Source: a virus. From it: a DNA stretch of 64,000 bases. Within the stretch, counting starts at the first letter, position 1; the number at the start of each line of letters is the position of its first letter. Below, in pieces: positions 1-64,000 of the stretch. The stretch spans positions 62,001 through 126,000 of IMG/VR virus record IMGVR_UViG_3300030518_000005; one strand, written 5' to 3'. Under the pieces are notes generated by a model. It was not told where the DNA came from. It made no database searches and was given only the letters and a program-made list of their open reading frames with translations. The position numbers and the translations under genes are program-made.

Positions 1-370
1 GGAAGGATAAAAGGACGTCAAAGGTAGTTGCAGTACCAGATGAACCTGCGCCACCAGCAGTTCCAATTGATCCACCAGCAGTTGCTACACCACCTGCACC
101 ACCTGCACCACCTGCACCACCAGTACCTATGGTTATAGTATAAGAGGTCCCTGGAACGACGATAAGTTCAAATGGAAGAGTTACCATACTTCCGCCTGGT
201 CCACCAGAAGATCCACCGCCAGCTCCAGCAGTAGTAGATCCTCCGCCACCTCCTCCGCCACCGCCTCCGCCACCAGAGCCACCTCGCCCCCAGACAATAA
301 TATTCGTAATGCCAGCAGGACAAGTCCAGGTTCCAGATGTAGTGAATAATTCTCTAACCATTTTTGCCAT
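1..370 (-). CDS. Glycine-rich tail-fibre-type protein (3' end beyond window)
   Basis: The frame opens with ATG at 370 and stays open to the window edge, so the C-terminus is missing. Its N-terminus (LFTTSGTWTCPAGITN) followed by long glycine tracts is nearly the same as that of the gene just upstream (370-1233), so the two look like a tandem duplication. The start overlaps the upstream stop by one base (TAATG), which suggests translational coupling. Proteins with an FTxSGTWTxPxG segment followed by poly-glycine are common at the tips of phage tail fibres, where glycine-rich sandwiches contact receptors. The host-binding role is inference. Confidence 0.7.
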   Translation of the reverse strand, partial: MAKMVRELFTTSGTWTCPAGITNIIVWGRGGSGGGGGGGGGGGGSTTAGAGGGSSGGPGGSMVTLPFELIVVPGTSYTITIGTGGAGGAGGAGGVATAGGSIGTAGGAGSSGTATTFDVLLSF

Positions 371-1233
371 TATTCCACCCACGTAACAATAATCTGACCG
401 TTACTTCCAGTTGCTCCAGTTGCGCCGTTACCGCCAGTTGTTCCAGTAGTTGCTTTTAATCCACCTGCACCACCACCACCTCCACCGGGTCCACCTGATC
501 CAGCAATTGCTGAAGAAGCTGTTGGAGCATTTCCGCCATTAGAACCAGAGGCACCACCATTTCCTCCAGTAGAGCCGTTTGGACCAGTCGCATCTCCTGC
601 AACTGGTGCTGAACCACCGCCTCCACCGCCTCCACTCCCAATTCCCGAAGTGGCACTTCCGCCAGCGCCAGCAGTGCCGTAGGTAAAAAATGGATTCCAT
701 GCTCCAACTGGTACGTAACCAGCATAGCCCGCCGAACCACGGCCTCCACCATTGCCACTAGCAAAAGACAAAGATGGAGTTCCTTGAAATTCTCCAGGAC
801 CATATGTGCCTGCAACTCCATTCGCACCGCCTGTTACTCCTCCAGTACCACCAAAACCAGGAGCACTAGGTTGAAAAGATAAAATACCATCAAAAGATGA
901 TGGAGTTCCTACGATTCCATTACTTCCAGTGCCCCCAGCACCGCCTGCTACACCACCTGCACCACCGGCACCACCGGCTCCACCTTGTCCGATAGTTATT
1001 GTGTAAGCGGTTCCAGGAACAACTGTTAGTTGAAAAGATAGAGAAGTTAGAGATCCACCTGGTCCACCACTTCCACCGCCAGTTCCACCGCTAGTTGTGG
1101 AGCCGCCAGATCCGCCACCTCCGCCACCGCCTCCGCCAGTTCCACCGCGACCCCAAACTACTATGTTTGTAATACCGGCAGGACAAGTCCAGGTTCCAGA
1201 TGTAGTGAATAATTGTTTTACATATTTAGACAT
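370..1233 (-). CDS. Glycine-rich tail-fibre tip-like protein
   Basis: This 287-residue protein is dominated by GG and GGG runs after an N-terminal TSGTWTCPAGITN segment and ends in a short beta-strand-like tail (QIIVTWVE). A similar tail (IIVEEHYQ) closes the fibre protein at 60669-62036. It lies directly after the large repetitive fibre gene (1237-4521), with a 3-base gap, and is coupled to its paralogue by TAATG. The composition and context fit a distal tail-fibre or adhesin subunit. No enzyme motif was seen. Receptor binding is inferred from context only. Confidence 0.7.
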   Translation of the reverse strand: MSKYVKQLFTTSGTWTCPAGITNIVVWGRGGTGGGGGGGGGSGGSTTSGGTGGGSGGPGGSLTSLSFQLTVVPGTAYTITIGQGGAGGAGGAGGVAGGAGGTGSNGIVGTPSSFDGILSFQPSAPGFGGTGGVTGGANGVAGTYGPGEFQGTPSLSFASGNGGGRGSAGYAGYVPVGAWNPFFTYGTAGAGGSATSGIGSGGGGGGGSAPVAGDATGPNGSTGGNGGASGSNGGNAPTASSAIAGSGGPGGGGGGAGGLKATTGTTGGNGATGATGSNGQIIVTWVE

Positions 1234-1236
1234 AAA

Positions 1237-4200
1237 TTAACCTACAAACCACGAAACGCCATCAGTTACCACATTGAACCAACCCCATGGTGTTTGAAGA
1301 ACTTTACTTGCTGCCAACCCCTCAATTTTCTCTGAACCATTAGGAGCCAGAGTTAAGTTGTTAGCCTGAAAGAATCCAGTTGAATCAATGATTTTGAATG
1401 TTTTACCAGATAGACCAGTGGGAGAAGGTAGAGTGAGAGTAAACGCTCCTCCCGAAGTATCACAAAGAATTGCTCCATCGGTAGATAAAATATTGTAGTT
1501 TGCGGTTTTGGTCACGAGAGGGGTGATGCCATTGTTTACAATCGTGATCGCACCAGCAGTATTGGTAATGGAAATACCAGTACCTTGGGTCAATGTAGCT
1601 AGAGTATATCCAGTACCATTGCCTACCAATAATTGACCGTTGGTTGGCGCAGTCGAAAGGTCAGTGCCGCCGTTAGCAATGTTAACTATTCCTGTCACAT
1701 TGGCAGCATTACCAGAGATGTTGCCTGTGATAGCGGTACCTGGGATAGTTGTTGAAGCAGTAACCTGACTAGCACCATTACCATATAGATAACCAGTCAA
1801 GCTAGAAGTAATAGGAGCAACGCTTAAAGTTGCAATACCAGCGAAGAGAGCACTTCCATTAACTTGTAATAGCTGACTTCCATCCGTAGTTGTTCCGAGT
1901 AGAAGATGTCCTGTTGGTGCGATCCTCATGGCTTCTGCGGAAGTTACTGAACCAACCGGCGTTACGCTAAAGCCGATGTACGTAGGCATAGATGTATCAG
2001 TGAAGGTAGCTCCTGCTACGATGTTCACAACGCCAGTACTAGCGACAGCGAATGCCGTAGCGCCATAACCTCCACCAGAGAAGAATGTCAAGTTTGTTCC
2101 ACTCGTTGTAGCAGAAGGACTTGCAAGTGTACCACCTGCTTCTCTTCCGCTAAATCCTACGTTAGAGCCATACCCAGTAACCTGAATGGCCTTAGTAGTG
2201 CCGGAGTTGTTAACAATATCTAAAACTGCTGTTGTAGCTGGCTGCACACCAATGCCCAAAGCCAATGTAGTGTCGTTCCAGTAGAAATTAGCATTATCTT
2301 GAGTGAGAGTTCCAGTTGCGCTAGCGAAGATAACACTGCCTTGAGTAAATCCGCCGATTTGAGAACCTAAAAGGGCTAAGGATGTGGCAGATGTTAAACT
2401 AGGTAATGATGTCAATGTGCTATTAGTTGTTGCAGTAACGTTAGCAGCAGTACCTGAAGTATTTGCAGCATTATTAGGAATATCACCGGAAACTAGTGAA
2501 CTCCATGATGGCGCATTTGCTAGAGTACCTGTACCTTGAGAAGTCAAAAACTCGCGAGCTGTCGTAGTGTTACCAGGAAGTCTAGCAGCAGTTGGTGTTG
2601 CATTTTCATAGATGATGTCACCCAGAGTAGTCATTGGCGACAGAGCATCAAATCCAGCGTTTGCTGTAGTTTGACCGGTGCCACCGTTAACTATAGCCAC
2701 TACACCTGTAACATTAGCGGCGTTACCTGCGATGTTACCGGTGACCTGAGATCCAGGTAAACTCAATGCAGAAAGAGTTGTTAACGTAGAGTTAGTAGTA
2801 GCAATTAGGTGAGTAACCAGAGAACCAGCGGTATTCGTTACATCTCCGGTATGTGCAGGTTCTTGTGCGGCTTGTAGAGTACCAGTCAATTGAGTAGTTG
2901 GCAAAGCTAACGCTGTAAGAGTCGTCAATGTCGAATTCGTTGTAGCAACTAGACTTAATACTAGAGAACCAGCGGTATTCGTTACATCTCCGGTATGTGC
3001 AGGTTCTTGTGCGGCTTGTAGAGTACCAGTCAATTGAGTAGTTGGTAAACTCAATGCAGAAAGAGTTGTTAACGTAGAGTTAGTAGTAGCAACTAGATGG
3101 GTAACCAGAGAACCAGCAGTAGTCGTTACGTCGCCAGTCAACGCTGGGAATTGCGCTGCCTGAAGAGTACCAGTGAGTTGAGTAGTTGGCAAACTCAATG
3201 CTGTAAGAGTCGTCAATGTAGAGTTGGTTGTGGCCGTAATGTTTGCCGCATTTCCAGGAATATTTCCAGTAACCTGAGAACCAGGTAAAGACAATGCAGA
3301 CAGGGTGGTAATTGTAGAGTTTGTTGTGGCAACTATACTTGTAACACCTAGATCTGTAATGTGAACATCGCCAGACATGCTCTCTGGAGTCCACGAGCTG
3401 GTGCCAGAGTTCCAGATCAAAATTTGGGCATCGGTAGGTGCAGTCGCAGAGACCGCATGTCCTTGAAGGGCAACAACAGTTGCAGTCGCAGCTCCAGGTC
3501 CAGTTGCAGTTACATCGCCAATTAGTGAAGTAATAGCAGCACCAACGGTAGCAACTATCTGAGCCTGTAAATTCTCAAAAGCCGTTAGTATTGAATTTGT
3601 TGCAGTGATAGGTGTATTAGAGCCTGTTGCATATCCTGTCAATAGTTGGCCGGTTACTGAAGTGTTAGTGAGCGTAACTACTCCAGTATCAGACATAGTG
3701 GCGGCACCAGACATGCTTACAGCTTTATAAGAAGTTATGCCGGTTTGATAAACTAAGAATTGAGCATCAGTTGGTGCAGTAGGGTTAACTGCAGTCCCTT
3801 GTATAGCACCAACGACAGTGGCACCTTGAGTACCGGTAACATCACCAGCTAAATTGCCGGTAAATGACGCGGCAGATCCACTTACGTTACCAGTTACGTT
3901 ACCTACTAAATTACCAGTTACATTGCCTGTCAATGACGCAGTGATTACGTTAGCGGCAAAGTTACCAGATGCATCACGCTTTACTATAGTAGACGCAGTA
4001 TTTAAAGCTGTCGCTGCATTCGCTGCCAATTCTGCACTGTGCACATTAGCAGCTGAAGAACCACCCACAAACGAAACAACAGTTGCACCTTGTGTTCCGG
4101 TGACATCGCCCAACAAACTACCAGTAAAGCTTATTGATGTTCTAGCAGTGTTGGCATTTCCATTTAAGGATGCAGTAATGATTCCAGCTGCAAAGTTACC

Positions 4201-4521
4201 AGAGCTATCTCTCTCAACTACGGTATTTGGAATATTAAGGGGCGTTGCAGTACCAATTGCAGTTGCAGCGGCTGCAATAGAAGCGGCACTAGCTCCACCC
4301 ACAAAGTTAACAGTAGTGGCAGCAGAGCCAGGACCAGATCCTGTTACATCGCCAGTTAAAGAGGTGATAGCGCTAGCAGAGCCAAGGGCAACCTCAACTC
4401 CAGAAGAATCTTGTATATAGAGAACGTCATCTGTTTTAACGTAGATGAGATCATAACCCGACGGTGGCGGAGACGGTTTTGTCGCAACTTGCCCAAATCT
4501 AAGTGTTCCTGGTGATGACAT
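1237..4521 (-). CDS. Large repetitive tail-fibre protein
   Basis: The 1094-residue product is built from repeated segments such as LTGDVTGSGPG, GNAANVTG and NGGTG, the low-complexity beta-rich repeats typical of long phage tail fibres. Roughly residues 400-620 contain near-identical 48-residue repeats (STLTTLSALSLPTTQLTGTL). The N-terminus (SSPGTLRFGQVA) resembles a virion-attachment segment, and the C-terminal part (GKTFKIIDSTGFFQANNLTL) resembles the fibre-tip segments of other phage fibres. An AAGGAGAT Shine-Dalgarno precedes the ATG. It heads a cluster with the glycine-rich proteins downstream. Fibre identity is probable; the receptor is unknown. Confidence 0.8.
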   Translation of the reverse strand: MSSPGTLRFGQVATKPSPPPSGYDLIYVKTDDVLYIQDSSGVEVALGSASAITSLTGDVTGSGPGSAATTVNFVGGASAASIAAAATAIGTATPLNIPNTVVERDSSGNFAAGIITASLNGNANTARTSISFTGSLLGDVTGTQGATVVSFVGGSSAANVHSAELAANAATALNTASTIVKRDASGNFAANVITASLTGNVTGNLVGNVTGNVSGSAASFTGNLAGDVTGTQGATVVGAIQGTAVNPTAPTDAQFLVYQTGITSYKAVSMSGAATMSDTGVVTLTNTSVTGQLLTGYATGSNTPITATNSILTAFENLQAQIVATVGAAITSLIGDVTATGPGAATATVVALQGHAVSATAPTDAQILIWNSGTSSWTPESMSGDVHITDLGVTSIVATTNSTITTLSALSLPGSQVTGNIPGNAANITATTNSTLTTLTALSLPTTQLTGTLQAAQFPALTGDVTTTAGSLVTHLVATTNSTLTTLSALSLPTTQLTGTLQAAQEPAHTGDVTNTAGSLVLSLVATTNSTLTTLTALALPTTQLTGTLQAAQEPAHTGDVTNTAGSLVTHLIATTNSTLTTLSALSLPGSQVTGNIAGNAANVTGVVAIVNGGTGQTTANAGFDALSPMTTLGDIIYENATPTAARLPGNTTTAREFLTSQGTGTLANAPSWSSLVSGDIPNNAANTSGTAANVTATTNSTLTSLPSLTSATSLALLGSQIGGFTQGSVIFASATGTLTQDNANFYWNDTTLALGIGVQPATTAVLDIVNNSGTTKAIQVTGYGSNVGFSGREAGGTLASPSATTSGTNLTFFSGGGYGATAFAVASTGVVNIVAGATFTDTSMPTYIGFSVTPVGSVTSAEAMRIAPTGHLLLGTTTDGSQLLQVNGSALFAGIATLSVAPITSSLTGYLYGNGASQVTASTTIPGTAITGNISGNAANVTGIVNIANGGTDLSTAPTNGQLLVGNGTGYTLATLTQGTGISITNTAGAITIVNNGITPLVTKTANYNILSTDGAILCDTSGGAFTLTLPSPTGLSGKTFKIIDSTGFFQANNLTLAPNGSEKIEGLAASKVLQTPWGWFNVVTDGVSWFVG
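2821..3189 (-). repeat. 144-bp tandem repeats inside tail-fibre gene
   Basis: Copies start at about 2821, 2965 and 3109 (period 144 bp, 48 codons). The first two are identical over about 80 bases (2821-2901 and 2965-3045). The third has diverged but keeps the same protein pattern (TTQLTGTLQAAQ). Such repeats allow fibre length to change by recombination or slippage. Confidence 0.85.
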
Positions 4522-4530
4522 CGTATCTCC

Positions 4531-4851
4531 TTAAATTATTATTAATTCGCCGTCTGGTTCTATCTCAATAGCTCCAGATAGTTCTATCTCTAATTCCGGT
4601 GAGATCATAGAGCACTCAGAAGGAATAGAAATAAGTGTAGTTATGCTTCTGTCAGTTAAAAAACCCGGTGATTGAATCGCTCCACCAGACTGAACAAAAG
4701 TGTTTGTATTTTGAATCGTAGTTGCACCTGTATCTACCCATGTGGCTATAGCATTGGGTGTTGTAGGAGAAATACCCGTAACACCGCTGCCGCTTCCACC
4801 AGATTGGTAATAATCTAAATTTGAAGTAAATGGGTTAAACTTATATGGCAT
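4531..4851 (-). CDS. Small fibre-associated protein
   Basis: The 106-residue protein starts MPYKFNPFTSNLDYYQ, followed by a GSGSG linker and a short beta-rich region (PTTPNAIATWVDTGATTIQN) of the sort found near the base of fibre proteins. It ends in acidic, hydrophobic strands. It sits between the large fibre gene and a tiny ORF, which it overlaps by 11 bases. I do not recognise a named family. A virion or fibre-connector role is inferred from position. Confidence 0.6.
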   Translation of the reverse strand: MPYKFNPFTSNLDYYQSGGSGSGVTGISPTTPNAIATWVDTGATTIQNTNTFVQSGGAIQSPGFLTDRSITTLISIPSECSMISPELEIELSGAIEIEPDGELIII

Positions 4852-4981
4852 GAGATTTCCCTATTGCCTTACTGAGATAATTGTCTGTTTCTGTGTGGCA
4901 AATATTACAAACACAAATCCATAAAGTATCTCTTTTAGGCACAGCATCAATTTGAGGTATTAACCATGTTGGGTAAGCCAT
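4841..4981 (-). CDS. 46-residue Cys-rich small protein
   Basis: An ATG at 4981 opens a 46-codon frame ending in TAA at 4841. The start overlaps the stop of the upstream gene by one base (TAATG), the same junction used elsewhere in this cluster, and the end overlaps the next start. The product contains a CVCNICH segment with three cysteines and a histidine, which might bind a metal. The frame fills the gap between two virion genes exactly, which supports it as a real gene. Function unknown. Confidence 0.55.
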   Translation of the reverse strand: MAYPTWLIPQIDAVPKRDTLWICVCNICHTETDNYLSKAIGKSHAI

Positions 4982-5598
4982 TATGGACCCGTAGGCGTTC
5001 TGACAACACTCTGCATAACATTTTTGGTTGCATCAACATAAGTGACAGTTATCAACTGAACTGGAGTTCCTGACAGGCCGCCTAGATATGATTGATATGT
5101 TTCTACTGTTGAACTGGGATAAGCTGCCGCTATGCTGTCGTATGGTAGTGTAAAAAGTCCTACGCTATTTACCGTAACGTCAACGTCGGCCACTATTGGA
5201 TTGTCTTCGCCTCCCATAGGGCGACCATATTGATCAACTAGGATAACTCTTTTAGCGACTACAGGTTCTTCTTCATATACTGCACGTTCGAAGTCATCCG
5301 CACCAATGGTTGGACGCTTCTGGGGAGCTGGGCAACCGACTGCGGCTGCGACTGCTGTAGTATATGCAGAGACGTCAGTTGTAGCTAGAATACTGCCGTT
5401 GACAGGGCCAACGGTCATCTCGTTGATACTAGCGACTTCTTTTACTTCTAGATTTAAAGTAAGAAGTCCAGTTCCGGTGATCTGGATGTGTTGCTTGACC
5501 TTGAATAGACGTGTGTCAGGAATAGTGATAACACCATTCGCTGTTCCGTTCGCTGTAAATAGCTGCGGTGAAACCGCGGGGAAACTCTTTTCTAACAT
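4981..5598 (-). CDS. Virion-region protein, beta-rich
   Basis: The 205-residue product has alternating hydrophobic segments (ITGTGLLTLNLEVKEV, RVILVDQYGRPMGGEDNP) and ends with an Ig-like strand pattern (VQLITVTYVDATKNVMQSVV). The ILVDQYGRP type of segment occurs in uncharacterised phage structural proteins, but this is recollection and was not searched. The weak Shine-Dalgarno AAGG lies close to ATG 5598. The gene is coupled by TAATG to the small gene at 4841-4981. A tail or baseplate structural role is inferred. Confidence 0.55.
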   Translation of the reverse strand: MLEKSFPAVSPQLFTANGTANGVITIPDTRLFKVKQHIQITGTGLLTLNLEVKEVASINEMTVGPVNGSILATTDVSAYTTAVAAAVGCPAPQKRPTIGADDFERAVYEEEPVVAKRVILVDQYGRPMGGEDNPIVADVDVTVNSVGLFTLPYDSIAAAYPSSTVETYQSYLGGLSGTPVQLITVTYVDATKNVMQSVVRTPTGP

Positions 5599-5658
5599 AC
5601 CTTACCAAGTTCCAAGCATCCGTGACCGTTCACAGACTCTTAAGCTTATTCTATCAGG

Positions 5659-6903
5659 TTAAAACCCTGACTGTCCGTCGTCTCTGTCACTAACTTTAAT
5701 ATTTGCCCAGTACACTTCTTCTTCAGCCTGGGATGCAAACCGCTGAGTGATAGGCTTTGCAGCCTCTTGCATCCAGTTGTTAAAGCTGTTATTCCACTTA
5801 TGTTCTGCAGCCTTAGCCATGTCCTCAGTTACGACGCCACCGCCGAACATCTGTTCATCTGTAGGTTGCGGAGCAGGAGCTGCAAACATTGCTTTAACTT
5901 GCGGAGGTACGTTTTCACCTAGCATTGACTTACCGGCCATAAGATTAGCAAGTTGCTGCGCTGCAGCCTCTTCGCCGTCTTGTGGCTTGTTCTTAGCAAG
6001 GCGCATGATCTCTTCTTCTGCGCTAGGGAACGGATTATGGTTCGCCCAACCGCTCTTAGTGAGCTTGCTCTCATGTCTTGCTTTGATCTGTGCTACGACG
6101 TCCGGAGACATATCTTTCATTGTCTTAACCGGTCCTGGACGTTTCTGTGCAGGACTAGATTGCATGTCTTTGCCGGCAAACTTAGCAGATGTGTAGGCCT
6201 TGGTGTTTGTATTAGCACCGAAGCCAGTCTGATCGCCAGTGTTGTTAGCTTTACGACGAGCGTTGTCAGCAGGGTTATATTGGCTTGCGCCTTTAGGTCC
6301 ATAACCAGACTTTGCCATATCAAGGCATTTGTCGCACTGACAGCCTTCTACATGCTCAGATTGGCTCACAGGGTCATTGATATACGCGTAGCGCTTACCA
6401 GTACCGCCTGCGGTCGGTTGTGCAGTAGGAGTGTGATCATACATCTTAGGCGATGTGTTAACGGTTGCTACTCCTGGTGCGACCGGAGCTGCTGGTGCAG
6501 CTGGCGTTGCGGGAGCTGGAACTACACCAGGCTCAGGAGCAGGTGACATGTTAGTTGGTTGCTTAATTCCAAGCTTAGCACGGCGCTCACCAATCTCAAC
6601 GTCTTTGATTCGACGCTGGTTGGCCATCTGAGCTTTAGGATGCCAGTATGGAAGTTCATCATCTTTCGCAAGGCGAGAAAGAGACTTGATGAGCTCATCA
6701 GCCACTGTGTTTGCCTTATCGATAGGACGCTTGAAGTAGCGAACCGAAACTGTGCTCTTAGCTAAGTCTTCAATGAGGCCGCGAGCAGCCAGACCTTTAG
6801 TCAGCTGCTGCACCATCTCCATTGGAGTCTCAGGCGGAAGAACTACTTCAACTTCGTTTTCACTAATTTGTTCTAATTCAATCCTCGACATCGTATTCCT
6901 CAT
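5659..6903 (-). CDS. Structural-module protein with CxCxxC motif
   Basis: The 414-residue protein has an N-terminal helical region (IELEQISENEVEVVLPPETP), an Ala/Pro-rich linker near residues 120-150, and a CQCDKCLDM motif near residue 190 that may bind metal. The remainder is polar and helical. Its start overlaps the upstream acidic gene by 26 bases. It belongs to a run of four long, low-complexity proteins (5659-11683) between fibre and head genes. No family recognised. Confidence 0.55.
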   Translation of the reverse strand: MRNTMSRIELEQISENEVEVVLPPETPMEMVQQLTKGLAARGLIEDLAKSTVSVRYFKRPIDKANTVADELIKSLSRLAKDDELPYWHPKAQMANQRRIKDVEIGERRAKLGIKQPTNMSPAPEPGVVPAPATPAAPAAPVAPGVATVNTSPKMYDHTPTAQPTAGGTGKRYAYINDPVSQSEHVEGCQCDKCLDMAKSGYGPKGASQYNPADNARRKANNTGDQTGFGANTNTKAYTSAKFAGKDMQSSPAQKRPGPVKTMKDMSPDVVAQIKARHESKLTKSGWANHNPFPSAEEEIMRLAKNKPQDGEEAAAQQLANLMAGKSMLGENVPPQVKAMFAAPAPQPTDEQMFGGGVVTEDMAKAAEHKWNNSFNNWMQEAAKPITQRFASQAEEEVYWANIKVSDRDDGQSGF

Positions 6904-8191
6904 CTTCCGACTTCTTTAGCTTCTTTGCAGGAGCCTTAGGTGCTGGTTTCTCGGCGAGCTTTTCTTTAAGCTTCTTCTGAGCAAGCATCTCTGCATGCTT
7001 CAATTTAAGCTCGTGTTCCCGCTCTTTAAACTTCAATTCAAGTTCAGCTTCTTTTTTACGAAGCTCAAGTTGAACTCTGCGTTCTTCTACGTCCATCTGA
7101 GCCATTTGCTTAGCGATCTCAGGATCTGGAGATGAAGCCATTGCATTCTGGTATTCAACGTCCATCATACGCTTCTGGTGCTCTTTATCAGAGCCATCTG
7201 GCGATTGAGCTTTAGCGTTCTCGTACTCGAGATCGAGCATGCGCTTCTTATGGTTTTTCTCAGTCTCAGGGTCTGGAGACATCATCTGTGCGTGTTCGAA
7301 CTCAAGGTCCTTCATACGCATAGCATGCTTGTGCTCAAGATCTGCCTGTTGCATCTTCAGTTTAAGATTAGCGTCGCCTTCAGCTTTAGCATTCTCAACA
7401 TCGACACCAGACATGTCGCGCGTTGCTTGCGCTTTAGCTTCTGCGCTCTCATCATAAGTCGGTGAGTGGTGCCCACGGACAATGTATGCGATCTCAGGTT
7501 CAGAATACCCTTCATCTTGTAGGGCTTGGATAATCTTCTGTTCAGAGTCGTCATCGCCGTTCGGCTCCTGGTCGTCCTCTTGGAACTCTCCATCACCTTC
7601 GCCCTGGACAGCACTTTCCTCGTCGGAATCATCCGGTTGGATCTCATCATCACCGCCGTCGTCTTCATTACCTTCAACACCACCTACATCAGTAGCGTCT
7701 TGCTCTGATACTTCAGGTTGATCGTAGCTGTCAATCTCTTCGTCATCATCTTGCTCAGGAATATCGTCGCCAGACGGCTCTTCAACGTCGTCTTCTGGTT
7801 CGGTATTTTCTGGATCTTGATCTAGATCCCCTTGGACAGATTCATCACCCTCAGGTTGCTCCTCAAGTTCTTCATCGTCTTCTTGGTCGTCAGATTCTAC
7901 GGGCTCTTCAGATTCTTCATCTTCGTCACCCTCTTCACCCTGTTGAGCTGCGGCCATTTGCGCCATCATCTCCGGGTCCATCTGCTCGTCTTGATCTTCG
8001 TCTTCTTCAGGTTGTGGATCGGCCTTAGAAGCTGCAGCAAGGTCCATGATTGAATTGAGGTTGTTTAAACCTTTCTTCAACTCATTCCACTTCTGCTTAA
8101 GCTTCTTAGGATCTTTCTTCAATGGCTCTTTGCCATCTACAAGTTCCTGCTTACCATCTGGAGTAACTTCTAACATCTTTTTGTCTGCCAT
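6878..8191 (-). CDS. Highly acidic coiled-coil protein with internal repeats
   Basis: The 437-residue protein has a Lys-rich start, a long Asp/Glu stretch (about residues 60-220), then three imperfect repeats of about 26 residues (cores HKKRMLDLEYENA and HQKRMMDVEYQNA, joined by SPDPE), and a highly charged coiled-coil C-terminus rich in KEAELELKFKERE-type sequence. It ends Lys-rich, then acidic. The charge segregation could suit a scaffold, internal head protein or tail-assembly chaperone, but I cannot assign one. GTAATATG precedes the start, with AAGG upstream. Confidence 0.55.
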   Translation of the reverse strand: MADKKMLEVTPDGKQELVDGKEPLKKDPKKLKQKWNELKKGLNNLNSIMDLAAASKADPQPEEDEDQDEQMDPEMMAQMAAAQQGEEGDEDEESEEPVESDDQEDDEELEEQPEGDESVQGDLDQDPENTEPEDDVEEPSGDDIPEQDDDEEIDSYDQPEVSEQDATDVGGVEGNEDDGGDDEIQPDDSDEESAVQGEGDGEFQEDDQEPNGDDDSEQKIIQALQDEGYSEPEIAYIVRGHHSPTYDESAEAKAQATRDMSGVDVENAKAEGDANLKLKMQQADLEHKHAMRMKDLEFEHAQMMSPDPETEKNHKKRMLDLEYENAKAQSPDGSDKEHQKRMMDVEYQNAMASSPDPEIAKQMAQMDVEERRVQLELRKKEAELELKFKEREHELKLKHAEMLAQKKLKEKLAEKPAPKAPAKKLKKSEDEEYDVED

Positions 8192-8199
8192 ATTACACC

Positions 8200-9027
8200 T
8201 TACAGATAGTCTATCAAGAATCGCTTCTGATAGTATCCCTTAGCTGCATCCATTTGCTTATCGATCAAAGTTTGTAAGTCCTTCAAACGATTCTGCAAGA
8301 ACGCAGGTCCTAGAGTTGATGTGCTCTGCGAAGTTCCATCGATACTGATAGATACTCCGTTGTGCGGAAACAGGATCGGACCCATTACAGACAACATCTT
8401 AAACGCTGCCATGTTTTCGATCAGAGCCGAGAGTACAGCCGGAAGCTTCCCATCAGGGAAACCACAGCGGTACTTAATTTGAAGCGCACCAGGCCAGTTA
8501 GTTATACCGCCAGCGTTAAGCGCGCTGAATCCAACACCCGAATAAAGAGTGGTAACGAAACCTGCTATGGTTGTGCCAGTAGCCGGAACGAGCTGGACAG
8601 TCTGTTCTTGCGGTTGCACGAACACGAACTCTAGCGGAACATCGATGAGTGCGTTGTTGCCATATCCATTGTTGAAAGTCAGTTTGTAGCTTAGAACATC
8701 AAGAATAGGACCGTGTGCCATCTTGACATAGCCGAAGCTCCAAAACATTAAGTGAGCATTATAGTCACAGTTCTCTAAGAACTCTACAGGAGTAATGTAG
8801 AGGTCAAGCGTGTGCTCGATCTCTGAAATTGACTCAGTGATATAGCGCTGCAGAGCGTCGTCAGATACAGCTTGGCCAGTCAAAAATGACTGAAGCGGAA
8901 TTCCAAACAGCGGGCCATCGCGCAGAGTCTGAGGAGTAGGAACTGGAAGATAACGCGTTGGCGTTCCTTCCTGCTCAATTCCTAGGTGCGGGAATGGTTG
9001 ATTATAGGGTGTCTTACTTACTGGCAT
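8200..9027 (-). CDS. Probable head-to-tail connector protein
   Basis: The 275-residue product has a helical segment (SDDALQRYITESISEIEHTL), a beta-rich middle (IQAxYRCGFPDGKLP-like, here QIKYRCGFPDGKLP) and a C-terminal helix (LQTLIDKQMDAAKGYYQKRF). The pattern of YRAGF-like turn then helix LxxLxxxKxxxKxYYxKRF is reminiscent of gp6/gp8-type connector proteins. Its start overlaps the upstream stop by one base (TAATG). The assignment is by pattern only and other virion roles are possible. Confidence 0.45.
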   Translation of the reverse strand: MPVSKTPYNQPFPHLGIEQEGTPTRYLPVPTPQTLRDGPLFGIPLQSFLTGQAVSDDALQRYITESISEIEHTLDLYITPVEFLENCDYNAHLMFWSFGYVKMAHGPILDVLSYKLTFNNGYGNNALIDVPLEFVFVQPQEQTVQLVPATGTTIAGFVTTLYSGVGFSALNAGGITNWPGALQIKYRCGFPDGKLPAVLSALIENMAAFKMLSVMGPILFPHNGVSISIDGTSQSTSTLGPAFLQNRLKDLQTLIDKQMDAAKGYYQKRFLIDYL

Positions 9028-10550
9028 TAGATTCCTCCGCCTTGTCTGCCGCTTGTAGGCGGTTTGCGAACTTTAATTGCTTGTGCTTGACGTTGTGAAC
9101 CCACACGTTGCAAGCGGTCAGCCATGTCCGGTGCTTTAGGGTGACCTGAACTCTGGATAACAGACTTCAAATCAACCTTAGGTGCTTGCGGAGACGCTTT
9201 ACCAGATGCGAACTTCTTCTGTGCAGCGCGCACTTCAGTTGGAACAGCATCTTGATTCTTCAAAGCAGTCATTTGTAATCCGCGAATTTTGTTGCCCGCG
9301 TGAGTTGCAAACGAAGCCTTTGAAGGGTTGTCGTGATCATAATCATTCATCGCTTGGATAAGACCGTGCATTCCAGCTTCATGAAGCATAGAATGATCGA
9401 TGTCTGGATGATTAGCATCCAATCCAAGAGTGTTTAAAGCTTTCTTAGCAGACATACCAATCATTGGATGATAGTGCTCGAAGAACTTCTCAAACTGAGG
9501 ATTCTTGCTAGGACCTTCACCAAGGATACGTTTAACGTCGCGCTTAGCGCCTTCGTCATAGTTAGACATCTCATCGATGTTTCCAACCTTCTTGCCTTTA
9601 TTCTTATAGTCTTCACCATACTGACGCAAGAAGTCTTGGTTGCCCATAGCAAACGACGTAGCAGGATCCTGCTTAACAGTTGCTTGAGTTCCTTCTTCGC
9701 CTTTAGTTCCGCCAGCGTGTTGCATACCTTCTTCAAGAGAGTAGCCTTCACCACCGTGTCCACCACCAGAGATGATGTTACGGATCTGAGCATCTTTCGC
9801 AGCAGCGTGAATATCTTTAGCGCCTTTCCCCTTTTCATGAGCCTCGTGGTGAGCGTTCAAAGCATTCTTTAAATGCTCAGGGTTCTGTTGCTTCCAGTTG
9901 TTTTCGAACTGATCGTCCATCTCCATCTGTTGGATAGGATCTGCATTCTTGTAGTCAGGTGAGTTAGTATACTCACGGTAAGCAGCGTTACGGTCTCCAT
10001 GAGATGCGTTACGAGCTTCAACAATGTTTCCTTGACGAGCGAGTTGCGGATTCTTAGAAGGATCAGCTTTTAATTGCTGAGCCTCACGAGCGCGTTGTTC
10101 CCATGGACGAGTGTACTGACGCATCGACATGAGGTCTTCACGCGATGGTTGTTGCCAGCGAGACTTCTTGCCTTCACCTTGTGCCACTGCTTCGCGAGCG
10201 GCCGGAGCAGCTTGCTGTTGTGCAGCGGGAGATTCCATTGGAGATTGTGAATCCTCAGACCCCATATCTTCATCAATAGCAGCACGATGAGCTTCGTCGT
10301 CTTCATCTGGCTCATATTCAGAGTATTCGTCAGCAGGCTTTGCAGCAGCTGGATCGTTCTCTGCTAACCATTTGTCAGCGTCATCGCTCTCTTCATCAGG
10401 ATCAAAGTCACGATCAGTGCCGTCATACTCAGTTTCACCTTCGTATGGGTCTTCATTTGGATCATACTCATCAGCCATCTTTTGGCGAGCTTTTTCAAGC
10501 TGCTCTTTCGCGGCTAACATTTTTTTATAGATCTTCTCTAATTTATCCAT
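9027..10550 (-). CDS. Structural-module protein with sigma-70 region-2-like segment
   Basis: Most of this 507-residue protein is polar and low complexity: Asp/Glu-rich near 25-95, Gln/Ala-rich near 100-130. Residues about 365-440 differ: HSMLHEAGMHGLIQAMNDYD, then SFATHAGNKIRGLQM. This matches the sigma-70 region 2 pattern (DLxQEGxxGLxxAxxxYD then FxTxAxxxIR). Region 4 is not visible. The gene lies among virion proteins, coupled by TAATG on both sides. It may be a virion-carried transcription modulator, or the fold may be reused structurally. The match is visible; the function is inference. Confidence 0.5.
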   Translation of the reverse strand: MDKLEKIYKKMLAAKEQLEKARQKMADEYDPNEDPYEGETEYDGTDRDFDPDEESDDADKWLAENDPAAAKPADEYSEYEPDEDDEAHRAAIDEDMGSEDSQSPMESPAAQQQAAPAAREAVAQGEGKKSRWQQPSREDLMSMRQYTRPWEQRAREAQQLKADPSKNPQLARQGNIVEARNASHGDRNAAYREYTNSPDYKNADPIQQMEMDDQFENNWKQQNPEHLKNALNAHHEAHEKGKGAKDIHAAAKDAQIRNIISGGGHGGEGYSLEEGMQHAGGTKGEEGTQATVKQDPATSFAMGNQDFLRQYGEDYKNKGKKVGNIDEMSNYDEGAKRDVKRILGEGPSKNPQFEKFFEHYHPMIGMSAKKALNTLGLDANHPDIDHSMLHEAGMHGLIQAMNDYDHDNPSKASFATHAGNKIRGLQMTALKNQDAVPTEVRAAQKKFASGKASPQAPKVDLKSVIQSSGHPKAPDMADRLQRVGSQRQAQAIKVRKPPTSGRQGGGI

Positions 10551-11683
10551 TACTTAACTCCCAATTTAGCGCGCAACGCAGGTGGAAGATTTGCAATGTG
10601 CTCAGGCGATAATGCTGGTGCTTGTTGTGGCGCTGGAGCAACTGGTGCAGGTGCGGCTTGTTCGGTAGGTGCAGCTGGAGCTGGAACCTTGTTAGCAAAC
10701 TTAGCAGCAAGTTCTGGTGGCAACGAAGCCATATCAACCTTAGGTCCAGCTGCTTTGTGCGGCTGTTCACCAAGTGGAAGACCTTCGAAATGATGTCCAG
10801 GTTTTGTCTTGCCGCGAGCAGCGAATGCTTGCGGGTCTGCGGCATGAAGACGCTTAACGCCTTCAAGCCATTTCTTGTTGTGCTCTGATCCGCCCCAGTT
10901 TTGCATAGCATCAGCAAACTCCGCCATCTTGTCTGGCGTCAAGTCATCTTGCGATTGCTCTGCAATGTCATGGATAGGATGCTCATCGAATGGGTGCGGA
11001 ACGAATGCATCTTGCTTGCCTACATCTTGTGAGTGTAAGTAAGCTTCTTTAGCATCGATTTTTGCAGGCGATCCGAGTTGTATCTCTTCGAACGGGTATC
11101 CACCTTTGTGTGGAGACTTTGCCGTATCTGCATGTCCTTCGTGAGGAGCCATTTCAAGATAGCGGTAATCCGGAACAGATCGAGGATTCTTATCTCTTGA
11201 CGCAGAATTAAGTCGGCGACGGAGACCTTTGGTACCTTCTTTAAGTTTACCAGTCTCAGGGCGACGTTCAGTTGTAGTGTAGTTTGTTTCCCACGGCTCT
11301 GTTGGAGTATAGTCTAATCCCAACTGACCGTTAGAGTGAGTTGCTGCGCGACCTGCCAAGTGCATCATAGGAATGATCTTGTTCAAGTGTTGATCAGCGA
11401 TCTCGCGTTGTCCGTTTTTCAGAGCAGCCTTATGATGGTTGATATGGTGCGACAATGCGTCTCGCATCATTTCTACATCTTTGTTCTTCATCTGATTGCC
11501 GAATGCAGTAACGCCTGCGTTCGCACCACGTCCCATGGACGCTTGCGGACGAGCCATCTTCTCGAGAGATTCGAGAACTTTCTCTGCAATGATCTCGTCT
11601 TTCATGACGTCGATCAATGTCTGTAATGTAGGGTCGTTAGCCGCTTTTTTAAGAAGTAACTCCCTGAAACCTTTCAGTTCCAT
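10550..11683 (-). CDS. Structural-module protein, Pro/Ala-rich C-terminus
   Basis: The 377-residue protein has an N-terminal helical part (MELKGFRELLLKKAANDP), a His-rich helical segment (MRDALSHHINHHKAALKNGQ) and a long Pro/Ala-rich tail with two copies of an LPPxLxAKxxxK-like motif (MASLPPELAAKFANK, IANLPPALRAKLGVK). An AGAGGTGATCT Shine-Dalgarno region precedes ATG 11683. It ends in a TAATG junction with the sigma-like protein. Likely virion or assembly-related by context; no family recognised. Confidence 0.55.
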   Translation of the reverse strand: MELKGFRELLLKKAANDPTLQTLIDVMKDEIIAEKVLESLEKMARPQASMGRGANAGVTAFGNQMKNKDVEMMRDALSHHINHHKAALKNGQREIADQHLNKIIPMMHLAGRAATHSNGQLGLDYTPTEPWETNYTTTERRPETGKLKEGTKGLRRRLNSASRDKNPRSVPDYRYLEMAPHEGHADTAKSPHKGGYPFEEIQLGSPAKIDAKEAYLHSQDVGKQDAFVPHPFDEHPIHDIAEQSQDDLTPDKMAEFADAMQNWGGSEHNKKWLEGVKRLHAADPQAFAARGKTKPGHHFEGLPLGEQPHKAAGPKVDMASLPPELAAKFANKVPAPAAPTEQAAPAPVAPAPQQAPALSPEHIANLPPALRAKLGVK

Positions 11684-11693
11684 AGATCACCTC

Positions 11694-12044
11694 TTACTGG
11701 TTAACTTTACGGACGTTGTCCCGCGCTACTTGAACGAAAGCCGTTCCAGTAATTACGATATTGGTTTGTGACGCACGGCTTGTTACGCCCATGGGTCCAC
11801 CAGGAATTGCTCCAACATTAACAGGTTGGCCGCTTCCAGAATTGAAGAGAAGGATCTCGCCAGAAATCATTGTTGCTGCGAGTGTTCCGTCGATCGTCAC
11901 GGTTACAGCACCTGCTGCACGGACACGGAACGTTCTGAATGTATCCATAACTAGGGTACCAGCTGCTCCTGAGAGCTGCTCTTCCCAAACTTGGCCTACT
12001 TCTGCTTGACGGACGGCCTCATTGGCCAGGTTACTTGTACGCAT
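11694..12044 (-). CDS. Small beta-rich virion-like protein
   Basis: The 116-residue product is beta-rich (FRTFRVRAAGAVTVTIDGT) with glycine turns and no Cys. It has a strong Shine-Dalgarno (TAGGAG) before ATG 12044 and its own upstream -10 box at 12073-12078, which marks it as the first gene of the 11.7-to-1 kb transcript. Size and composition would suit a head decoration or minor structural protein. Function inferred from context only. Confidence 0.55.
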   Translation of the reverse strand: MRTSNLANEAVRQAEVGQVWEEQLSGAAGTLVMDTFRTFRVRAAGAVTVTIDGTLAATMISGEILLFNSGSGQPVNVGAIPGGPMGVTSRASQTNIVITGTAFVQVARDNVRKVNQ

Positions 12045-12072
12045 TGTATTGTCTCCTATAGACTATAGGGAC

Positions 12073-12078
12073 ATTATA
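12073..12078 (-). promoter_or_regulatory. -10 box GGTATAAT upstream of 12044 gene
   Basis: TATAAT on the minus strand, about 30 bases before the Shine-Dalgarno-led ATG at 12044. No TTGACA-like -35 is evident at normal spacing. Confidence 0.55.
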
Positions 12079-12147
12079 CCGCGTCTGGAACCTAGAACCT
12101 GACATTAAGTTTCAGGTGATTTGTCGGGTTCAACATCGGATACATGA

Positions 12148-12153
12148 TATAAT
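12148..12153 (+). promoter_or_regulatory. -10 box six bases before ATG (leaderless)
   Basis: TATAAT followed by exactly six bases and then ATG 12160. Transcription would be expected to start at the A of the ATG. No Shine-Dalgarno is present. Confidence 0.6.
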
Positions 12154-12159
12154 TAAAGC

Positions 12160-12606
12160 ATGGAAACAGTATATTGCACTATTTGCGAACAGCATAAATC
12201 ACAAGAAGACTTCTATAAGGGTAAATTTTCACCTAAACGAAAGGGACGCTGTAAAGAATGTACTAAGCGTATCGCTAGAGAATGGAAAGCGGCTAACCCT
12301 GAAAAGAATAAAGCCACTAATAAAAAGTGGAATGACAATAATTATTCTAAAAAGAGATACCGCGATCTAAAGAGGGAGTATGGAATTACTCCTGAACTTT
12401 ATGAGCAAATGTATATAGAACAAGAGGGCAATTGTAAGATCTGTAAAAGAAATAGGACAGAGTTTGCAAAGCGACTAGCTGTCGATCATTGCCACAAGAC
12501 AGGTAAAATTAGAGGTCTCTTATGTCAAAACTGCAATACGCTTTTAGGTAACAGTTTTGATAATCCAGAGACCCTAAAGAGAGCTGTCGAGTATCTTATT
12601 TCTTGA
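12160..12606 (+). CDS. Endonuclease VII-like homing endonuclease
   Basis: The 148-residue protein has an N-terminal CTICEQH...CKECT zinc-binding pair and the endonuclease VII core CKICKRN, AVDHCHKTGKIRGLLCQNCN, which supplies four Cys and the catalytic His region. T4 gp49 uses this fold to cut branched DNA, but seven such genes are scattered between core genes here, which is the pattern of free-standing homing endonucleases. This copy is alone on the plus strand in a minus-strand region, has a leaderless promoter, and its 3' end overlaps the convergent gene by 11 bases. Confidence 0.85.
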   Translation: METVYCTICEQHKSQEDFYKGKFSPKRKGRCKECTKRIAREWKAANPEKNKATNKKWNDNNYSKKRYRDLKREYGITPELYEQMYIEQEGNCKICKRNRTEFAKRLAVDHCHKTGKIRGLLCQNCNTLLGNSFDNPETLKRAVEYLIS

Positions 12607-13147
12607 ACATCTCGTATAGTGACTTTTTAAGTCGATTCTTAGCTGAGATACCTAGCGGGGCCAGCATATCTTCATACTGTACAACCATGGCCCAGGCTTC
12701 TTCCTCAGAGGCCCAAGCGTAATCTTCCTTAGCCTCTACTTCGATAAACCGCTTCTTTTCATTGAGGTTTTCGTCGTAGACGATGTAATAGACTAGTACA
12801 GCCTTTTCAAGGAACGCAATCTTGCAGGTCTTAAAGATAGAGAAGTTCTTCTTATAGCCTAACAGACTTGCAAAAGCTTCAATAGCCGCACCAGATTTAC
12901 CGTCAGTCGGGACGTTGACCTCGACACGGTTGTTATTATTAGCTCCGGTTGTCTTCCGTTTGATCGTAAGCTCACCCATGTGTTCATGGTAACGGTATCT
13001 GATGAATTCGTCCGAGTCGTTGACAAAGTAGTCATCATATGAAGATACCATCATCCATGTAGGGTTAAGAGGCTGCACGAGCTTGATGAAATCAGCCATG
13101 TCGATATCGTCAGCATAGTATTTTGTTTCAAGCTCTTTAAAGTGCAT
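12596..13147 (-). CDS. Hypothetical protein, 183 residues
   Basis: The product is a soluble mixed alpha/beta protein (MHFKELETKYYADDIDMADF) with a beta-rich middle (YHEHMGELTIKRKTTG) and a C-terminal helix ending in KKSLYEMFKK. No catalytic motif or membrane segment was seen. Its Shine-Dalgarno (AAGGAAG) lies within the last codons of the upstream endonuclease gene, which overlaps it by one base. Function unknown. Its neighbours are an exonuclease and a thymidylate kinase. Confidence 0.6.
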   Translation of the reverse strand: MHFKELETKYYADDIDMADFIKLVQPLNPTWMMVSSYDDYFVNDSDEFIRYRYHEHMGELTIKRKTTGANNNNRVEVNVPTDGKSGAAIEAFASLLGYKKNFSIFKTCKIAFLEKAVLVYYIVYDENLNEKKRFIEVEAKEDYAWASEEEAWAMVVQYEDMLAPLGISAKNRLKKSLYEMFKK

Positions 13148-13542
13148 TAGAACTTCCTTAAGTAGGCTGCAAGGTTATCAGCAACTAAAGGGTTATCCTT
13201 CATATAGCCAACGGCCTTATTGCAGGCGTCACACAAAAGGCCGCGAATCTTACCTGTCCCATGACAGTGATCTACAGCCATATTAATCTTCAATTCAGAC
13301 TGATGCTTGTTGCATCCCAAGCATCTTTCATTTTGCTGGGCCAACATCTGGTTATAAGTTTCCAGAGTGATGCCAAATTTTGCTTTCAGCTGTCCAGCTC
13401 TGTATCGATCTCTATTGTTGTTGCGCCAAGACACATCATCTATGTAACAGCAAGATCTACACTTAGCGTACAAAACACCTGACTTTCTTGTTTTGAAGTC
13501 AGATAATTCTTTAGTCTCTTTACAATCCGAACACGTTTTCAT
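13147..13542 (-). CDS. Endonuclease VII-like homing endonuclease
   Basis: The 131-residue protein shows CSDCKE...CRSC at the N-terminus, then CLGCNKHQ and AVDHCHGTGKIRGLLCDACN, the same four-Cys/His core as the 12160 gene. It starts at the stop of the exonuclease gene (one-base overlap) and ends at the start of the next gene. Its C-terminal codons (AYLRKF) contain AAGGAAG, the ribosome-binding site for the gene at 13147. A homing role is inferred from copy number and placement. Confidence 0.85.
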   Translation of the reverse strand: MKTCSDCKETKELSDFKTRKSGVLYAKCRSCCYIDDVSWRNNNRDRYRAGQLKAKFGITLETYNQMLAQQNERCLGCNKHQSELKINMAVDHCHGTGKIRGLLCDACNKAVGYMKDNPLVADNLAAYLRKF

Positions 13543-14372
13543 TACGTCTTAGGGGTCGCCATCTTGAGTGATTGGCGCTTTTCCTTACTGAACAGGTTTT
13601 CTTTATCGCGGTGTTCGGCTCCACAGCTGCGACACTTGTGTTTCTGGAACTTGCCTGCAGAAGTATAGTAGAAGCCGTTCTTAATGAATGTAGTGCTACC
13701 GCATTTGCACACGTGATCTACCTCATCATGATAAACGTTAAAGTTGATGCTGTTATCCCAAGGGATAAGCTTGTTGTAAAGCTCTTCAAGGGCAAGGACG
13801 TCATACTTATTGTAGACTTCCATTTCTTTCCAAGCCTCAAGATTACCAGCTAAACACTGGGCCCACATCTCGTGTCCCGGGAATTTAGTATGCTTAAGCT
13901 TCTTATAGGTCTTGTTCAATTTGTCGGTCATATACTCAAGCTTGTTCGACGTGAACTTGAAATGCTTAGAGGCAATGACTTTAGTGTCGATATGCTTGTA
14001 TGAAGAAGGCGGTTGGAAGCCGTTCAGGATGAAGCGTGCATTCAACTTCTTCTGGTCGAACGATTTACCGTTCTGTGTGATAACGACATCACACTCGTCA
14101 AGCAAATTCCAGATACCTTCTAAAATCTTCTTGTCGTCTTCAATGTTCTTAGCGCCGCGTTGGTCCATATACATGACCTTATTAGGCGCGTCTCCGAGCC
14201 ATTTAGCGCTCCAACTCAAGACGTGCCAATCGGACACGATCTGGTTGAGGGATACATTGTTTTCCCATAGGCTCCAAACGTGTGCAATGATAGGAGCGGT
14301 CTCGATATCAAAGATCAGCACTTTCGGGCCAGTCAACTGTTTCTTTTTACGCGCCTTGGACTTAGCCATCAT
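13542..14372 (-). CDS. DEDD-family 3'-5' exonuclease with C-terminal zinc ribbon
   Basis: The FDIETAP motif near residue 21 is the ExoI site of DnaQ-like exonucleases. ITQNGKSFDQKKLNARF (ExoII, N-x3-FD) and YNKYDVLALEELY (ExoIII, YxxxD) follow, giving the DEDD set. The order and spacing fit the RNase H-like exonuclease_2 group. The C-terminus has CKCGSTTF...CRSCGAEH, a zinc ribbon that could bind DNA. The ATG overlaps the stop of thymidylate kinase (ATGA). Probably acts in DNA repair or degradation; the substrate is not known. Confidence 0.75.
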   Translation of the reverse strand: MMAKSKARKKKQLTGPKVLIFDIETAPIIAHVWSLWENNVSLNQIVSDWHVLSWSAKWLGDAPNKVMYMDQRGAKNIEDDKKILEGIWNLLDECDVVITQNGKSFDQKKLNARFILNGFQPPSSYKHIDTKVIASKHFKFTSNKLEYMTDKLNKTYKKLKHTKFPGHEMWAQCLAGNLEAWKEMEVYNKYDVLALEELYNKLIPWDNSINFNVYHDEVDHVCKCGSTTFIKNGFYYTSAGKFQKHKCRSCGAEHRDKENLFSKEKRQSLKMATPKT

Positions 14373-15043
14373 TTCCCCAATCCGAGACCGGCAAGTATCT
14401 CGTTATGTACATCTTCAATTGACTTGCCGTCAACGTCTATTCTAACAGTGTTAAAGCGCTCGGACAGCTTATCCATGTAAAATGCGCACTTACTAATAAA
14501 ATCGTTTCCACGAGATTCCATCGCGTCGCCAGCAGAAAATTCCTGCTTCGCCTGTTTGGCCGCAGCCAAACCTTTGACAGAATCCCCTCGAAGATATATT
14601 ACAGTCTCATAGATCTGCTCTGCGGAAGGAGGGAAGATTCCGAGCTGATTATCGGCAGAATCAACGTTCTGATTAGCCATACTGATGAGATCTTCGGTAA
14701 GATTGCCGCATGCAGTACCGTAAGCATATCCACTGAGGATACCTCGGTCTTGAATGATGAAATCATATTCGTTTAGAGAAGGAACGATAAGTCGTTCGAG
14801 ATGAATAGAACGGATCGCTTGAGAGATAAATTCTCTTGCAGGTTTCGTCAGAACAGCATCGTATTGATTGTCCAACATGATCCCTCGCAACGCCATTGTC
14901 AACGGAACGAGAGGTGTGCCCGGTTCTTTCGTTTGCAATACGGTGTATCCTCGCGCGCGAAGGGTATCTACCAACTTCTGCGTTTGAGTTGTTTTTCCTA
15001 CGCCTTCAGTGCCTTCGAGACAGATATAACGTGCCTTTTTCAT
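14369..15043 (-). CDS. tmk: Thymidylate kinase (dTMP kinase)
   Basis: The protein begins MKKARYICLEGTEGVGKTTQ, with the P-loop EGTEGVGKTT near residues 10-19, then KEPGTP, the DR(Y/G)-type QDRGILSGYAYG segment and a lid-like region (AKQAKQEFSAGDAMESRG). This matches dTMP kinases of about 210-220 residues; this start gives 224. The frame is open further up to 15166, but ATG 15043 is preferred because a TATAAT box lies exactly six bases upstream and the longer form would overlap the next gene. It supplies dTDP for phage DNA synthesis. Confidence 0.85.
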   Translation of the reverse strand: MKKARYICLEGTEGVGKTTQTQKLVDTLRARGYTVLQTKEPGTPLVPLTMALRGIMLDNQYDAVLTKPAREFISQAIRSIHLERLIVPSLNEYDFIIQDRGILSGYAYGTACGNLTEDLISMANQNVDSADNQLGIFPPSAEQIYETVIYLRGDSVKGLAAAKQAKQEFSAGDAMESRGNDFISKCAFYMDKLSERFNTVRIDVDGKSIEDVHNEILAGLGLGK

Positions 15044-15049
15044 AGAGAC

Positions 15050-15055
15050 ATTATA
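15050..15055 (-). promoter_or_regulatory. -10 box six bases before tmk ATG
   Basis: CTGTATAAT on the minus strand, six bases, then ATG 15043. No Shine-Dalgarno lies between. This decides the kinase start. Confidence 0.6.
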
Positions 15056-15078
15056 CAGACGACGATTAGAATCAACCG

Positions 15079-15603
15079 TTATAGCTGCTTCTTGAGTGTC
15101 TGGAATAGCGTATAGAGTGTTTCTACGCTCTTCTGCATCTTGTTCTGAAGTTGTTCTGCGTGCCATGCTTTCGTAGTTGCCAAATGCTCAGGAGTCATAG
15201 CATCGAAAGTGGCTTTAATAGCTTTAGGGTCTCCGCCGTGATGTCTCGCAAATTCCTCGTGGAATGGAACTTCGGCTGGAGTAGGAACATTTACTACAGG
15301 ACCAGCTTGTGCTGCACCAGTAGGTGGATCAATCTTTGGTTCTGCTACGACTGGTGCTGGAGCAACAGGTGCTTCTAGCTCAGGAGTAAAGTCTGCGGCG
15401 AGTGCTTTAAGAGGCGGTTCTTTGGGGTTTGCTTTAGAGTGTGCAAGACCTAGACGGAAGACTTCTTCTGCAGCTTTAACACGCGCAGGCATCTTCGCAT
15501 TCTTATCATTCATCACTTTCGAATGTGTAATGAACGCTTTGAGATCCTTAGGATCTACGGCTTTAGAGAGTATTTCAAGTTCATCGATAGTGATTCCGAA
15601 CAT
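15079..15603 (-). CDS. Hypothetical protein, 174 residues
   Basis: It starts MFGITIDELEILSKAVDPKD, with an Arg/Lys-rich helical N-terminal half, a Pro/Ala-rich linker (PVAPAPVVAEPKIDPP) and a helical C-terminus (ALTTKAWHAEQLQNKM-like, here EHLATTKAWHAEQLQ). The linker resembles those of the virion proteins at 9-12 kb. A TAGAAT box six bases before the ATG suggests a leaderless message. The upstream endonuclease ends in TAG inside that box. Function unknown. Confidence 0.6.
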   Translation of the reverse strand: MFGITIDELEILSKAVDPKDLKAFITHSKVMNDKNAKMPARVKAAEEVFRLGLAHSKANPKEPPLKALAADFTPELEAPVAPAPVVAEPKIDPPTGAAQAGPVVNVPTPAEVPFHEEFARHHGGDPKAIKATFDAMTPEHLATTKAWHAEQLQNKMQKSVETLYTLFQTLKKQL

Positions 15604-15609
15604 ATCTCT

Positions 15610-15615
15610 ATTCTA
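15610..15615 (-). promoter_or_regulatory. -10 box TAGAAT six bases before ATG
   Basis: TAGAAT on the minus strand, six bases before ATG 15603. Its TAG is the stop codon of the upstream HNH gene. Confidence 0.5.
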
Positions 15616-16179
15616 CTCTATAGTTTTGTTGGATTTCTTAAGGTTTTCTTCCGCCCACATTGGCTGAAGATTTATATAGCAACAGGCTTCTTTTAATTGG
15701 TCTGGATCCGTTAGATCAAATAGAGAAATCGGTTTAATGTGGTCGATATGCCAACCATTAACAGAATAATTATTCCAAGTCATACCTGGTTCAAACTTTG
15801 ATTCTATATAGTCTTTGAGAAATTCAGTTGAGCAGCCGATTAGCTCTTGAGTAGTTTGGGATTTATTCTTTCCGTGAAGAGCCGCATGAATTCTCGCACG
15901 CTGGATTTTAATTAGTTTGTATTGAATATCAGTATTATAGCGATTATTAAAGTAATTGCTTCGTTTTACCCATTCATTATGAGTAGCATTAACTTGTTTT
16001 GAATTTTCTTTATTATATTGTTTCACTCTAGAAATAACATGATTTTTATTTTCTTCATAATACTTAGCACATAACTCCTCCATACGACCTGGATTACGCT
16101 CTCGAAAGTTAAGCGTATAGCACTTACCGCAGTAGTTATTTCTTGGTATCTCTTTATCGCATCTCTTACAGTTTTTCAT
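15613..16179 (-). CDS. HNH homing endonuclease (WHIDH type)
   Basis: The 188-residue protein has an N-terminal CKRCDKEI...CGKCY zinc pair and a C-terminal HNH site: GWHIDHIKPISLFDL then INLQPMWAEENLKKSNK, where the paired His and the Asn of NLQPMW form the metal site. Four close relatives lie at 25477, 28006, 29123 and 34075. It is AT-rich compared with its neighbours. Its own start follows a TATAAT box by six bases, and its TAG stop forms the -10 of the next gene. Confidence 0.85.
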   Translation of the reverse strand: MKNCKRCDKEIPRNNYCGKCYTLNFRERNPGRMEELCAKYYEENKNHVISRVKQYNKENSKQVNATHNEWVKRSNYFNNRYNTDIQYKLIKIQRARIHAALHGKNKSQTTQELIGCSTEFLKDYIESKFEPGMTWNNYSVNGWHIDHIKPISLFDLTDPDQLKEACCYINLQPMWAEENLKKSNKTIE

Positions 16180-16185
16180 GATTTC

Positions 16186-16191
16186 ATTATA
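16186..16191 (-). promoter_or_regulatory. -10 box TAGTATAAT six bases before HNH ATG
   Basis: Minus-strand TAGTATAAT, six bases, then ATG 16179. It lies just downstream of the capsid terminator. Confidence 0.6.
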
Positions 16192-16218
16192 CTACGTTCT
16201 TAAATAAGAGTTATATAT

Positions 16219-16245
16219 TAAAAAACCGGAATTGCTTCCGGTTTT
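16219..16245 (-). terminator. Intrinsic terminator after capsid gene
   Basis: A perfect 10-bp stem, AAAACCGGAA with loop GCAA, closes at TTCCGGTTTT and runs into T-rich sequence on the minus strand. It lies about 30 bases after the capsid stop and separates capsid transcription from the HNH gene's own promoter. Confidence 0.85.
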
Positions 16246-16270
16246 CTAACTAGTTGATTTTATTTAACAA

Positions 16271-17722
16271 TTATTTTCCCACGTTTTCAAAAAGACAATT
16301 GAAGCGCGGAGTGTATACGAACAGAGCGCCGTACATCACGATAGCGAATTCAAGAGCAGTCGTAACGATTGCGAAGTTGATTTTCGACAAAGGTGCAAGT
16401 TGTTTAAACTTCATGCACTCAGCCGACATATCAAGCAAGAACGCTTCGCCAAGACCAGCTTGCAGAGCACCAGCCATCAGGTAAGTTGTGTTACCTTGGT
16501 TAGCGAAGTTACCGCAGAACTTTTCAGTTCCAACAGCGCCGCCTGGAGCAGAGATGTAAGCTTTCAAGTACTTCACGTTAGCAGGCATTCCCGAAACAGT
16601 CAGCGTGATGTTTTGACCTTGAGTCAAAGTAACAGCAGCACCTTGTGTAGGGATAGATTCGCCAGCGTCGTTAACCAAGGTAACCTTGATTTGGTAAGTA
16701 CCAGCAACAAGCTGCGATCCAGTACCAGAAGCTGCCGAAGCGATCGCGAGAGCGCCAGGAGCAGGAGCGAGAGCACTTACAGCAAGAGCGCGAGCTCCGC
16801 TGCGAGGACGCAAGAACAAGTTCGGCTTGAAGTCAACCGTTCCTGCAGTAGTCGTCATCTTCGAAACATCATAACCAACTGTTTGGTTAGAAAGGCCCGG
16901 AGCTGAACGGAACTGAGGATAGAACTGCTTCACGAACGCTGACAAAGCAGCTGGTTCGATGTGGAGTTCCGAAGGAGAACCGAAGTTTTCCAACGCGATA
17001 ACTGCGAGACGCTCGATATCATCTTGAGCAATAACGTTACCACCGAGGTTTTGAGCGATCGACTGAGCGTCGCCGTAACCTTCGAAGTCACCAGAACGCA
17101 TCAGAACGTCTTGGTCACCTTTAAGCAACTGTTGAAGCAAACCACTCATTGCGATGCTGTTCTGTGGAAGATCAGCAGGCGAACCGTTAGCAGCACCAGT
17201 CAAGCGATTGAGGAAGTGGCCATGGCCCCAGTACATCTCACGCTCAACGTTTTTCAGAAGGTGCATAGTACCTTCTTTTGCCTGTTGTGCAACGATGTCG
17301 CCAACAGTAGTACGGACCAAAGTCATTTGGTGAGAGACTTTACGACGTGTACCGAAGAACACGATCTTTTGTCCGTCACGAACGTACGTCGAATCTTCTT
17401 CGATCGGCGCTCCACCTTCACCAATGTAAGGTGCTGAGTCTGAACCGTAGCTGATCAAGCGATTGTATTGCTCGAACAGATTGTATGCCTTATCAACGGA
17501 GATAGCAGGCCACATTTTCAGGTTCTTCATGTCGAAGGTTACGCTCTTAAGCGTAGCTTCCAACGATTCAGCCTGAAGGACACCACCATAAGTGAGGTCT
17601 GTAGGTTTACCAGCTCCACCGTATCCGGCGGTAATTGCTTTATTCAGGTTCTCGACGTCCTGTGTAGACACGAGACCTTGATCAAGCCCCTGTAGAATTT
17701 GATTAACTGCATCAGTCATCAT
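16271..17722 (-). CDS. Major capsid protein with Ig-like insertion
   Basis: The 483-residue product resembles HK97-fold capsid proteins of large phages: an N-terminal glycine-rich segment (TAGYGGAGKPTDLTYGG, residues 31-47), ATLKSVTFDMKNLKMW, the RRKVSHQMTLVRT strand and GHGHFLNRL near the spine helix. Residues about 308-408 form an Ig-like module (YQIKVTLVNDAGES, then VKYLKAYISAPGG). A strong AAAGGAG site lies nine bases before ATGATG, and a terminator follows. The glycine-rich segment recurs in the protease fusion (18987-20657), hinting at an N-terminal cleavage region. Confidence 0.85.
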   Translation of the reverse strand: MMTDAVNQILQGLDQGLVSTQDVENLNKAITAGYGGAGKPTDLTYGGVLQAESLEATLKSVTFDMKNLKMWPAISVDKAYNLFEQYNRLISYGSDSAPYIGEGGAPIEEDSTYVRDGQKIVFFGTRRKVSHQMTLVRTTVGDIVAQQAKEGTMHLLKNVEREMYWGHGHFLNRLTGAANGSPADLPQNSIAMSGLLQQLLKGDQDVLMRSGDFEGYGDAQSIAQNLGGNVIAQDDIERLAVIALENFGSPSELHIEPAALSAFVKQFYPQFRSAPGLSNQTVGYDVSKMTTTAGTVDFKPNLFLRPRSGARALAVSALAPAPGALAIASAASGTGSQLVAGTYQIKVTLVNDAGESIPTQGAAVTLTQGQNITLTVSGMPANVKYLKAYISAPGGAVGTEKFCGNFANQGNTTYLMAGALQAGLGEAFLLDMSAECMKFKQLAPLSKINFAIVTTALEFAIVMYGALFVYTPRFNCLFENVGK

Positions 17723-17740
17723 TTTCGCATTCTCCTTTGA

Positions 17741-18472
17741 TTACGAAATCTCGTATTTCTTAGCGATTTGTTTAAGGTCCTGTCCCATTTCAGCTTTAGT
17801 AATATCTAAAGAGTCAACGCGAGTACCCGATTTTTTCAATTCAAATAGCTTGGAAGCTACCTGAGCCTTTGTTAGTGGTTCAGAATCACCTTCATCTGCT
17901 GATTTCAACAGTGGGGTAGTTCTAGCAGTTGCACCGCGAGGAGCAACAGGCTGATCTGCAATCTTATTGACTAAGTCAAGGATCGTAGAAAGTTTAGCTT
18001 CGAGAGGAGCAACGCGCTCTTCAACATAGCTCTTCATAAGAGACTCAGAAGCGTCTAAAGATTTCTTCATATCAGCTAAGTCAGCAAGTTTTCCAATAGC
18101 CTTACGCTCTTCAGCTTCGTGCTCTTGTCCGCCTTTGGCGTCCTTGTCTTTCTTATCTTTTTTGTCTTCGTCTTTATCGTCTTTTTTGTCATCTTTGTCA
18201 GACTTAGCGGCTTCTTCGTTCTCGCCTTTTGCAGCAAGCTCGTTTTCGCCTTTGTCCATGTCTTTGTCTTTTTTATCTTCGTCTTTGTCTTCGTCTTTAG
18301 CGTCTTCACCTTTAGCGTGAAGGTCACCATTAGAAGGCTTTCCGTCGATACCAGCACCAGGACCTTCGATTTTGATCTCAGCTGGGGCGAAACGCGATTT
18401 ACGCAATTCGTCAAGTTCCATCAGAGTCTCGTCGATTAGATCGGTGAGGCTTTTAGTAAGTTTGTTATCCAT
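17741..18472 (-). CDS. Probable prohead scaffolding/core protein
   Basis: The 243-residue protein is very rich in Lys/Asp/Glu (residues about 55-120 are KD and DE repeats), followed by helical coiled-coil sequence (LADLADMKKSLDASESLMKS) and a short C-terminal helical domain (LKQIAKKYEIS). Charged, helical proteins placed between prohead protease and capsid genes are usually scaffolds. GGAGACGATC precedes the ATG. The assignment rests on position and composition. Confidence 0.6.
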   Translation of the reverse strand: MDNKLTKSLTDLIDETLMELDELRKSRFAPAEIKIEGPGAGIDGKPSNGDLHAKGEDAKDEDKDEDKKDKDMDKGENELAAKGENEEAAKSDKDDKKDDKDEDKKDKKDKDAKGGQEHEAEERKAIGKLADLADMKKSLDASESLMKSYVEERVAPLEAKLSTILDLVNKIADQPVAPRGATARTTPLLKSADEGDSEPLTKAQVASKLFELKKSGTRVDSLDITKAEMGQDLKQIAKKYEIS

Positions 18473-18505
18473 GATCGTCTCCTTTCATCAGTGTTCTGTT
18501 TAAGA

Positions 18506-18904
18506 TTACTGACCAAGGCCGATGATGTCGCTTTGACCACGAATACGTGCGAGTTGCGTTACACCGTCATCAGACATGATGATGATGTCGTTAGCAAGAG
18601 CTGCCAACATGCAAAGAACTTGAGCTGCAATAGCTCCGTCGATTACAGTCGGAACAGTCGTTCCAGTTGCAGACTGGAGAACCAGCTGACCAGGGTTGCC
18701 AACACCAATACCAAGGTACGGGCTAACAGTAGGATCAACGCCACCAACAACAGCGGGGCTGAATACTGCATTAGCGTAGCTGATTGTGAGGTTGTTTGAA
18801 CCGTTAGCGATTACAACTGCAGTTTGACTTTGTGACACAACAGTCTGACCGAGCATCGTCGCGTTACGAGCCATCTTGTTAAGAATAGCTACAGAATTTG
18901 CCAT
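18506..18904 (-). CDS. Small head-module protein
   Basis: The 132-residue product is beta-rich and hydrophobic (VVSQSQTAVVIANGSNNLTI, then LVLQSATGTTVPTVIDGAI). It has a strong AAAAGGAGATAA site before its ATG and lies between protease and scaffold genes. An additional TATATT box sits around 18950. It might be a decoration or minor capsid protein. No family recognised. Confidence 0.55.
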   Translation of the reverse strand: MANSVAILNKMARNATMLGQTVVSQSQTAVVIANGSNNLTISYANAVFSPAVVGGVDPTVSPYLGIGVGNPGQLVLQSATGTTVPTVIDGAIAAQVLCMLAALANDIIIMSDDGVTQLARIRGQSDIIGLGQ

Positions 18905-18986
18905 GAGGTTATCTCCTTTTACAATTTGAGTTTCAACTCAATTTCTTATTAAATATACCACGTGCCTAGACTTAAACACGTAGCCG

Positions 18987-20657
18987 TTACTTCTTGTTAC
19001 CGCGCATGGCACCATAGAGCTTTTCAAAACTCATACCGTGACCACACTCCCTACATTTTACCTGGTGTTTCGAGTAGACTTGCTCTTTTCCACAATTATC
19101 GCAACTAATATATTTTAGTTTCGACCGTCCTTCGTCCAAGGCTTCGCTTTGGAGTACTCCACCACCTGATAAAGCGCCAGGGCTTCCACCACCGCCATAC
19201 CCAGCAGTCATAGCCTTCTTAAGTGGCTTATCTTGCTTAGGTTTCTCGGCTTTCTTAGGCTTCAGTTTGCTATATTCCTTCATAACATTCTGAACATAAG
19301 GATGCTCATCGAGAGCTTGTTCGCCGCCCTCTTTATATTTGTCCCACGAACCCTTCAAACCGTTCAGCCAACTGTAAGTCAACTGTTGGTCGGACTTAGT
19401 CTTCCCTTTGTTTCTCTTATAAAAGGCGACTGCAAAGTCGGCTGCGGCTTGCGGATCGTTATTAAAGGCGTCTGTAAAATCTTTATGATGCTTGCTAACA
19501 TCTTTTGCCGAAGCTAAAAGCTTAGGGTACTTTTTAGCAAGTTCTGGATCTTTTTGAAGGATAAATGCAGCAGAGTGCGGCATCATTCCGTAAGGTCCAC
19601 CAGCAGTCATTCCCTTGTGAATACCTTCGTTCATTGTCTTATGCTGAAGGTTCTTTCCATTTGAGGATTCAACGTTAGCAATAGCACCAAGCAATGGATA
19701 CTGCTTGCTGGTATTAGCTAACACATCGTTTAATTCAACCTTAGGATTAACTTGCTGCTGTACGACAGGTTGTTTTTGAACCTTTGGTTCACTCGAAGAA
19801 ACCATCGATGGAGCTAGAGCCATTGCTGCGCCTATACCGGCAGCAGTCATAGCATTCTTCATCTTCGCTTTTTCTAGTTCTTCTTTTTTTAGAGAAGCCA
19901 TCTTAGCGTGAATCTCTTCAAGATTCGACTGTATCTTTTGCTCTAAAGCTTTACGAAGAATAGATTCTTTTGAAGGTATGGTGATCTCGCCTTCAATTCC
20001 TAATTCCTTCATTAAATCAACTAGTTTGGCGAGATTGTTCTGTACCTTAGTAGCAGATGCATCTCTAGCAATATGACGGAACGATGGAACGTTTGTCTGA
20101 GCCAAGTGCATTACCGATTTGATTAGAAGCATATCGGCAATCTCATCATACTGAGACTTCTTAAGACTCATGGGTTCAATTAATGTGGCATTATTCGCGG
20201 GAGTAAAAGTTAAAGCGCAGGAATGGATTTTTGTTCTAGCTAAAAGAGATGGATCTTTAATGCCGCGCGCTACGACGCCACCCTCAACTGAAGCTTTCAA
20301 CTGTAACGGTGTATCTGCTTTATGGATGTTACGTAAGATGGCAGCAGCGGCTTTGGCATTAGGATGGTCGTCATCATCATAAAGATATCCAGCCCCATAG
20401 ATATATGGTGCTTTGATTTTATCCCAATAATATCTCTGCCTATCGTCTTCGCAATCTTCTTTTTTAAAGATTTTTTTAGCTTTTGTGATACGACCAATAG
20501 AATTAAAAAAGCCCTTACCATGATTATCATTCCAGCGACCACGACCAGCTTCTAATTCGGATATATCAGCACCCTCAACTGACAGCATTTCGCCTTGAGT
20601 ATCTCTTAACTCAGAACCAAGAACACCATCAATTTCTAAAGGTTTACGTTTCTTCAT
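18987..20657 (-). CDS. Prohead protease fused to transglycosylase-like and zinc-ribbon segments
   Basis: Residues about 1-165 resemble caudoviral prohead serine proteases: strands IDGVLGSELRDTQGEMLSVE, the SVEG segment (LQLKASVEGGVVARG), and HSCALTFTPANNATLIEP, where the His/Ser and PxN pattern match the family. A helical linker follows. Residues about 325-440 (AIANVESSNGKNLQ, AGGPYGMMPHSAAFIL) look like a lysozyme or lytic-transglycosylase fold with a candidate Glu in NVESSNG. Residues 481-509 repeat the capsid N-terminal motif. The end has CDNCGKEQ and CRECGHGM, a zinc ribbon. The fusion is visible as one frame; the domain roles are inference. Confidence 0.65.
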   Translation of the reverse strand: MKKRKPLEIDGVLGSELRDTQGEMLSVEGADISELEAGRGRWNDNHGKGFFNSIGRITKAKKIFKKEDCEDDRQRYYWDKIKAPYIYGAGYLYDDDDHPNAKAAAAILRNIHKADTPLQLKASVEGGVVARGIKDPSLLARTKIHSCALTFTPANNATLIEPMSLKKSQYDEIADMLLIKSVMHLAQTNVPSFRHIARDASATKVQNNLAKLVDLMKELGIEGEITIPSKESILRKALEQKIQSNLEEIHAKMASLKKEELEKAKMKNAMTAAGIGAAMALAPSMVSSSEPKVQKQPVVQQQVNPKVELNDVLANTSKQYPLLGAIANVESSNGKNLQHKTMNEGIHKGMTAGGPYGMMPHSAAFILQKDPELAKKYPKLLASAKDVSKHHKDFTDAFNNDPQAAADFAVAFYKRNKGKTKSDQQLTYSWLNGLKGSWDKYKEGGEQALDEHPYVQNVMKEYSKLKPKKAEKPKQDKPLKKAMTAGYGGGGSPGALSGGGVLQSEALDEGRSKLKYISCDNCGKEQVYSKHQVKCRECGHGMSFEKLYGAMRGNKK

Positions 20658-20758
20658 GATTTACCCATTCAAATGAGATTCCACCATTTGACCTTCTTTT
20701 GCCATTAGCGCTATCTCTTATCTTAACAATAGAAACACCTAAGCTCTTAGCTGCCTGA
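20644..20758 (-). pseudogene. Out-of-frame C-terminal NUMOD of the GIY-YIG gene
   Basis: In the frame reached by removing one 4-base unit of the repeat at 20763-20778, the coding continues as SINQAAKSLGVSIVKIRDS and then GGISFEWVNHEET, ending at TAA 20644 inside the next gene's start. This is the nuclease-associated modular DNA-binding pattern (NUMOD). It is cut off from the nuclease by the frameshift. Confidence 0.7.
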
Positions 20759-21280
20759 TTAATAGATAGATAGATAGATCTTGCCAGATTCTATATGGCG
20801 AACCATCTTTTTATGAGGTATTTGTTCTAACTTTTTCAATCGATTATTAGGATCACGAAAGTATTCTATATGACCATTAGACAGCTTAAATTTATGTTCA
20901 GCTGAAGAACATATAGTTTTCATGCGAACAGATTGTGCTTCTTTTTCACCCGGTTTTGCCCAGCGTTCACGCATTCTTTGTGGATCGATCTTAGATACTG
21001 TTTTTACAGCATTGTAGCCATAATCGCTTTTATATGACTGAAAATAGTCAACCCAATATTGTTCTCTTATTTCTAACTTAGATAAATCAGCAACATGCTC
21101 TAATATTTCATAAGAAAAACAATTATCAAGATTGTATGACTTTTGAAGATGATCTGAGTGATGCTTACGATGACGGAGATGACTTTTGTGAACACGCCAG
21201 CGGGCCTCTATATTTCTAGAAGAGCCTATATAACGCTTATCATTTGCTATATTTCTAATACAGTAAATTCCAATTGACAT
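20759..21280 (-). CDS. GIY-YIG homing endonuclease, C-terminally frameshifted
   Basis: The 173-residue frame has the GIY-YIG core at the N-terminus: IGIYCIRNIANDKRYIGSS, the Arg helix (EARWRVHKSHLRHRKHHS) and the Glu-containing REQYWVDYF segment. A C-terminal NUMOD needed for DNA recognition is out of frame after a (TAGA)4 microsatellite, so the product ends early in IYLSIY. The start follows a TACAAT box by six bases. It sits between the protease fusion and a small gene. It may be inactive or switchable by slippage. Confidence 0.8.
   Translation of the reverse strand: MSIGIYCIRNIANDKRYIGSSRNIEARWRVHKSHLRHRKHHSDHLQKSYNLDNCFSYEILEHVADLSKLEIREQYWVDYFQSYKSDYGYNAVKTVSKIDPQRMRERWAKPGEKEAQSVRMKTICSSAEHKFKLSNGHIEYFRDPNNRLKKLEQIPHKKMVRHIESGKIYLSIY
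20763..20778. repeat. (TAGA)4 tetranucleotide repeat at frameshift
   Basis: Four tandem TAGA units in the coding sequence of the GIY-YIG gene. Three units would restore the reading frame to the downstream NUMOD. Confidence 0.9.
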
Positions 21281-21286
21281 GGTTTT

Positions 21287-21292
21287 ATTGTA
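21287..21292 (-). promoter_or_regulatory. -10 box TACAAT six bases before GIY-YIG ATG
   Basis: Minus-strand TACAAT, six bases, then ATG 21280, with no Shine-Dalgarno. Confidence 0.5.
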
Positions 21293-21317
21293 TCATGTTA
21301 ACTGGCTTAAAAGTAAG

Positions 21318-21488
21318 TCATATCAACTCTTCTACTTCAAATTTACCAAGCACATCAATAGGTTTAATGGGCGGATATGCGATATCAGCCTGTAATTCAA
21401 GTTTCATTAATAATTCAATTAAAGATATTAGTGGATCTTTATATAACTTTATATGTTTGCTTCCCAAAAAAAGTTTAAATAATTTCAT
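21318..21488 (-). CDS. 56-residue small protein
   Basis: ATG at 21488 overlaps the stop of the upstream sigma-like gene (ATGA). The frame runs 56 codons to TGA at 21318 and fills an otherwise empty gap. The product begins MKLFKLFLGSKHIKLY and has a helical, leucine-rich middle. The overlap supports it; function unknown. The sequence is AT-rich. Confidence 0.5.
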   Translation of the reverse strand: MKLFKLFLGSKHIKLYKDPLISLIELLMKLELQADIAYPPIKPIDVLGKFEVEELI

Positions 21489-21892
21489 CTGTATATCTTA
21501 TAGTCCGGACTATCGGAGTCTGAAACAACTTGTTCCCCACCCTTTTTAAGATCTGAAAAGGTGCTATGGTCTCGCATCTTGGTAAGAGCGCCCTTCTCAA
21601 TCTTTTTAACAGTATCAACCGAGACATTAAGAAGTCCTGCCAGCTCGATATCAGAGATCGAGTTTTCTGTGGTAAACTTAGTAAGATATTCGAAGAAGCA
21701 ATAGTGAGCTAACTGGTGGTCTACGGCCCAGGGACACCCGGGCAGTAACGCTTCTTCGTCTTCAGTTAGCTCACGACCTGCATTACGGATAGCTTTTAAA
21801 CGTAGAACTGCAAGCGGACACCAGCTGTCCGGCATGTCTTCGAGACGTCTTGGACATCTCTTATCCATCTTTTGAGCTGGTGTATTAGACAT
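21485..21892 (-). CDS. Sigma region-4-like DNA-binding protein
   Basis: The 135-residue protein has a helix-turn-helix in its C-terminal half, ISDIELAGLLNVSVDTVKKI followed by EKGALTKMR. This is the region 4.2 pattern of sigma-70 factors (xxEIAxxLxVSxxTVxxxExxALxKLR). The N-terminal half has three Cys and the DWEE-like sequence AGRELTEDEEALLPGCPWAV. No region 2 is present, so it is not a complete sigma factor. It lies in the head module, one base from the next gene. It might pair with the region-2-like protein or act as an anti- or co-sigma; this is inference. Confidence 0.55.
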   Translation of the reverse strand: MSNTPAQKMDKRCPRRLEDMPDSWCPLAVLRLKAIRNAGRELTEDEEALLPGCPWAVDHQLAHYCFFEYLTKFTTENSISDIELAGLLNVSVDTVKKIEKGALTKMRDHSTFSDLKKGGEQVVSDSDSPDYKIYR

Positions 21893-22461
21893 TACTGTAC
21901 GACCTCAAGCGAAGCTGAGGGCGAAGGATTACGAATAGAGAGAACTTCTACTTCATGGTCAAGACCATTCAATTTAGCAGTTACTTTATCGCCAACGCCT
22001 TTACCTTGCAAGTCTTGAATCAGAGCAGGAACGCCAGACTCGGACAATTTAAGGCGTGAGCGGAAGATGCCTTGATCCTCACCTTTGTCGTTTTTTGCAA
22101 CAGAAGTGATAGTGATCGTTGAATCTTCACTGATAGCATCAGCTGCCACCAGGTTTTCACGAACGTCAGCGTTATCTGCTGCTTCGTTAAAATCAACCAG
22201 GCGCTGAGCGTTAGAGAGCTCATTCAACTCTGCTTCATTGAGGTTGAAATGCTTTTGAATAGCTTTCAACTTATATTGAACTTCCATCAACTGCTGAAGC
22301 GCTCCACCGAGGTCTTGCTTCATGTTCTTGACGTTTTCCATCAATTGCTGTGTCATCATCTGCGAGATGCGACTAGCCATTTGGATATTAGCCAACTCAG
22401 TTTGAACTGCTTGTTGTGCCTCTTTCTTGTTAGGCTGAGGCGGTACACGAAAACCCTTCAT
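21892..22461 (-). CDS. Coiled-coil head-module protein
   Basis: The 189-residue product has an N-terminal coiled coil (residues about 20-75; NVKNMKQDLGGALQQLMEVQ) and a C-terminal beta domain with an acidic and Gly pattern (ITITSVAKNDKGEDQGIFRS, then GDKVTAKLNGLDHEVEVL), which looks like a small barrel. It is coupled to the kinase upstream and to the sigma-like gene downstream by one-base overlaps. No family recognised. Confidence 0.55.
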   Translation of the reverse strand: MKGFRVPPQPNKKEAQQAVQTELANIQMASRISQMMTQQLMENVKNMKQDLGGALQQLMEVQYKLKAIQKHFNLNEAELNELSNAQRLVDFNEAADNADVRENLVAADAISEDSTITITSVAKNDKGEDQGIFRSRLKLSESGVPALIQDLQGKGVGDKVTAKLNGLDHEVEVLSIRNPSPSASLEVVQ

Positions 22462-23309
22462 TAGTTTGCTCCTTTAGTCATAGCTCTTTTATACATCTCT
22501 TTATAGAACTTTACTTCTTCGTTAGTCAAAGAAGTCTCTTGCTGTCCACCAAGAAGCTTGCCTAGTTTGGTCGTGAGGAAGTTACGAACTTCATTCTCCA
22601 GATCAATATACACTGCAGCTTTGCTTTTGAGGATAGGCTTTGCAAGAATACCGTTAATTGCGTTAGCAACTTCAAGTTTGTGTTGCTCTGGGCTCTTGCC
22701 TGGATACTTAGCTACAGTAGATGAAACAACCTTAGTTGTATCTACTTCTGTAGTTACTTGCTGATCGCCAGAACCAGTAACCTGATAAGTTTTAGTTTCT
22801 AAAGCTGTTGCTTTCTGTGCGTCTACAATAGACTGTGCATCTGGGAACTGTTTCAGGAACGTCTGTAACGTTACTTTCTCAAATCCATACTGCTGTGCCA
22901 TTGACGAGAACAGTCCACGTGCGCGAGTGAATTGGGCCTTGTCCAAAGGCTCCTTATTGTCGACGCAACGCTGCCAGTGACCCTTCAGATCATCATCTGT
23001 CAGCCAGAGGCGTTGAACGCCAACTGATTGCTCGATCTCACGGATCATTTCAATTGCCTCGTCGTCGAGAAGAGCTTTACGTCCATAAACCTGTGGCCAT
23101 ACCAACTCACCATAGTGAGAACGGTCAAGAACCATATCTTTGTTTGCAGCAGAAGAAACTAACTCAACGATGTCTTGCAGGTATTGGTCTGATGTCGTGC
23201 CTTTTGGAGGAGCAGACATGTGAAGCTTTTCAAAACCGAGGGTTTCGAAATAGTCGGCAATTGTAGATTTCCCGGTACGGTCTAATCCTTCAAGTATTAC
23301 TAACGACAT
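22461..23309 (-). CDS. Thymidylate/deoxynucleoside-monophosphate kinase-like protein
   Basis: It starts MSLVILEGLDRTGKSTIADY; the P-loop is GLDRTGKST near residues 8-16, followed by VLDRSHYGELVWPQVYGR, the DR(S/Y)-type substrate-binding segment of P-loop dNMP kinases. The kinase part covers about 170 residues. A C-terminal extension of about 110 residues (TTKVVSSTVAKYPGKSPEQH) has no match I recognise. It is a second kinase in addition to tmk and lies oddly inside the head module. AGGAG precedes the ATG. Confidence 0.65.
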   Translation of the reverse strand: MSLVILEGLDRTGKSTIADYFETLGFEKLHMSAPPKGTTSDQYLQDIVELVSSAANKDMVLDRSHYGELVWPQVYGRKALLDDEAIEMIREIEQSVGVQRLWLTDDDLKGHWQRCVDNKEPLDKAQFTRARGLFSSMAQQYGFEKVTLQTFLKQFPDAQSIVDAQKATALETKTYQVTGSGDQQVTTEVDTTKVVSSTVAKYPGKSPEQHKLEVANAINGILAKPILKSKAAVYIDLENEVRNFLTTKLGKLLGGQQETSLTNEEVKFYKEMYKRAMTKGAN

Positions 23310-23331
23310 TGAAATCTCCTCATCAGAAGAG

Positions 23332-23337
23332 ATTATA
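23332..23337 (-). promoter_or_regulatory. -10 box TTGTATAAT before kinase gene
   Basis: TATAAT about 22 bases before ATG 23309, which has a GAGGAG Shine-Dalgarno, so this is a leadered member of the promoter class. It shares the TAA stop of the small ORF at 23333. Confidence 0.55.
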
Positions 23338-23485
23338 CAAAGAACGGTATGAACTCCAGAACGGAATCAAGTACTACTTGTTCGTCTATAACCTCTAGAC
23401 GAAATAATACCCGGAGTACTTGACAGTAGGCCGCATAGTCTCTATATGAAACCATGCGACCTCTATAAACATATAACTCACTCAT
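23333..23485 (-). CDS. 50-residue small protein after portal gene
   Basis: ATG 23485 overlaps the portal stop by eight bases, and the frame of 50 codons runs to TAA 23333. The product begins MSELYVYRGRMVSYRDYAAY and ends in hydrophobic FIPFFV. It fills the gap between portal and kinase, and its stop lies inside the kinase -10 box. Function unknown. Confidence 0.45.
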   Translation of the reverse strand: MSELYVYRGRMVSYRDYAAYCQVLRVLFRLEVIDEQVVLDSVLEFIPFFV

Positions 23486-25472
23486 CTAACTTATTGATCG
23501 GGTTGGCAGTAACTTTACCACCAATATTAGAACTTCCCGAAGCTCCGAATTGCTTTGCAGCGTCTGCGAGAGGGTTGCCGTGGTGAACGGCGTCAGCTGC
23601 GGCTTGCGCCTTCAGTTGTTCCATCTCCATTTCATGCTTCTCTTGATCACGCTTGTGTCCAGCTTCAGCATGACCATGCTGTTGCTCTTGCAACTTCATT
23701 TGCATTGCTTGTTGCTGTTGCTCAGCAGTCTGTTGTTGTGCAGCCTGTTCTTTTTGCTCTTTAGCAGAGTCAATAGCCAGGATAGTTTGCTGCCAAGACA
23801 TGAATGCTGGATCTCCAGGGATATATTGCAACTCACGACGCTCTGCAGCACCTTTGTCTCCAAAGAAAATCTCACGGATTTCACCACGAGTGTAATTCTT
23901 TTCGACTAGGGCCCAGAAAGCCTGGTTCAATGGAAGATCGCCGGCCGGTGTTTTCAACCGCTCTTTTTGAGACTGGATAAGAAGATCGTTCATTGACTTC
24001 CAAACAGTCATCTCAGCTTGCATTTGTGCAATTTCAGTCTGAGGAGTCTCGTCTGTGTAGCCAGTAAATGTGAACTTGTACTTGTTAGCCAGGTCCTTGT
24101 CAACACCAGGAAGGATCTCACCGTTAATGAGATCTTCGATGTTCATCATGATCGGATAGAGACCGCGCTCACGAGAGTAGGTGATCTTGTATTCGTTGTT
24201 CGACTGCTGCGCAGGTGATTTACCATTAGCAGATACGAGATAATCTAAACCAAGCTCTACTGGATCAATCTGGAACTGAGCGCAAACGATACGCATTAAG
24301 TGGTTGTTGAAGTTGATGTATTCCATCTCCTTCGCCGAACCAGACATTGGTACCCATTGAACTTCATCAAGACCAGCAACGATCGGAGTACGCCAAGCGT
24401 GCTGCTGACCAGAGATGGTGTTATAGAACTGACGACGGAAGTTCATCAGCTGAGACTGAGTAACAGTTCCCTTTAAGTGGAGAACGCCTCGTGCAGCATA
24501 ACCATGAGTAAAGAAGTTAGCATTGTAATTCTCTACGTTCAAGTGGTTAGTGATGTTGATGATCGCCAACTCCAAAGGAGAGTAGCAATAACCGTTTGAA
24601 TCTGCAAAGTTTTGCGGATTAAAGTTCTTAAAAATAAGATCTTCCTCACCGAAGTGAGCAATAGGCTGCATGTTGTACGACATCTGTACGTACTTATAGA
24701 ACTCAGGAATTACATCATTGATCTCTTGGTTCTGCTTAGGATCGTTATCGCTTACCGGTACGCGGTAAGTATTATTGGCAGCTTTGTCTTCTTGTTTTAC
24801 TTGTTCCTTCGACATGCGACGGTTGATCAGGTAAAGGGACTCAGCTGGCAATGGACGGAAGCGGTGCAATCCACCCTTACGTGTCTTAACTTTTTCAATA
24901 GCAACGTGACCGAAAGTAAGAGCATCACGCACGATCAGCTTAAGGAATTCGCCGAACATCATGCGATCTTCGACAGGGGTTCCTTCTTTACGGCCGCAGT
25001 GGTAGATGAAGTCTTCTAATGCTGCAATTTCGCCAAGCTCATCTTGAGTGTACTCAGCGTTATGGTCTTTCTTAACAAAGCGGAAACCCATCTCATGGCG
25101 ACGGTGCTCGGGACGCGAGAAGCGCAAAAGGGTATCAACACGGGCTTGGATGATCGATGAGACCAACCAGTCACGGATAGATACTTCTTTAAGCATCCGG
25201 TTAGTAAGACGCGACAGCTTGTGTTTATAGTTAACCTGAGTTGTCAGGTTGTCGAAGTACGGGTCATCGATCAGCGACTTACGACCGATGTCTTTAGAAC
25301 CATCTGGAAGTGTGTTGCCATCCGGAAGAATGTCCGCAGTATAGGCACCTTGAACCATACCAGTAGGTGCAGTTGCAGGGGTTTCATTTTGAAGAGAAAC
25401 GCCGTCTGCTTTAAGCAGCTCGTCAATTTCGCCCTTGATTTGTTTTTTGATCCAGTCGTCCCATAATGCCAT
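23478..25472 (-). CDS. Portal protein
   Basis: The 664-residue protein has the pattern of large-phage portals: N-terminal MALWDDWIKKQIKGEIDELL, a beta-rich wing (FVKKDHNAEYTQDELGEIAA), the FRRQFYNTISGQQHAWRTPI segment, IVCAQFQIDPVELGLDYL (the DPxxLG motif before the stem), then a helical crown rich in Gln and His (residues about 575-645). It sits after TerL with one homing gene between. A TAGAAT box six bases before the ATG suggests a leaderless message. It forms the dodecameric DNA channel of the head. Confidence 0.85.
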   Translation of the reverse strand: MALWDDWIKKQIKGEIDELLKADGVSLQNETPATAPTGMVQGAYTADILPDGNTLPDGSKDIGRKSLIDDPYFDNLTTQVNYKHKLSRLTNRMLKEVSIRDWLVSSIIQARVDTLLRFSRPEHRRHEMGFRFVKKDHNAEYTQDELGEIAALEDFIYHCGRKEGTPVEDRMMFGEFLKLIVRDALTFGHVAIEKVKTRKGGLHRFRPLPAESLYLINRRMSKEQVKQEDKAANNTYRVPVSDNDPKQNQEINDVIPEFYKYVQMSYNMQPIAHFGEEDLIFKNFNPQNFADSNGYCYSPLELAIINITNHLNVENYNANFFTHGYAARGVLHLKGTVTQSQLMNFRRQFYNTISGQQHAWRTPIVAGLDEVQWVPMSGSAKEMEYINFNNHLMRIVCAQFQIDPVELGLDYLVSANGKSPAQQSNNEYKITYSRERGLYPIMMNIEDLINGEILPGVDKDLANKYKFTFTGYTDETPQTEIAQMQAEMTVWKSMNDLLIQSQKERLKTPAGDLPLNQAFWALVEKNYTRGEIREIFFGDKGAAERRELQYIPGDPAFMSWQQTILAIDSAKEQKEQAAQQQTAEQQQQAMQMKLQEQQHGHAEAGHKRDQEKHEMEMEQLKAQAAADAVHHGNPLADAAKQFGASGSSNIGGKVTANPINKLDE

Positions 25473-25476
25473 GTAG

Positions 25477-26067
25477 CTATTCTACCTTATTACTCTTTGA
25501 AAGGTTGTCCTGCCACCAGAGCGGCTGAAGATTGCTATAATGACAAGCTTTCTTCACTTCTTCTTCATTCTGAAGATTAAATGCCGAAAGGGGCATTTTA
25601 TGATCTATATGCCAGCCTCTTGACCCATAATTATCCCAAGTCATACCAGGTTGAAAATTTCTCTCAAGATGAAGTTTGAACTCTTCTAAAGAACAGCCTA
25701 GAAATGTTACAGCTATAGACGAAGATTGCTGTTTTAGTAGCTTACCCAACCTATGCCGCAAGTTTTTCTGTAATCGAAACTCTACATCGGTTTTTAATCT
25801 CTTAGAGCGATAATTAACTACTTTTTTAATTATTTCTTCTTTATTCTGCTGATAGTATTCAGCAGCATAAGCAAGAGCTTCTTCCTTATTCTCGACATAC
25901 CAGTTTTTCTTTAATTGTGCTAATCTAGCCTCATTGTCGGCCCTATACTGTTTAGAATATGCGGACATACAAGACTTGCAGGTATAGCTGACACCATCAG
26001 GTGTTCTTTTATTTGTATAGAAATCTAACTTAGATTTTTCTTGATTGCAAGATGGGCAAAACTTCAT
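25477..26067 (-). CDS. HNH homing endonuclease (WHIDH type)
   Basis: The 196-residue protein has CPSCNQEK...CKSC at the N-terminus and GWHIDHKMPLSAFNL with NLQPLWWQDNLSKSNK at the C-terminus, like the 15613, 28006, 29123 and 34075 copies. It separates TerL from portal. Its final codons GTA GAA TAG create the TAGAAT box of the portal gene. A TATTAT box six bases before its own ATG suggests a leaderless message. Confidence 0.85.
   Translation of the reverse strand: MKFCPSCNQEKSKLDFYTNKRTPDGVSYTCKSCMSAYSKQYRADNEARLAQLKKNWYVENKEEALAYAAEYYQQNKEEIIKKVVNYRSKRLKTDVEFRLQKNLRHRLGKLLKQQSSSIAVTFLGCSLEEFKLHLERNFQPGMTWDNYGSRGWHIDHKMPLSAFNLQNEEEVKKACHYSNLQPLWWQDNLSKSNKVE
25479..25484 (-). promoter_or_regulatory. 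-10 box TAGAAT six bases before portal ATG
   Basis: Minus-strand TAGAAT inside the last codons of the HNH gene, six bases before ATG 25472. Confidence 0.5.
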
Positions 26068-26073
26068 AACTTA

Positions 26074-26079
26074 ATAATA
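26074..26079 (-). promoter_or_regulatory. -10 box TATTAT six bases before HNH ATG
   Basis: Minus-strand TATTAT, six bases, then ATG 26067. It lies between the TerL stop and the HNH gene. Confidence 0.45.
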
Positions 26080-26090
26080 CCATATAAACA

Positions 26091-28022
26091 CTAAAAAGAC
26101 CAAAGAAATCCTGAATTGCTTCCAGAGTCGTCGCCGCCATCATCGTCCAGTTCAGACTTCTTTCCTATCTTACCCATCTTAGAGGCGTCTTGCTCGTTCT
26201 GACTAAACGGGATTCCCTGTGTTGTGGCAAACTCTGCAGCAGTGGGTGTTCTGCTATATGTGCCATCATTGCCTCTAATGTCTGCGGATGTCTCTAGATC
26301 CATTCCGCCACCAAGAATAATTTGAGCTTTACCAAGGAGAACGCTGAGCGGATAACGCAAGGCATCTAACCAGTGATCGTTCTCAGTATCCGGTTGATCT
26401 GTAGGTTCGCCTGCAGCATCTAGCTTATAGTGATAAAGACTGAACTCAGATTGGATATGAGACGTAGTGTCTCGTGCCATAAAGAGTTTCGCTTCTTGTC
26501 CGCCTGGAACTTTTAAGAGCTTCTTAATGACTTGGATACCCGTCATGATTTCGGGTTTCTTCGCGTCATTATGTGCGGGCAGACCAGCTTTACGCATTTC
26601 CTGAATAGCGCCCTGATCCGCTTGGTCAGGAACATATAATTGGACGCGGTACTTATTGTGGTACTTAGTCTTAATATGGTGAATCCAAGTTGGAGACGAG
26701 ATCTGGGTCATACCATCTGTCTTCACAATAAAGACGTTGTCGCGCTTATCCATAAAGAAAAATACGACGGTGTTAGGTGATGAATATCCCCAGTCAATCC
26801 CGGCGTAGCACGGAAGGTGCATCTCATGGCACTTTGCAACGAAGATATCGTGTGTGCACTCACCTGGGAACTCTTTACCAGTGAGAATCATCCACATCTG
26901 GTTCCAGTCCTTGATGTGAGTCTTCTCTTCGAATTCACGGTAGATGATGCCTTCAACTGAGGGCTTTAAATTCATGAGCTGAGCAAGTGCCCAGTCAGAT
27001 CCACCGGTCTTAACCTTCTGGATCAAATCGACGTCCAGATTCTTAAGCATTGGTGATGTGGAAGTCTGTTTCTTAGCATCCGTCAAGCAGATAGAGAAGA
27101 TAGGGCATGTGGCACAGCCAGTAAAGCCCTCATACATCGTGTAGTCTTTTTGTTTAACACGGTCCTTTTTCAAGAACTGTTCTTCAGTAAGGACCTCCAT
27201 GACATCTTGGTTAACGAAGAGTGGAATTTTATCTGTTCCGGATCTTTCATCCGTGCAACGCTCTACGAACTCGAATGCAGTCCAGCGGCGGACAGTACGT
27301 CCTTCAGCTTCTGCGTTTTCAATCTGAGCATTCATCAAACCGTAACGAGTCTTACGAGTTGAGATACCTACGCGGAGCGCAGGCTTGCCCGGGCGTGAGT
27401 CAAGCATACCGTTGATCTCAGCGAAAGCTTTAACGCCCTCACCGGAAACGGTATCGATCTCATCGACAACAACTAGTGGAACGTGAGGTCCGTTACAAGC
27501 TTTAAGCGTACACGGAATAACCTCAAGCGTAATCTTCTCGCCCCCGATGTTGAAGAGACTCTTCGACATGTTGGCCTTCTCTAGGATCCGTTTGTCCTCG
27601 GGAATGTCATCTGGACAGACCAGGGGCTTCAGTTTGCGGTTGTAGAGGAAGTTCTTCTGGTACGCGTAACAACGTTCAGCCTGGTTAAGGATCGCACCTA
27701 CGTGAACAACTTCACGCTGATTATGCATCAGCACCATGAGCTCGGCAATCGCCATACCGAGAGTCTTTCCAGATCCCCGACCAGCGACGAACAGTAATTC
27801 TTTAATCTTATTTGGGTTGTTGCCATTAACACAGATGTCGTACACTTCCCAGATAACCATAAAAGGATTGGTGTCGGAGTAACGAGAGACAGTGACATCT
27901 GGAAGTTCCAAGTTAAGAAAGTACTTAATCCACGCTTTTGCTTCTGCAGGTGTCTTGCAAGGCTTTAACAGAAGTTTTCTTTCCTGCTCTAGAGTTATCA
28001 CCTTTTTAACTTTCTTTGCCAT
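26091..28022 (-). CDS. Terminase large subunit
   Basis: The 643-residue protein has Walker A AGRGSGKT (80-87), Walker B LVVVDEID (about 183-190) and a coupling motif-like region (LRVGISTRKTRYG). The nuclease part shows YAGIDWGYSSPNT (first catalytic Asp) and DHWLDALRY (last). A zinc-like CATCPIFSIC segment lies in the middle. It packages DNA with TerS and the portal. Its Shine-Dalgarno (TTAGGAAG) lies in the last codons of the upstream HNH gene. Confidence 0.92.
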   Translation of the reverse strand: MAKKVKKVITLEQERKLLLKPCKTPAEAKAWIKYFLNLELPDVTVSRYSDTNPFMVIWEVYDICVNGNNPNKIKELLFVAGRGSGKTLGMAIAELMVLMHNQREVVHVGAILNQAERCYAYQKNFLYNRKLKPLVCPDDIPEDKRILEKANMSKSLFNIGGEKITLEVIPCTLKACNGPHVPLVVVDEIDTVSGEGVKAFAEINGMLDSRPGKPALRVGISTRKTRYGLMNAQIENAEAEGRTVRRWTAFEFVERCTDERSGTDKIPLFVNQDVMEVLTEEQFLKKDRVKQKDYTMYEGFTGCATCPIFSICLTDAKKQTSTSPMLKNLDVDLIQKVKTGGSDWALAQLMNLKPSVEGIIYREFEEKTHIKDWNQMWMILTGKEFPGECTHDIFVAKCHEMHLPCYAGIDWGYSSPNTVVFFFMDKRDNVFIVKTDGMTQISSPTWIHHIKTKYHNKYRVQLYVPDQADQGAIQEMRKAGLPAHNDAKKPEIMTGIQVIKKLLKVPGGQEAKLFMARDTTSHIQSEFSLYHYKLDAAGEPTDQPDTENDHWLDALRYPLSVLLGKAQIILGGGMDLETSADIRGNDGTYSRTPTAAEFATTQGIPFSQNEQDASKMGKIGKKSELDDDGGDDSGSNSGFLWSF

Positions 28023-28503
28023 AACGTCTTCCTAAGTTTTGATCCCACCAAAGTGGTCTCAAATTCTTATAATGACAAACCTTTTTTAAGTCTGCTTCAT
28101 TTTTTAGATCAACCTTAGATAAAGGGATTATGTGATCTATGTGCCAACCGTAAGTTGTATGATTGTTCCAACTCATTCCTGGCTCAAACATGTTCTCTAA
28201 ATGTACTTTAAATTCTTCTACTGTACAACCTAAATGCTCAATAGATCCGCCGCCCTTAATCGCACTATTGAGTCTATGACGAAGACGATTTGCAAGCTTA
28301 TAACAAACATCAGTTTGTTCTCGCTTGCGCTTTCTTTCAGCCATCTTCTCAGGAACTGATTTGTTATACTCAGACCTAGAAGTACTTTCTTTATCCCTAT
28401 TGTTAACATAATATTCTTGCTTATAATGAGCAGAACATAAGCCTTTTGTCCAGGCCTGCTTCTCGCACTTACTGCAAATAATGTTAATTTTAGATCTTCC
28501 CAT
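28006..28503 (-). CDS. HNH homing endonuclease (WHIDH type)
   Basis: The 165-residue product has CSKCEKQAW near its N-terminus and YGWHIDHIIPLSKVDL plus NLRPLWWDQNLGRRYG at the C-terminus. It lies between TerS (TAATG junction) and TerL, overlapping the TerL start by 17 bases. Its last codons encode TTAGGAAG, the TerL ribosome-binding site. Homing is inferred from family and position. Confidence 0.85.
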   Translation of the reverse strand: MGRSKINIICSKCEKQAWTKGLCSAHYKQEYYVNNRDKESTSRSEYNKSVPEKMAERKRKREQTDVCYKLANRLRHRLNSAIKGGGSIEHLGCTVEEFKVHLENMFEPGMSWNNHTTYGWHIDHIIPLSKVDLKNEADLKKVCHYKNLRPLWWDQNLGRRYGKES

Positions 28504-29132
28504 TATTCTTTACCGGAAGCCTTTGGAAGGGCGTCAGCCATCTTAGTGATGTCAAACTCCTCTTCAACTTCAACTTCTTCCCTATTTTGGGGAGCAGTTA
28601 GTGCCTCAAACATTGGAGATTTTTCTTTGCCCTTACCAGTTCCACCACCAGTTGCGCCAGCTACGATCTTATAAAGTGTCTCAGCGACATCCTTGTATTC
28701 TTTGATACTCGTAACTCGCATAGCAGGCTTGGGATTGTTAATAGGATCATGAACATAACGCATCATGGCCTCTAAGTGTTCCGTATTAGCTACGGCCATC
28801 ATTGAGGTCAAGAAGTCAACCTGGTCTAGGACCGATTTAACCACTTTAGCGCGAACCCTGTCTTGGAGGGTGTGTTGCATCTTGTCGCGGTCTTTTGCCC
28901 AGCCACGAAGAGCTGCGGTAAGTGCAATTTGAGAAACTGGGTAATTTGGGTACTGTTGCGCGATCTTGGGGATCGAGTCACCCAAGAGGAACAGTTCATA
29001 CAACTTGGCAGCCTCTAGATCGGCTAGGGCCCCAGCTGTTTTGTTCTTACGAAGATACTTTGTAGCGAGTTTGATCTCTTCTTCGCTTAAACCGTACTTT
29101 TCATCGTCTGTCAGGTTCTTCTTTAACGCCAT
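28503..29132 (-). CDS. Probable terminase small subunit
   Basis: The 209-residue protein is directly before TerL, with only a homing gene between. Residues about 50-80 contain a helix-turn-helix-like segment (GDSIPKIAQQYPNYPVSQIA), followed by long helices (LQDRVRAKVVKSVLDQVDFL) and a flexible acidic tail. Small terminase subunits have this order: DNA-binding N-terminus, oligomerisation helices, TerL-binding tail. The family is divergent, so identity rests on position and layout. Confidence 0.65.
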   Translation of the reverse strand: MALKKNLTDDEKYGLSEEEIKLATKYLRKNKTAGALADLEAAKLYELFLLGDSIPKIAQQYPNYPVSQIALTAALRGWAKDRDKMQHTLQDRVRAKVVKSVLDQVDFLTSMMAVANTEHLEAMMRYVHDPINNPKPAMRVTSIKEYKDVAETLYKIVAGATGGGTGKGKEKSPMFEALTAPQNREEVEVEEEFDITKMADALPKASGKE

Positions 29133-29665
29133 TTTGAACCTTTAGACCAATTATCTTCAGCCCACATTGGCTGAAGATTGGTGTAATAACAAGCACTTTT
29201 TAGTTCTTCTGGGTTCGTTAAATCAAATGAACTTAAGGGCTTAATGTGATCAATATGCCATTTACCATAATTCGACCATGACATATCTGAAATAAATTGA
29301 TTTTCTATATGCTTCTTCAGCTCTTCAATTGAACAACCTAAATCCGATATAGCAGAACCTACTTTTTGACCATTCTTAAGCGCATGACTTAATCTAGAAC
29401 GAAGATTACTAGCTAATTTATATTGCGGATCTGACATACGTCTATTTTTAGAGCGTGCAGACTGTTTAACTCTAATTTTGACCCTATTATTATCTTTATA
29501 AGAAGACATAGCAGAAAGCAATAACTCTTTGTTATCTTCATAATATGAAGAGTAATAAGACTTTAAATAGTCTTTACGACAAGTTTTGCACTGATTTCGA
29601 CCTTTATCAAAATCTGCACTACTTTTTAGTTGATTGCACTTTATGCACGGTTTGGCGGTATTCAT
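29123..29665 (-). CDS. HNH homing endonuclease (WHIDH type)
   Basis: The 180-residue protein has CIKCNQLK...CKTCRK at the N-terminus and KWHIDHIKPLSSFDL with NLQPMWAEDNWSKGSK at the C-terminus. Its start overlaps the 3' end of the sigma-like gene by 47 bases, and its end overlaps the TerS start by ten. The codons for SKGSKW supply AAAGG before the TerS ATG. A TATAAT box lies ten bases before its ATG. Confidence 0.85.
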   Translation of the reverse strand: MNTAKPCIKCNQLKSSADFDKGRNQCKTCRKDYLKSYYSSYYEDNKELLLSAMSSYKDNNRVKIRVKQSARSKNRRMSDPQYKLASNLRSRLSHALKNGQKVGSAISDLGCSIEELKKHIENQFISDMSWSNYGKWHIDHIKPLSSFDLTNPEELKSACYYTNLQPMWAEDNWSKGSKWR

Positions 29666-30032
29666 TCCAAACCTTATTATACCTGATAGTTGCTATAGAC
29701 TGCCTAATACGTACCTCACTGATACCTTTTATAACAGAAATTTGACCTGCGTCTAATCCGAGTGCTAAAAGACAAATTACTGAGCGTTCATAGTCTGTAA
29801 AGTTGGTGTGTAGGAAATTGGACATTTCGTCGGAGAGAGGGGTCTGGACCAAAGCCCATACTGCTTTGCGCAGCTCTAGATCATCGGAGTATTCCACTTG
29901 AGTTTCTGTCAAGCGGGCACTTAGCGATTCAACGGGGGTTCCACTGAGATAGTGGACCCATAAATCTTGACGCGCGTCTTCGTTGTTAGTCAGGCAATTG
30001 ATTAGATTGCTGACTTCTGCCGTCGGTTTCAC
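29619..30032 (-). CDS. ECF-sigma-like regulatory protein
   Basis: The 137-residue protein has an N-terminal NNEDARQDLWVHYLSG segment like ECF region 2 (DxEDAxDLxQExF) and a C-terminal helix-turn-helix (FTDYERSVICLLALGLDAGQ, ISEVRIRQSIATIR) like region 4. It is shorter than ECF sigma factors (about 180 residues). Its last 15 codons overlap the start of the HNH gene, so its original C-terminus may have been replaced. It heads the packaging genes. A role in phage transcription is inferred. Confidence 0.5.
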   Translation of the reverse strand: MKPTAEVSNLINCLTNNEDARQDLWVHYLSGTPVESLSARLTETQVEYSDDLELRKAVWALVQTPLSDEMSNFLHTNFTDYERSVICLLALGLDAGQISVIKGISEVRIRQSIATIRYNKVWNEYRQTVHKVQSTKK

Positions 30033-30447
30033 TTTTATCTCCGAGTCCTTCTACATAGCTGTTGAAGTCCACGGTTTGTACGGTAACGCTCCATTTTGGG
30101 CCGCAGTAGTCTTTAACAAAGGTGTTAAGGATCTGTCTGAAGTCTAGAGCTCCCTCTTTCTTGAGGAGTCTCTTAAAGCGCCACATCCCAAACAGGGTGG
30201 TGGACTTGGAGAGAACCTCGTATTGTGCAATCTTTTTAAGAAGTTTTGCTTCGACATAAATCTTATAATGAACGACCTTATTGTCGCCAGTTAGATCCAG
30301 ATCAAGCTCAACAGCTTGCACTTCCTTGTGAACGATAGATCCACAAAGAAACAGTTGGTTTTTGATATCGTCAGTAATCAAGCCGTTGTTCAATAGCCAG
30401 CGACGCTGGTCGACATACTCCTCCAAGTTTACTTCTTTGTTATCCAT
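29986..30447 (-). CDS. Hypothetical protein, 153 residues
   Basis: The product starts MDNKEVNLEEYVDQRRWLLN and has a beta-rich centre (VHYKIYVEAKLLKKIAQYEV) and a polar tail. TTAGGAGTT precedes its ATG and a TATAAT box at 30481-30486 lies further upstream, so it probably begins the transcription unit that continues into the packaging genes. It overlaps the sigma-like gene by 47 bases. No family recognised. Confidence 0.6.
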   Translation of the reverse strand: MDNKEVNLEEYVDQRRWLLNNGLITDDIKNQLFLCGSIVHKEVQAVELDLDLTGDNKVVHYKIYVEAKLLKKIAQYEVLSKSTTLFGMWRFKRLLKKEGALDFRQILNTFVKDYCGPKWSVTVQTVDFNSYVEGLGDKSETDGRSQQSNQLPD

Positions 30448-30480
30448 ACTAACTCCTAAGGGTGTTCTCCACCTGACTTC

Positions 30481-30486
30481 ATTATA
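30481..30486 (-). promoter_or_regulatory. -10 box TGGTATAAT upstream of packaging operon
   Basis: Minus-strand TGGTATAAT (an extended -10) about 30 bases before the Shine-Dalgarno-led ATG 30447. No -35 consensus seen. Confidence 0.6.
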
Positions 30487-30501
30487 CCAGAGCGGAGAAG
30501 C

Positions 30502-30993
30502 TTATATTTTGTTCTTCTTGCTCAGATTTATACTAGGATGAAGTAATTGAAGGTTCCAAGGCACATGTAAGCCAGAACAGTTAACACCTTGAAGTGGTAT
30601 AATATGATCAACGTGAAATGGTTGACCGTCTTGGTTTAGCCACGCTAACTCTTGTGCCAAAATATAAAACTCTTCTATGTCTTTATTGTGTTGCTCGGTC
30701 AACCACAATGGGGTTGCATTTAATAAAGCTGCCCTTCTTTTAGCGGCAATAGCATTTATTTTAGTTCTATTATTAACCTTATAGAGCTTACTATAATTAC
30801 TTTTATGATCGCGATTTTCGTCATACCATAAAGCATCTAACTTAACTTTCTCAGCTTTATTTTTATTGCGATATTTTCTTTTTATGACTTCAGATTTTTC
30901 TTTATTATTGTGCGCCCAGAGACTATTTTTCTCATTCAGTCTTTGCTTATTTCTTTGATAATAGGCAGCTTTATATTCCGAATAGTTGCCCAT
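30502..30993 (-). CDS. HNH homing endonuclease (FHVDH type)
   Basis: The protein of about 163 residues is Lys/Asn/Tyr-rich at the N-terminus and ends with ELAWLNQDGQPFHVDHIIPL and GLHVPWNLQLLHPSINLSKK, an HNH site also present in the 49248 gene. ATG 30993 is preferred over GTG 30999; a GGTGAT stretch precedes it. It overlaps the 3' end of the nuclease gene upstream by 23 bases. AT-rich relative to flanks. Confidence 0.8.
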   Translation of the reverse strand: MGNYSEYKAAYYQRNKQRLNEKNSLWAHNNKEKSEVIKRKYRNKNKAEKVKLDALWYDENRDHKSNYSKLYKVNNRTKINAIAAKRRAALLNATPLWLTEQHNKDIEEFYILAQELAWLNQDGQPFHVDHIIPLQGVNCSGLHVPWNLQLLHPSINLSKKNKI

Positions 30994-32008
30994 TATCACC
31001 TTGAACTTCTTTAGCTATTTTCTTTAATTCATCTTTGTCAATCGATCCACTGTAGACTTTATCTATATATTCGTTCACAATATGAGATAGTGACAAAGCT
31101 TCGATACGAATCTGACGCTTCTCTTTGTCTGTAAATACGGGCTTGACTTTCACGTCACGACCTGTTGTTAAACTTTTCCCTTTTTTAGATCCAAGATAAC
31201 CAAGCAGTTCTGCTTTTGGTCCTGTAATCTCTACGACCCAATGATCAACGTCATTTAAGGTCTGCATTAAGTCTTCATGTACGTCGGCAACTGAGAATGA
31301 AGGAGAAAGTTCATATTTGACACCGCGCCACATCGGAAGCGGACACGCTATAAACTCTTCGCCATACGTGTCCGTATCGAAGATGCTTACACCTTTAATT
31401 TGATTAATGTCTGAAGCACTCTGAGAAAACGGGCTACCAATATAAATGACCTCTGGTCCTCCGCGTTTGCCACTGTCCAACCTCTGGCGCTTGTGGATGT
31501 GTCCTGAGATGATGATCTCTGCACCAGCAACGCTGCTCGCATCGACGCCATCTTTCGTGGTAATGTCTCCGAAATCTGCGCCTTTGAAGGTTTGGTGCGC
31601 GACACAGATCGGGAGTGTTTGTTTGGGGAATTCTTCGGGGTTGTGGACATAAGGTACGAAAGTCATCCCGTGTAAGTTAATAAGTTCATCCACTATGGTG
31701 AACTCCTTAATCTTACCTTTAAGATGCTTAAGTGCGTGGTACTTGTTGTCGTTGGGTTTATATGAGCAATGGTTGCCAACCACATATATATAGGGCGCAA
31801 TTTTAATCGCTTTATCAACATGTAACATGAATTCTGTCATTACCTCAGATCGAACAACTGCGTGTGTATCGAAGGTATCACCTAAGTTAACAATTATGTC
31901 AGGTTTTTGATCAATTATTACCTGATTTATCCAAGTAAGAAATTGTTTGGCTAAATCAAAGCGATTAATTTTAAGATGCATGTCTCCAATAAAAAGAACT
32001 CTAGCCAT
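30971..32008 (-). CDS. Recombination endonuclease subunit, SbcD/Mre11/gp47-like
   Basis: The 345-residue protein has all calcineurin-like phosphoesterase motifs: FIGDMHLK, VNLGDTFDTH, YVVGNHCSYKP, and IISGHIHKRQ, as in T4 gp47 and SbcD. The partner ATPase (gp46/SbcC-like) is at 43287-45026. Together they would resect double-strand ends for recombination-dependent replication. AAAGGA for this gene lies in the last codons of the endonuclease upstream, which it overlaps by eight bases. Confidence 0.88.
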   Translation of the reverse strand: MARVLFIGDMHLKINRFDLAKQFLTWINQVIIDQKPDIIVNLGDTFDTHAVVRSEVMTEFMLHVDKAIKIAPYIYVVGNHCSYKPNDNKYHALKHLKGKIKEFTIVDELINLHGMTFVPYVHNPEEFPKQTLPICVAHQTFKGADFGDITTKDGVDASSVAGAEIIISGHIHKRQRLDSGKRGGPEVIYIGSPFSQSASDINQIKGVSIFDTDTYGEEFIACPLPMWRGVKYELSPSFSVADVHEDLMQTLNDVDHWVVEITGPKAELLGYLGSKKGKSLTTGRDVKVKPVFTDKEKRQIRIEALSLSHIVNEYIDKVYSGSIDKDELKKIAKEVQGDNGQLFGI

Positions 32009-32492
32009 TGTGTTCCTTTAAATATTCATGTAAGCGATTTGCAAAGTCAACATTATCATCTATAAACCCTAATGCAGAATTACATCTAGCACACAATAGT
32101 TTTCTTATTTTACCGGTTTTATGACAATGATCTACACATAGATCTCTAGGCAGTTCATCTTCGTTTTTAAAACAAATAGCACAGCAATTGTTTTGTTGAG
32201 ATTTCATAAGATCATATTGATTTATATCAATGCCATAGTTAAATTTTAATCCACTGTTTTTAACAGATCTAGGATTGCTGGAAACATAGTTCTTCTTATT
32301 TAATCTCATCTGGTCTCGATTGGATTCTCTATAGCTCTTCTCATGCTCAGTATGACGTTCTGAATTTGCCTTATTCCAACGACTAGCTTTAGCTTTATCA
32401 CAGGTCTTGCAAATTGATCTAAAACCACCAGAGGCGTTCTTATCCTTGTAAAATGATCCTGGCTGTTTACACTTAGAACACTTCTTCATCAT
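32001..32492 (-). CDS. Endonuclease VII-like homing endonuclease
   Basis: The 163-residue product has CSKCKQPG...CKTCDK, then CAICFKNEDELPRDLCVDHC, HKTGKIRKLLCARCNSALG. It is inserted between the 32473 gene (overlap 20 bases) and the gp47-like gene (overlap 8 bases). Its C-terminal YLKEHNG codons carry AAAGGAACACA, the downstream ribosome-binding site. Confidence 0.85.
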   Translation of the reverse strand: MMKKCSKCKQPGSFYKDKNASGGFRSICKTCDKAKASRWNKANSERHTEHEKSYRESNRDQMRLNKKNYVSSNPRSVKNSGLKFNYGIDINQYDLMKSQQNNCCAICFKNEDELPRDLCVDHCHKTGKIRKLLCARCNSALGFIDDNVDFANRLHEYLKEHNG

Positions 32493-32970
32493 TACCTTCT
32501 AATATTACTAGATCCTCAAATGCCTTGTCAACTCGCAAGCGCTCTTGGTCATTCCAGAAAATGGGGTCTACGCCATTGTTAATGAACGTATCAAAGTCCT
32601 CTTTGCGTCCAACAAGAATGAAATTCCTAAACTTATGAATACACTCGACGTGGAGACTTCCTGCATGGGTCATTATACTGACGATGGATTTTCCAGTGGG
32701 CATGGCTCCTGGAGTATGATATCGCTGACTTGACATCATTGACTTTTGCAACTCTGCATATAAGTCAATACTAAGATAAACCATCGTAGGAACTTTGCCA
32801 GCTTCCCATTCTTCATTTGCACGACGGTTGATTTCTTCTAGACTGATGTCGGAGGTTTCACACCACTCTTTAGAACTATTTCGCATACGTGGTCTAGCCT
32901 TTCTACGTGTTCGTAGGCAGACCAGGGATCGGTCGCTACAGCACATACGCCGTGACGATCTTATTCTCAC
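32473..32970 (-). CDS. Hypothetical protein, GTG start overlapping recA stop
   Basis: The frame of 165 codons opens with GTG 32970, which overlaps the recA stop (GTGA). The first 33 residues are Arg-rich and may not be translated; ATG further in (MRNSSKEWCETSDISLEEIN) is an alternative start. The body is alpha/beta (VPTMVYLSIDLYAELQKSMM, LHVECIHKFRNFILVGRKED) with no motif I know. It probably belongs to the recombination operon. Confidence 0.5.
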   Translation of the reverse strand: MRIRSSRRMCCSDRSLVCLRTRRKARPRMRNSSKEWCETSDISLEEINRRANEEWEAGKVPTMVYLSIDLYAELQKSMMSSQRYHTPGAMPTGKSIVSIMTHAGSLHVECIHKFRNFILVGRKEDFDTFINNGVDPIFWNDQERLRVDKAFEDLVILEGNDEEVF

Positions 32971-34082
32971 AGTTCTAGATTGATATCGTCCAGTCCATCG
33001 CCTGCTTCAATAACTGTTCCTGAAGCATCAAGCTCTACAGGAGCATCTTTGTGGGAGTAGCAAGCAGCCAAGATCTCGTCTTGAAGAACCTTAGATCCTT
33101 GTACCAAGGCAAGTGCATTATCTTCACCTTTGATAGGTGGATGTTGACCAATAGCCCACATTGAGTTATTTGGCTTGCCAGTATTCTCACTGATTGGATG
33201 ATAGATCACACCAAGCGACTTACCTAGTTCAAAGATCTCCGAAGCGGTGTCGACAACTCCGTTTTCGTAATGCCAAGTAAACTGTGCAGTGCGGGCCGGT
33301 GCACCTAGACGATTCTTTTTAACTTTGATACGAACCTTATGACCGGTCTGTTGAGCTCCACCATGAATGTTCTCGCCAGATTCAAGGACTCCAGCTTTGG
33401 TATCAAGCTTAACAATCTCTAACATGATGTCTGCAGCATGCTTCAGAGCACGACCTTCTGTGATGACATACGGGTTACGTAATGCCTTCATCGGATCGAT
33501 CTCCATAGTTACCTGTTGGATAAAGAATGTAGCGAGATTAAACTCAGCAATGACCGGAATAACCAGTTTCAGAGTCGATGGAAGGTATGATGCACCAGTT
33601 CCACCCATCTTCTGATCTGTAGTCTGCTTCATGTTGGTCTCTTTAGGATATCTAATTGCCTTAATACTATCAATAACGATACCGCGGATTGGAGCTCCTT
33701 CTTGGAGAGCTTCGAGCATCTCGCCGCCAATGTAGTCAAAGATTTTAAGGGGGTCGTTTGATTTTCGTACCACAAGTCGCTTAGGATCGCCACCAATCTT
33801 GAGAAAGAGAGGGAGGTTAAATGAGAACTCAGCGTCAAACCAGATGAAGATTCCATCTTTATCCTTTGCTTGCTCGTCAGCGACCGCCATCATGGCAAGG
33901 AGTGATTTACCAGAAGATTCTGGTCCATATAGAACAGCCACTTTACCTGGCTGAAAGCCTCCGATTCCAGTGGCCCAGTTCAACGATGGCGAACGGGTTG
34001 GAATTACAGGAGGAAGCTTTGTATTTAGATTGGCTGCTACCACACCGAAATCGGCTGTCAGCTTACTCATCCATTTAGACAT
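32967..34082 (-). CDS. recA: RecA/UvsX-like recombinase
   Basis: The 371-residue protein has Walker A YGPESSGKS (residues 52-60), Walker B IRGIVIDSIKAI, an L2-like region (TFFIQQVTMEIDPMKALRNP) and a RecA-type order of strands. It lacks the long C-terminal domain of bacterial RecA and ends acidic (DGLDDINLEL), as in UvsX. It would catalyse strand invasion with the gp32-like protein and gp46/47-like nuclease. A GGAG site and TATAAT box sit inside the preceding HNH gene's last codons. Confidence 0.85.
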   Translation of the reverse strand: MSKWMSKLTADFGVVAANLNTKLPPVIPTRSPSLNWATGIGGFQPGKVAVLYGPESSGKSLLAMMAVADEQAKDKDGIFIWFDAEFSFNLPLFLKIGGDPKRLVVRKSNDPLKIFDYIGGEMLEALQEGAPIRGIVIDSIKAIRYPKETNMKQTTDQKMGGTGASYLPSTLKLVIPVIAEFNLATFFIQQVTMEIDPMKALRNPYVITEGRALKHAADIMLEIVKLDTKAGVLESGENIHGGAQQTGHKVRIKVKKNRLGAPARTAQFTWHYENGVVDTASEIFELGKSLGVIYHPISENTGKPNNSMWAIGQHPPIKGEDNALALVQGSKVLQDEILAACYSHKDAPVELDASGTVIEAGDGLDDINLEL

Positions 34083-34593
34083 GTGTATTCTCCATTTTAT
34101 TATATTTTACAATATTGTCTTTAGCCCATAAAGGCTGAAGGTTAGTATAGTGACAAGCCATCAGCAGTTCTTTTGTGTCGCTTAAATTAAACTTACTCAA
34201 TGGCTTGATATGATCAATATGCCATTTTCCATAGTTATCCCAAGTCATGCCTAAAGTAAACTTAGATTCAAGAAAGCTTTTTAATTCTTCTATTGAGCAA
34301 CCTAAATCCTTAACTGCAGATATATTACTTGTTATAGCTTTACCTAGTCTAGTTCTAAGATTATGAGCAATCTTGTTTTGAGGCAAAGATAGGTAGTTAG
34401 ACATGTAATTAGTATCCTTGCGCCAAGAGCGTTGACGCTCTAATCTTTCATTTAATCTAGGTTTTTTGTATGCTTTGCCATAATCTAGAGTGCACTTTTT
34501 GCACCACGAACTATGGCCATCTGCATACTTAGCCCTAACATAAAAATGTATGTACTCTTTATTAAGAGCACACTTAGAACACACCTTCATCAC
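34075..34593 (-). CDS. HNH homing endonuclease (WHIDH type)
   Basis: The 172-residue protein has CSKCALNK...CKKCTLDYG and KWHIDHIKPLSKFNL with NLQPLWAKDNIVKYNK. It overlaps the recA start by eight bases. Its terminal codons for KYNKMEN read as TATAAT and GGAG, so they double as the recA -10 box and ribosome-binding site. AT-rich. Confidence 0.85.
   Translation of the reverse strand: MMKVCSKCALNKEYIHFYVRAKYADGHSSWCKKCTLDYGKAYKKPRLNERLERQRSWRKDTNYMSNYLSLPQNKIAHNLRTRLGKAITSNISAVKDLGCSIEELKSFLESKFTLGMTWDNYGKWHIDHIKPLSKFNLSDTKELLMACHYTNLQPLWAKDNIVKYNKMENTHV
34099..34104 (-). promoter_or_regulatory. -10 box for recA inside HNH coding end
   Basis: Minus-strand TATAAT formed by Tyr-Asn codons of the HNH gene, 16 bases before ATG 34082, with GGAG in between. 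Confidence 0.45.
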
Positions 34594-35042
34594 ATACCTT
34601 CGTATGCAGTCATGTGAGTATCCCCGTAAACAATCTTCTTCAGATCGTCGTGGGCTTGTCGCAGAACTGATAATTTGTTCTTCATTAATGCTACCAATGC
34701 CTCGGTCATAGCCTTCTTATCTTTCGCTTGAATAACGAGTTCGTCGATGTCGACGTAACGTTTACAGGCTTCAGATGAATACTTAATACCTTTGGATTCT
34801 AAATAGGCAGGAGCATGTTCCAGATATGCAACGGCTTCAGCATGTTCCAGCTTGGCCTTTGCTTTTGCGTCTTCGCGGACTGCACGAGCTAACAACTCAC
34901 CTGCCAAGTCTTGTCCTTCGATAAAGTCCCTAAGATAAGTTGCCCCCATCATTTTATTGATGGAGGCGAGCTCTTTAACTTTAGCGAGGTAGCCGGCAAG
35001 CTGAGTGACGTCGATTGTCGCCACTTGCTTTTCAGTACTCAT
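34590..35042 (-). CDS. Hypothetical helical protein in recombination operon
   Basis: The 150-residue protein is almost entirely helical (VTQLAGYLAKVKELASINKM, AVREDAKAKAKLEHAEAVAY) with a C-terminal coiled-coil-like helix. It sits between the gp32-like gene and the HNH before recA. A mediator or accessory role in replication is possible from context, but no family is recognised. Confidence 0.55.
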   Translation of the reverse strand: MSTEKQVATIDVTQLAGYLAKVKELASINKMMGATYLRDFIEGQDLAGELLARAVREDAKAKAKLEHAEAVAYLEHAPAYLESKGIKYSSEACKRYVDIDELVIQAKDKKAMTEALVALMKNKLSVLRQAHDDLKKIVYGDTHMTAYEGM

Positions 35043-35051
35043 TGTGTCCCC

Positions 35052-36053
35052 TTACGAGTTTAGAAGCGCGTCAGCTTCAGCCAAGAAATCGTCATCTGCA
35101 GCAGCTGTTGCTTTTGCAGTAGCGCGAACTGGCTTCGCTTGAACTTCTTCCTCTTCGTCACCGTCATCAAGACGGATCGATACAGGCTTTGTACCTGCTG
35201 ACTTAGCAGCCACTTTTGCAGGAGCTGGTGTTGGGGCGAGAACAACGCGTTCGAAAGCGTTAAGGTCTGCATCTGGGCAGAGATCAACGATAGTTTGCAT
35301 GTTTGCCTCGAGGATCTCAGCTAATTCGTCATACGATTTAACTTGGTAAACTGAACCAAGATCGTAAGCCAAATCATCGTAGCTTTCAACAACTGAATCA
35401 GGGAGCGGCGAACGATCATCTTCGAAAGTGATCTTGCCTGTAGCAGATTTAGTTTTAGTTTGGAATTTCAAAACATCGTACTCAGTATCGCGGCCTTCGC
35501 CAGTACGAGTGATGTTGAACCATACACCAGAATCTGTGTCTTCAGAATTCAAAGACGTAGGATCTTGGTTGTAGTCTTTGATATACGTGGTCATCAAAGC
35601 TTTCATCTTTTTCTGAGCAGTTGATTTCAACTCCAACAGACCAACATCGCCAGCACGGTCAGCCGCGTTGTAGATATAGACAGTCTTAGGATTCATGTTA
35701 GAAATCAAGCTGTTAAGAGACTGGAGACGAGCCTTTTGGTCTTCTTCAGAAACACCAGCTGCTTGCAACTGAGATTTCAAGACTTCAGCTTTTTTCTTCA
35801 ATTCACCAACGTACTCAGTGATCGGGCAACGCTTTTCGCTTGTCATTGACGAAGCAAAAGGACGTGAACGTCCAGACTCAGGGTCTTGTAATCCCCAGAT
35901 GATCTGCCATTTGCGATATGGGTAGCCGTTAGATGATTCGCCGAAGGGCGGGAGAATGCGGAAAATGTTATTTCCGTCTTTTACTTTATGGCGCTTCCAC
36001 TCACGACGAGTTTTAAGCGAATCCATATTAATTTTGATCTTGCCTGTAGACAT
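35052..36053 (-). CDS. Single-stranded DNA-binding protein, T4 gp32-like
   Basis: The 333-residue product begins with a basic N-terminus (MDSLKTRREWKRHKVKDG), then NIFRILPPFGESSNGYPYRK, the pattern of gp32-type ssDNA-binding proteins, and ends with an acidic tail (DDGDEEEE, then AAADDDFLAEADALL) like the protein-interaction tail of gp32. CPITEYVGELKKK occupies the place of the zinc-region lead. AAGGAG precedes the ATG. It coats ssDNA for polymerase and recombinase. Confidence 0.78.
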   Translation of the reverse strand: MSTGKIKINMDSLKTRREWKRHKVKDGNNIFRILPPFGESSNGYPYRKWQIIWGLQDPESGRSRPFASSMTSEKRCPITEYVGELKKKAEVLKSQLQAAGVSEEDQKARLQSLNSLISNMNPKTVYIYNAADRAGDVGLLELKSTAQKKMKALMTTYIKDYNQDPTSLNSEDTDSGVWFNITRTGEGRDTEYDVLKFQTKTKSATGKITFEDDRSPLPDSVVESYDDLAYDLGSVYQVKSYDELAEILEANMQTIVDLCPDADLNAFERVVLAPTPAPAKVAAKSAGTKPVSIRLDDGDEEEEVQAKPVRATAKATAAADDDFLAEADALLNS

Positions 36054-36108
36054 AGATACTCCTTCAAGGGGTTACTGTTTTGTTATCGGCCATAATTGGC
36101 GTACTTAT

Positions 36109-36114
36109 ATTATA
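36109..36114 (-). promoter_or_regulatory. -10 box TGGTATAAT upstream of gp32-like gene
   Basis: Minus-strand TGGTATAAT about 50 bases before the Shine-Dalgarno-led ATG 36053. Confidence 0.55.
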
Positions 36115-36142
36115 CCAGAATGTTATACAGAACGAATAATTA

Positions 36143-36655
36143 TTAGCTATCCGCCTGATTTTTCTTAGCTTCTGTCTTTTCTTTATGTTTGCCGTGATGT
36201 TTGTTTTCTTGTGGAACTTCAGCAGTTTCTTGGCTTAGACCATTGCGAGTAAAGATGTCAAATTGACCATCAATATTCGAGTCAACATAGATAACTCTGT
36301 CGGCATCAGTTGGACGCGAACGAACTTTCTCTTCTAAATATTTAGCAAGAAGATGTGAACAATCCGAGCGAATTGCACGAAGGATAATATCATTAACTTC
36401 TGAGTCAAGTGAAGCTTTGATTCCAGTATAGAGATGGTACTTAACTCGGTTACTATGTGGATTAGTATTTCCTGCATCATAAGCCTCACCAATAGAGTTC
36501 ATGATTGCATCAAGATACATACGCTCTGTAAGACCTGAGCGCGGCTTCTTAGCTTTGTGAAATTCAATTTGGGGAATGAAAGAAGGGGTATCAATAAGAT
36601 ACTCACCTTTCTTTAACTCAGTCGGCACTTCTTTAACTACTACAAATTTTGCCAT
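36143..36655 (-). CDS. Hypothetical protein in replication operon
   Basis: The 170-residue protein starts MAKFVVVKEVPTELKKGEYL and has mixed alpha/beta structure with a basic middle (KAKKPRSGLTERMYLDAIMN) and a Lys-rich tail (HHGKHKEKTEAKKNQ). GGAG precedes ATG 36655, and a TAGAAT box at 36677-36682 lies in the end of the polymerase gene. Function unknown. It is placed between polymerase and ssDNA-binding protein. Confidence 0.55.
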   Translation of the reverse strand: MAKFVVVKEVPTELKKGEYLIDTPSFIPQIEFHKAKKPRSGLTERMYLDAIMNSIGEAYDAGNTNPHSNRVKYHLYTGIKASLDSEVNDIILRAIRSDCSHLLAKYLEEKVRSRPTDADRVIYVDSNIDGQFDIFTRNGLSQETAEVPQENKHHGKHKEKTEAKKNQADS

Positions 36656-36674
36656 TCAGTTCTCCTTGAAGTTA

Positions 36675-39600
36675 TCATTCTACTTTGTCAATTTCTACGA
36701 TGTCGAAGCCCAAAGGCGTCTTCCATCCTGATTTAAGAGTTCCACGAACGTATACAATCGTATCTTTATCCCAGCCGAATGCTTTCTTCTGGTCCCAGAT
36801 AGTAGCTTCGATCATATTGTAGCCATCAGAAAGCATGACGTTAACACGATGCCAAGGTCTGCCAGATTTCTTAGATACTCCCTGCTTGTAAGAGCTAGAG
36901 TCAAAGAGAAGAATCATTGCAACTTCTTTTTCATACTTCTTCTTTAAGAAACCTTCAGCTACCTTTACGGATCCCAATACATAGCAGTCTTGATCAGAAC
37001 CCTGTGCTGACTTCATAAAGTATGGAATACCCTTGCGACCGGTCGACGTGAGTGCAGGCCAACGTCCCTCAAGGATCTGACCTATCTTTGGATCCCCCAT
37101 CAGATAGCGGTTAAACGAGCTGTTATATTCCTTCTCTTGGAGGAAGACTTTAATTGGATCAAGCTTGTACATATCGTCTTTAAAAGTCGTCTTAGACTTA
37201 CGATTGCGCAAGTAACGATCCATGAGCTCATAGCGTCTTTCGATATAGTCTTCGATTGTGCTATCCATTAGATCATCAGCTGCACGAGCCTTTATAAGTG
37301 CCGCGATCGACCCAATATTGACTTTCGTGTGGTTGATTCGAGCCGTGAAGTCTTCAATTGAGCTAAACGGACCTTTTGATACGATTTCATTGACGACTGC
37401 AGGCCCAACAGATTTAATAGCTGAAATAGGTGCAACAATCCTTCCGTTCTGGATCGTAAAGATACGCTCAGGGGTCTTGAGGCTTGGAGCTGTGACGATA
37501 TCACCAAGGTAGGCGATATATCTCTTGATCTTGTCATTGTTTTCTTCATTGTTTAGAACCGCCGTCCACCATTCGAGCTTGTAATGGTGCTTCATGTAAA
37601 GTGTGATATAGCCCAATTCACCGTACGCATGGCTATGTGATTTATTGAACGAATAACGAGCAAATGCTTGAATCTGTTGACAGATTGTCTCAATAGCCTC
37701 TTGTGACCAGCCGCGAGCCGTACAGCTCTCACGAATCTTAGTAAAGGTTGCCATGATCACTTCATGCTTCTTCTTCGCAATCGCACCACGAATCAAATCT
37801 GACTCTTCCCAGCTATATCCAACGATATCCACTAGAAATTTCATGATCTCTTCTTGGTAAACAAATACACCATTCGAGGGCCCTAGAATTGATTCTAGGT
37901 CTTCATGTAAGTATTCAACCGAACGCTTTCCGTTACGAATATCCATGTAGTATTGAGCTGCTGTAGTATCGTAGAGTGGTGCATCCAAGGCACCTGGACG
38001 AAGAAGAGCAGTCATTGCAGAACAGTCAGCCCGATTAAGCGGTGCAAACTCTGGTGCAAACCCTTTGACCAATTCAGTATTGAACTGGAAGCTAGAATCT
38101 GTATCTTTATTAAAGAAGTCAGTGAAGACACCAGGATCTGAGTCTGGAAGACGATAGATCAATGGAATTCCTTGTTCTTTGACACGGAAATCTACCCCAT
38201 GGTTCTTCATGATGAGGTCCATCGCATCGGATACCATGTTGAGGGTGTTAATACCCAAGATATCAGCTTTGACCATTCCGCATTTCTCAACCATAGTGGC
38301 ATTGAACTGCGTGACCATGATCTCGCCCAATTCTTTATCGGAGAACATCATGGTAGGAACGCGACCGTCTGACAGATCCAGAGTGGAGATAACGAAAGCC
38401 GAAGCATGACGTCCCCAACCAGCGATGGCACCGATGAGCTTGTTTACGAGCTCTTGGACTTCCGGGCGCTGTTGGAAGAAGTTCTTTAAGATAGGCTTCT
38501 TGTCAACTTCACCTTCGTGATCCACATCTTCTTGATCAGTGTAACCGTATAGGAAGTCGTGCTCGTCGACACCCTGTGGAGAGTCATCAATTGCTTCGCA
38601 AACAGCTACAATCTCAGGATCCTTACCACCACGACCGTAGAGCGAGTACATCGCATCCTTGATGGCTTTTTTGGTCTTCATCTTAGAGAACGTAGACATC
38701 TGTGCAAAGCCCAGACCGTATTTATCTTGTAAATACTTCATGACCAGCGGACGAGCGCGTTTCGCGATATCTAAGTCGATATCTGGGAACGATCCTGCAC
38801 GAATACGAGCATGACTTAAGAAACGTTCGAATGGGAGGTTGTAACGAACTGGATCAACGTGAATGATATTTAAGTAGTACGAAAGGAGCGATCCACCAGC
38901 CGAACCACGGGCAATACCTTGCATCAGGCCAGAAGAAGTAGCGTAGGCACAGATATCTTCATAAACTAAGAAGTACGGAATGAAGTTTAGCGTGGCGTTC
39001 TTCATAATGACGTCAACTTCACGTTTGAAACGCTCTACATACTCCGGAGTGTTGTTCCAACGTCCGTGTTTCTGGATCTTCTGCATCATTACATAGTAAG
39101 TCTGCATGTTGTAATCGTCAGTCTTTGCTACGATTTCAGCAGGGATCTCGATCTTAGGTAAATGAAACTCATGCTTGATATTAATAGAAGCGGCTGCTTC
39201 CATGATCTCATGGGTATTTTTAATCATTTCCGTGAAAGCGGCTTCCGTTAAATTATCACTGAGATGGCCCTTTAAGATTGAATACATCTCTTGAGAGCGA
39301 GTTACGTGACGCGATTCAAAGAAGTAACGACCATCCTCGTAGGCATTACGAGATACGCAGTCTTGCACGATCTTGTCAATAGGGTCTATAAAGTGAGCAT
39401 CTGATACGGGAACCATCTTGATGCCAAATTTACGAGAGCACATCTCGTAGAACATGTTGATTTGCTTCTGGATGTTACCACCAGTGATGTTATAACCACT
39501 GAAACCGATCGATGAATCGAAGTTCTTATATACGTCTAGGGCAGCAAGTTCAAGACGGATATCGAGGTTAGCATGTAGGTATTGAATCAACTCTGCGGCC

Positions 39601-40703
39601 TGGGAGAGCTGCCTAGATACCAGGAAAGGAGTGATTGGTCCGTTGACACCTGGAATGCCGAAAACCAGACCATCTTTAAGACGAATAACTTCTTCCAAAG
39701 AGACGACCGGCATCTCTTGCGACGAGATATCGATACGATTGTTCCAGCCGATAGATGCAAGCTTGGTAAGGTGTTTGTATCCTTGGTTCGATACGGCCCA
39801 AGCTGACAGATAGAACATCTGTTCGCCATGTTTTACGTATAGGCCGGAACCAGGTATACCAACAGGCTTGTTAGTTAGAAGTGCTGTACCTTCCTTCTTT
39901 CTTGATTCGTTTTCTTTCTTAAAGATGCCTGAAATATCCATTGTGTCGAACAACGATGCAGCATTACCGTGATCTACGAATGCCAGACCGGGAACGTTGT
40001 TGTCGCTTGCCCAGATAGCCCAATCCTTTACGGAATTTAGCGAGTCTGTGTGAGAGAACATCGAGTGAATATGTAATTGTGCAGGCTCAGGAAACGATAC
40101 ATCGAGTAATTGATGTTCTTCCATCACGAAGACTTCGGTCTCGCCGAGCATATCAGAGAGTATTTTATCTACCTTAATCGTTGCTTGAATATCACTGAGA
40201 GCGTCATGGGCGTTGATTGCAATGCCAAAATGCGCTGCAAGGGTAGCTAATTTGATGTTCGGAGTAGGCAATTGTGCCTTAAGTTTCTTTGCCCGTTTCA
40301 TCGTATCGCGGATATCGCCGGTGAACAACTCTAAGAAATCAGACTCGCGACCAACCTTCTTGAAGAGTGCAGCTATAAAGTCTTTATCAAAACCTACGTT
40401 GTAGCCAGCGATGATGAATCGGCAGTTGAACTGCTTGGCGAACAAGACGAGGTTGTTTACCATCACCTGGGCAGTCTGCTGTTTCTTTAAGAAATCAACG
40501 GTAAGGCCGTTGACAGCAAGTGCCCCCATATCAATCTCGTTATAGTCGAGAGGTTGGCAGTATTGGTTGAAAGTGACCGCTTGCTCTTCGCCGCCTACAA
40601 CCGCTACACAAGCAAGCTGGACGATGTCGTTGCGTAAAGAGTCGAGACCCGTAGTCTCGCCGTCAAGCCACAAATAATTAACGGTATTGCGCAAAATTTT
40701 CAT
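36675..40703 (-). CDS. Family C DNA polymerase III alpha with N-terminal exonuclease and PHP domains
   Basis: The 1342-residue protein has a DnaQ-like exonuclease first (LWLDGETTGLDSLRNDIVQL; HDALSDIQATIKVD), then a PHP domain from about residue 205 (LHIHSMFSHTD, FVDHG). The family C core includes ARGSAGGSLLSYYLN, FPDIDLDIAKRARP (catalytic Asp pair near 638-644) and FNKSHSHAYGELGY (about 1018). An OB-like end (VNVMLSDGYNMIEATIWD) follows. The frame is open to TTG 40718, but ATG 40703 follows a TATAAT box by six bases. It is the phage's own replicase with proofreading built in. Confidence 0.92.
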   Translation of the reverse strand: MKILRNTVNYLWLDGETTGLDSLRNDIVQLACVAVVGGEEQAVTFNQYCQPLDYNEIDMGALAVNGLTVDFLKKQQTAQVMVNNLVLFAKQFNCRFIIAGYNVGFDKDFIAALFKKVGRESDFLELFTGDIRDTMKRAKKLKAQLPTPNIKLATLAAHFGIAINAHDALSDIQATIKVDKILSDMLGETEVFVMEEHQLLDVSFPEPAQLHIHSMFSHTDSLNSVKDWAIWASDNNVPGLAFVDHGNAASLFDTMDISGIFKKENESRKKEGTALLTNKPVGIPGSGLYVKHGEQMFYLSAWAVSNQGYKHLTKLASIGWNNRIDISSQEMPVVSLEEVIRLKDGLVFGIPGVNGPITPFLVSRQLSQAAELIQYLHANLDIRLELAALDVYKNFDSSIGFSGYNITGGNIQKQINMFYEMCSRKFGIKMVPVSDAHFIDPIDKIVQDCVSRNAYEDGRYFFESRHVTRSQEMYSILKGHLSDNLTEAAFTEMIKNTHEIMEAAASINIKHEFHLPKIEIPAEIVAKTDDYNMQTYYVMMQKIQKHGRWNNTPEYVERFKREVDVIMKNATLNFIPYFLVYEDICAYATSSGLMQGIARGSAGGSLLSYYLNIIHVDPVRYNLPFERFLSHARIRAGSFPDIDLDIAKRARPLVMKYLQDKYGLGFAQMSTFSKMKTKKAIKDAMYSLYGRGGKDPEIVAVCEAIDDSPQGVDEHDFLYGYTDQEDVDHEGEVDKKPILKNFFQQRPEVQELVNKLIGAIAGWGRHASAFVISTLDLSDGRVPTMMFSDKELGEIMVTQFNATMVEKCGMVKADILGINTLNMVSDAMDLIMKNHGVDFRVKEQGIPLIYRLPDSDPGVFTDFFNKDTDSSFQFNTELVKGFAPEFAPLNRADCSAMTALLRPGALDAPLYDTTAAQYYMDIRNGKRSVEYLHEDLESILGPSNGVFVYQEEIMKFLVDIVGYSWEESDLIRGAIAKKKHEVIMATFTKIRESCTARGWSQEAIETICQQIQAFARYSFNKSHSHAYGELGYITLYMKHHYKLEWWTAVLNNEENNDKIKRYIAYLGDIVTAPSLKTPERIFTIQNGRIVAPISAIKSVGPAVVNEIVSKGPFSSIEDFTARINHTKVNIGSIAALIKARAADDLMDSTIEDYIERRYELMDRYLRNRKSKTTFKDDMYKLDPIKVFLQEKEYNSSFNRYLMGDPKIGQILEGRWPALTSTGRKGIPYFMKSAQGSDQDCYVLGSVKVAEGFLKKKYEKEVAMILLFDSSSYKQGVSKKSGRPWHRVNVMLSDGYNMIEATIWDQKKAFGWDKDTIVYVRGTLKSGWKTPLGFDIVEIDKVE
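36677..36682 (-). promoter_or_regulatory. -10 box TAGAAT before 36655 gene
   Basis: TAGAAT in the last codons of the polymerase gene, followed by AAGGAG and ATG 36655. Confidence 0.4.
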
Positions 40704-40709
40704 GACGCA

Positions 40710-40715
40710 ATTATA
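40710..40715 (-). promoter_or_regulatory. -10 box six bases before polymerase ATG
   Basis: Minus-strand TTGTATAAT, six bases (TGCGTC side), then ATG 40703. It directly follows a terminator stem. Confidence 0.6.
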
Positions 40716-40716
40716 C

Positions 40717-40748
40717 AAAAGAAAAAGGCACCGCTTTCGCGATGCCTT
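40717..40748 (-). terminator. Intrinsic terminator before polymerase gene
   Basis: AAGGCATCGC, GAAA tetraloop, GCGGTGCCTT (10 bp with one wobble) then TTTTTCTTTT on the minus strand. It ends the 40774-41619 transcript and abuts the polymerase promoter. Confidence 0.85.
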
Positions 40749-40773
40749 CTAATGCTTTATTGTAATGTGAGTC

Positions 40774-41619
40774 TTATGTTGTCTGGAAGTTGAATACGAG
40801 ATTGATGCTCGTAGTAATCGTGTCCGATACGTTCAGTTGTGCCGAAACTTCATAGTCATAAATTTCCTGATCGGCCATGCCAGCTTGAATTCCCGAGAGA
40901 TAAGCTTGGAGCAATAAGTTTGTACTCTGTAAAGGAGTAGCACCACGTTGGTAGCTTTGATATCCTGAGGGAGTTGAACTGCCTTGCGGCTGTGACATAT
41001 TGCTATTGCAGCTTGACATCGAGTTTCCACGAAGTGCAGACGGCTGATAGGTAGTTGGCAAAGTAAGGGTGAATTGGGTTTGTCCAACACCAGCTGCGGA
41101 CAGCAAAGCTGCGCGGATAGCTGAGTAGTTACCAGTTGCAGCAGTACCAGCTTGAGCGACAGAAGCATTTGCAGTGCCCCAGCCAGAACTCAAAGTGATG
41201 TGCGTTCCTACAACCAAAGGAGCAGACGTCTCAAACTGCAGAGCGTTACCGATCTGAGTAATAACGAAAGGGGCTGTAGAGATGGCAGTTACAGCAGCTG
41301 CGATATCAGAAGCAGCCTGCATTGAACTATCACCAGGAGCAACAGGAACTTGGATAAGGGTACGGCCTGCACCAGTTGGTGCAATCTCGCCAGCAACCGA
41401 GATCCACATGCGGTATCCAATACCAGGTGCATCTAGATCAAAGTAGATTCCAGCTAAACCAGAACCTGCGCCCATGTTGGCACCAGAACGGTCGCCAAGG
41501 CTAAGTACCGAGATCTCCGTGTTACCGGATCCAACAAAAGCGACGCCTGCTTGAAAGGCGTCATTAAGGGTCTGCGTCAGACCCGTTTCACCATTAAAAT
41601 AATCGGTTTTTAAACTCAT
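40774..41619 (-). CDS. Probable virion structural protein
   Basis: The 281-residue product is Ala/Gly/Thr-rich and beta-rich (ISVLSLGDRSGANMGAGSGL, FVITQIGNALQFETSAPL, HITLSSGWGTANASVAQAGT), ending with LNVSDTITTSINLVFNFQTT. It looks structural yet stands alone among replication genes. It has its own TAGAAT box, a GGAGG site presented in a hairpin loop, and a strong terminator. This isolated, well-signalled unit suggests high expression. Tail tube or head accessory are options; identity unknown. Confidence 0.5.
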   Translation of the reverse strand: MSLKTDYFNGETGLTQTLNDAFQAGVAFVGSGNTEISVLSLGDRSGANMGAGSGLAGIYFDLDAPGIGYRMWISVAGEIAPTGAGRTLIQVPVAPGDSSMQAASDIAAAVTAISTAPFVITQIGNALQFETSAPLVVGTHITLSSGWGTANASVAQAGTAATGNYSAIRAALLSAAGVGQTQFTLTLPTTYQPSALRGNSMSSCNSNMSQPQGSSTPSGYQSYQRGATPLQSTNLLLQAYLSGIQAGMADQEIYDYEVSAQLNVSDTITTSINLVFNFQTT

Positions 41620-41642
41620 AGAGCCTCCATGAAACTATGAGT
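41614..41642 (-). promoter_or_regulatory. Hairpin around ribosome-binding site of 41619 gene
   Basis: ACTCATAG and CTATGAGT form a perfect 8-bp stem on the minus-strand RNA. The 13-base loop holds GGAGG, and the ATG lies in the 3' arm. Confidence 0.6.
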
Positions 41643-41644
41643 TC

Positions 41645-41650
41645 ATTCTA
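41645..41650 (-). promoter_or_regulatory. -10 box TAGAAT before 41619 gene
   Basis: TAGAAT placed so that the transcript would begin just before the hairpin at 41642. Confidence 0.5.
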
Positions 41651-41938
41651 TCAGGAGTTAGCACCTGAGCTAGGATTCACTTCGCCGTCCTGGATTTCAC
41701 TGATCTTTTCCAAGAGGAAGTTGATCTTAGATTTCTCATACTTAATAGCTGAAGTATAGGCGCTATTGATATCCTTAACGATCTGCTTAGCAGCAGTGAG
41801 CTTTTCATCAGCCTCACGCTCTTGTTCGATCTCGCGGATCTTCTGGGTCGATTCTACGATCAACTGACCAGCTGCGTCTTCGTTGATGTCTTCGTGGTTA
41901 TCCATGAACGATTTAGTGAGGCCTTTAGTTTCTGACAT
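41651..41938 (-). CDS. Small coiled-coil protein
   Basis: The 95-residue protein is helical throughout (DAAGQLIVESTQKIREIEQE, KSKINFLLEKISEIQDGEVN) and acidic. AAAAGGAGC precedes its ATG 41938, one base after the stop of the HNH-containing gene upstream. It probably forms a coiled coil. Function unknown. Confidence 0.6.
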   Translation of the reverse strand: MSETKGLTKSFMDNHEDINEDAAGQLIVESTQKIREIEQEREADEKLTAAKQIVKDINSAYTSAIKYEKSKINFLLEKISEIQDGEVNPSSGANS

Positions 41939-41939
41939 G

Positions 41940-42485
41940 TTAGCTCCTTTTGGGTTTCAAAACATCTTTCAATTTCATGGCTCTTTCTACAACGGATTCT
42001 AAACCGATAGTCTTCTTCTTGGCCGTGAATTTAGAGAGCTGCTTTAATAGGGCCTTAGGTTCTATGATGAGGATTGGCCAGCGAGCCTCGATGTTGTCCA
42101 GCTCTGCAGTATACTTTATAAGCAATCTAGTAATACGTTCTTCTTGGGTCTTCTTGTCGTGGCAAGGATCACAAATGCGCTGTAGATTGCTCTTGTCACA
42201 CCATAGGCGAGCTATAAATTCGTCCCACGACTGCTTGCCATGATCTACAGAGATAACAGGAATCTTGTGGTCTACTGCCATCTTGGATGTAGAGACCCAC
42301 TCATCACAGACTTGACATTGACGTTGTACCCAGTCTTTTTTATGGCGACTACCATCTTTGTTAAACCTTGGCACTTGTCTTCTTGAAGCAGCCATAACCT
42401 CTTGAACTATAGGCGAACGACTGAATGCTCTTCTTAGAGCACCTCGTATAGCGGCTTCCTGGTTATACGGCGGGCGTTTTTTCAT
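41940..42485 (-). CDS. HNH endonuclease-like protein (possibly a phage core gene)
   Basis: Starting at ATG 42485 (CTGGAG ribosome-binding site), the product of about 181 residues has an N-terminal basic region, then CQVCDEWVSTSKMAVDHKIP and NLQRICDPCHDKKTQE, an HNH motif with four Cys. It differs from the homing families here, has a long C-terminal helical part (LLIKYTAELDNIEARWP), and is the target-side neighbour of a homing gene rather than an AT-rich insert. It could be a packaging-associated or repair nuclease. Confidence 0.65.
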   Translation of the reverse strand: MKKRPPYNQEAAIRGALRRAFSRSPIVQEVMAASRRQVPRFNKDGSRHKKDWVQRQCQVCDEWVSTSKMAVDHKIPVISVDHGKQSWDEFIARLWCDKSNLQRICDPCHDKKTQEERITRLLIKYTAELDNIEARWPILIIEPKALLKQLSKFTAKKKTIGLESVVERAMKLKDVLKPKRS

Positions 42486-42936
42486 AAAGCTCCAGGTATT
42501 CAACCAGTTTTAAAGCATTGGATTTACTGTCTTTTAGTAGACCAATAGCCATATTACACTTATAACAAAGAAGACCACGGACTTGTCCATTAGCATGATT
42601 ATGATCTAATGCTAACATACGACCCTTTAAATTCTCATTCTGAGGCTTGCTGCAGATGGCACATTTACCGTCTTGCTTTTCAAACATGGTCTTATAGGTC
42701 TCAAGAGTTACGCCATACTTAGTTTCTAGACTATTATTTTTTACGTAATCGGGGTTACGTAACTTCCAAGCAGTTGTTTGAGCTTTACGCTTGGATCCAG
42801 TAGACTTATAGATCTCTAAATTATATGAACGAGTGCAAGTTTTGCACTTGTGTTTTAATCCACTAGGCAAACTTGAATCTTTATAGAATTGTGATTGGTC
42901 TTGCTCTATGTTACAAGTATTACATCTCTTCGCCAT
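42463..42936 (-). CDS. Endonuclease VII-like homing endonuclease
   Basis: The 157-residue protein has CNTCNIEQ...CKTCTR, CAICSKPQNENLKGRMLALD, HNHANGQVRGLLCYKCN. Its 3' end overlaps the HNH protein start by 23 bases, and its YLELYE codons supply CTGGAG for that gene. A TATAAT box lies nine bases before its ATG. Confidence 0.85.
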   Translation of the reverse strand: MAKRCNTCNIEQDQSQFYKDSSLPSGLKHKCKTCTRSYNLEIYKSTGSKRKAQTTAWKLRNPDYVKNNSLETKYGVTLETYKTMFEKQDGKCAICSKPQNENLKGRMLALDHNHANGQVRGLLCYKCNMAIGLLKDSKSNALKLVEYLELYEKTPAV

Positions 42937-42945
42937 GCTAAGAAT

Positions 42946-42951
42946 ATTATA
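42946..42951 (-). promoter_or_regulatory. -10 box AAGTATAAT nine bases before ATG
   Basis: Minus-strand AAGTATAAT nine bases before ATG 42936. It would give a leader of about three bases. Confidence 0.45.
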
Positions 42952-42952
42952 C

Positions 42953-43273
42953 TTAAATGTCTGAGGGCTCTGTCGGCTCTAAATACCACTGACCAGTTTG
43001 TGAGTCAGCTTTAGCAACCAAGGTCTTTGCGCCTTTAGTTGACATAGATCCGTTCTTGATTTGCTCTGCAATCTTCTTTGGATCTTTCTTAGAATCTGGA
43101 CCTTGACCGGCACCGATCTTAGGTGCAGTAGTAGAAGCAGGAGTCATGGATGGTTGGGGCGGAGCTTTGATAGAAGGCAGTTCGGGAAGCTTAGGTGCAA
43201 CAGGCGGATTCAATTTCTTGACCGCTTTAATAGCCTTCTGAAGCTCTTCTAGTTTCTTGTACAGTTCATCCAT
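42953..43273 (-). CDS. Small hypothetical protein, Pro/Lys-rich
   Basis: The 106-residue protein begins MDELYKKLEELQKAIKAVKK (helix), continues with a Pro-rich linker (PPVAPKLPELPSIKAPPQP) and a basic C-terminal part (KSMSTKGAKTLVAKA-like, here GSMSTKGAKTLVAKADSQTG). A TATAAT box seven bases before the ATG shares sequence with the SbcC-like gene's TAG stop. Function unknown. Confidence 0.55.
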   Translation of the reverse strand: MDELYKKLEELQKAIKAVKKLNPPVAPKLPELPSIKAPPQPSMTPASTTAPKIGAGQGPDSKKDPKKIAEQIKNGSMSTKGAKTLVAKADSQTGQWYLEPTEPSDI

Positions 43274-43280
43274 GACTTAG

Positions 43281-43286
43281 ATTATA
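43281..43286 (-). promoter_or_regulatory. -10 box TAGTATAAT seven bases before ATG
   Basis: Minus-strand TAGTATAAT; its TAG is the stop of the 43287-45026 gene. ATG 43273 follows after seven bases. Confidence 0.55.
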
Positions 43287-45026
43287 CTAGAATTCTAGGT
43301 TGATGACGGAGATTTCATTCCTTAGTTCAACCTTAAATGACTTAGTAAATTTGGCCTTTGCCTCTGCAGCGTGATCAATAACAAAGATCTGGCGAGTGCG
43401 TGCCAGGGTCTCTAACAGATCAATCACTATCTCGCGCCCTGCTTCATCCAGACCATCAAATGGCTCGTCGAGGATAATAGGGTTAAGGGTCATTCCAAAC
43501 TGCGTCTCAAGGACCTCTAGGAGCGCGAAGTCGACACATAGAGATAGGCCCTTCTGTTCACCACCAGATAGTGATCCGACCGATACGTCTTTGCCATTCT
43601 TCATCAGGGTCTCTGAGAACTTAGCACTAATCTCGCCCTTACCGTTCTCTTTGAAGGAGTTAAGTACGTATGTCATTGTGGGAGACAGAATATCCACGTA
43701 CTTCTGAATGATCTCGTTGAATGAATCGACAATAGAATCCAAGACATAGGCCTGAGCACCTGTGGGAGAATAGATGTTCGACAGCGTCTTGTAAACCTCT
43801 AATTGTCGCTTATTTGCACTAATATTAGTGACTAACTTTGATACACTTGCTTCCAAGGTCTCGATCTTGTTCTGTAAATCAGCGTTACTATTTAGTTTTA
43901 AACTCAGGTTTTCGACCTGTAAATTTTGTGTTCTTACAGACGCTTTAAGTTCTGAGAGGCGAAGTTGAGCAGCTTGATAGTCAGCACTATCTTGTTGCTT
44001 CTTCTCGCGCAGCCTACGAGCTAAGTCAGTTACACCCTGCTCCTTGAGCACAATGGCATCAGTCTCATCGATCTGCGTCTTTACAGATGCAGCCTTATCC
44101 TGTACCTTCTTTTGATGATCGGCATGTGCTAGACGTGCCTCTGCTGTGTCTAATGATGCGCCACATTCGCCGCAGGCAGCATCAGAATTATAATCGCCAA
44201 TCGCAGAGCGAAGCTCACGATAACGATCATGTAGCATTCCACGCTTGGCTTTGGCCTGTGCAATCTCGGACTGTTGCGTGCGGATCTTATCTTCGACAGA
44301 AATGTATTTAGATAGGTCAGGTTTTGTAACCTGGGCCTGTTCTAAGATTTCCTTTTCAAGATCTGCAATCATGAGGATGTATTGATTGATCTTCGTTTGT
44401 AGCGAAGCAGTGTCAACTAAAGATTCCTCGTATGCCTGAATGCGGGAACGAGTAGATGCAAGCGAGCGGTCGTCTACTTCGACTGCTGCTGAAAACTTTT
44501 TAATAAGGTCATCGATGAGCTTTTTGCCGGACCCAAACTGGTCAAGATTGAGAAGCTGAAGGAGGAACTCTTTCTTAGCCGCATCAGGGGAACTAAGGAA
44601 TCGGATAAGTTCTCCACTATTTGATTGAGGCGTATAGATTGTAAGAAGGAACTGTCCATAGCTGAGTCGAATAAAGGACTCAAATTCTGCTTGGGTGATG
44701 TCTTGTGGAATCCCATTTTTTGAGAAGATAGCTCCCTTAGGACGGCTTCGTCGAACGGTCCAGATATCCTCACCACATAAGACGCTAGCCTCCGCGAAGC
44801 CAGTCTTGCATCCTCTTCTAAGAATTTCACTTGCAGTAATTTTTCTAGGAAGTTTATCATACAGAGCAAATGACAGCCCATTGAATATAGCTGTCTTCCC
44901 GGCCCCGTTGGCTCTCTGAGTGTCATAATTCCAACCTTCAACGAGCACAAGACCCGTGTCTTCAAACTTTAGAGAAGCCTGCTGAATACTAAGAATGTCT
45001 TGGATCTCTAATGATAAAACACGCAT
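43287..45026 (-). CDS. Recombination endonuclease ATPase subunit, SbcC/Rad50/gp46-like
   Basis: The 579-residue protein has Walker A ANGAGKTAIFNGL near residue 39, a coiled coil interrupted by a CGEC zinc hook (DAACGECGASLD, about residue 285), the SLSGGEQKGLSL signature and Walker B IILDEPFDGLD followed by IFVIDH. This is the gp46 layout. It pairs with the gp47-like protein at 30971-32008. A TATAAT box lies exactly six bases before its ATG and its TAG is the stop of the gene before. Confidence 0.88.
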   Translation of the reverse strand: MRVLSLEIQDILSIQQASLKFEDTGLVLVEGWNYDTQRANGAGKTAIFNGLSFALYDKLPRKITASEILRRGCKTGFAEASVLCGEDIWTVRRSRPKGAIFSKNGIPQDITQAEFESFIRLSYGQFLLTIYTPQSNSGELIRFLSSPDAAKKEFLLQLLNLDQFGSGKKLIDDLIKKFSAAVEVDDRSLASTRSRIQAYEESLVDTASLQTKINQYILMIADLEKEILEQAQVTKPDLSKYISVEDKIRTQQSEIAQAKAKRGMLHDRYRELRSAIGDYNSDAACGECGASLDTAEARLAHADHQKKVQDKAASVKTQIDETDAIVLKEQGVTDLARRLREKKQQDSADYQAAQLRLSELKASVRTQNLQVENLSLKLNSNADLQNKIETLEASVSKLVTNISANKRQLEVYKTLSNIYSPTGAQAYVLDSIVDSFNEIIQKYVDILSPTMTYVLNSFKENGKGEISAKFSETLMKNGKDVSVGSLSGGEQKGLSLCVDFALLEVLETQFGMTLNPIILDEPFDGLDEAGREIVIDLLETLARTRQIFVIDHAAEAKAKFTKSFKVELRNEISVINLEF

Positions 45027-45032
45027 CGCATG

Positions 45033-45038
45033 ATTATA
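45033..45038 (-). promoter_or_regulatory. -10 box TAGTATAAT six bases before gp46-like ATG
   Basis: Minus-strand TAGTATAAT; TAG is the stop codon of 45039-45389. Six bases, then ATG 45026. Confidence 0.6.
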
Positions 45039-45389
45039 CTAGCGCTTGGACGGAGCCTTAGGCACAACTAGCTCACCTTTGTCATTGTAAACAAGCCAGC
45101 CTTCTTCAAGGCAAGTCTGAGTTGAATATGTCTGAACAAGACGAGGTACTTCTACTTCCCAGAAGTGATCATCCTTACGTTTTTTCATTACGAGTTCATG
45201 GTCTTTTCCCCACTTACGATTAGTGTAGGAATCAACTACTTCACGGACTTCTGTTTCAGCTTGGATATTGGGCATGTTGCGAGACATCTCTTCCTTACAT
45301 TCCGGACAAGGCAATACCTCAACCGTTGATGGAACATACCGATGTCCCGTGTACTCGCACTTAGGGCAGACGAACTGATACTTAGGCAT
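45039..45389 (-). CDS. FmdB-like zinc-ribbon protein
   Basis: The 116-residue protein begins MPKYQFVCPKCEYTGHRYVP and continues with LPCPECKEEMSRNMPN, giving two CPxC pairs about 20 residues apart as in small FmdB-type zinc ribbons. The rest is charged and helical. Its TAG stop is in frame with the downstream gp46-like ATG four codons later. Function unknown; nucleic-acid or protein binding is likely. Confidence 0.6.
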   Translation of the reverse strand: MPKYQFVCPKCEYTGHRYVPSTVEVLPCPECKEEMSRNMPNIQAETEVREVVDSYTNRKWGKDHELVMKKRKDDHFWEVEVPRLVQTYSTQTCLEEGWLVYNDKGELVVPKAPSKR

Positions 45390-46018
45390 TAGAACCTCAG
45401 ACCGATACCAACACCAACACGGTTATCAGCGTTTTGATCGCTAGATGGACCTTTGACTTCGCCTTGGATACCCAAGAAGACTGGACCCCAAAGATCAGCA
45501 GTACCGTGAACATAATAATCTTTGTCGTTCATGATACCGATTTCAACTCCAAAATGCTTCTCGTTGACAGTAACCGTCTTACTCTTCTCAAGAGTTTGAA
45601 TGGTCTGCTGATACTGTTGCTCTTTAGAAGCAAAGTCCTTCTGCATCTGAACAGTCTTCTCATCAGTGGTCGAAGAAGAACTGTCGGTGTTCTCAGTGGT
45701 GTTTTTCACTGTAGTTTGGTGAACCTCAATAGTGCCGTCAGGACGAGTAATCTTTTCGTAGACAACTTTAGAGTGACTGCTAAGATCAGTTACTTGTGAA
45801 GTCAAACTAGTGATCTTCTCTTCCGACAGACTCTTATATTGAGAGAACTCCGTCTTCATCTGAGAGATCTGTTGTTCGTACTTAGCAGACGTCTTCTCTT
45901 CAATCTTTTTAGTCGGATAGAAGATGGCGCCAACCGTGATTCCCACGAATAGAATTAAGATGTAGCGAACCCAGATATTCTGGAGTGCTGCAGCTGGATT
46001 TAAGGTTGGCAGTTCCAT
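45389..46018 (-). CDS. Membrane-anchored coiled-coil protein
   Basis: The 209-residue protein has one N-terminal transmembrane segment (YILILFVGITVGAIFYP, about residues 18-34), a long coiled coil (KYEQQISQMKTEFSQYKSLS), a Ser/Thr-rich stretch, and a C-terminal beta region ending VGVGIGLRF, which resembles outer-membrane beta-strand ends. A spanin-like envelope-linking role is conceivable, but endolysin is not adjacent. GAAGGAAT precedes the ATG in the upstream endonuclease end. Confidence 0.5.
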   Translation of the reverse strand: MELPTLNPAAALQNIWVRYILILFVGITVGAIFYPTKKIEEKTSAKYEQQISQMKTEFSQYKSLSEEKITSLTSQVTDLSSHSKVVYEKITRPDGTIEVHQTTVKNTTENTDSSSSTTDEKTVQMQKDFASKEQQYQQTIQTLEKSKTVTVNEKHFGVEIGIMNDKDYYVHGTADLWGPVFLGIQGEVKGPSSDQNADNRVGVGIGLRF

Positions 46019-46020
46019 AT

Positions 46021-46398
46021 TTATTCCTTCTTCAAATATTCAGCTGCTTTAATTAACAGCTCTGGTGAATCTCTAAAATGACCTAGCCCCTGATTACACC
46101 AGTTACAGAGTAGTCCTCTAACTTTACCTGTCACATGATTATGATCTATGCTAAGCATCTTAGTTCTAGCCACACCAGTATCAGTTCTCTTACAGATCGC
46201 ACAAGCCGATCCTTGTTCTTTATACATAGTCTGAAAGGTTTCCTCAGTCAGACCGTATTTAGATTTCCTATAGCCTTTATCTCTATGCTTAGAACCACAA
46301 GGTTTACAACGATAAGACTTACCTAATGGCCTATTCTTATCGTTATGAAACTCCTCTAATGGTTTAGAAGTCTTGCAAACACCGCATGTCCTCATCAC
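46021..46398 (-). CDS. Endonuclease VII-like homing endonuclease
   Basis: The 125-residue protein shows CGVCKTSK...CKPCGSKH, CAICKRTDTG and MLSIDHNHVTGKVRGLLCNW, CNQGLGHF. It overlaps the chaperonin stop (ATGA) and its terminal codons AAYLKKE carry GAAGGAAT for the next gene. It is the shortest of the seven copies. Confidence 0.85.
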   Translation of the reverse strand: MMRTCGVCKTSKPLEEFHNDKNRPLGKSYRCKPCGSKHRDKGYRKSKYGLTEETFQTMYKEQGSACAICKRTDTGVARTKMLSIDHNHVTGKVRGLLCNWCNQGLGHFRDSPELLIKAAEYLKKE

Positions 46399-48119
46399 TC
46401 TTGTCCAACGTGACCTGTACTTGCAGACATCATTTCCTTAAAAGCACCTTTCGATAACTCAAGTTGTTGTTCTAAGCCAGCATTACGTGGAGAAACTACT
46501 ATTCCGCCCAATGTAGTTAATAGTGCAGCTACTGACAGGGCGTTACCAATTGTTACGCGGCAGACCTTTGCAGGTTCGATAATTCCGGCTTCAATAGGGT
46601 CTACGATCGCATGAGCTTGAGCATCGAAGATCTTCTTTGGAAGACCGTTCTGTGCCAAGAAAGCATCTTGGATCATCGGCCAAATCTCTTCAACAGACTC
46701 ACCGCAGTTGTCAAGCAACAGGTGAAAAGGCTGTTTTAATGCATTTGCCATGATTCCCCATGAAGGTTTCCGCTCTGGGTGATGTTCAATCATGTCTGCA
46801 AGTACAAGCTGAACTGCACAACCGCCAGGCAAGATGCCTTCAGCGATAGCAGATTTCACCGCTTCAACCGCGTCTTCAACGCGATCACGTTTTTCACGAG
46901 CTTCAAGATCAGAGCCACCGCCGACCCAAATAGTCGAAATACCGCCAGTAAGCTTACCGATAGCGGCCTTAATATGCATCTTATCAAAATCAGAGGGAGC
47001 CACATCCATAAGATGTTTAAGTTCAGCCAGGCGAGAGTCAATTCGCTCAGCGTCAGGTATTCCCTGAACGACAGATTCATACATGCCAACTTTAGCAGAA
47101 TCAAATGCGCCAAAGCCAGACGCTCGGTCTTCCGTAATAAACTTTTCGAGGGATCCGGGGTCATAGACCGTAGCTCCAGTGTATGCTGACATGTCCAGCA
47201 AGAAAGAGGAACGTGAGTTTGCGACACCCGACATTGGAGTCTTTACTGGAACGACTGTGTAACCGCCCTTTGTAGTCTTGGCGAAAGCTTCCATAACAAC
47301 ATCAGCAAAGCTGTGTGCGAAGACCATAATAGGAAGACCATAGAGTTCGGTACCTTCGATAGTTGCTTGGATCGCTCCAGGTACTTTAAGATCATTGAGG
47401 GATCCGTCATATAAGAATGCTAATCCGTGGTCCATCTTGACCTGTTGCAAACCTTTATCATTGATGAAGACTCGACCAATAGCTCCGATATCTTTCAAAC
47501 CAGAAGTGATAATGAATCCGTCCATGGTCTCAACTTTAAGTTGATTGCCCTGAGCTTCTTCAATCAGAACGTGACCATCATCTCCTGCAGCCATAACAGC
47601 AGTAACCGCAGCTTCAGCAATAGCTTTATCTCCGTTAGATGAAATCGTTGCAACAGAGATAAGTTGCTCTCGTCCTTTAACTGGAATTGCATTTGCTTTA
47701 ATGTAGGGAGTGATAACAGTAGAATATAGGTGGTTAAGTTCACCGACCATCCGCTGAGGATTATACTTGGGGTTGTTTGCAAGGAAATTCAATCCATTCT
47801 TCGTGATGGCATTAGCAAGCACGATAGCGGTAGTCGTACCGTCACCAGCTTCTTTAGCAGTTTTTAAACAGATCTCTTTAGCAGCATCAACGATGACGTT
47901 AGCGGCTGCATTTTCGACACCATAAGATTTTGCGACAGTTACACCATCTTTAGTAATTAAAGGTGACAAGTTGTCGCGCTCAATAATAACTGGATTTCCA
48001 CCAGGGCCAAGTGTTGTTCCAATAATTGCAGCCATATCATTAATGGTTGAATGAACGATGCTCTTTACATCATCTTTATTAACAACAACTTGCTTAGCTT
48101 TACTTCTCTCGTAAATCAT
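46395..48119 (-). CDS. groEL: GroEL-like chaperonin
   Basis: The 574-residue protein carries group I chaperonin motifs: IIGTTLGPGGNPVIIERD, ITKDGVTVAKSYGVENA, KEAGDGTTTAIVLANAI (ATP site with the catalytic Asp in GDGTT), and EAREKRDRVEDAVEAVKSAI, EGILPGGC. The size is slightly above bacterial GroEL (about 545) and the C-terminal GGM tail is absent. No groES is visible in the window. It may fold phage capsid or other proteins. It overlaps the flanking endonuclease genes by four bases each. Confidence 0.9.
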   Translation of the reverse strand: MIYERSKAKQVVVNKDDVKSIVHSTINDMAAIIGTTLGPGGNPVIIERDNLSPLITKDGVTVAKSYGVENAAANVIVDAAKEICLKTAKEAGDGTTTAIVLANAITKNGLNFLANNPKYNPQRMVGELNHLYSTVITPYIKANAIPVKGREQLISVATISSNGDKAIAEAAVTAVMAAGDDGHVLIEEAQGNQLKVETMDGFIITSGLKDIGAIGRVFINDKGLQQVKMDHGLAFLYDGSLNDLKVPGAIQATIEGTELYGLPIMVFAHSFADVVMEAFAKTTKGGYTVVPVKTPMSGVANSRSSFLLDMSAYTGATVYDPGSLEKFITEDRASGFGAFDSAKVGMYESVVQGIPDAERIDSRLAELKHLMDVAPSDFDKMHIKAAIGKLTGGISTIWVGGGSDLEAREKRDRVEDAVEAVKSAIAEGILPGGCAVQLVLADMIEHHPERKPSWGIMANALKQPFHLLLDNCGESVEEIWPMIQDAFLAQNGLPKKIFDAQAHAIVDPIEAGIIEPAKVCRVTIGNALSVAALLTTLGGIVVSPRNAGLEQQLELSKGAFKEMMSASTGHVGQE

Positions 48120-48493
48120 CTATTACCTTGCTGCTTTCTTGCTGCTCTTATTTTACTTAAAGTTTCTTCTGAGTGTTTCTTACCAAAGAAAGGGTTATCT
48201 TCTCCGACAAACCTTATGTCCTTCATAAGGTGTGACTTTAATGCATGACAGTTACAACATAGTGTTTTCAAGTTAGACTTGTCATTATTAGTTCGATCAC
48301 CATCAATATGATCAATTTCTAACTGAGAAGAAACTAACGCAATAAACACACACTCTTCACAAGAAGAACTCTTAACGATTCCATATCTTGTGCGACCTCT
48401 GCAGGTTCGACAAGTCTTTCCCCAAGAATTTGAACCGTCAACCTTAACAGCAGTCTTTTCTACTAAATTGCCACATGCGCATGTGGGTCTCAT
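48116..48493 (-). CDS. HNH endonuclease with NUMOD3 motif
   Basis: The 125-residue product has CACGNLVE and CRTCRGRTRYG zinc pairs, the HNH core SQLEIDHIDGDRTNNDKSNL with CCNCHALKS, and a C-terminal NUMOD3 (GEDNPFFGKKHSEETLSKI), a DNA-binding motif typical of homing endonucleases. It overlaps the chaperonin start and the methyltransferase-like stop by four bases each. Confidence 0.85.
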   Translation of the reverse strand: MRPTCACGNLVEKTAVKVDGSNSWGKTCRTCRGRTRYGIVKSSSCEECVFIALVSSQLEIDHIDGDRTNNDKSNLKTLCCNCHALKSHLMKDIRFVGEDNPFFGKKHSEETLSKIRAARKQQGNR

Positions 48494-49251
48494 TCGAAGT
48501 CATCCTCTTCTTTAGCCTTCTTAGCTTGCTTGATTGTACCTGGATTGTCTAACTTACCTTGGTTATGATCAGCTACAACCTTCTCATACTTCTTTAACTG
48601 TTTCTTATCAGTCTCAAACCCAAAGAAACTATGTCCTAATTTAAGTGCAGCTCTGAGTGAGCCTGTTCCGCCCATATTAGGGTCGAACACAACAGAACCT
48701 GGAAGACAATTGGTCATACGGATAAGTAGCTCTGCTAAATCTACCGGATAACTCTCATCTAGGGAGCCCGTCTCGATTTCCCAAGTATTGCCTGGGCAGG
48801 ATAAGTCATCGTGGACTTTCATGTACTGGCGCAGCGGAAGGCGGTCCAGTTTCCAGACATCGCCGTTGCAGAAGTGCATTACATATTCGTGGGAATTAAC
48901 GAGATTCGTTTCTGAGCGCTTGCCAGGGAACCAGGTCTTTTTGATAACTATGTTATCAACGTGATTGAATCCTGCATCGTCCATCAACTTAGCAACTTCA
49001 AATGGGCGCCACTTAGCTTCAATAGGAGCATAGCAAATTAAGAACACGATCCCGTTAGGAACCATGTTGGCTTTTAAACGCTTTGCAAATTCTTCGAATT
49101 TCTTTGGATCCCAACCGTCACGCTTACGAATAGGGACGCGGGTAATGCAGATCTCCGTATTCGCCGGCCATACAGCATCAGCGTCTAGGGAGTCCAATTC
49201 TTGGATACGAACTGATGTGTTGAATAGGCTGGAGAGATTATCTAATTTCAC
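48490..49251 (-). CDS. DNA methyltransferase-like protein, DPPY motif not seen
   Basis: The 253-residue protein has the C-terminal half of an N4/N6-type methyltransferase: YPVDLAELLIRMTNCLPG and VVFDPNMGGTGSLRAALKLG, HSFFGFETDKKQ (SAM-binding motif I, near residue 190). The expected catalytic (D/S)PPY near the N-terminus is absent; the region reads TEICITRVPIRKRDGW. It may be inactive or use different chemistry. The start is GTG 49251, overlapping the HNH stop (GTGA). Confidence 0.6.
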   Translation of the reverse strand: MKLDNLSSLFNTSVRIQELDSLDADAVWPANTEICITRVPIRKRDGWDPKKFEEFAKRLKANMVPNGIVFLICYAPIEAKWRPFEVAKLMDDAGFNHVDNIVIKKTWFPGKRSETNLVNSHEYVMHFCNGDVWKLDRLPLRQYMKVHDDLSCPGNTWEIETGSLDESYPVDLAELLIRMTNCLPGSVVFDPNMGGTGSLRAALKLGHSFFGFETDKKQLKKYEKVVADHNQGKLDNPGTIKQAKKAKEEDDFE

Positions 49252-49820
49252 TTGAAACCATTGCTTTTCTTAAAGTTTAAATCGCCAGGTAATAGCTGTA
49301 AGTTCCAAGGTACATGTAATCCACATACAATTTTTCCCCGTAAAGGTACAATATGGTCTACATGAAAAGCTTTTCCATCTTGATTAAGCCAAGCTAAGTC
49401 TTGAGCCAGATTATAAAACTCTTTAATATCCTCTAACTGTACTTGAGATAGCCACTGTGGAGTAGATTTTTTCTTTACTAATCTATAATGAGTCGTAGCT
49501 GCGTTACAAACACCTTTATTGTCTTTTCTATAAAGAGAGTTATAAGAGTTAACTTTAACTTTATTACTTAAGTAATAAGTATGTCTAAGTTCTTTATGAT
49601 AATCTATATTATTAGTGTAATAGTTCTTCATTTTAGAAGAAATGATATGAGCATTCACTAACCTATAGTTTTTGCTATAAAGTTTTCTAGTTTCAGAGTT
49701 ATTTTGATAATATTGATTACAACAAGTTTTACAATAGTGGTGAAAACCATCTTTTGATCTAGTTCTCTTATGGAACTCATCGAATGATTTAGTGATTTTA
49801 CATTGCAAACAAAGCTTCAT
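49248..49820 (-). CDS. HNH homing endonuclease (FHVDH type)
   Basis: The product has MKLCLQCKITKSFDEFHKRT with a CxxC...CKTCC pair and ends with DLAWLNQDGKAFHVDHIVPL and GLHVPWNLQLLPGDLNFKKS, the same HNH core as the 30502 gene. An upstream ATG at 49829 is possible, but ATG 49820 lies seven bases after a TATAAT box and begins at the zinc motif. AT-rich. Confidence 0.82.
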   Translation of the reverse strand: MKLCLQCKITKSFDEFHKRTRSKDGFHHYCKTCCNQYYQNNSETRKLYSKNYRLVNAHIISSKMKNYYTNNIDYHKELRHTYYLSNKVKVNSYNSLYRKDNKGVCNAATTHYRLVKKKSTPQWLSQVQLEDIKEFYNLAQDLAWLNQDGKAFHVDHIVPLRGKIVCGLHVPWNLQLLPGDLNFKKSNGFK

Positions 49821-49827
49821 GCCTGAC

Positions 49828-49833
49828 ATTATA
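49828..49833 (-). promoter_or_regulatory. -10 box TAGTATAAT seven bases before HNH ATG
   Basis: Minus-strand TAGTATAAT; TAG is the stop codon of 49834-50286. It decides ATG 49820. Confidence 0.55.
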
Positions 49834-50286
49834 CTATGTTGTTAAAGTTTCCTCAAGTACTTCTCTAAACTCTAGATCGAGTTGAGTCATAGCGTACTCA
49901 TGAAGCTTAGTTGAGAAGGAATCATAATCCATAAGTTTGATCTTGTATTGGATTCTGTAGATTGGCTCTCCTCGAAAAGGAGAGATTTGGCGTTGCAGGA
50001 ATACACCTTGAACATGGTGTAACATTGCGCTTATTCGCTCTTCTAGCTTTTGAAAGATATCTTCTTTCTTGAGAAGCGACATTTGATTAACATAGATGTC
50101 TAGGTCGAGATCGACGTCTGGTGCGCCCATATATTGGTGGACAGAACCTCTACCTATTGAGAACATAGTATCAACATTGTTGCGAGCATTAATAGTGTAG
50201 TAAACCTGGATATTATTTCCCAGACCCATAACATTAACTATGTCTCGCGTGAGCTGATCGTTACTTCCCTGTTGAACCGAAACCAT
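49834..50286 (-). CDS. Hypothetical protein, 150 residues
   Basis: The product is alpha/beta (NNIQVYYTINARNNVDTMFS, VDLDLDIYVNQMSLLKKEDI) with amphipathic helices at the C-terminus. It overlaps dUTPase by 26 bases. The DVDLDLDIYV stretch has alternating acidic residues as in some metal sites, but no family is recognised. The TAG stop begins a promoter motif. Confidence 0.55.
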   Translation of the reverse strand: MVSVQQGSNDQLTRDIVNVMGLGNNIQVYYTINARNNVDTMFSIGRGSVHQYMGAPDVDLDLDIYVNQMSLLKKEDIFQKLEERISAMLHHVQGVFLQRQISPFRGEPIYRIQYKIKLMDYDSFSTKLHEYAMTQLDLEFREVLEETLTT

Positions 50287-50773
50287 TTTCGCCTCGTGAC
50301 GTGTTAGTGTCGATTACTTCGACCTGTTCTACGAAGTATTGATTTGAGTAAGGGTGCAAGATTAACTGTGCAAGTTTCTCGCCCTTCTTGACAACAAGAG
50401 GTGAAGTGTTCATCAGCGGGATACCATCTTCATCTAAGCGATCAATGATGTTAACATTAGAGTGAATAACATTGATAACGCCGCGGTACTCTTCGTCGAT
50501 GATGCCAGCGCGTACGGCATGACCTTTTGAACCAAGACCAGACTTAGTCGTGATCTCAGCGTAAGTATTCGGCGGAAGCTTAAGTTGAATGTTCAGTGGG
50601 GTCTTGCCCGACTGACCTGGAAACAACGTGATATCTTCTGTTGCGAAGAGATCAAAACCTGCGTCAGTGTGACGAACTTTATTGGGCAGTTTCCCGCCGT
50701 CGTTCACTTGAACTTCGATTTTGAAAGCTTTATCGCGCAGGGCTTTTAATTTGGCTTGTACATCATCATTCAT
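50261..50773 (-). CDS. dut: dUTPase
   Basis: All five trimeric dUTPase motifs are present in the 170-residue protein: HTDAGFDLFA, TTKSGLGSKG, AGIIDEEYRGVI, KKGEKLAQLIL and SRGENGFGSTGK. It hydrolyses dUTP to dUMP and PPi, keeping uracil out of DNA and feeding dTMP synthesis upstream of the thymidylate kinase. A TATAAT box is exactly six bases before ATG. Confidence 0.92.
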   Translation of the reverse strand: MNDDVQAKLKALRDKAFKIEVQVNDGGKLPNKVRHTDAGFDLFATEDITLFPGQSGKTPLNIQLKLPPNTYAEITTKSGLGSKGHAVRAGIIDEEYRGVINVIHSNVNIIDRLDEDGIPLMNTSPLVVKKGEKLAQLILHPYSNQYFVEQVEVIDTNTSRGENGFGSTGK

Positions 50774-50779
50774 GTTGCG

Positions 50780-50785
50780 ATTATA
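50780..50785 (-). promoter_or_regulatory. -10 box CAGTATAAT six bases before dut ATG
   Basis: Minus-strand CAGTATAAT, six bases, then ATG 50773. No Shine-Dalgarno. Confidence 0.6.
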
Positions 50786-51040
50786 CTGTTAGGGGTTTCC
50801 AAAGTGGGGTTCATATTTATTTTTAAACCATAGTTAAAAAGCTGTTGCTCGCGGGTACCATAAGAGATAAGAATTTACCCCTTGCTAACCTATCTAACCA
50901 GAGAAAATTAGTCTTACTCTACGTGCGTGATTTCACGCACACGAGCGCGTAGACGCGCTCGGCAAGAGAAAGAAATACTGATTAAGGAAGAAAGTCAAGG
51001 GCCCTTCCAAACCCAATTAGGGTCTTAAGTAAGTCTTGAC
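50786..51040. other. Non-coding stretch with paired hairpins
   Basis: About 255 bases without a convincing frame on either strand. It contains two adjacent strong inverted repeats, an AAGGGCCCTT palindrome region and the first copy of a 16-base tandem repeat. It could hold a terminator, an RNA processing site or a replication element. Confidence 0.5.
50923..50961. repeat. Two adjacent perfect hairpins
   Basis: GTGCGTGA/TCACGCAC (50923-50940) and CGAGCGCG/CGCGCTCG with loop TAGA (50942-50961), each with an 8-bp perfect stem separated by one base. No T-run follows, so they are not simple intrinsic terminators. Confidence 0.8.
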
Positions 51041-51056
51041 TTAAGTAAGTCTTGAC
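51025..51056. repeat. Tandem 16-bp repeat at gene end
   Basis: TTAAGTAAGTCTTGAC occurs at 51025-51040 and 51041-51056 without a gap. The second copy contains the stop codon and last codons of the 51041-51379 gene. Confidence 0.9.
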
Positions 51057-51379
51057 TTTAGTAATTGATGGGCGAGGTTGAGAAGAATAAGACGGTCAAC
51101 CCGCAGAGAATACTGGTGATAACCCGTCGGCATGCCCTGGGTCATAAGGCGTTGACATGTAAAGGTGATATCGCGAACATCTGCACCGACAAAGATTTCA
51201 ATAGATCTGCCGTCTACCATATAGCTAGAATAATTATAATGGGTCATGTGAGTGACGGTATCGTATGTGACGTATTGTAATTGGATCTGATACAAACCCA
51301 TTGGCAGAGAAACACCCGGGATGAGATTTAACTTAACTCTCTTACTAAAGTCATTACCGATGTGCTGTGGTGTACTCAC
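51041..51379 (-). CDS. Hypothetical protein after tRNAs
   Basis: A 112-residue frame with GTG start at 51379, seven bases from the end of a tRNA. The body is beta-rich (MGLYQIQLQYVTYDTVTHMT, SIEIFVGADVRDITFTCQRL). The start is uncertain; an internal ATG at MGLYQ is possible. Its end lies in the tandem repeat. No motif recognised. Confidence 0.4.
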   Translation of the reverse strand: MSTPQHIGNDFSKRVKLNLIPGVSLPMGLYQIQLQYVTYDTVTHMTHYNYSSYMVDGRSIEIFVGADVRDITFTCQRLMTQGMPTGYHQYSLRVDRLILLNLAHQLLKSRLT

Positions 51380-51385
51380 ATTAAG

Positions 51386-51460
51386 TGGTGCTCCATGAGG
51401 GGATCGAACCCACGACCAGGTCTTTTAGAGGGACTTGCTCTACCGCTGAGCTAATGGAGC
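51386..51460 (-). tRNA. tRNA with apparent CUA anticodon
   Basis: Cloverleaf on the minus strand: acceptor GCTCCAT/ATGGAGC, discriminator A and encoded CCA, D arm GCTC/GAGC with GGTA, and T loop TTCGATC. The anticodon loop reads CTCTAAA, giving CUA (would read UAG). The anticodon stem has A-C mismatches at both ends and the T stem one U-U pair, so function is uncertain. Confidence 0.7.
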
Positions 51461-51465
51461 GTAAT

Positions 51466-51634
51466 TGGTACCCGAGGATGGATTCGAACCACCGACCTCT
51501 CAACTCCTTTTATACTCTTACTTACAATCATCGTCATGACTGCTTTCTTAGCCGAGATCCCGTATGTACCGTTGATCAAACGGCTGGTAACGGTTTCCCC
51601 AGGTTGAGCACTCTACCACTGAGCATACTCGGGC
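51466..51634 (-). tRNA. tRNA-like gene interrupted in the anticodon arm
   Basis: Acceptor GCCCGAG/CTCGGGT, discriminator A and encoded CCA, T arm GGTGG/CCATC with TTCGAAT, and anticodon-stem strands CTCAAC (51603-51608) and GTTGAG (51499-51504). The strands are separated by 98 bases instead of about seven. The insert is too short and lacks the core of a known group I intron. The anticodon cannot be read without knowing the splice sites. Confidence 0.55.
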
Positions 51635-51650
51635 ATGGATAAAAGAAAAG

Positions 51651-51826
51651 GTGCACGGGCTAGATTATTCCCACACTTTGTAACCGCCGTCTCTTGCGAG
51701 CGAGGCTGTGAGACCAACGACTCCGGCATAGGTACTAGCAGGTGGGCAACAAATCAAGGAAAGAACGCCGTAAAACTCTTTACAATCCTCTATCCGAAGT
51801 CACCCTCTGTTTACGCAGCCGTGCAC
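51651..51826 (-). ncRNA. Structured RNA candidate upstream of tRNAs
   Basis: A 176-base segment starts about seven bases after a TAGTATAAT box. Its ends pair (GTGCACGGCT with AGCCCGTGCAC, 10 bp and one bulge). Inside are a GTAAA-GAGT-TTTAC hairpin (51770-51783) and a GTCTC/GAGAC helix (51689-51714). A pyrimidine-rich run then leads into the tRNA. No coding frame fits. Family unknown. Confidence 0.5.
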
Positions 51827-51830
51827 TTAC

Positions 51831-51836
51831 ATTATA
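51831..51836 (-). promoter_or_regulatory. -10 box TAGTATAAT for the RNA locus
   Basis: Minus-strand TAGTATAAT; the expected start (about 51824) coincides with the first base of the structured RNA stem. Confidence 0.6.
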
Positions 51837-51896
51837 CTAGATGCATTAACATGTTGTTATTACCTATCGGTGTTTTCTATTTAAAGTTTAGTATTT

Positions 51897-52196
51897 TCAT
51901 AACAGCTCTAAATCCTTCAGCATTTCGTCCGCTCCGTGAACGGCGACTGCAGTGACGCGGTTATTCCAATAGCTCTCAATAAACGTTGCATACGGTAGGC
52001 CCGCAAAAACAAATTCAGCGGCTTTATCGATGAGCTCTATCTCTCCGTCGACCCCGAGTAAGATAACCGACTGGTGTTGCCATTCGGGAAACTTCTTCGC
52101 GAAGTCAATTCCAGCATGGCATGCTTGAACAGCTCGCTGCGCAGGAGTGAGTTTCTTATCGACGAGGATGTACAGTTTATGACTTTGGGGCTGCAT
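51897..52196 (-). CDS. Peptidyl-tRNA hydrolase 2 (Pth2)-like protein
   Basis: The 99-residue protein has HKLYILVDKKLTPAQRAVQA, CHAGIDFAKKFPEW, ILLGVDGEIELID and TAVAVHG, the strand-helix order of the Pth2 fold (YxVVRxDLxxxxGKxAAQxxHA). Pth2 releases peptides from stalled peptidyl-tRNA in archaea and eukaryotes; related small proteins occur in phages. Its position beside the tRNA locus fits a translation role. Catalytic residues cannot be confirmed here. Confidence 0.6.
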   Translation of the reverse strand: MQPQSHKLYILVDKKLTPAQRAVQACHAGIDFAKKFPEWQHQSVILLGVDGEIELIDKAAEFVFAGLPYATFIESYWNNRVTAVAVHGADEMLKDLELL

Positions 52197-52470
52197 TCTC
52201 TACCTCCAAAATAGATTGAACAATACGATTAGCTTCCTTACGAACACGGGCATGGTGCCAGCTGTCAGGATGTCTAAGTTTAGGTTCGATTTGTTCTAGT
52301 GTCTTACCGCGAAGAATGCAGTAAGCAATGTGGCCGGAACGGAATGCTTCTTGAGCGTTTTCAAGACCCGGGACGTATCCACGGAGTTCTTTGCGTTTCG
52401 ATTTTAGGCTACGGATTTCGGTAGCGAGTGCTTTAAGATCGGTCTTTAATTTAAGTAAATGAGTTTTCAT
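52177..52470 (-). CDS. Small helical protein
   Basis: The 97-residue protein begins MKTHLLKLKTDLKALATEIR (coiled-coil-like), then YCILRGKTLEQIEPKLRHPD and basic helices. GGAG lies six bases before the ATG. It overlaps the Pth2-like gene by 20 bases. Similar small proteins are common in phages, but I cannot name this one. Confidence 0.6.
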   Translation of the reverse strand: MKTHLLKLKTDLKALATEIRSLKSKRKELRGYVPGLENAQEAFRSGHIAYCILRGKTLEQIEPKLRHPDSWHHARVRKEANRIVQSILEVENAAPKS

Positions 52471-52540
52471 ATAATCTCCAGTTAAGTTAGTGTTGGGGAA
52501 ACAGCTGATTCTTAATGGAGTTTTAGGGTGGTTCGCGAAT

Positions 52541-53074
52541 CTACTTCATAATATCGTCCTCTAAGGTTTGTAGTTTGCTATCAACATCTTCTGTCGACGG
52601 CTGTTCATCTGATTGTACCACGGGTTGCATGAAAAGAGCATGTTCAGCTTGACGACGGCGCGTTAAACCGGAAACAGCAACGCCACCAGCATGGTCCCAT
52701 TTAAGGAACTGGTCAGCAACTGCTTGACTTGGACCGTTGGCATTTAATAGTTTAAGAAGAGTTGAACCGTGTAATGCACCAAGACCCAGGTTGTAAGCAA
52801 AGCTAACAAGAGCTGCATATTGATTGTCATTGATGGTTGCGGTTACATACTTCTCGATACCTGCGCACTTCTGATCGATCTCCCACATAAGAAGATCGGT
52901 AGCCTCTGCTTCAGTGATCGGTGGATCTTGAAGAGTAACCTTGCGACCGTCTTTGTACATGATAGTGCCATAGCCGATAGTCGGTACATGTACCGAATCC
53001 GGATATGGATGCAGCTTGAGTCCTTCAAAGGACTTAATCATATCGAGGCCAGCTTGGTTAATTTCGCGTTCCAT
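52541..53074 (-). CDS. Endolysin, GH24 lysozyme
   Basis: The 177-residue protein starts MEREINQAGLDMIKSFEGLK with the catalytic triad of T4/P1-type lysozymes: E17, D26 and T32 in FEG...YPD...TIGYGT. Further family segments are YAALVSFAYNLG and FLKWDHAGGVAVSGLTRRRQ. The C-terminus adds about 25 acidic residues. No signal peptide, so release presumably needs a holin not found here. A TATAAT box lies six bases before the ATG. Confidence 0.92.
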   Translation of the reverse strand: MEREINQAGLDMIKSFEGLKLHPYPDSVHVPTIGYGTIMYKDGRKVTLQDPPITEAEATDLLMWEIDQKCAGIEKYVTATINDNQYAALVSFAYNLGLGALHGSTLLKLLNANGPSQAVADQFLKWDHAGGVAVSGLTRRRQAEHALFMQPVVQSDEQPSTEDVDSKLQTLEDDIMK

Positions 53075-53080
53075 AAGTTA

Positions 53081-53086
53081 ATTATA
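53081..53086 (-). promoter_or_regulatory. -10 box TAGTATAAT six bases before lysozyme ATG
   Basis: Minus-strand TAGTATAAT, six bases, then ATG 53074. Confidence 0.6.
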
Positions 53087-53160
53087 CTATGGATTCTAGC
53101 TTACTTTAAAACTATGATTGCCCAGGATTGTCACCTAGAACGCGTTTTATAGGGGCCGAA

Positions 53161-53388
53161 TTACGGTCTTAAAGATAGATCGCGCTCAAAGTCTTCGTCC
53201 GTATACATCTCTTCTATGGCCCGCTTGATACCAGCTGTAACTGCTGCAGCAATGGCATCTGATACTGCTTGCGATACTGGACCCATCGCTTGGCCATATC
53301 CAAGAGACATATCCATCTGCAATTTTGCGGCAGCTTGATGATCCGCGCGAATCTTCCACTCAGACTCAGGGGATTTGAATCTTATCAT
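53161..53388 (-). CDS. Small hypothetical protein after helicase
   Basis: The 75-residue product overlaps the helicase stop by four bases (ATGA-type). It contains an Ala/Ile-rich amphipathic helix (VSDAIAAAVTAGIKRAIEEM) that is not clearly membrane-spanning, and an acidic end. Being between helicase and endolysin it might be a lysis helper, but nothing specific supports this. Confidence 0.5.
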   Translation of the reverse strand: MIRFKSPESEWKIRADHQAAAKLQMDMSLGYGQAMGPVSQAVSDAIAAAVTAGIKRAIEEMYTDEDFERDLSLRP

Positions 53389-54788
53389 AAGGTAATTACC
53401 TTTATCTTAGATGTGATCTCTTCATAGAATGCGAGACGGTTGTTTGCGTGACGGGATAACATAGTTGACCCAGTCGGAATATAGTCAAGAACTAAGCACT
53501 TAGTCTTAGTGCCCTGCATACGAAGACCACGTCCAACAGCTTGAATCACAGGTCCTTTAGAAGCTACGAAGTTAGCCAGGATGAGACAGTCGACATTCTT
53601 TGTGTCTGTGCCTTCCCCAACCTTCCCATCCGTCCCGACCAATCCTGGGATCTTTCCGGCATTGAGCTGGTCGACGTAATCTTGGGACTTCTTGTCTAGA
53701 CCGGTAGCAAATGGAATACCTAAAGCTTTAGATAGTTCTTCTCCATGGGCAACTTCATCGACCAGGATGAGAACAGCCTTACCAGAATCCATCATGGCTT
53801 TTGCATCGCCCTGGATCCGGTCCTTCATTGCTTGGTTATTCAGGACGTGTTCTTTGTAGGATTTAAGCTTATCGTCTTTAAAATCCCTACCGCCGGTAGC
53901 AACTTCACGAACGATGAATACGGGTTCGGCCAGGTATTTATTGTCCACGCCCCACTTGATGTCTCGGCGGATGAGTACGTTTCCGCACCCAGCCGTAATC
54001 ATTATGTCTTTACCATCAGACCGATAATCTGTGGCGGTAAGACCGAATATCTTCCCGACTCCACTAAGGCCTTTAGCAATCTCGTAGAAGGTGGAAGCTG
54101 GTGTGTGGTGGGTCTCATCGACGATAACAAGTCCAAGATCGGCTTGTCTAAACTCTTCAACATATTTAGAGACACTAGCAGCAATACCAACTGTAATGTC
54201 ACAAATTTTCTTCTTTCCTCCGCCATAGAACCCCACTTTGTTCTGTCCGAACACGTCTACAAACTGGTTGTAGAACTGCTTGGCAACCGAGTCAGAAGGG
54301 CAAACGATTAGCGCCTTCTTCTTATATTGTTGCACAAGATGGGTTGCGACTAGGGTTTTGCCGAGACCAGTGGCGAAATTAATCACTCCCCGGTAGTTGT
54401 TCAGCATCAAATCGACGGCTTCTTGTTGGTATGGGCGCAATGGAAAAGGCTTGTTCTTCCAAGGCAGAGCGATCTTAGAACCAGTCTGCTTACGGTTATC
54501 TACGACGGTCGCTGCGTTAAACTCCTGAGCGAAATGTTCCTGAAAATATCCGTAGAAGGAAGAGGTACAAACAAGATCATTATTGGACATCTCGAAAAGG
54601 TGCCCATGAACTTCGTTCTGAAGTCTTTTATAGTCCGGTGACTGACGTCCCCAGATTGACTTAGATAGACGACGAAGTTGATACTGTTTTGCCTTGTCAG
54701 TATAGGTTAACTCAGACTGTAGGGTCTGAATAAACTGAGCACTGGCTCCAGAGATCGTCATAATATCGTTTGCTAGATCTACTTGCAT
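53385..54788 (-). CDS. Superfamily 2 DNA helicase, UvsW-like
   Basis: The 467-residue protein shows NFATGLGKTLVATHLV (motif I), LVIVDETHHTPAS (DExH box), GLTATDYRSDG (motif III), and VIQAVGRGLRMQGTK (motif VI), with an N-terminal domain before the first RPYQQEAVDLML segment. This is the UvsW/RAD25 layout: branch migration and R-loop unwinding in recombination-dependent replication. A TACAAT box is six bases before the ATG. Confidence 0.85.
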   Translation of the reverse strand: MQVDLANDIMTISGASAQFIQTLQSELTYTDKAKQYQLRRLSKSIWGRQSPDYKRLQNEVHGHLFEMSNNDLVCTSSFYGYFQEHFAQEFNAATVVDNRKQTGSKIALPWKNKPFPLRPYQQEAVDLMLNNYRGVINFATGLGKTLVATHLVQQYKKKALIVCPSDSVAKQFYNQFVDVFGQNKVGFYGGGKKKICDITVGIAASVSKYVEEFRQADLGLVIVDETHHTPASTFYEIAKGLSGVGKIFGLTATDYRSDGKDIMITAGCGNVLIRRDIKWGVDNKYLAEPVFIVREVATGGRDFKDDKLKSYKEHVLNNQAMKDRIQGDAKAMMDSGKAVLILVDEVAHGEELSKALGIPFATGLDKKSQDYVDQLNAGKIPGLVGTDGKVGEGTDTKNVDCLILANFVASKGPVIQAVGRGLRMQGTKTKCLVLDYIPTGSTMLSRHANNRLAFYEEITSKIKVITL

Positions 54789-54794
54789 TCGGCT

Positions 54795-54800
54795 ATTGTA
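54795..54800 (-). promoter_or_regulatory. -10 box TACAAT six bases before helicase ATG
   Basis: Minus-strand TACAAT, six bases, then ATG 54788, in the divergent region that also serves the plus-strand operon. Confidence 0.5.
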
Positions 54801-54869
54801 CCCCTTGGTATAACGATCTTACTTTTGATTATCTGATCCGTAGAATGATTACGAATCGAATAAACGTTT

Positions 54870-55091
54870 TTGGAGGTCTTTATGGACTATGCGAATAAGC
54901 TCAAGGATTCACTCTACTGGTGGCTTGGTACAAAGCGCCCTTTCATTATCAATGACGAATATAAGTTAGAGCTTTTGTTTGTTGACAAGATCAACAACTC
55001 AGCGAAGATTCGTGTGACTAACCTTAAGACAGGTTTGGCTATGGAATCTTCGACTGGTGTCCAGTCTGAGGTATCCGATGGAAACGAATAA
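54870..55091 (+). CDS. Small hypothetical protein, first of plus-strand operon
   Basis: The 73-residue protein starts MDYANKLKDSLYWWLGTKRP with beta-strands after (YKLELLFVDKINNSAKIRVT). GGAGGT precedes the ATG; a TAGAAT about 30 bases upstream may be its -10 box. It opens the plus-strand replication cluster. Function unknown. Confidence 0.6.
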   Translation: MEVFMDYANKLKDSLYWWLGTKRPFIINDEYKLELLFVDKINNSAKIRVTNLKTGLAMESSTGVQSEVSDGNE

Positions 55092-55608
55092 GCAATTAGA
55101 GCTTATCCTCGTTGAATGGATCGCTCTCTTAAAGAATAAAGACAGATCCCGCAAGGCTGTTCGTCCAAACTTCGAAGAACTCTTCGACAAGTGGAAACAG
55201 GCTAATGCTTCGTTTGATGATCTCTATGAGACCTATCTTCCCAAAGCTATTAAGGCTCACCAACCTCTTGCATCGGTTGCACGGTCGACCTATAAGAATC
55301 TTAAGATGAAGGTTCCAGGGTTTGAGAAGACTGAGAAGGAATTCACTGATGAGTGGATGTCCAGCATTGAAGGTACTGGCACTGAAGTATTTTTCGAATT
55401 CTTCCCTGCTACGACTGTAGATCACGATCCAGAACCAAAGGTATATGGTGGCATGTCCGCTACTGAATACCGAGCGCAACGCCGTTACGCCGACCAATTT
55501 CCTACGCTTGATACGCGTGAGCTTGTCAAACAATGGAAATCACAATCAGAGTACAATCTGGACGTCGAAGGTACTTTAGAAAACGTTTTGGGTAAAGAAG
55601 ATGAATAA
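55078..55608 (+). CDS. Hypothetical helical protein, helicase-loader position
   Basis: ATG 55078 (with GAGGT before it) gives 176 residues; a GTG at 55057 is less likely. The product is helical and basic (LELILVEWIALLKNKDRSRK, NFEELFDKWKQANASFDDLY). It precedes the DnaB-like helicase, where T4 has the loader gp59, and the size is similar, but no sequence motif proves this. It overlaps flanking genes slightly. Confidence 0.5.
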   Translation: METNKQLELILVEWIALLKNKDRSRKAVRPNFEELFDKWKQANASFDDLYETYLPKAIKAHQPLASVARSTYKNLKMKVPGFEKTEKEFTDEWMSSIEGTGTEVFFEFFPATTVDHDPEPKVYGGMSATEYRAQRRYADQFPTLDTRELVKQWKSQSEYNLDVEGTLENVLGKEDE

Positions 55609-56071
55609 AAAATGCTCTACTTGTAAAATAGTTAAAACTTTAGATAATTTTACTAAAAAAACATCATCACCAGATGGCTTACAATATCGATGTAAATCTT
55701 GTTTTTCGCTTAGTTCGGGTGCTCACTATATTGAACGAAATAAAGACCCCGAATTTAGAAAAAAGCAATCAAAAAAGACAGCATCAATTCATAAGAAAAA
55801 TCCAAATCATTATAAGAATTTACATCTTCTTAGATCTTATGGAATTTCACTAGATGAATTTAAAGACATGCTTATTAAGCAGCATAACAAGTGTGGGATT
55901 TGTAGGGACGAATTAATTAAGCCAGTTGTAGATCATTGTCATGAAACTGGAAAAGTTAGAAAACTTCTCTGTTACAAGTGCAACATTCTTTTAGGCCAAG
56001 CAAGGGATAATGTTAATATTCTTGCTAATGCAATCTCTTATTTGAAAGAGTATCAAAATGAAACTAACTAA
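55601..56071 (+). CDS. Endonuclease VII-like homing endonuclease
   Basis: The 156-residue product has CSTCKIVK...CKSCFS, CGICRDELIKPVVDHCHETG, KVRKLLCYKCNILLG. It lies between the helical protein and the helicase (overlaps of 8 and 14 bases). GAAAGAG in its last codons is the likely helicase ribosome-binding site. Strongly AT-rich. Confidence 0.85.
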   Translation: MNKKCSTCKIVKTLDNFTKKTSSPDGLQYRCKSCFSLSSGAHYIERNKDPEFRKKQSKKTASIHKKNPNHYKNLHLLRSYGISLDEFKDMLIKQHNKCGICRDELIKPVVDHCHETGKVRKLLCYKCNILLGQARDNVNILANAISYLKEYQNETN

Positions 56072-57080
56072 TGAGCAAATTGCACAGCAACTAAAACTCG
56101 CTGGCAAAGGGTCAGCAGCGGAAGTGAATATATCTCTGGGAGACATTGAGTCTTTCGGTGATAAAGACTCCATCCGCGAGATGCTCACAGACATCGGTAA
56201 ATACAAGAAGATGCTCTCTCAGCGCATCACGCTTATTAATGATGCCCTATCTGCCACTATTCCTTTCACCCGTGAAAACCTTTACCTCTTCTGTGCTTAC
56301 ACCGGTTCTGGTAAATCTACTGTTGCAGCCAACATTACCTATCCTTTGTGGCAACAGGGCAAGAAGACACTGGTTATCTCAAACGAGGAATCGAAGCAGG
56401 ACATCTTGTTTCGTGTTGCTTGTCTTCATTTAGGTCTTAACTTCAATGACTACAAAAAGGGTCTGATGCCCAATTACGATATGATGAAAGTTGTATCGCT
56501 ATTCCCTCTGATCTCTGAATATGTCAAGGTCCTTGATGTCACATATCAAGATGGCATTACGACTAAAGTTGAGGGCATCAAGAAAGCCCTTGAAGCTGTT
56601 AAGAAAGAAGATAGTTACTCTTGCGTCCTTATCGATTACTTCCAGTTGATTAAGTATTCTATTAAGGATTCTAAGAAGACCGCGTACGAGAACCTCAACG
56701 ACCTTCGCGTCTGGTTGGGTCAGTACATCAAAGGTTCTTCTATGCCAGTCGTTCTGTTTGCACAGCTCTACTCTGTATCAAAAAAGGGTGGTGCTAAAGA
56801 CATCGATACACGCATCAAGGATTGTTCTGCGATCGTAGAACCTGCGACAGTCATCATTGAGATCGTTCCGAACTACGATAATCAGACTACGGATTTCATA
56901 GTTATGAAAGATAGGTTCGGGCGAGCTGGATCTAAGATAACATGTGGGTTTGAAAAAGGTCGATATACAGTCATCGATGAGGATGAGGTTCAACGAAGAA
57001 CTTTAGAAGGAAAGTTAAGAGTTTCTTCTCAAAAACTTGATAAATTAGAATTAATGGTGAAGCATGAATCTCAAGATTGA
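56058..57080 (+). CDS. Replicative DNA helicase, DnaB/gp41-like
   Basis: The 340-residue protein has Walker A YTGSGKSTVAANITYP (near residue 80), VISNEESKQDILFRVA (H1a-like), Walker B CVLIDYFQLIKY, and MPVVLFAQLYSVSKKGG (Gln finger). This is the RecA-fold C-terminal domain of DnaB-type helicases; the N-terminal domain is short. With the primase downstream it would form the primosome. Confidence 0.82.
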   Translation: MKLTNEQIAQQLKLAGKGSAAEVNISLGDIESFGDKDSIREMLTDIGKYKKMLSQRITLINDALSATIPFTRENLYLFCAYTGSGKSTVAANITYPLWQQGKKTLVISNEESKQDILFRVACLHLGLNFNDYKKGLMPNYDMMKVVSLFPLISEYVKVLDVTYQDGITTKVEGIKKALEAVKKEDSYSCVLIDYFQLIKYSIKDSKKTAYENLNDLRVWLGQYIKGSSMPVVLFAQLYSVSKKGGAKDIDTRIKDCSAIVEPATVIIEIVPNYDNQTTDFIVMKDRFGRAGSKITCGFEKGRYTVIDEDEVQRRTLEGKLRVSSQKLDKLELMVKHESQD

Positions 57081-57699
57081 GACCGGCATTTATAGTATCA
57101 CTCATAAAGAAAGTGGTAAGCGTTACATCGGTTCAACTTACTGTAACTTCTATGATAGATTTTGTGCCCATAGATCGACTTTAAATCGTAAATGTCATAG
57201 TTCTATTCTTATGCAAAGAGCTTGGAATAAATATGGAGAAGAGGCATTTGAATTTGAAGTTATAGAAATAGGATCTGTTGATTTAGATAAGCGTGAACTT
57301 TACTTTATAAACCTCTATAACTCCTCTATTCCTAAGCATGGATATAACATTTCAAAAGAAACTAATAATGCAAGACTTGGTCATCAGCAATCTAAAAAGA
57401 CGAAAAAAGCAATATCTAAAAAATTAAAAGGGATTAAGAGATCTGATAAAACAATTAAAAGAATGTCTAATTGTAAAATTGGAGAAAATAATCCAATGTA
57501 TGGAAAGAAACATTCTCAAGAATATATAGAAAAAAGAGTTAAAAATAATAGAAAACAAGTCATTAGAAATGATGGTAAAGTTTATTCTTCTTTAAAAGAA
57601 GCCGCAATAGATCTTAACGCATCGCAGCAAAGCATCTCTGCTTCTGTTCGTCTTGGTTACAAAGTTAAAGGTTGGAGGCTTAACTATGTCAAAACGTGA
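57064..57699 (+). CDS. GIY-YIG homing endonuclease with NUMODs
   Basis: The 211-residue protein has the nuclease core TGIYSITHKESGKRYIGSTY, RFCAHRSTLNRKCHSS, RELYFINLYNS, then NUMOD3 (GENNPMYGKKHSQEYIEKR) and a helix-turn-helix NUMOD (YSSLKEAAIDLNASQQSISA). It is intact, unlike the copy at 20759. Its GWRLNY codons encode GGAGG for the primase, which it overlaps. AT-rich. Confidence 0.88.
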   Translation: MNLKIETGIYSITHKESGKRYIGSTYCNFYDRFCAHRSTLNRKCHSSILMQRAWNKYGEEAFEFEVIEIGSVDLDKRELYFINLYNSSIPKHGYNISKETNNARLGHQQSKKTKKAISKKLKGIKRSDKTIKRMSNCKIGENNPMYGKKHSQEYIEKRVKNNRKQVIRNDGKVYSSLKEAAIDLNASQQSISASVRLGYKVKGWRLNYVKT

Positions 57700-58552
57700 T
57701 AACCGTTGGTGTCTTATCTGTCAACCTAGAAATAGGACGGTCTATTGGCACCAAAATGAAAATGGCAAGATCTGGTGCTACTGCAACAAATGCGATCGTG
57801 GATACTCTTTAGAACAGTACTGCGAGATAGCAGACATCGACATGACTGACTTCCTTACCGGTGATTTCCACATGCAAGAAGCTAAGCCTGACGAAGTACA
57901 AGCGATGGCGTGGCCATCTTCATTTATTCCTCTCTCGGACCCTCGGGCAGAAAAGGGTGTTGAATACATTAAATCGCGCGGACTAAATCCTGACGGCGAT
58001 ATGTATTACGACATGAAAGAAGATGGTATTGTCTTCCCGTACTACGTTGAAAATCATTTCTGTGGTGCTCAAATAAGGTTCATTGATGCTAGAATAAATG
58101 AAGACGGAGAAACGTGGAAGATTACTACACTTCCTGGCACACGTCTGGGGTTGTTGTTTGGACTTTGGAATCAAGCTAAATTGCGCCCCAATATAAAGGC
58201 CGTAGTGGTTTGTGAAGGATATTTGAATGCGTTTTCATTACAACAAGCGTTTAATCTTAAGTATGGCGGTATTTCTCATAATCCCTGGAAGTTCATTTGC
58301 TCTTCTGGCTCTGGCGTCTCCGACCATCAGGCGCAAACTCTCAGAGATCTTAAAGAACAAGGATACAGAGTTTTCGGAGGATTTGACACAGACGAAGCCG
58401 GATTTAAAGGACTCAGAAAATTAGTAGATGCCGGTGCAGTTACTCATTTTTCTAGTACTGCAGAAATCAATGTTGATTGGAACGATATCTTAAAGAGAGA
58501 TGGTCATGAAGAACTTGCACAACTATTTTTAAGGAATGTTCAGTCAGTATGA
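57686..58552 (+). CDS. DNA primase, DnaG-type TOPRIM
   Basis: ATG 57686 (GGAGG eight bases before) gives 288 residues. The N-terminus has a zinc-binding CLICQPRN...CYCNKC pattern. The TOPRIM domain shows VVVCEGYLNAFSLQQA (catalytic Glu) and VFGGFDTDEAGFKGLRKL (DxD). It synthesises primers with the helicase upstream. The frame also opens at 57653, inside the endonuclease gene, but no ribosome-binding site supports that start. Confidence 0.85.
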   Translation: MSKRDNRWCLICQPRNRTVYWHQNENGKIWCYCNKCDRGYSLEQYCEIADIDMTDFLTGDFHMQEAKPDEVQAMAWPSSFIPLSDPRAEKGVEYIKSRGLNPDGDMYYDMKEDGIVFPYYVENHFCGAQIRFIDARINEDGETWKITTLPGTRLGLLFGLWNQAKLRPNIKAVVVCEGYLNAFSLQQAFNLKYGGISHNPWKFICSSGSGVSDHQAQTLRDLKEQGYRVFGGFDTDEAGFKGLRKLVDAGAVTHFSSTAEINVDWNDILKRDGHEELAQLFLRNVQSV

Positions 58553-59109
58553 AACAATGTAGTCAATGTAAATTATTAAAAGATTTTACTTTTTTCAGTA
58601 AGGATAAGAGAAGATCTGATAACTATCAGAGTAGATGTCGATCATGTTGTTCTATTAATAATAAAAAATATAAAGAAGAAAATTTAGAGAAAATAAAATC
58701 TTACCAAGAAAATTGGTACCAGCACAATAAAGAAAAAACTAAATTATCAAACAAACAAAGATATTTAAAAGATCCCACAAGAGTTAAAGAATACTCTAAG
58801 AAGTGGAGAGCAGAAAATTCCGATCAACACAGAGGGATGCAATTAAGATATAAATATTGGCCTTCTTCTTCGTGGGAAGAAGCACTATTAAATTACAATA
58901 AACTTTTTAATGATCAAAATGGCCTTTGTGCTTGTTGCACTAGACATCAATCAAGTTTTGTAAAACTTTTCGCCGTTGATCATAATCATAAAACTGGCAA
59001 AGTTCGTGGACTACTATGTGATCCTTGTAATAAAGGTATAGGTTTATTACAAGACAGTACAGATGTTCTTTATAAAGCTTTTAACTATTTAAAGACTCAT
59101 AATGAGTAA
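58549..59109 (+). CDS. Endonuclease VII-like homing endonuclease
   Basis: The 186-residue protein has CSQCKLLK...CRSCCS, CACCTRHQSSFVKLFAVDHN, HKTGKVRGLLCDPCNKGIG, with a longer basic middle than other copies. It overlaps the primase stop (ATGA) and the next start (8 bases). Strongly AT-rich. Confidence 0.85.
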   Translation: MKQCSQCKLLKDFTFFSKDKRRSDNYQSRCRSCCSINNKKYKEENLEKIKSYQENWYQHNKEKTKLSNKQRYLKDPTRVKEYSKKWRAENSDQHRGMQLRYKYWPSSSWEEALLNYNKLFNDQNGLCACCTRHQSSFVKLFAVDHNHKTGKVRGLLCDPCNKGIGLLQDSTDVLYKAFNYLKTHNE

Positions 59110-59497
59110 AGTTAAAAAAGACCTTATCAAAGAAATCAACAAGAAAGCACAGAAGATCCGTGATAAACGGGTCTCTGCTGCCAATAACAAATCCCTAGAA
59201 GACGCAGCATTTGATTTCTTCAAGAATATTGAGGAATCACGCGTTCTTCACGGCGGGATGAAATATGACAATCAGTTATTTAGAGATGCATTGCGATCAT
59301 TGAAAGAGCGCGTCAAGGGTTTCGACCAGGGTACTAAAGTATCAGTTGAGTTTAATGCTGGTCCTGAAGATCAGCATGTCCCATGGGAATCGCAGACAGT
59401 AAGAGGCGTAACCATTTGGTGGTCACAAGCCTACATCATGAAGAACAACGTTGATCCTTCGCTATACATAGACATCTCGTCTATGCTCTTCTTTTAA
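59102..59497 (+). CDS. Hypothetical protein at end of plus operon
   Basis: The 131-residue protein starts MSKVKKDLIKEINKKAQKIR (basic helix) and ends with strands (VRGVTIWWSQAYIMKNNVDP). It ends one base before the stop of the convergent minus-strand gene, so the two transcripts collide here. No family recognised. Confidence 0.55.
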   Translation: MSKVKKDLIKEINKKAQKIRDKRVSAANNKSLEDAAFDFFKNIEESRVLHGGMKYDNQLFRDALRSLKERVKGFDQGTKVSVEFNAGPEDQHVPWESQTVRGVTIWWSQAYIMKNNVDPSLYIDISSMLFF

Positions 59498-60277
59498 TTA
59501 TTTCCAGGAGTCAGCTAGGAAGTCTTGTGATACTTGTCCGAGTGGGCAAGATCCAGGACCGAAGTAGCTGTTCAGCAGATTCTGCACATCGTTAACATTC
59601 AAGATTCTACGAGCCAACCATGAGAATGGAGTTGGACATTTGTATTTAGCTTGAAGCAATGAGTTAACGTGGTTAGAGATATCTGTGTTCGTGTTGGCTG
59701 GATTCTTGATGTTGTAATGCCAGATGATAGAGTTTACAAGAAGATCTAAGTCTGTGATCAATACCAATGGCAATGCTAGCCATCCTGCCCAGCGAGCCAT
59801 GTATCCCCAAGATGACAGTACTGTCAGATCTGGACACTTAATCTCATATCCTGTCTGGCCTTTAACAACCCAGTTTGGAATGAGATTAGTGGTAAACAGG
59901 AACCCACGAAGTGATGCACCCCATAGAAGATCTGCACGGTTCTGCTTCACAAGGCCTGCAGAAATAGCGTTTGGAGTCCACTGATCACGGGACATGCGCC
60001 ACGGGAGGTCATACCATTGTGCAGATCCACGATGACGTGTAATCTCGCCTGGCATGCAACCCTCACGAAGTTTTGCATAATTTGCGATGTATCTAGCTTG
60101 AATAACGTCGTAGTCAGCCTGTGATAGCTTGCCCTCTTGAAGAGCACACCAAGACCAAAGCATCAACGTACCTTCTCTTTGAGAAGAATCTCCACCATCA
60201 AATTGAGGACCGGCTTGTGTTATGAAGCCGTACTGGTCGATGCATGGAGATAAGATGTCTAGATACTTATTGGCCAT
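59498..60277 (-). CDS. Hypothetical tail-region protein, possible alpha-barrel enzyme fold
   Basis: The 259-residue protein has QFDGGDSSQREGTLMLWSW near its N-terminus, EITRHRGSAQWYDLPWRMSR, DQWTPNAISAGLVKQNR, then a hydrophobic helix (WAGWLALPLVLITDLDLLVN) and a C-terminal segment. The GDSSQR and SRDQWTP motifs look like active-site residues of a conserved family, possibly sugar-acting, by resemblance to alpha-barrel enzymes. Unproven. It is coupled to the fibre cluster upstream. Confidence 0.5.
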   Translation of the reverse strand: MANKYLDILSPCIDQYGFITQAGPQFDGGDSSQREGTLMLWSWCALQEGKLSQADYDVIQARYIANYAKLREGCMPGEITRHRGSAQWYDLPWRMSRDQWTPNAISAGLVKQNRADLLWGASLRGFLFTTNLIPNWVVKGQTGYEIKCPDLTVLSSWGYMARWAGWLALPLVLITDLDLLVNSIIWHYNIKNPANTNTDISNHVNSLLQAKYKCPTPFSWLARRILNVNDVQNLLNSYFGPGSCPLGQVSQDFLADSWK

Positions 60278-60480
60278 TACTGATAGTACTCTTCAACGAA
60301 GATGGCTCCACCTGCACCACCGCCGCTACCGCCCTGTCCGCCGTTATATCCTGACGTGCCTGTAAAGAATATTTGTATGCTAAAACTGATTGCGTCCATC
60401 AACTGCATAGGCAGGCTATTGACAGTAGTATTCAGAACTGTGCTAGTCGGGATGATGTTTGGGACATTATAGAATCTCAT
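60277..60480 (-). CDS. Short glycine-rich fibre-associated protein
   Basis: The 67-residue product starts MRFYNVPNIIPTSTVLNTTV and ends with GGQGGSGGGAGGAIFVEEYY, resembling the C-terminal tail of the fibre protein at 60669-62036 (IIVEEHYQ). It may be a small fibre subunit. It overlaps the gene downstream by one base. Confidence 0.5.
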   Translation of the reverse strand: MRFYNVPNIIPTSTVLNTTVNSLPMQLMDAISFSIQIFFTGTSGYNGGQGGSGGGAGGAIFVEEYYQ

Positions 60481-60486
60481 ATTTCC

Positions 60487-60672
60487 TCAAGTAATAGGCG
60501 TAATTGTATAGGACTTGTCGACGACGTTGGCTTGCGTTGTAGCTACCCAGTAGGGTTGTGCTTTTTCATTCGTAACCCAAGCATTGGCATCGTCCAAAGA
60601 TTGGAAGCTTCCTGCAAGCCAGGTAGAACCATCCGCATAAACTAACGTAACTTCAAAACATGGTATTGTCAT
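60487..60672 (-). CDS. Short fibre-cluster protein
   Basis: The 61-residue protein (MTIPCFEVTLVYADGSTWLA) has two beta-hairpins and a helix and overlaps the fibre gene stop by four bases (ATGA). Function unknown; probably a fibre accessory. Confidence 0.5.
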   Translation of the reverse strand: MTIPCFEVTLVYADGSTWLAGSFQSLDDANAWVTNEKAQPYWVATTQANVVDKSYTITPIT

Positions 60673-62036
60673 TGGTAGTGCTCCTCGACTATAATCAAGC
60701 CACTTCCGCCGTTACCGCCGTTATAGGTATTCGAAGCTCCAGCACCGCCGCCACCAACTACCCATGCGTAGGTAGATAAAGGGCTTGTGATGATTGCGTC
60801 AACAAAACCGCCTGCGCCGCCACCGCCGCCAGCCCATTCATTCGCTACACCTGTGCCCGTTCCACCGCCACCACCACCGCCACCAGAGTTTGCCGCCGCG
60901 TTGCCACCCGATTCTGTTGGACCGCCGCTATAGCCAGCACCGCCGAAAGCTCCACCGCCACCTACGCCACCCGTCTGATAACTGACAGTTGACCCGCCTG
61001 AGTTGCTGCCCGTTCCACCGCTGTTACCTGTTGCTGCCAAGCCTACAGGGCCTGAGCCTAATGAACTACTGCCACCTATGCCACCTGTAGGTATTGAACC
61101 GCCTGATCCGCCACCGCCTCCACCTGCCACCAGTAGACTAGTGCCGAAAGTAGTAGAGTTACCGCCAGTTCCGTTAACCGCGGTAGTGCCACCACCGCCA
61201 CCGCCTCCACCTGCACCAACTGCGCGAACACGAATATAGAGCGGAGTACGGGGACTCGTTGGGAGCGTATAAGTACCTGAGCTTGATGTAAATTTTTGAA
61301 CCGTGGGAGCAATGTATCCGCCCGAACCTGAACCTGAACCTGAACCACCAGTTAATTGCCAACGACTAGACGTCGTGTCATAGGTAAATGCGAATGTCGC
61401 ATTGTTTGCCATTGAGACGTTTCCGCCTGCACCAGTTTGAATTCTATTTGCTGCAGTCGCGGTCGCTTCTTCGTTATTGATAGAAATCTGATTGCCAGTT
61501 TTATTCTCAACAATCAAAATTTGACCAGATGTACCTGCTGGTACGCCACTTATACTTGTAAGTGAGGTGTTTGTTAATCGCACTAATCCAGTAGTAAAAG
61601 CGCCAATTGTTGTGTTAGCACCAGTTGTAGTAGAGTCTGTTGCCACACTATAAGCAATTTGTTTATTAGATAGAGATTGTGTTGCAGCTAATGCAACTAA
61701 TGTGTCAGTTACATCGGGAAGAGTTAACGTTCTATTAATAGTTTGTGAAGACTGTACTGTAGTAGTGGTAGCAGTAGTGCCAGCAGCAGTAAAATTAATT
61801 TTTTTAGTTGCATCGGCATTGCCAACTATTGAAGTTGTGTTGTCAACTAAGGATTTATTGGTTAAAGTTTGAGTTAAATCATCTCCAACCGTATTGTGCC
61901 ATGCCCCACTAATATATTGACGAAAAGTAGTAGTAGTAGTGTTATAGTAAAAATCACCCTCATTTGGGTCACTGGGGTCAGCAGTTAAACTACCTAGATT
62001 CAGACCAGATCTAACTTTTAAAAAAACTCTTGACAT
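60669..62036 (-). CDS. Tail-fibre protein with glycine-rich tip
   Basis: The 455-residue protein starts RSGLNLGSLTADPSDPNEGD, followed by DFYYNTTTTTFRQYISGAWH, an attachment-domain pattern. Then come repeats, an FTSSGTYTLPTSPRTPLYIR segment like those at 1-1233, and a glycine-rich C-terminus ending SGLIIVEEHYQ. GGGAAT precedes ATG 62036 and a -10 box lies upstream. Receptor-binding is inferred. Confidence 0.75.
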   Translation of the reverse strand: MSRVFLKVRSGLNLGSLTADPSDPNEGDFYYNTTTTTFRQYISGAWHNTVGDDLTQTLTNKSLVDNTTSIVGNADATKKINFTAAGTTATTTTVQSSQTINRTLTLPDVTDTLVALAATQSLSNKQIAYSVATDSTTTGANTTIGAFTTGLVRLTNTSLTSISGVPAGTSGQILIVENKTGNQISINNEEATATAANRIQTGAGGNVSMANNATFAFTYDTTSSRWQLTGGSGSGSGSGGYIAPTVQKFTSSSGTYTLPTSPRTPLYIRVRAVGAGGGGGGGGTTAVNGTGGNSTTFGTSLLVAGGGGGGSGGSIPTGGIGGSSSLGSGPVGLAATGNSGGTGSNSGGSTVSYQTGGVGGGGAFGGAGYSGGPTESGGNAAANSGGGGGGGGTGTGVANEWAGGGGGAGGFVDAIITSPLSTYAWVVGGGGAGASNTYNGGNGGSGLIIVEEHYQ

Positions 62037-62069
62037 AGCAATTCCCTATCCTTGCTTGATTACAAACTA

Positions 62070-62075
62070 ATTATA
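62070..62075 (-). promoter_or_regulatory. -10 box TAGTATAAT upstream of fibre gene
   Basis: Minus-strand TAGTATAAT, about 33 bases before ATG 62036. Leadered, with GGATAGGGAAT. Confidence 0.55.
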
Positions 62076-62099
62076 CTATGATTTAAGTCAGTAGCTTAA

Positions 62100-64000
62100 T
62101 TATGCGTGGAATCTCCGGATTTGCGCTCTCATCGTGCTAGCGTTAGTGGCATTAGTGTTATTATATAAAATTCTTACGTTGCCAGAGTTAATATCAGCAG
62201 TGAGCTGTAAACCAAGAGTTGAGCCAAGGGCCGCAGTCTCAGTGAACTGATCAGAGCTGCTTACAGTTGTACCTTGAGCACTTACATAGAACTGTCCGAT
62301 ACGGATGTTATTTGTAGTTGCTTCTTTGATGCGGTAGTTGATAACAGCACCGTCAAAGTTAGTGAGATTAAAGCTCAATGAAGAGTTGATCTCAGCAGCT
62401 GACGAAGTGTTAGCAGCCAGGGTCATAGCATCGATATACTGATCCTGGAAGTAGTTTACGCCGTCAGTAGAACGACGCATCATGGTTGTAACGTTATCGA
62501 TCGTGCCTGTACCGTTAGTGGTAAGGATAATTGATCCGTTATTTCCAGTAGTTGCGATGTTCAAGTTAGGTGTAGTAACATCATTGTGGTTGATCGCGAA
62601 GGCCCAAACAGTAGCCAATTCAGCAGCGTCTGAAGCAATCGCTTGTGTTCCGTTAGCAGAGAACAATAAGCTCTGAGCCAGTGTGAACTGACCGTTAACA
62701 GTCTGAGCACCTTGATCTAACAAGATGTTGGTCGCTGTTACAGCATTTCCTGGGTTAGGAAGAGTGTAAACCAGACCTGCAGTACGGGCTGCTTGTGCAG
62801 CAACTGCGATGTTGATGTTTTGGCTGTTTTGGACATACGTATCAGAGATAGCGTTTCCAGAAGCAGCATACAGGCTCAAGCGACCAGCAGTACCAGAGTT
62901 AACTGATCCAGAACCGTTTACTCCCCAAGACAAGTTACCAGAAGCATCAGATACAAGGATCTGATTGAGTGCAGGGGCTGCAGCTGGAAGAGTAAGGGTG
63001 TAATCAGTAGTTACAGTTGTCGGTCCACGGAGAGCAACGTAATTGCTTCCTGTGTCGCCGTAACGAACTTGTGACTGATTCGACATGGTAAGGTTACCAG
63101 TCAAAGTGCCACCAGCAAGTGGGAGATATGAAGCGAAAGCAGAAGTTAAAGCAATAGTGCCGCTTGCATCTGGAAGAGTCCAAGTACGGTTAGCAGTAAG
63201 AACAGCCTGACCGAGCTCACCGATGAAGGAAGCTGTAGTAGGAGTCAAACGGAAGATACCAGGACCTGCCGGAGCAAGGTGGTCATACGATTGACGCGAG
63301 TTAGCAGTGGTTATATAACCAGTGATAACATTGTTTTCTTGAATGTTGAAGCCAGCAGCAGTAGCAGAACCAGCAGCTCCACCAGCGTTTACAGTGATAA
63401 CAGGATCAGATACTTGTAACTGCGTGCTGTGGATGTAGTTAAGGGTACCGTTGATATTAACTGTAGAGTTAGTACCACCGATATTAACAACGTTTGTACC
63501 AGAGCCAGTTGCGATATTTAAAGTCTTGTTTCCTGAACCAGCGAGGATGTTACCAGTCGCAGTGTTAGGATCGTTACCTACGTTAATCTGAGTAGTATTT
63601 GAACTACCGATCAGTAATGTTCCAGAAGAGATAGCGTCGATGATTGGGGTCTGAACCTGCGTAGCAGCAGATACGATGCCACCAGAGAAGATACTTCCAG
63701 CAACGCCCATACCACCACTGAGTACCAAAGCACCCGTGACAGTAGAACTTGAGGCAGTCGTTTCATCTAAGATAACCGAACCCTTAGAAGCGTTCGTTGT
63801 CGAACGGAGGGTGAGGTTGTTTCCGGCAGCAGTACCGCCGACTTGAATCTGACCGCCAGCACGACCAGCCAATAGAGCATACTGAGTATGGTCATCGGCA
63901 GGGGCCGTTAAACCAGTCAGTCCGCTGTGGGCGGTAATAACCATACCAGCAGCAAGGTTCTGCCAGATCGTTCCGTTGTAATAACGTACCAAACCGAGGT
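62100..64000 (-). CDS. Tail-fibre protein, 5' end beyond window
   Basis: The frame is open to the window edge (upstream codons LGLVRYYNGTIWQNLA), so the N-terminus is missing. The 633 visible residues have strand repeats (SGTLLIGSSNTTQINVGNDP, VNIGGTNSTVNINGTL) and segments like TWTLPDASGTIALTSAF, as in the large fibre at 1237-4521. The C-terminal domain (DQFTETAALGSTLGLQLTAD) may be the tip. A fibre or baseplate-attached role is inferred. Confidence 0.75.
   Translation of the reverse strand, partial: LGLVRYYNGTIWQNLAAGMVITAHSGLTGLTAPADDHTQYALLAGRAGGQIQVGGTAAGNNLTLRSTTNASKGSVILDETTASSSTVTGALVLSGGMGVAGSIFSGGIVSAATQVQTPIIDAISSGTLLIGSSNTTQINVGNDPNTATGNILAGSGNKTLNIATGSGTNVVNIGGTNSTVNINGTLNYIHSTQLQVSDPVITVNAGGAAGSATAAGFNIQENNVITGYITTANSRQSYDHLAPAGPGIFRLTPTTASFIGELGQAVLTANRTWTLPDASGTIALTSAFASYLPLAGGTLTGNLTMSNQSQVRYGDTGSNYVALRGPTTVTTDYTLTLPAAAPALNQILVSDASGNLSWGVNGSGSVNSGTAGRLSLYAASGNAISDTYVQNSQNINIAVAAQAARTAGLVYTLPNPGNAVTATNILLDQGAQTVNGQFTLAQSLLFSANGTQAIASDAAELATVWAFAINHNDVTTPNLNIATTGNNGSIILTTNGTGTIDNVTTMMRRSTDGVNYFQDQYIDAMTLAANTSSAAEINSSLSFNLTNFDGAVINYRIKEATTNNIRIGQFYVSAQGTTVSSSDQFTETAALGSTLGLQLTADINSGNVRILYNNTNATNASTMRAQIRRFHA

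Follow-up and report, generated by a model that had tools for sequence, protein, structure and literature searches.

The ribosome-binding site (RBS) and start codon of one phage gene, which we call the focal gene, lie inside a hairpin, raising the question of which RNA this hairpin forms on and what it does there to translation. We addressed the question in a window of 64,000 bases, the whole stretch of DNA analyzed, which spans positions 62001-126000 of the 174,974-base virus record IMGVR_UViG_3300030518_000005. Our preferred answer, to which we give a probability of about 0.6, is that the hairpin would act as a lock on the RBS of read-through RNA, similar to the structures at T4 gene e and I-TevI and set on a sigma70-like promoter. 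The features on which the argument draws are collected in Table 1.

Table 1. Coordinates of features at the focal locus and of two further leaders in the window
Feature	Position	Strand	Basis or remark
Focal gene, 281 aa	40774..41619	(-)	Possible virion protein
95-aa gene	41651..41938	(-)	Upstream of focal gene; presumed source of read-through RNA
Intrinsic terminator-like hairpin, 12 pairs	40723..40750	(-)	3' of focal gene; site scan
Extended -10 element TGATAGAAT	41645..41653	(-)	Shares TGA stop (41653-41651) of 95-aa gene; recurs in homologues
Promoter discriminator GAACTC (-6..-1), bulk of hairpin 5' arm	41639..41644	(-)	Position relative to -10; swap test
Hairpin 5' arm UGAACUCAUAG	41635..41645	(-)	RNAfold; expected +1 at 41638 falls within
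13-nt loop UUUCAUGGAGGCU, Shine-Dalgarno GGAGG at 41628-41624	41622..41634	(-)	Sequence, fold
3' arm CUAUGAGUUUA, AUG at 41619-41617	41611..41621	(-)	Sequence, fold
Weaker alternative hairpin of locally started RNA, AUG still covered	41611..41637	(-)	Predicted fold
Second putative locked leader, TATAAT GTCCCT/ATAGTCTATAGGAGACAATACA ATG	12042..12078	(-)	116-aa gene 11694-12044
Third putative locked leader, TATAAT CTCTTC/TGATGAGGAGATTTCA ATG	23307..23337	(-)	Kinase-like gene 22461-23309

On the (-) strand, a perfect 8-bp inverted repeat at 41642-41614 (ACTCATAG-TTTCATGGAGGCT-CTATGAGT) puts GGAGG in the loop and the AUG in the 3' arm, just as an earlier note on this DNA had described, and RNAfold extends the stem to 11 bp including one G-U pair (41645-41635 with 41621-41611). 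The 35-nt hairpin element, whose boundaries were chosen after the fact, folds at -11.9 kcal/mol (RNAfold), with 1 of 200 shuffles equally stable (z -3.7), and the fold of its 71-nt context is unremarkable (21/200 shuffles, z -1.5). By opening cost, the focal RBS ranks seventh among 81 window genes delimited with a simple gene caller. From this one site alone, the hairpin is only suggestive; it is the comparative data that make it convincing.

The same note had credited the gene with its own promoter, and a -10-like element is indeed present: TGNTANNAT occurs in 25 of the 34 unique upstream regions of homologues, with no such promoter in the other 9, and two of the carriers (L041 and L047) were found by motif search alone, the protein search alone giving 23/32. 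At the focal promoter itself, a scan for sigma70 -35/-10 pairs lists no site, and the T4 late promoter class (gp55; TATAAATA) is absent, the element there being TGATAGAAT. When 20 of these 25 regions, picked among those with TGNTANNAT, are aligned, the columns of TGATANAAT are invariant and the next six bases variable. Since the last six bases of TGATANAAT come after the stop codon of the upstream gene, their conservation is not a matter of coding, and the conserved motif reads most naturally as a putative -10 element followed by a free discriminator. We also considered CTGATANAAT as a genome-wide promoter class and rejected it: it matches 4 times in the 174,974 bases and its reverse 2 times, which shows no wide use of the CTGATA form, in contrast to plain TATAAT-N6-ATG. 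Just before TAGAAT lies a TCAGG-N7/8-CCTGA repeat (41645-41670, (-) strand), with another such site at about 5648-5680 on the same strand; its TCAGG half belongs to the upstream gene, whose end is conserved, and may reflect a regulator site or a codon constraint. As an essential palindrome, TCAGG-N8-CCTGA was rejected, being broken in three relatives (L010, L011, and L023).

The register of transcription can be approached through other genes of this phage group. Across six records, TATAAT-N6-ATG occurs 69 times versus 9 for the reversed pattern, and in the same records the spacings N7-16, ten together, give 152 versus 90 reversed. Within the window, TANAAT-N6-(ATG/GTG/TTG) is found at 15 places, and at 11 of them an ORF of 100 aa or more begins, the starts including those of a polymerase (40703) and an SbcC-like gene. 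The TATAAT-N6-ATG genes look leaderless, with the A of ATG as +1 at the seventh base after the hexamer, a position that is usual for +1 at sigma70 promoters. The apparent leaderless genes of the window, with TANAAT six bases before ATG, start at 12160 on the (+) strand and at 15043, 15603, 16179, 21280, 25472, 40703, 45026, 50773, 53074, and 54788 on the (-) strand; they include genes for DNA polymerase, an SbcC-like protein, helicase, endolysin, and portal, the last also with an SD-like word. Carried over to the focal promoter, the register of these leaderless genes, in which some 7 nt lead from the -10 hexamer to +1, would have transcription start near 41638, a position within the 5' arm. 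The earlier note, which had the transcript begin just before the stem, is thus probably wrong on this point. With +1 at 41638, the 11-base 5' arm would be short of seven bases in the gene's own transcript, the six of the discriminator and one more, and, since the arm is mostly discriminator, the full hairpin would form only on read-through RNA. A 5'-terminal mRNA-stabilizing hairpin was also considered here and rejected, the arm mostly preceding +1.

In the mechanism that we propose, polymerase arriving from the co-directional genes upstream (a 106-aa gene, two HNH-type genes, and the 95-aa gene) would make RNA with the whole hairpin and a paired AUG, from which the focal gene would be poorly translated. 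Such read-through RNA is in line with the scan, in which the (-) strand has no terminator-like site from 43389 to 41620. RNA begun at the gene's own extended -10 promoter, inside the 5' arm, would be clipped of the discriminator-encoded half, leaving a weaker structure on which ribosomes load more easily. In vivo, focal translation would thereby be repressed on read-through RNA and would depend on the gene's own promoter, which presumably acts later. For the focal phage, the predicted opening cost is 10.2 kcal/mol on read-through RNA, with an AUG unpaired probability of at most 0.04, and 7.2 kcal/mol on local RNA, in which an alternative hairpin is predicted to persist (UUCAUGGA/UCUAUGAG, pairing 41633-41626 with 41622-41615, and three outer pairs, 41637-41635 with 41613-41611). 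Other natural leaders have larger predicted differences between read-through and local RNA, such as L006, L125, and L161 (9.0, 12.5, and 12.1 kcal/mol, respectively). Downstream, the terminator that the earlier note had assigned to the gene corresponds to the 12-pair site in Table 1.

HNH or endonuclease VII-like genes lie among the replication genes on the (-) strand (41940-42503, 42463-42936, 46021-46398, 48116-48493, and 49248-49829), with another on the (+) strand (12160-12606); family searches covered 41940-42503 and 42463-42936, the other HNH-type genes being judged from sequence. The same region of the (-) strand encodes a GroEL-like chaperonin (46395-48119), and the 95-aa gene has a 69% identical neighbor at the relative L002.

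We gathered relatives of the focal gene with an IMG/VR protein search, which gave 33 and then 41 loci on largely the same contigs, and with a promoter-pattern search, which gave 29 stretches, 21 preceding a homologue of the focal gene and 8 not; merging identical upstream regions left the 34 unique ones. When discriminators are swapped among the family's leaders, the own discriminator stabilizes the leader by -5.46 kcal/mol versus -2.99 for swapped ones (sd 0.39; n=25; 0/20,000 permutations) and raises the cost of SD-to-AUG opening by 2.45 versus 1.17 kcal/mol (n=25; 0/20,000), the permutations counting leaders rather than events, among homologues that share ancestry and are not independent. 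The stability result holds for representatives less than 75% alike (n=11; 0/20,000) and in subsets: nine class A leaders (91/20,000), the other 16 leaders (1/20,000), and 13 leaders including one class B member (16/20,000). Across all the leader sets of this analysis, three doubtful leaders, L021 (TGGTAAGAT), L137, and L164, were kept, the matched start in the latter two being a non-start codon.

The stem sequences themselves vary among relatives, and the class B stem contains the SD itself. In the class A helix (nine leaders, differing by one from the nine of the permutation set, L031 here in place of L041 there), 93.7% of 79 cells are paired versus 28-57% when the arms are slid, with 10 cells G-U and 5 unpaired. 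Three pairs are changed on both sides, the same number as at a slide of -1, and the pair-type counts are not above shuffles (173/500). The covariation in relatives that the earlier note had suggested looking for is thus present, in the swap tests and in the class A alignment.

We further find the arrangement at two other genes of the window (Table 1). The opening cost is predicted at 11.1 kcal/mol on read-through versus 4.3 on local RNA for the gene starting at 12044, and at 8.2 versus 3.1 kcal/mol for that starting at 23309, and in both the arm that pairs with the SD directly abuts TATAAT. A PHROG search with the two products gave no match, and the labels "structural-looking" for the 116-aa gene and "kinase-like" for the other are our own. 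A further case, outside the window, precedes a short 43-codon ORF (L108).

Relatives feeding the leader sets were the best 80 of 114. Leaders entering the permutations had a -10 and at least 14 nt, the script taking the TANAAT nearest the start; this excluded from the 12044 family 3 of 22 unique leaders without TANAAT, and from the 67 unique leaders of the 23309 family 12 without TANAAT, 6 leaderless, and 9 short ones. Where no SD word was found (5/40 leaders of the 23309 family), the 12 nt preceding the start served instead. Own-versus-swapped tests gave 0/20,000 for stability in both families (n=19 for 12044, n=40 for 23309), and 106/20,000 and 0/20,000, respectively, for opening cost; among representatives, the counts were 101/20,000 (n=8) and 0/20,000 (n=22).

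We compared these families with 51 control genes of the window, which have an SD, no TANAAT within 55 nt, and borrowed leader lengths. The predicted cost of opening the RBS on read-through RNA exceeds that on local RNA by 2 kcal/mol or more in 19/19 leaders of the 12044 family, 30/40 of the 23309 family, and 14/25 of the focal family, versus 15/51 controls (Fisher p versus control 3e-8, 1.5e-5, and 0.024, respectively), the change being below 2 kcal/mol in 11/25 focal-family leaders. This comparison used 34 nt of upstream context, and its result is hardly altered when +1 is shifted to the 5th-9th base. At least three discriminator bases are predicted to pair with the stretch from SD to AUG in 11/19, 19/40, and 9/25 leaders of the 12044, 23309, and focal families and in 5/51 controls. 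The window's own focal leader scores 1.0 by this measure, its arm pairing mostly beyond the AUG, and 8 of the 19 leaders of the 12044 family have no such pairing, upstream bases pairing there instead in several of them. In position profiles of the 12044 family and the 23309 family, RBS pairing is concentrated upstream of +1 and falls off sharply once +1 is reached; the drop is less clean in the focal family, which is the weakest of the three.

Beyond the focal gene, it is possible, if somewhat short of an even bet, that translation in this phage group is gated more generally by a gene's own promoter, through either a leaderless start at +1 or an RBS locked by a discriminator arm, the two modes being interchangeable. 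This tentative reading would have orthologues of one gene switch between leaderless and locked, and the bases -6 to -1 selected as an RNA lock that never occurs in the promoter's own transcripts. Among the unique upstream regions of 23309 orthologues, 6/67 are leaderless (leader of at most 8 nt).

A different use of the same layout would be translational coupling, in which ribosomes that reach the end of the 95-aa gene (41651) open up the hairpin and focal translation comes to depend on translation upstream. The stop codon precedes the 5' arm by 5 nt, a ribosome terminating there would cover much of that arm, and the order of stop, TANAAT, and arm is repeated in relatives. The gene at 12044 speaks against coupling as a general rule: it has the same design, yet the next upstream ORF on its strand ends about 550 nt away, a distance taken from a simple gene set in which small ORFs could be missed. 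In the family of this gene and in that of 23309, moreover, RBS pairing falls at +1, and we regard coupling as unlikely.

The earlier note had favored a translational switch, controlled by protein or temperature, in a hairpin placed right at the start of the RNA made from the gene's own promoter. Control of the RBS by a hairpin is supported; switching by these agents is not, and we consider it improbable. The RBS does lie in the loop and the AUG in the stem, and local RNA retains the alternative hairpin over the AUG; against this, the expected +1 falls within the 5' arm, and the stem is predicted to be folded alike at 15, 25, and 37 °C, on which ground, with no Rfam match, an RNA thermometer was rejected. 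Stem and loop sequences vary among relatives, leaving no obvious common ligand site. A riboswitch or other known cis-regulatory RNA family was likewise rejected, the Rfam 15 covariance models giving 0 matches at E up to 1 in 41300-42000. At gathering scores, Rfam finds nothing in the whole window except a tRNA (51386-51460, (-) strand; tRNA-Pyl by ARAGORN), whose CTA anticodon makes it a possible amber suppressor.

Could purine-rich RBSs and pyrimidine-rich discriminators pair without function at the focal site, as a matter of chance and composition? The unexceptional 71-nt fold and the 15 of 51 control genes that reach a 2 kcal/mol difference would allow it, but the own-versus-swapped tests keep the family's discriminators, and stability at 0/20,000 in three families, with opening cost at 0 (focal), 106 (12044), and 0 (23309) of 20,000, makes this explanation quite improbable. 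That the inverted repeat acts as DNA, as an operator that overlaps the promoter and is bound by a phage regulator, is very improbable: its position (around -7 to +28) is suitable and the TCAGG-N8-CCTGA repeat also overlaps the promoter, yet the repeat sequence varies among relatives and the non-Watson-Crick cells of class A are mostly G-U, as expected for RNA.

If the focal protein were part of the virion, late-only translation through an RBS lock would be sensible. The earlier note had called the gene structural-like, which is plausible and goes no further: PHROG tail sheath is a weak match in one of five homologues tested (that at L002, E 2.3e-4), the structure matches are partial, and the neighbors are of replication type, with the SbcC-like gene (43287-45026) on the upstream side and a DNA polymerase III alpha-like gene on the downstream side. 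Family members (L001-L034) come in two forms: the core form measures 114-146 aa, and the form that contains an inserted domain 273-363 aa. Neither DNA nor protein searches of the focal region against named phage records gave a match at E up to 1e-5, the protein being unmatched among 50,697 such records; none was found in PHROG or Pfam, nor in the PDB by sequence and fold searches at E up to 0.001. Within the window, the protein finds only itself and one chance match at E 7. A search of viral structures with its model gave 294 matches, 14 with E up to 0.001, mostly unnamed and partial (TM 0.25-0.40 on the query), with a baseplate J-like protein and a giant-virus protein among the 14. The protein may thus be part of the virion. 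A search of genome contigs for the focal gene gave a single match, LNEN01000305.1 (L120), which is 146,658 bases long and belongs to a Cytophagales MAG; it is probably phage DNA that was binned with the bacterium.

An RBS lock of this kind would give promoter discriminators a second, post-transcriptional role, and it offers a simple sequence rule for predicting phage genes that are silent on read-through RNA; the covariation supplies dozens of natural variants. In the literature searched, from which subscription papers mostly fell outside, we found no paper on discriminator-encoded RBS locks, a weak negative.

The closest known system is T4 gene e, whose long early transcripts fold a hairpin over the RBS that lowers lysozyme synthesis 100-fold; RNA from its late promoters, which lie immediately 5' of the RBS, lacks the 5' part of the hairpin and is well translated (PMC3014915). 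The focal locus shares with gene e an RBS hairpin on (predicted) long transcripts and a promoter within the DNA that encodes the 5' strand (PMC3014915). Our opening-cost pipeline, applied outside this phage group to T4 gene e alone, gives about 17 kcal/mol for read-through versus 4 for local RNA. The two differ in that the T4 promoter is of the late class TATAAATA, whereas here it appears sigma70-like (TGATANAAT/TATAAT), and in that the arm here is largely the discriminator itself. The RBS of I-TevI is sequestered only on early and middle transcripts and freed on late ones, with similar arrangements at I-TevII, I-TevIII, segB, and Aeh1 mobE (PMC2988022). A sequestered RBS is predicted at the focal gene too; the I-TevI group consists of homing endonuclease genes, whereas the genes here are a probable virion gene, a structural-looking one, and a kinase-like one. 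T4 soc and gene 49 are also named among inhibitory structures at translation starts (PMC3014915). By layout, the focal hairpin is probably a T4-type read-through lock, and by promoter class a non-member, apparently set apart by its recurrence at several genes of one phage group. If this is true, a second group of large phages would make recurrent use of a trick known from a handful of T4-type genes, building it on sigma70-like promoters and applying it to virion-type and kinase-like genes.
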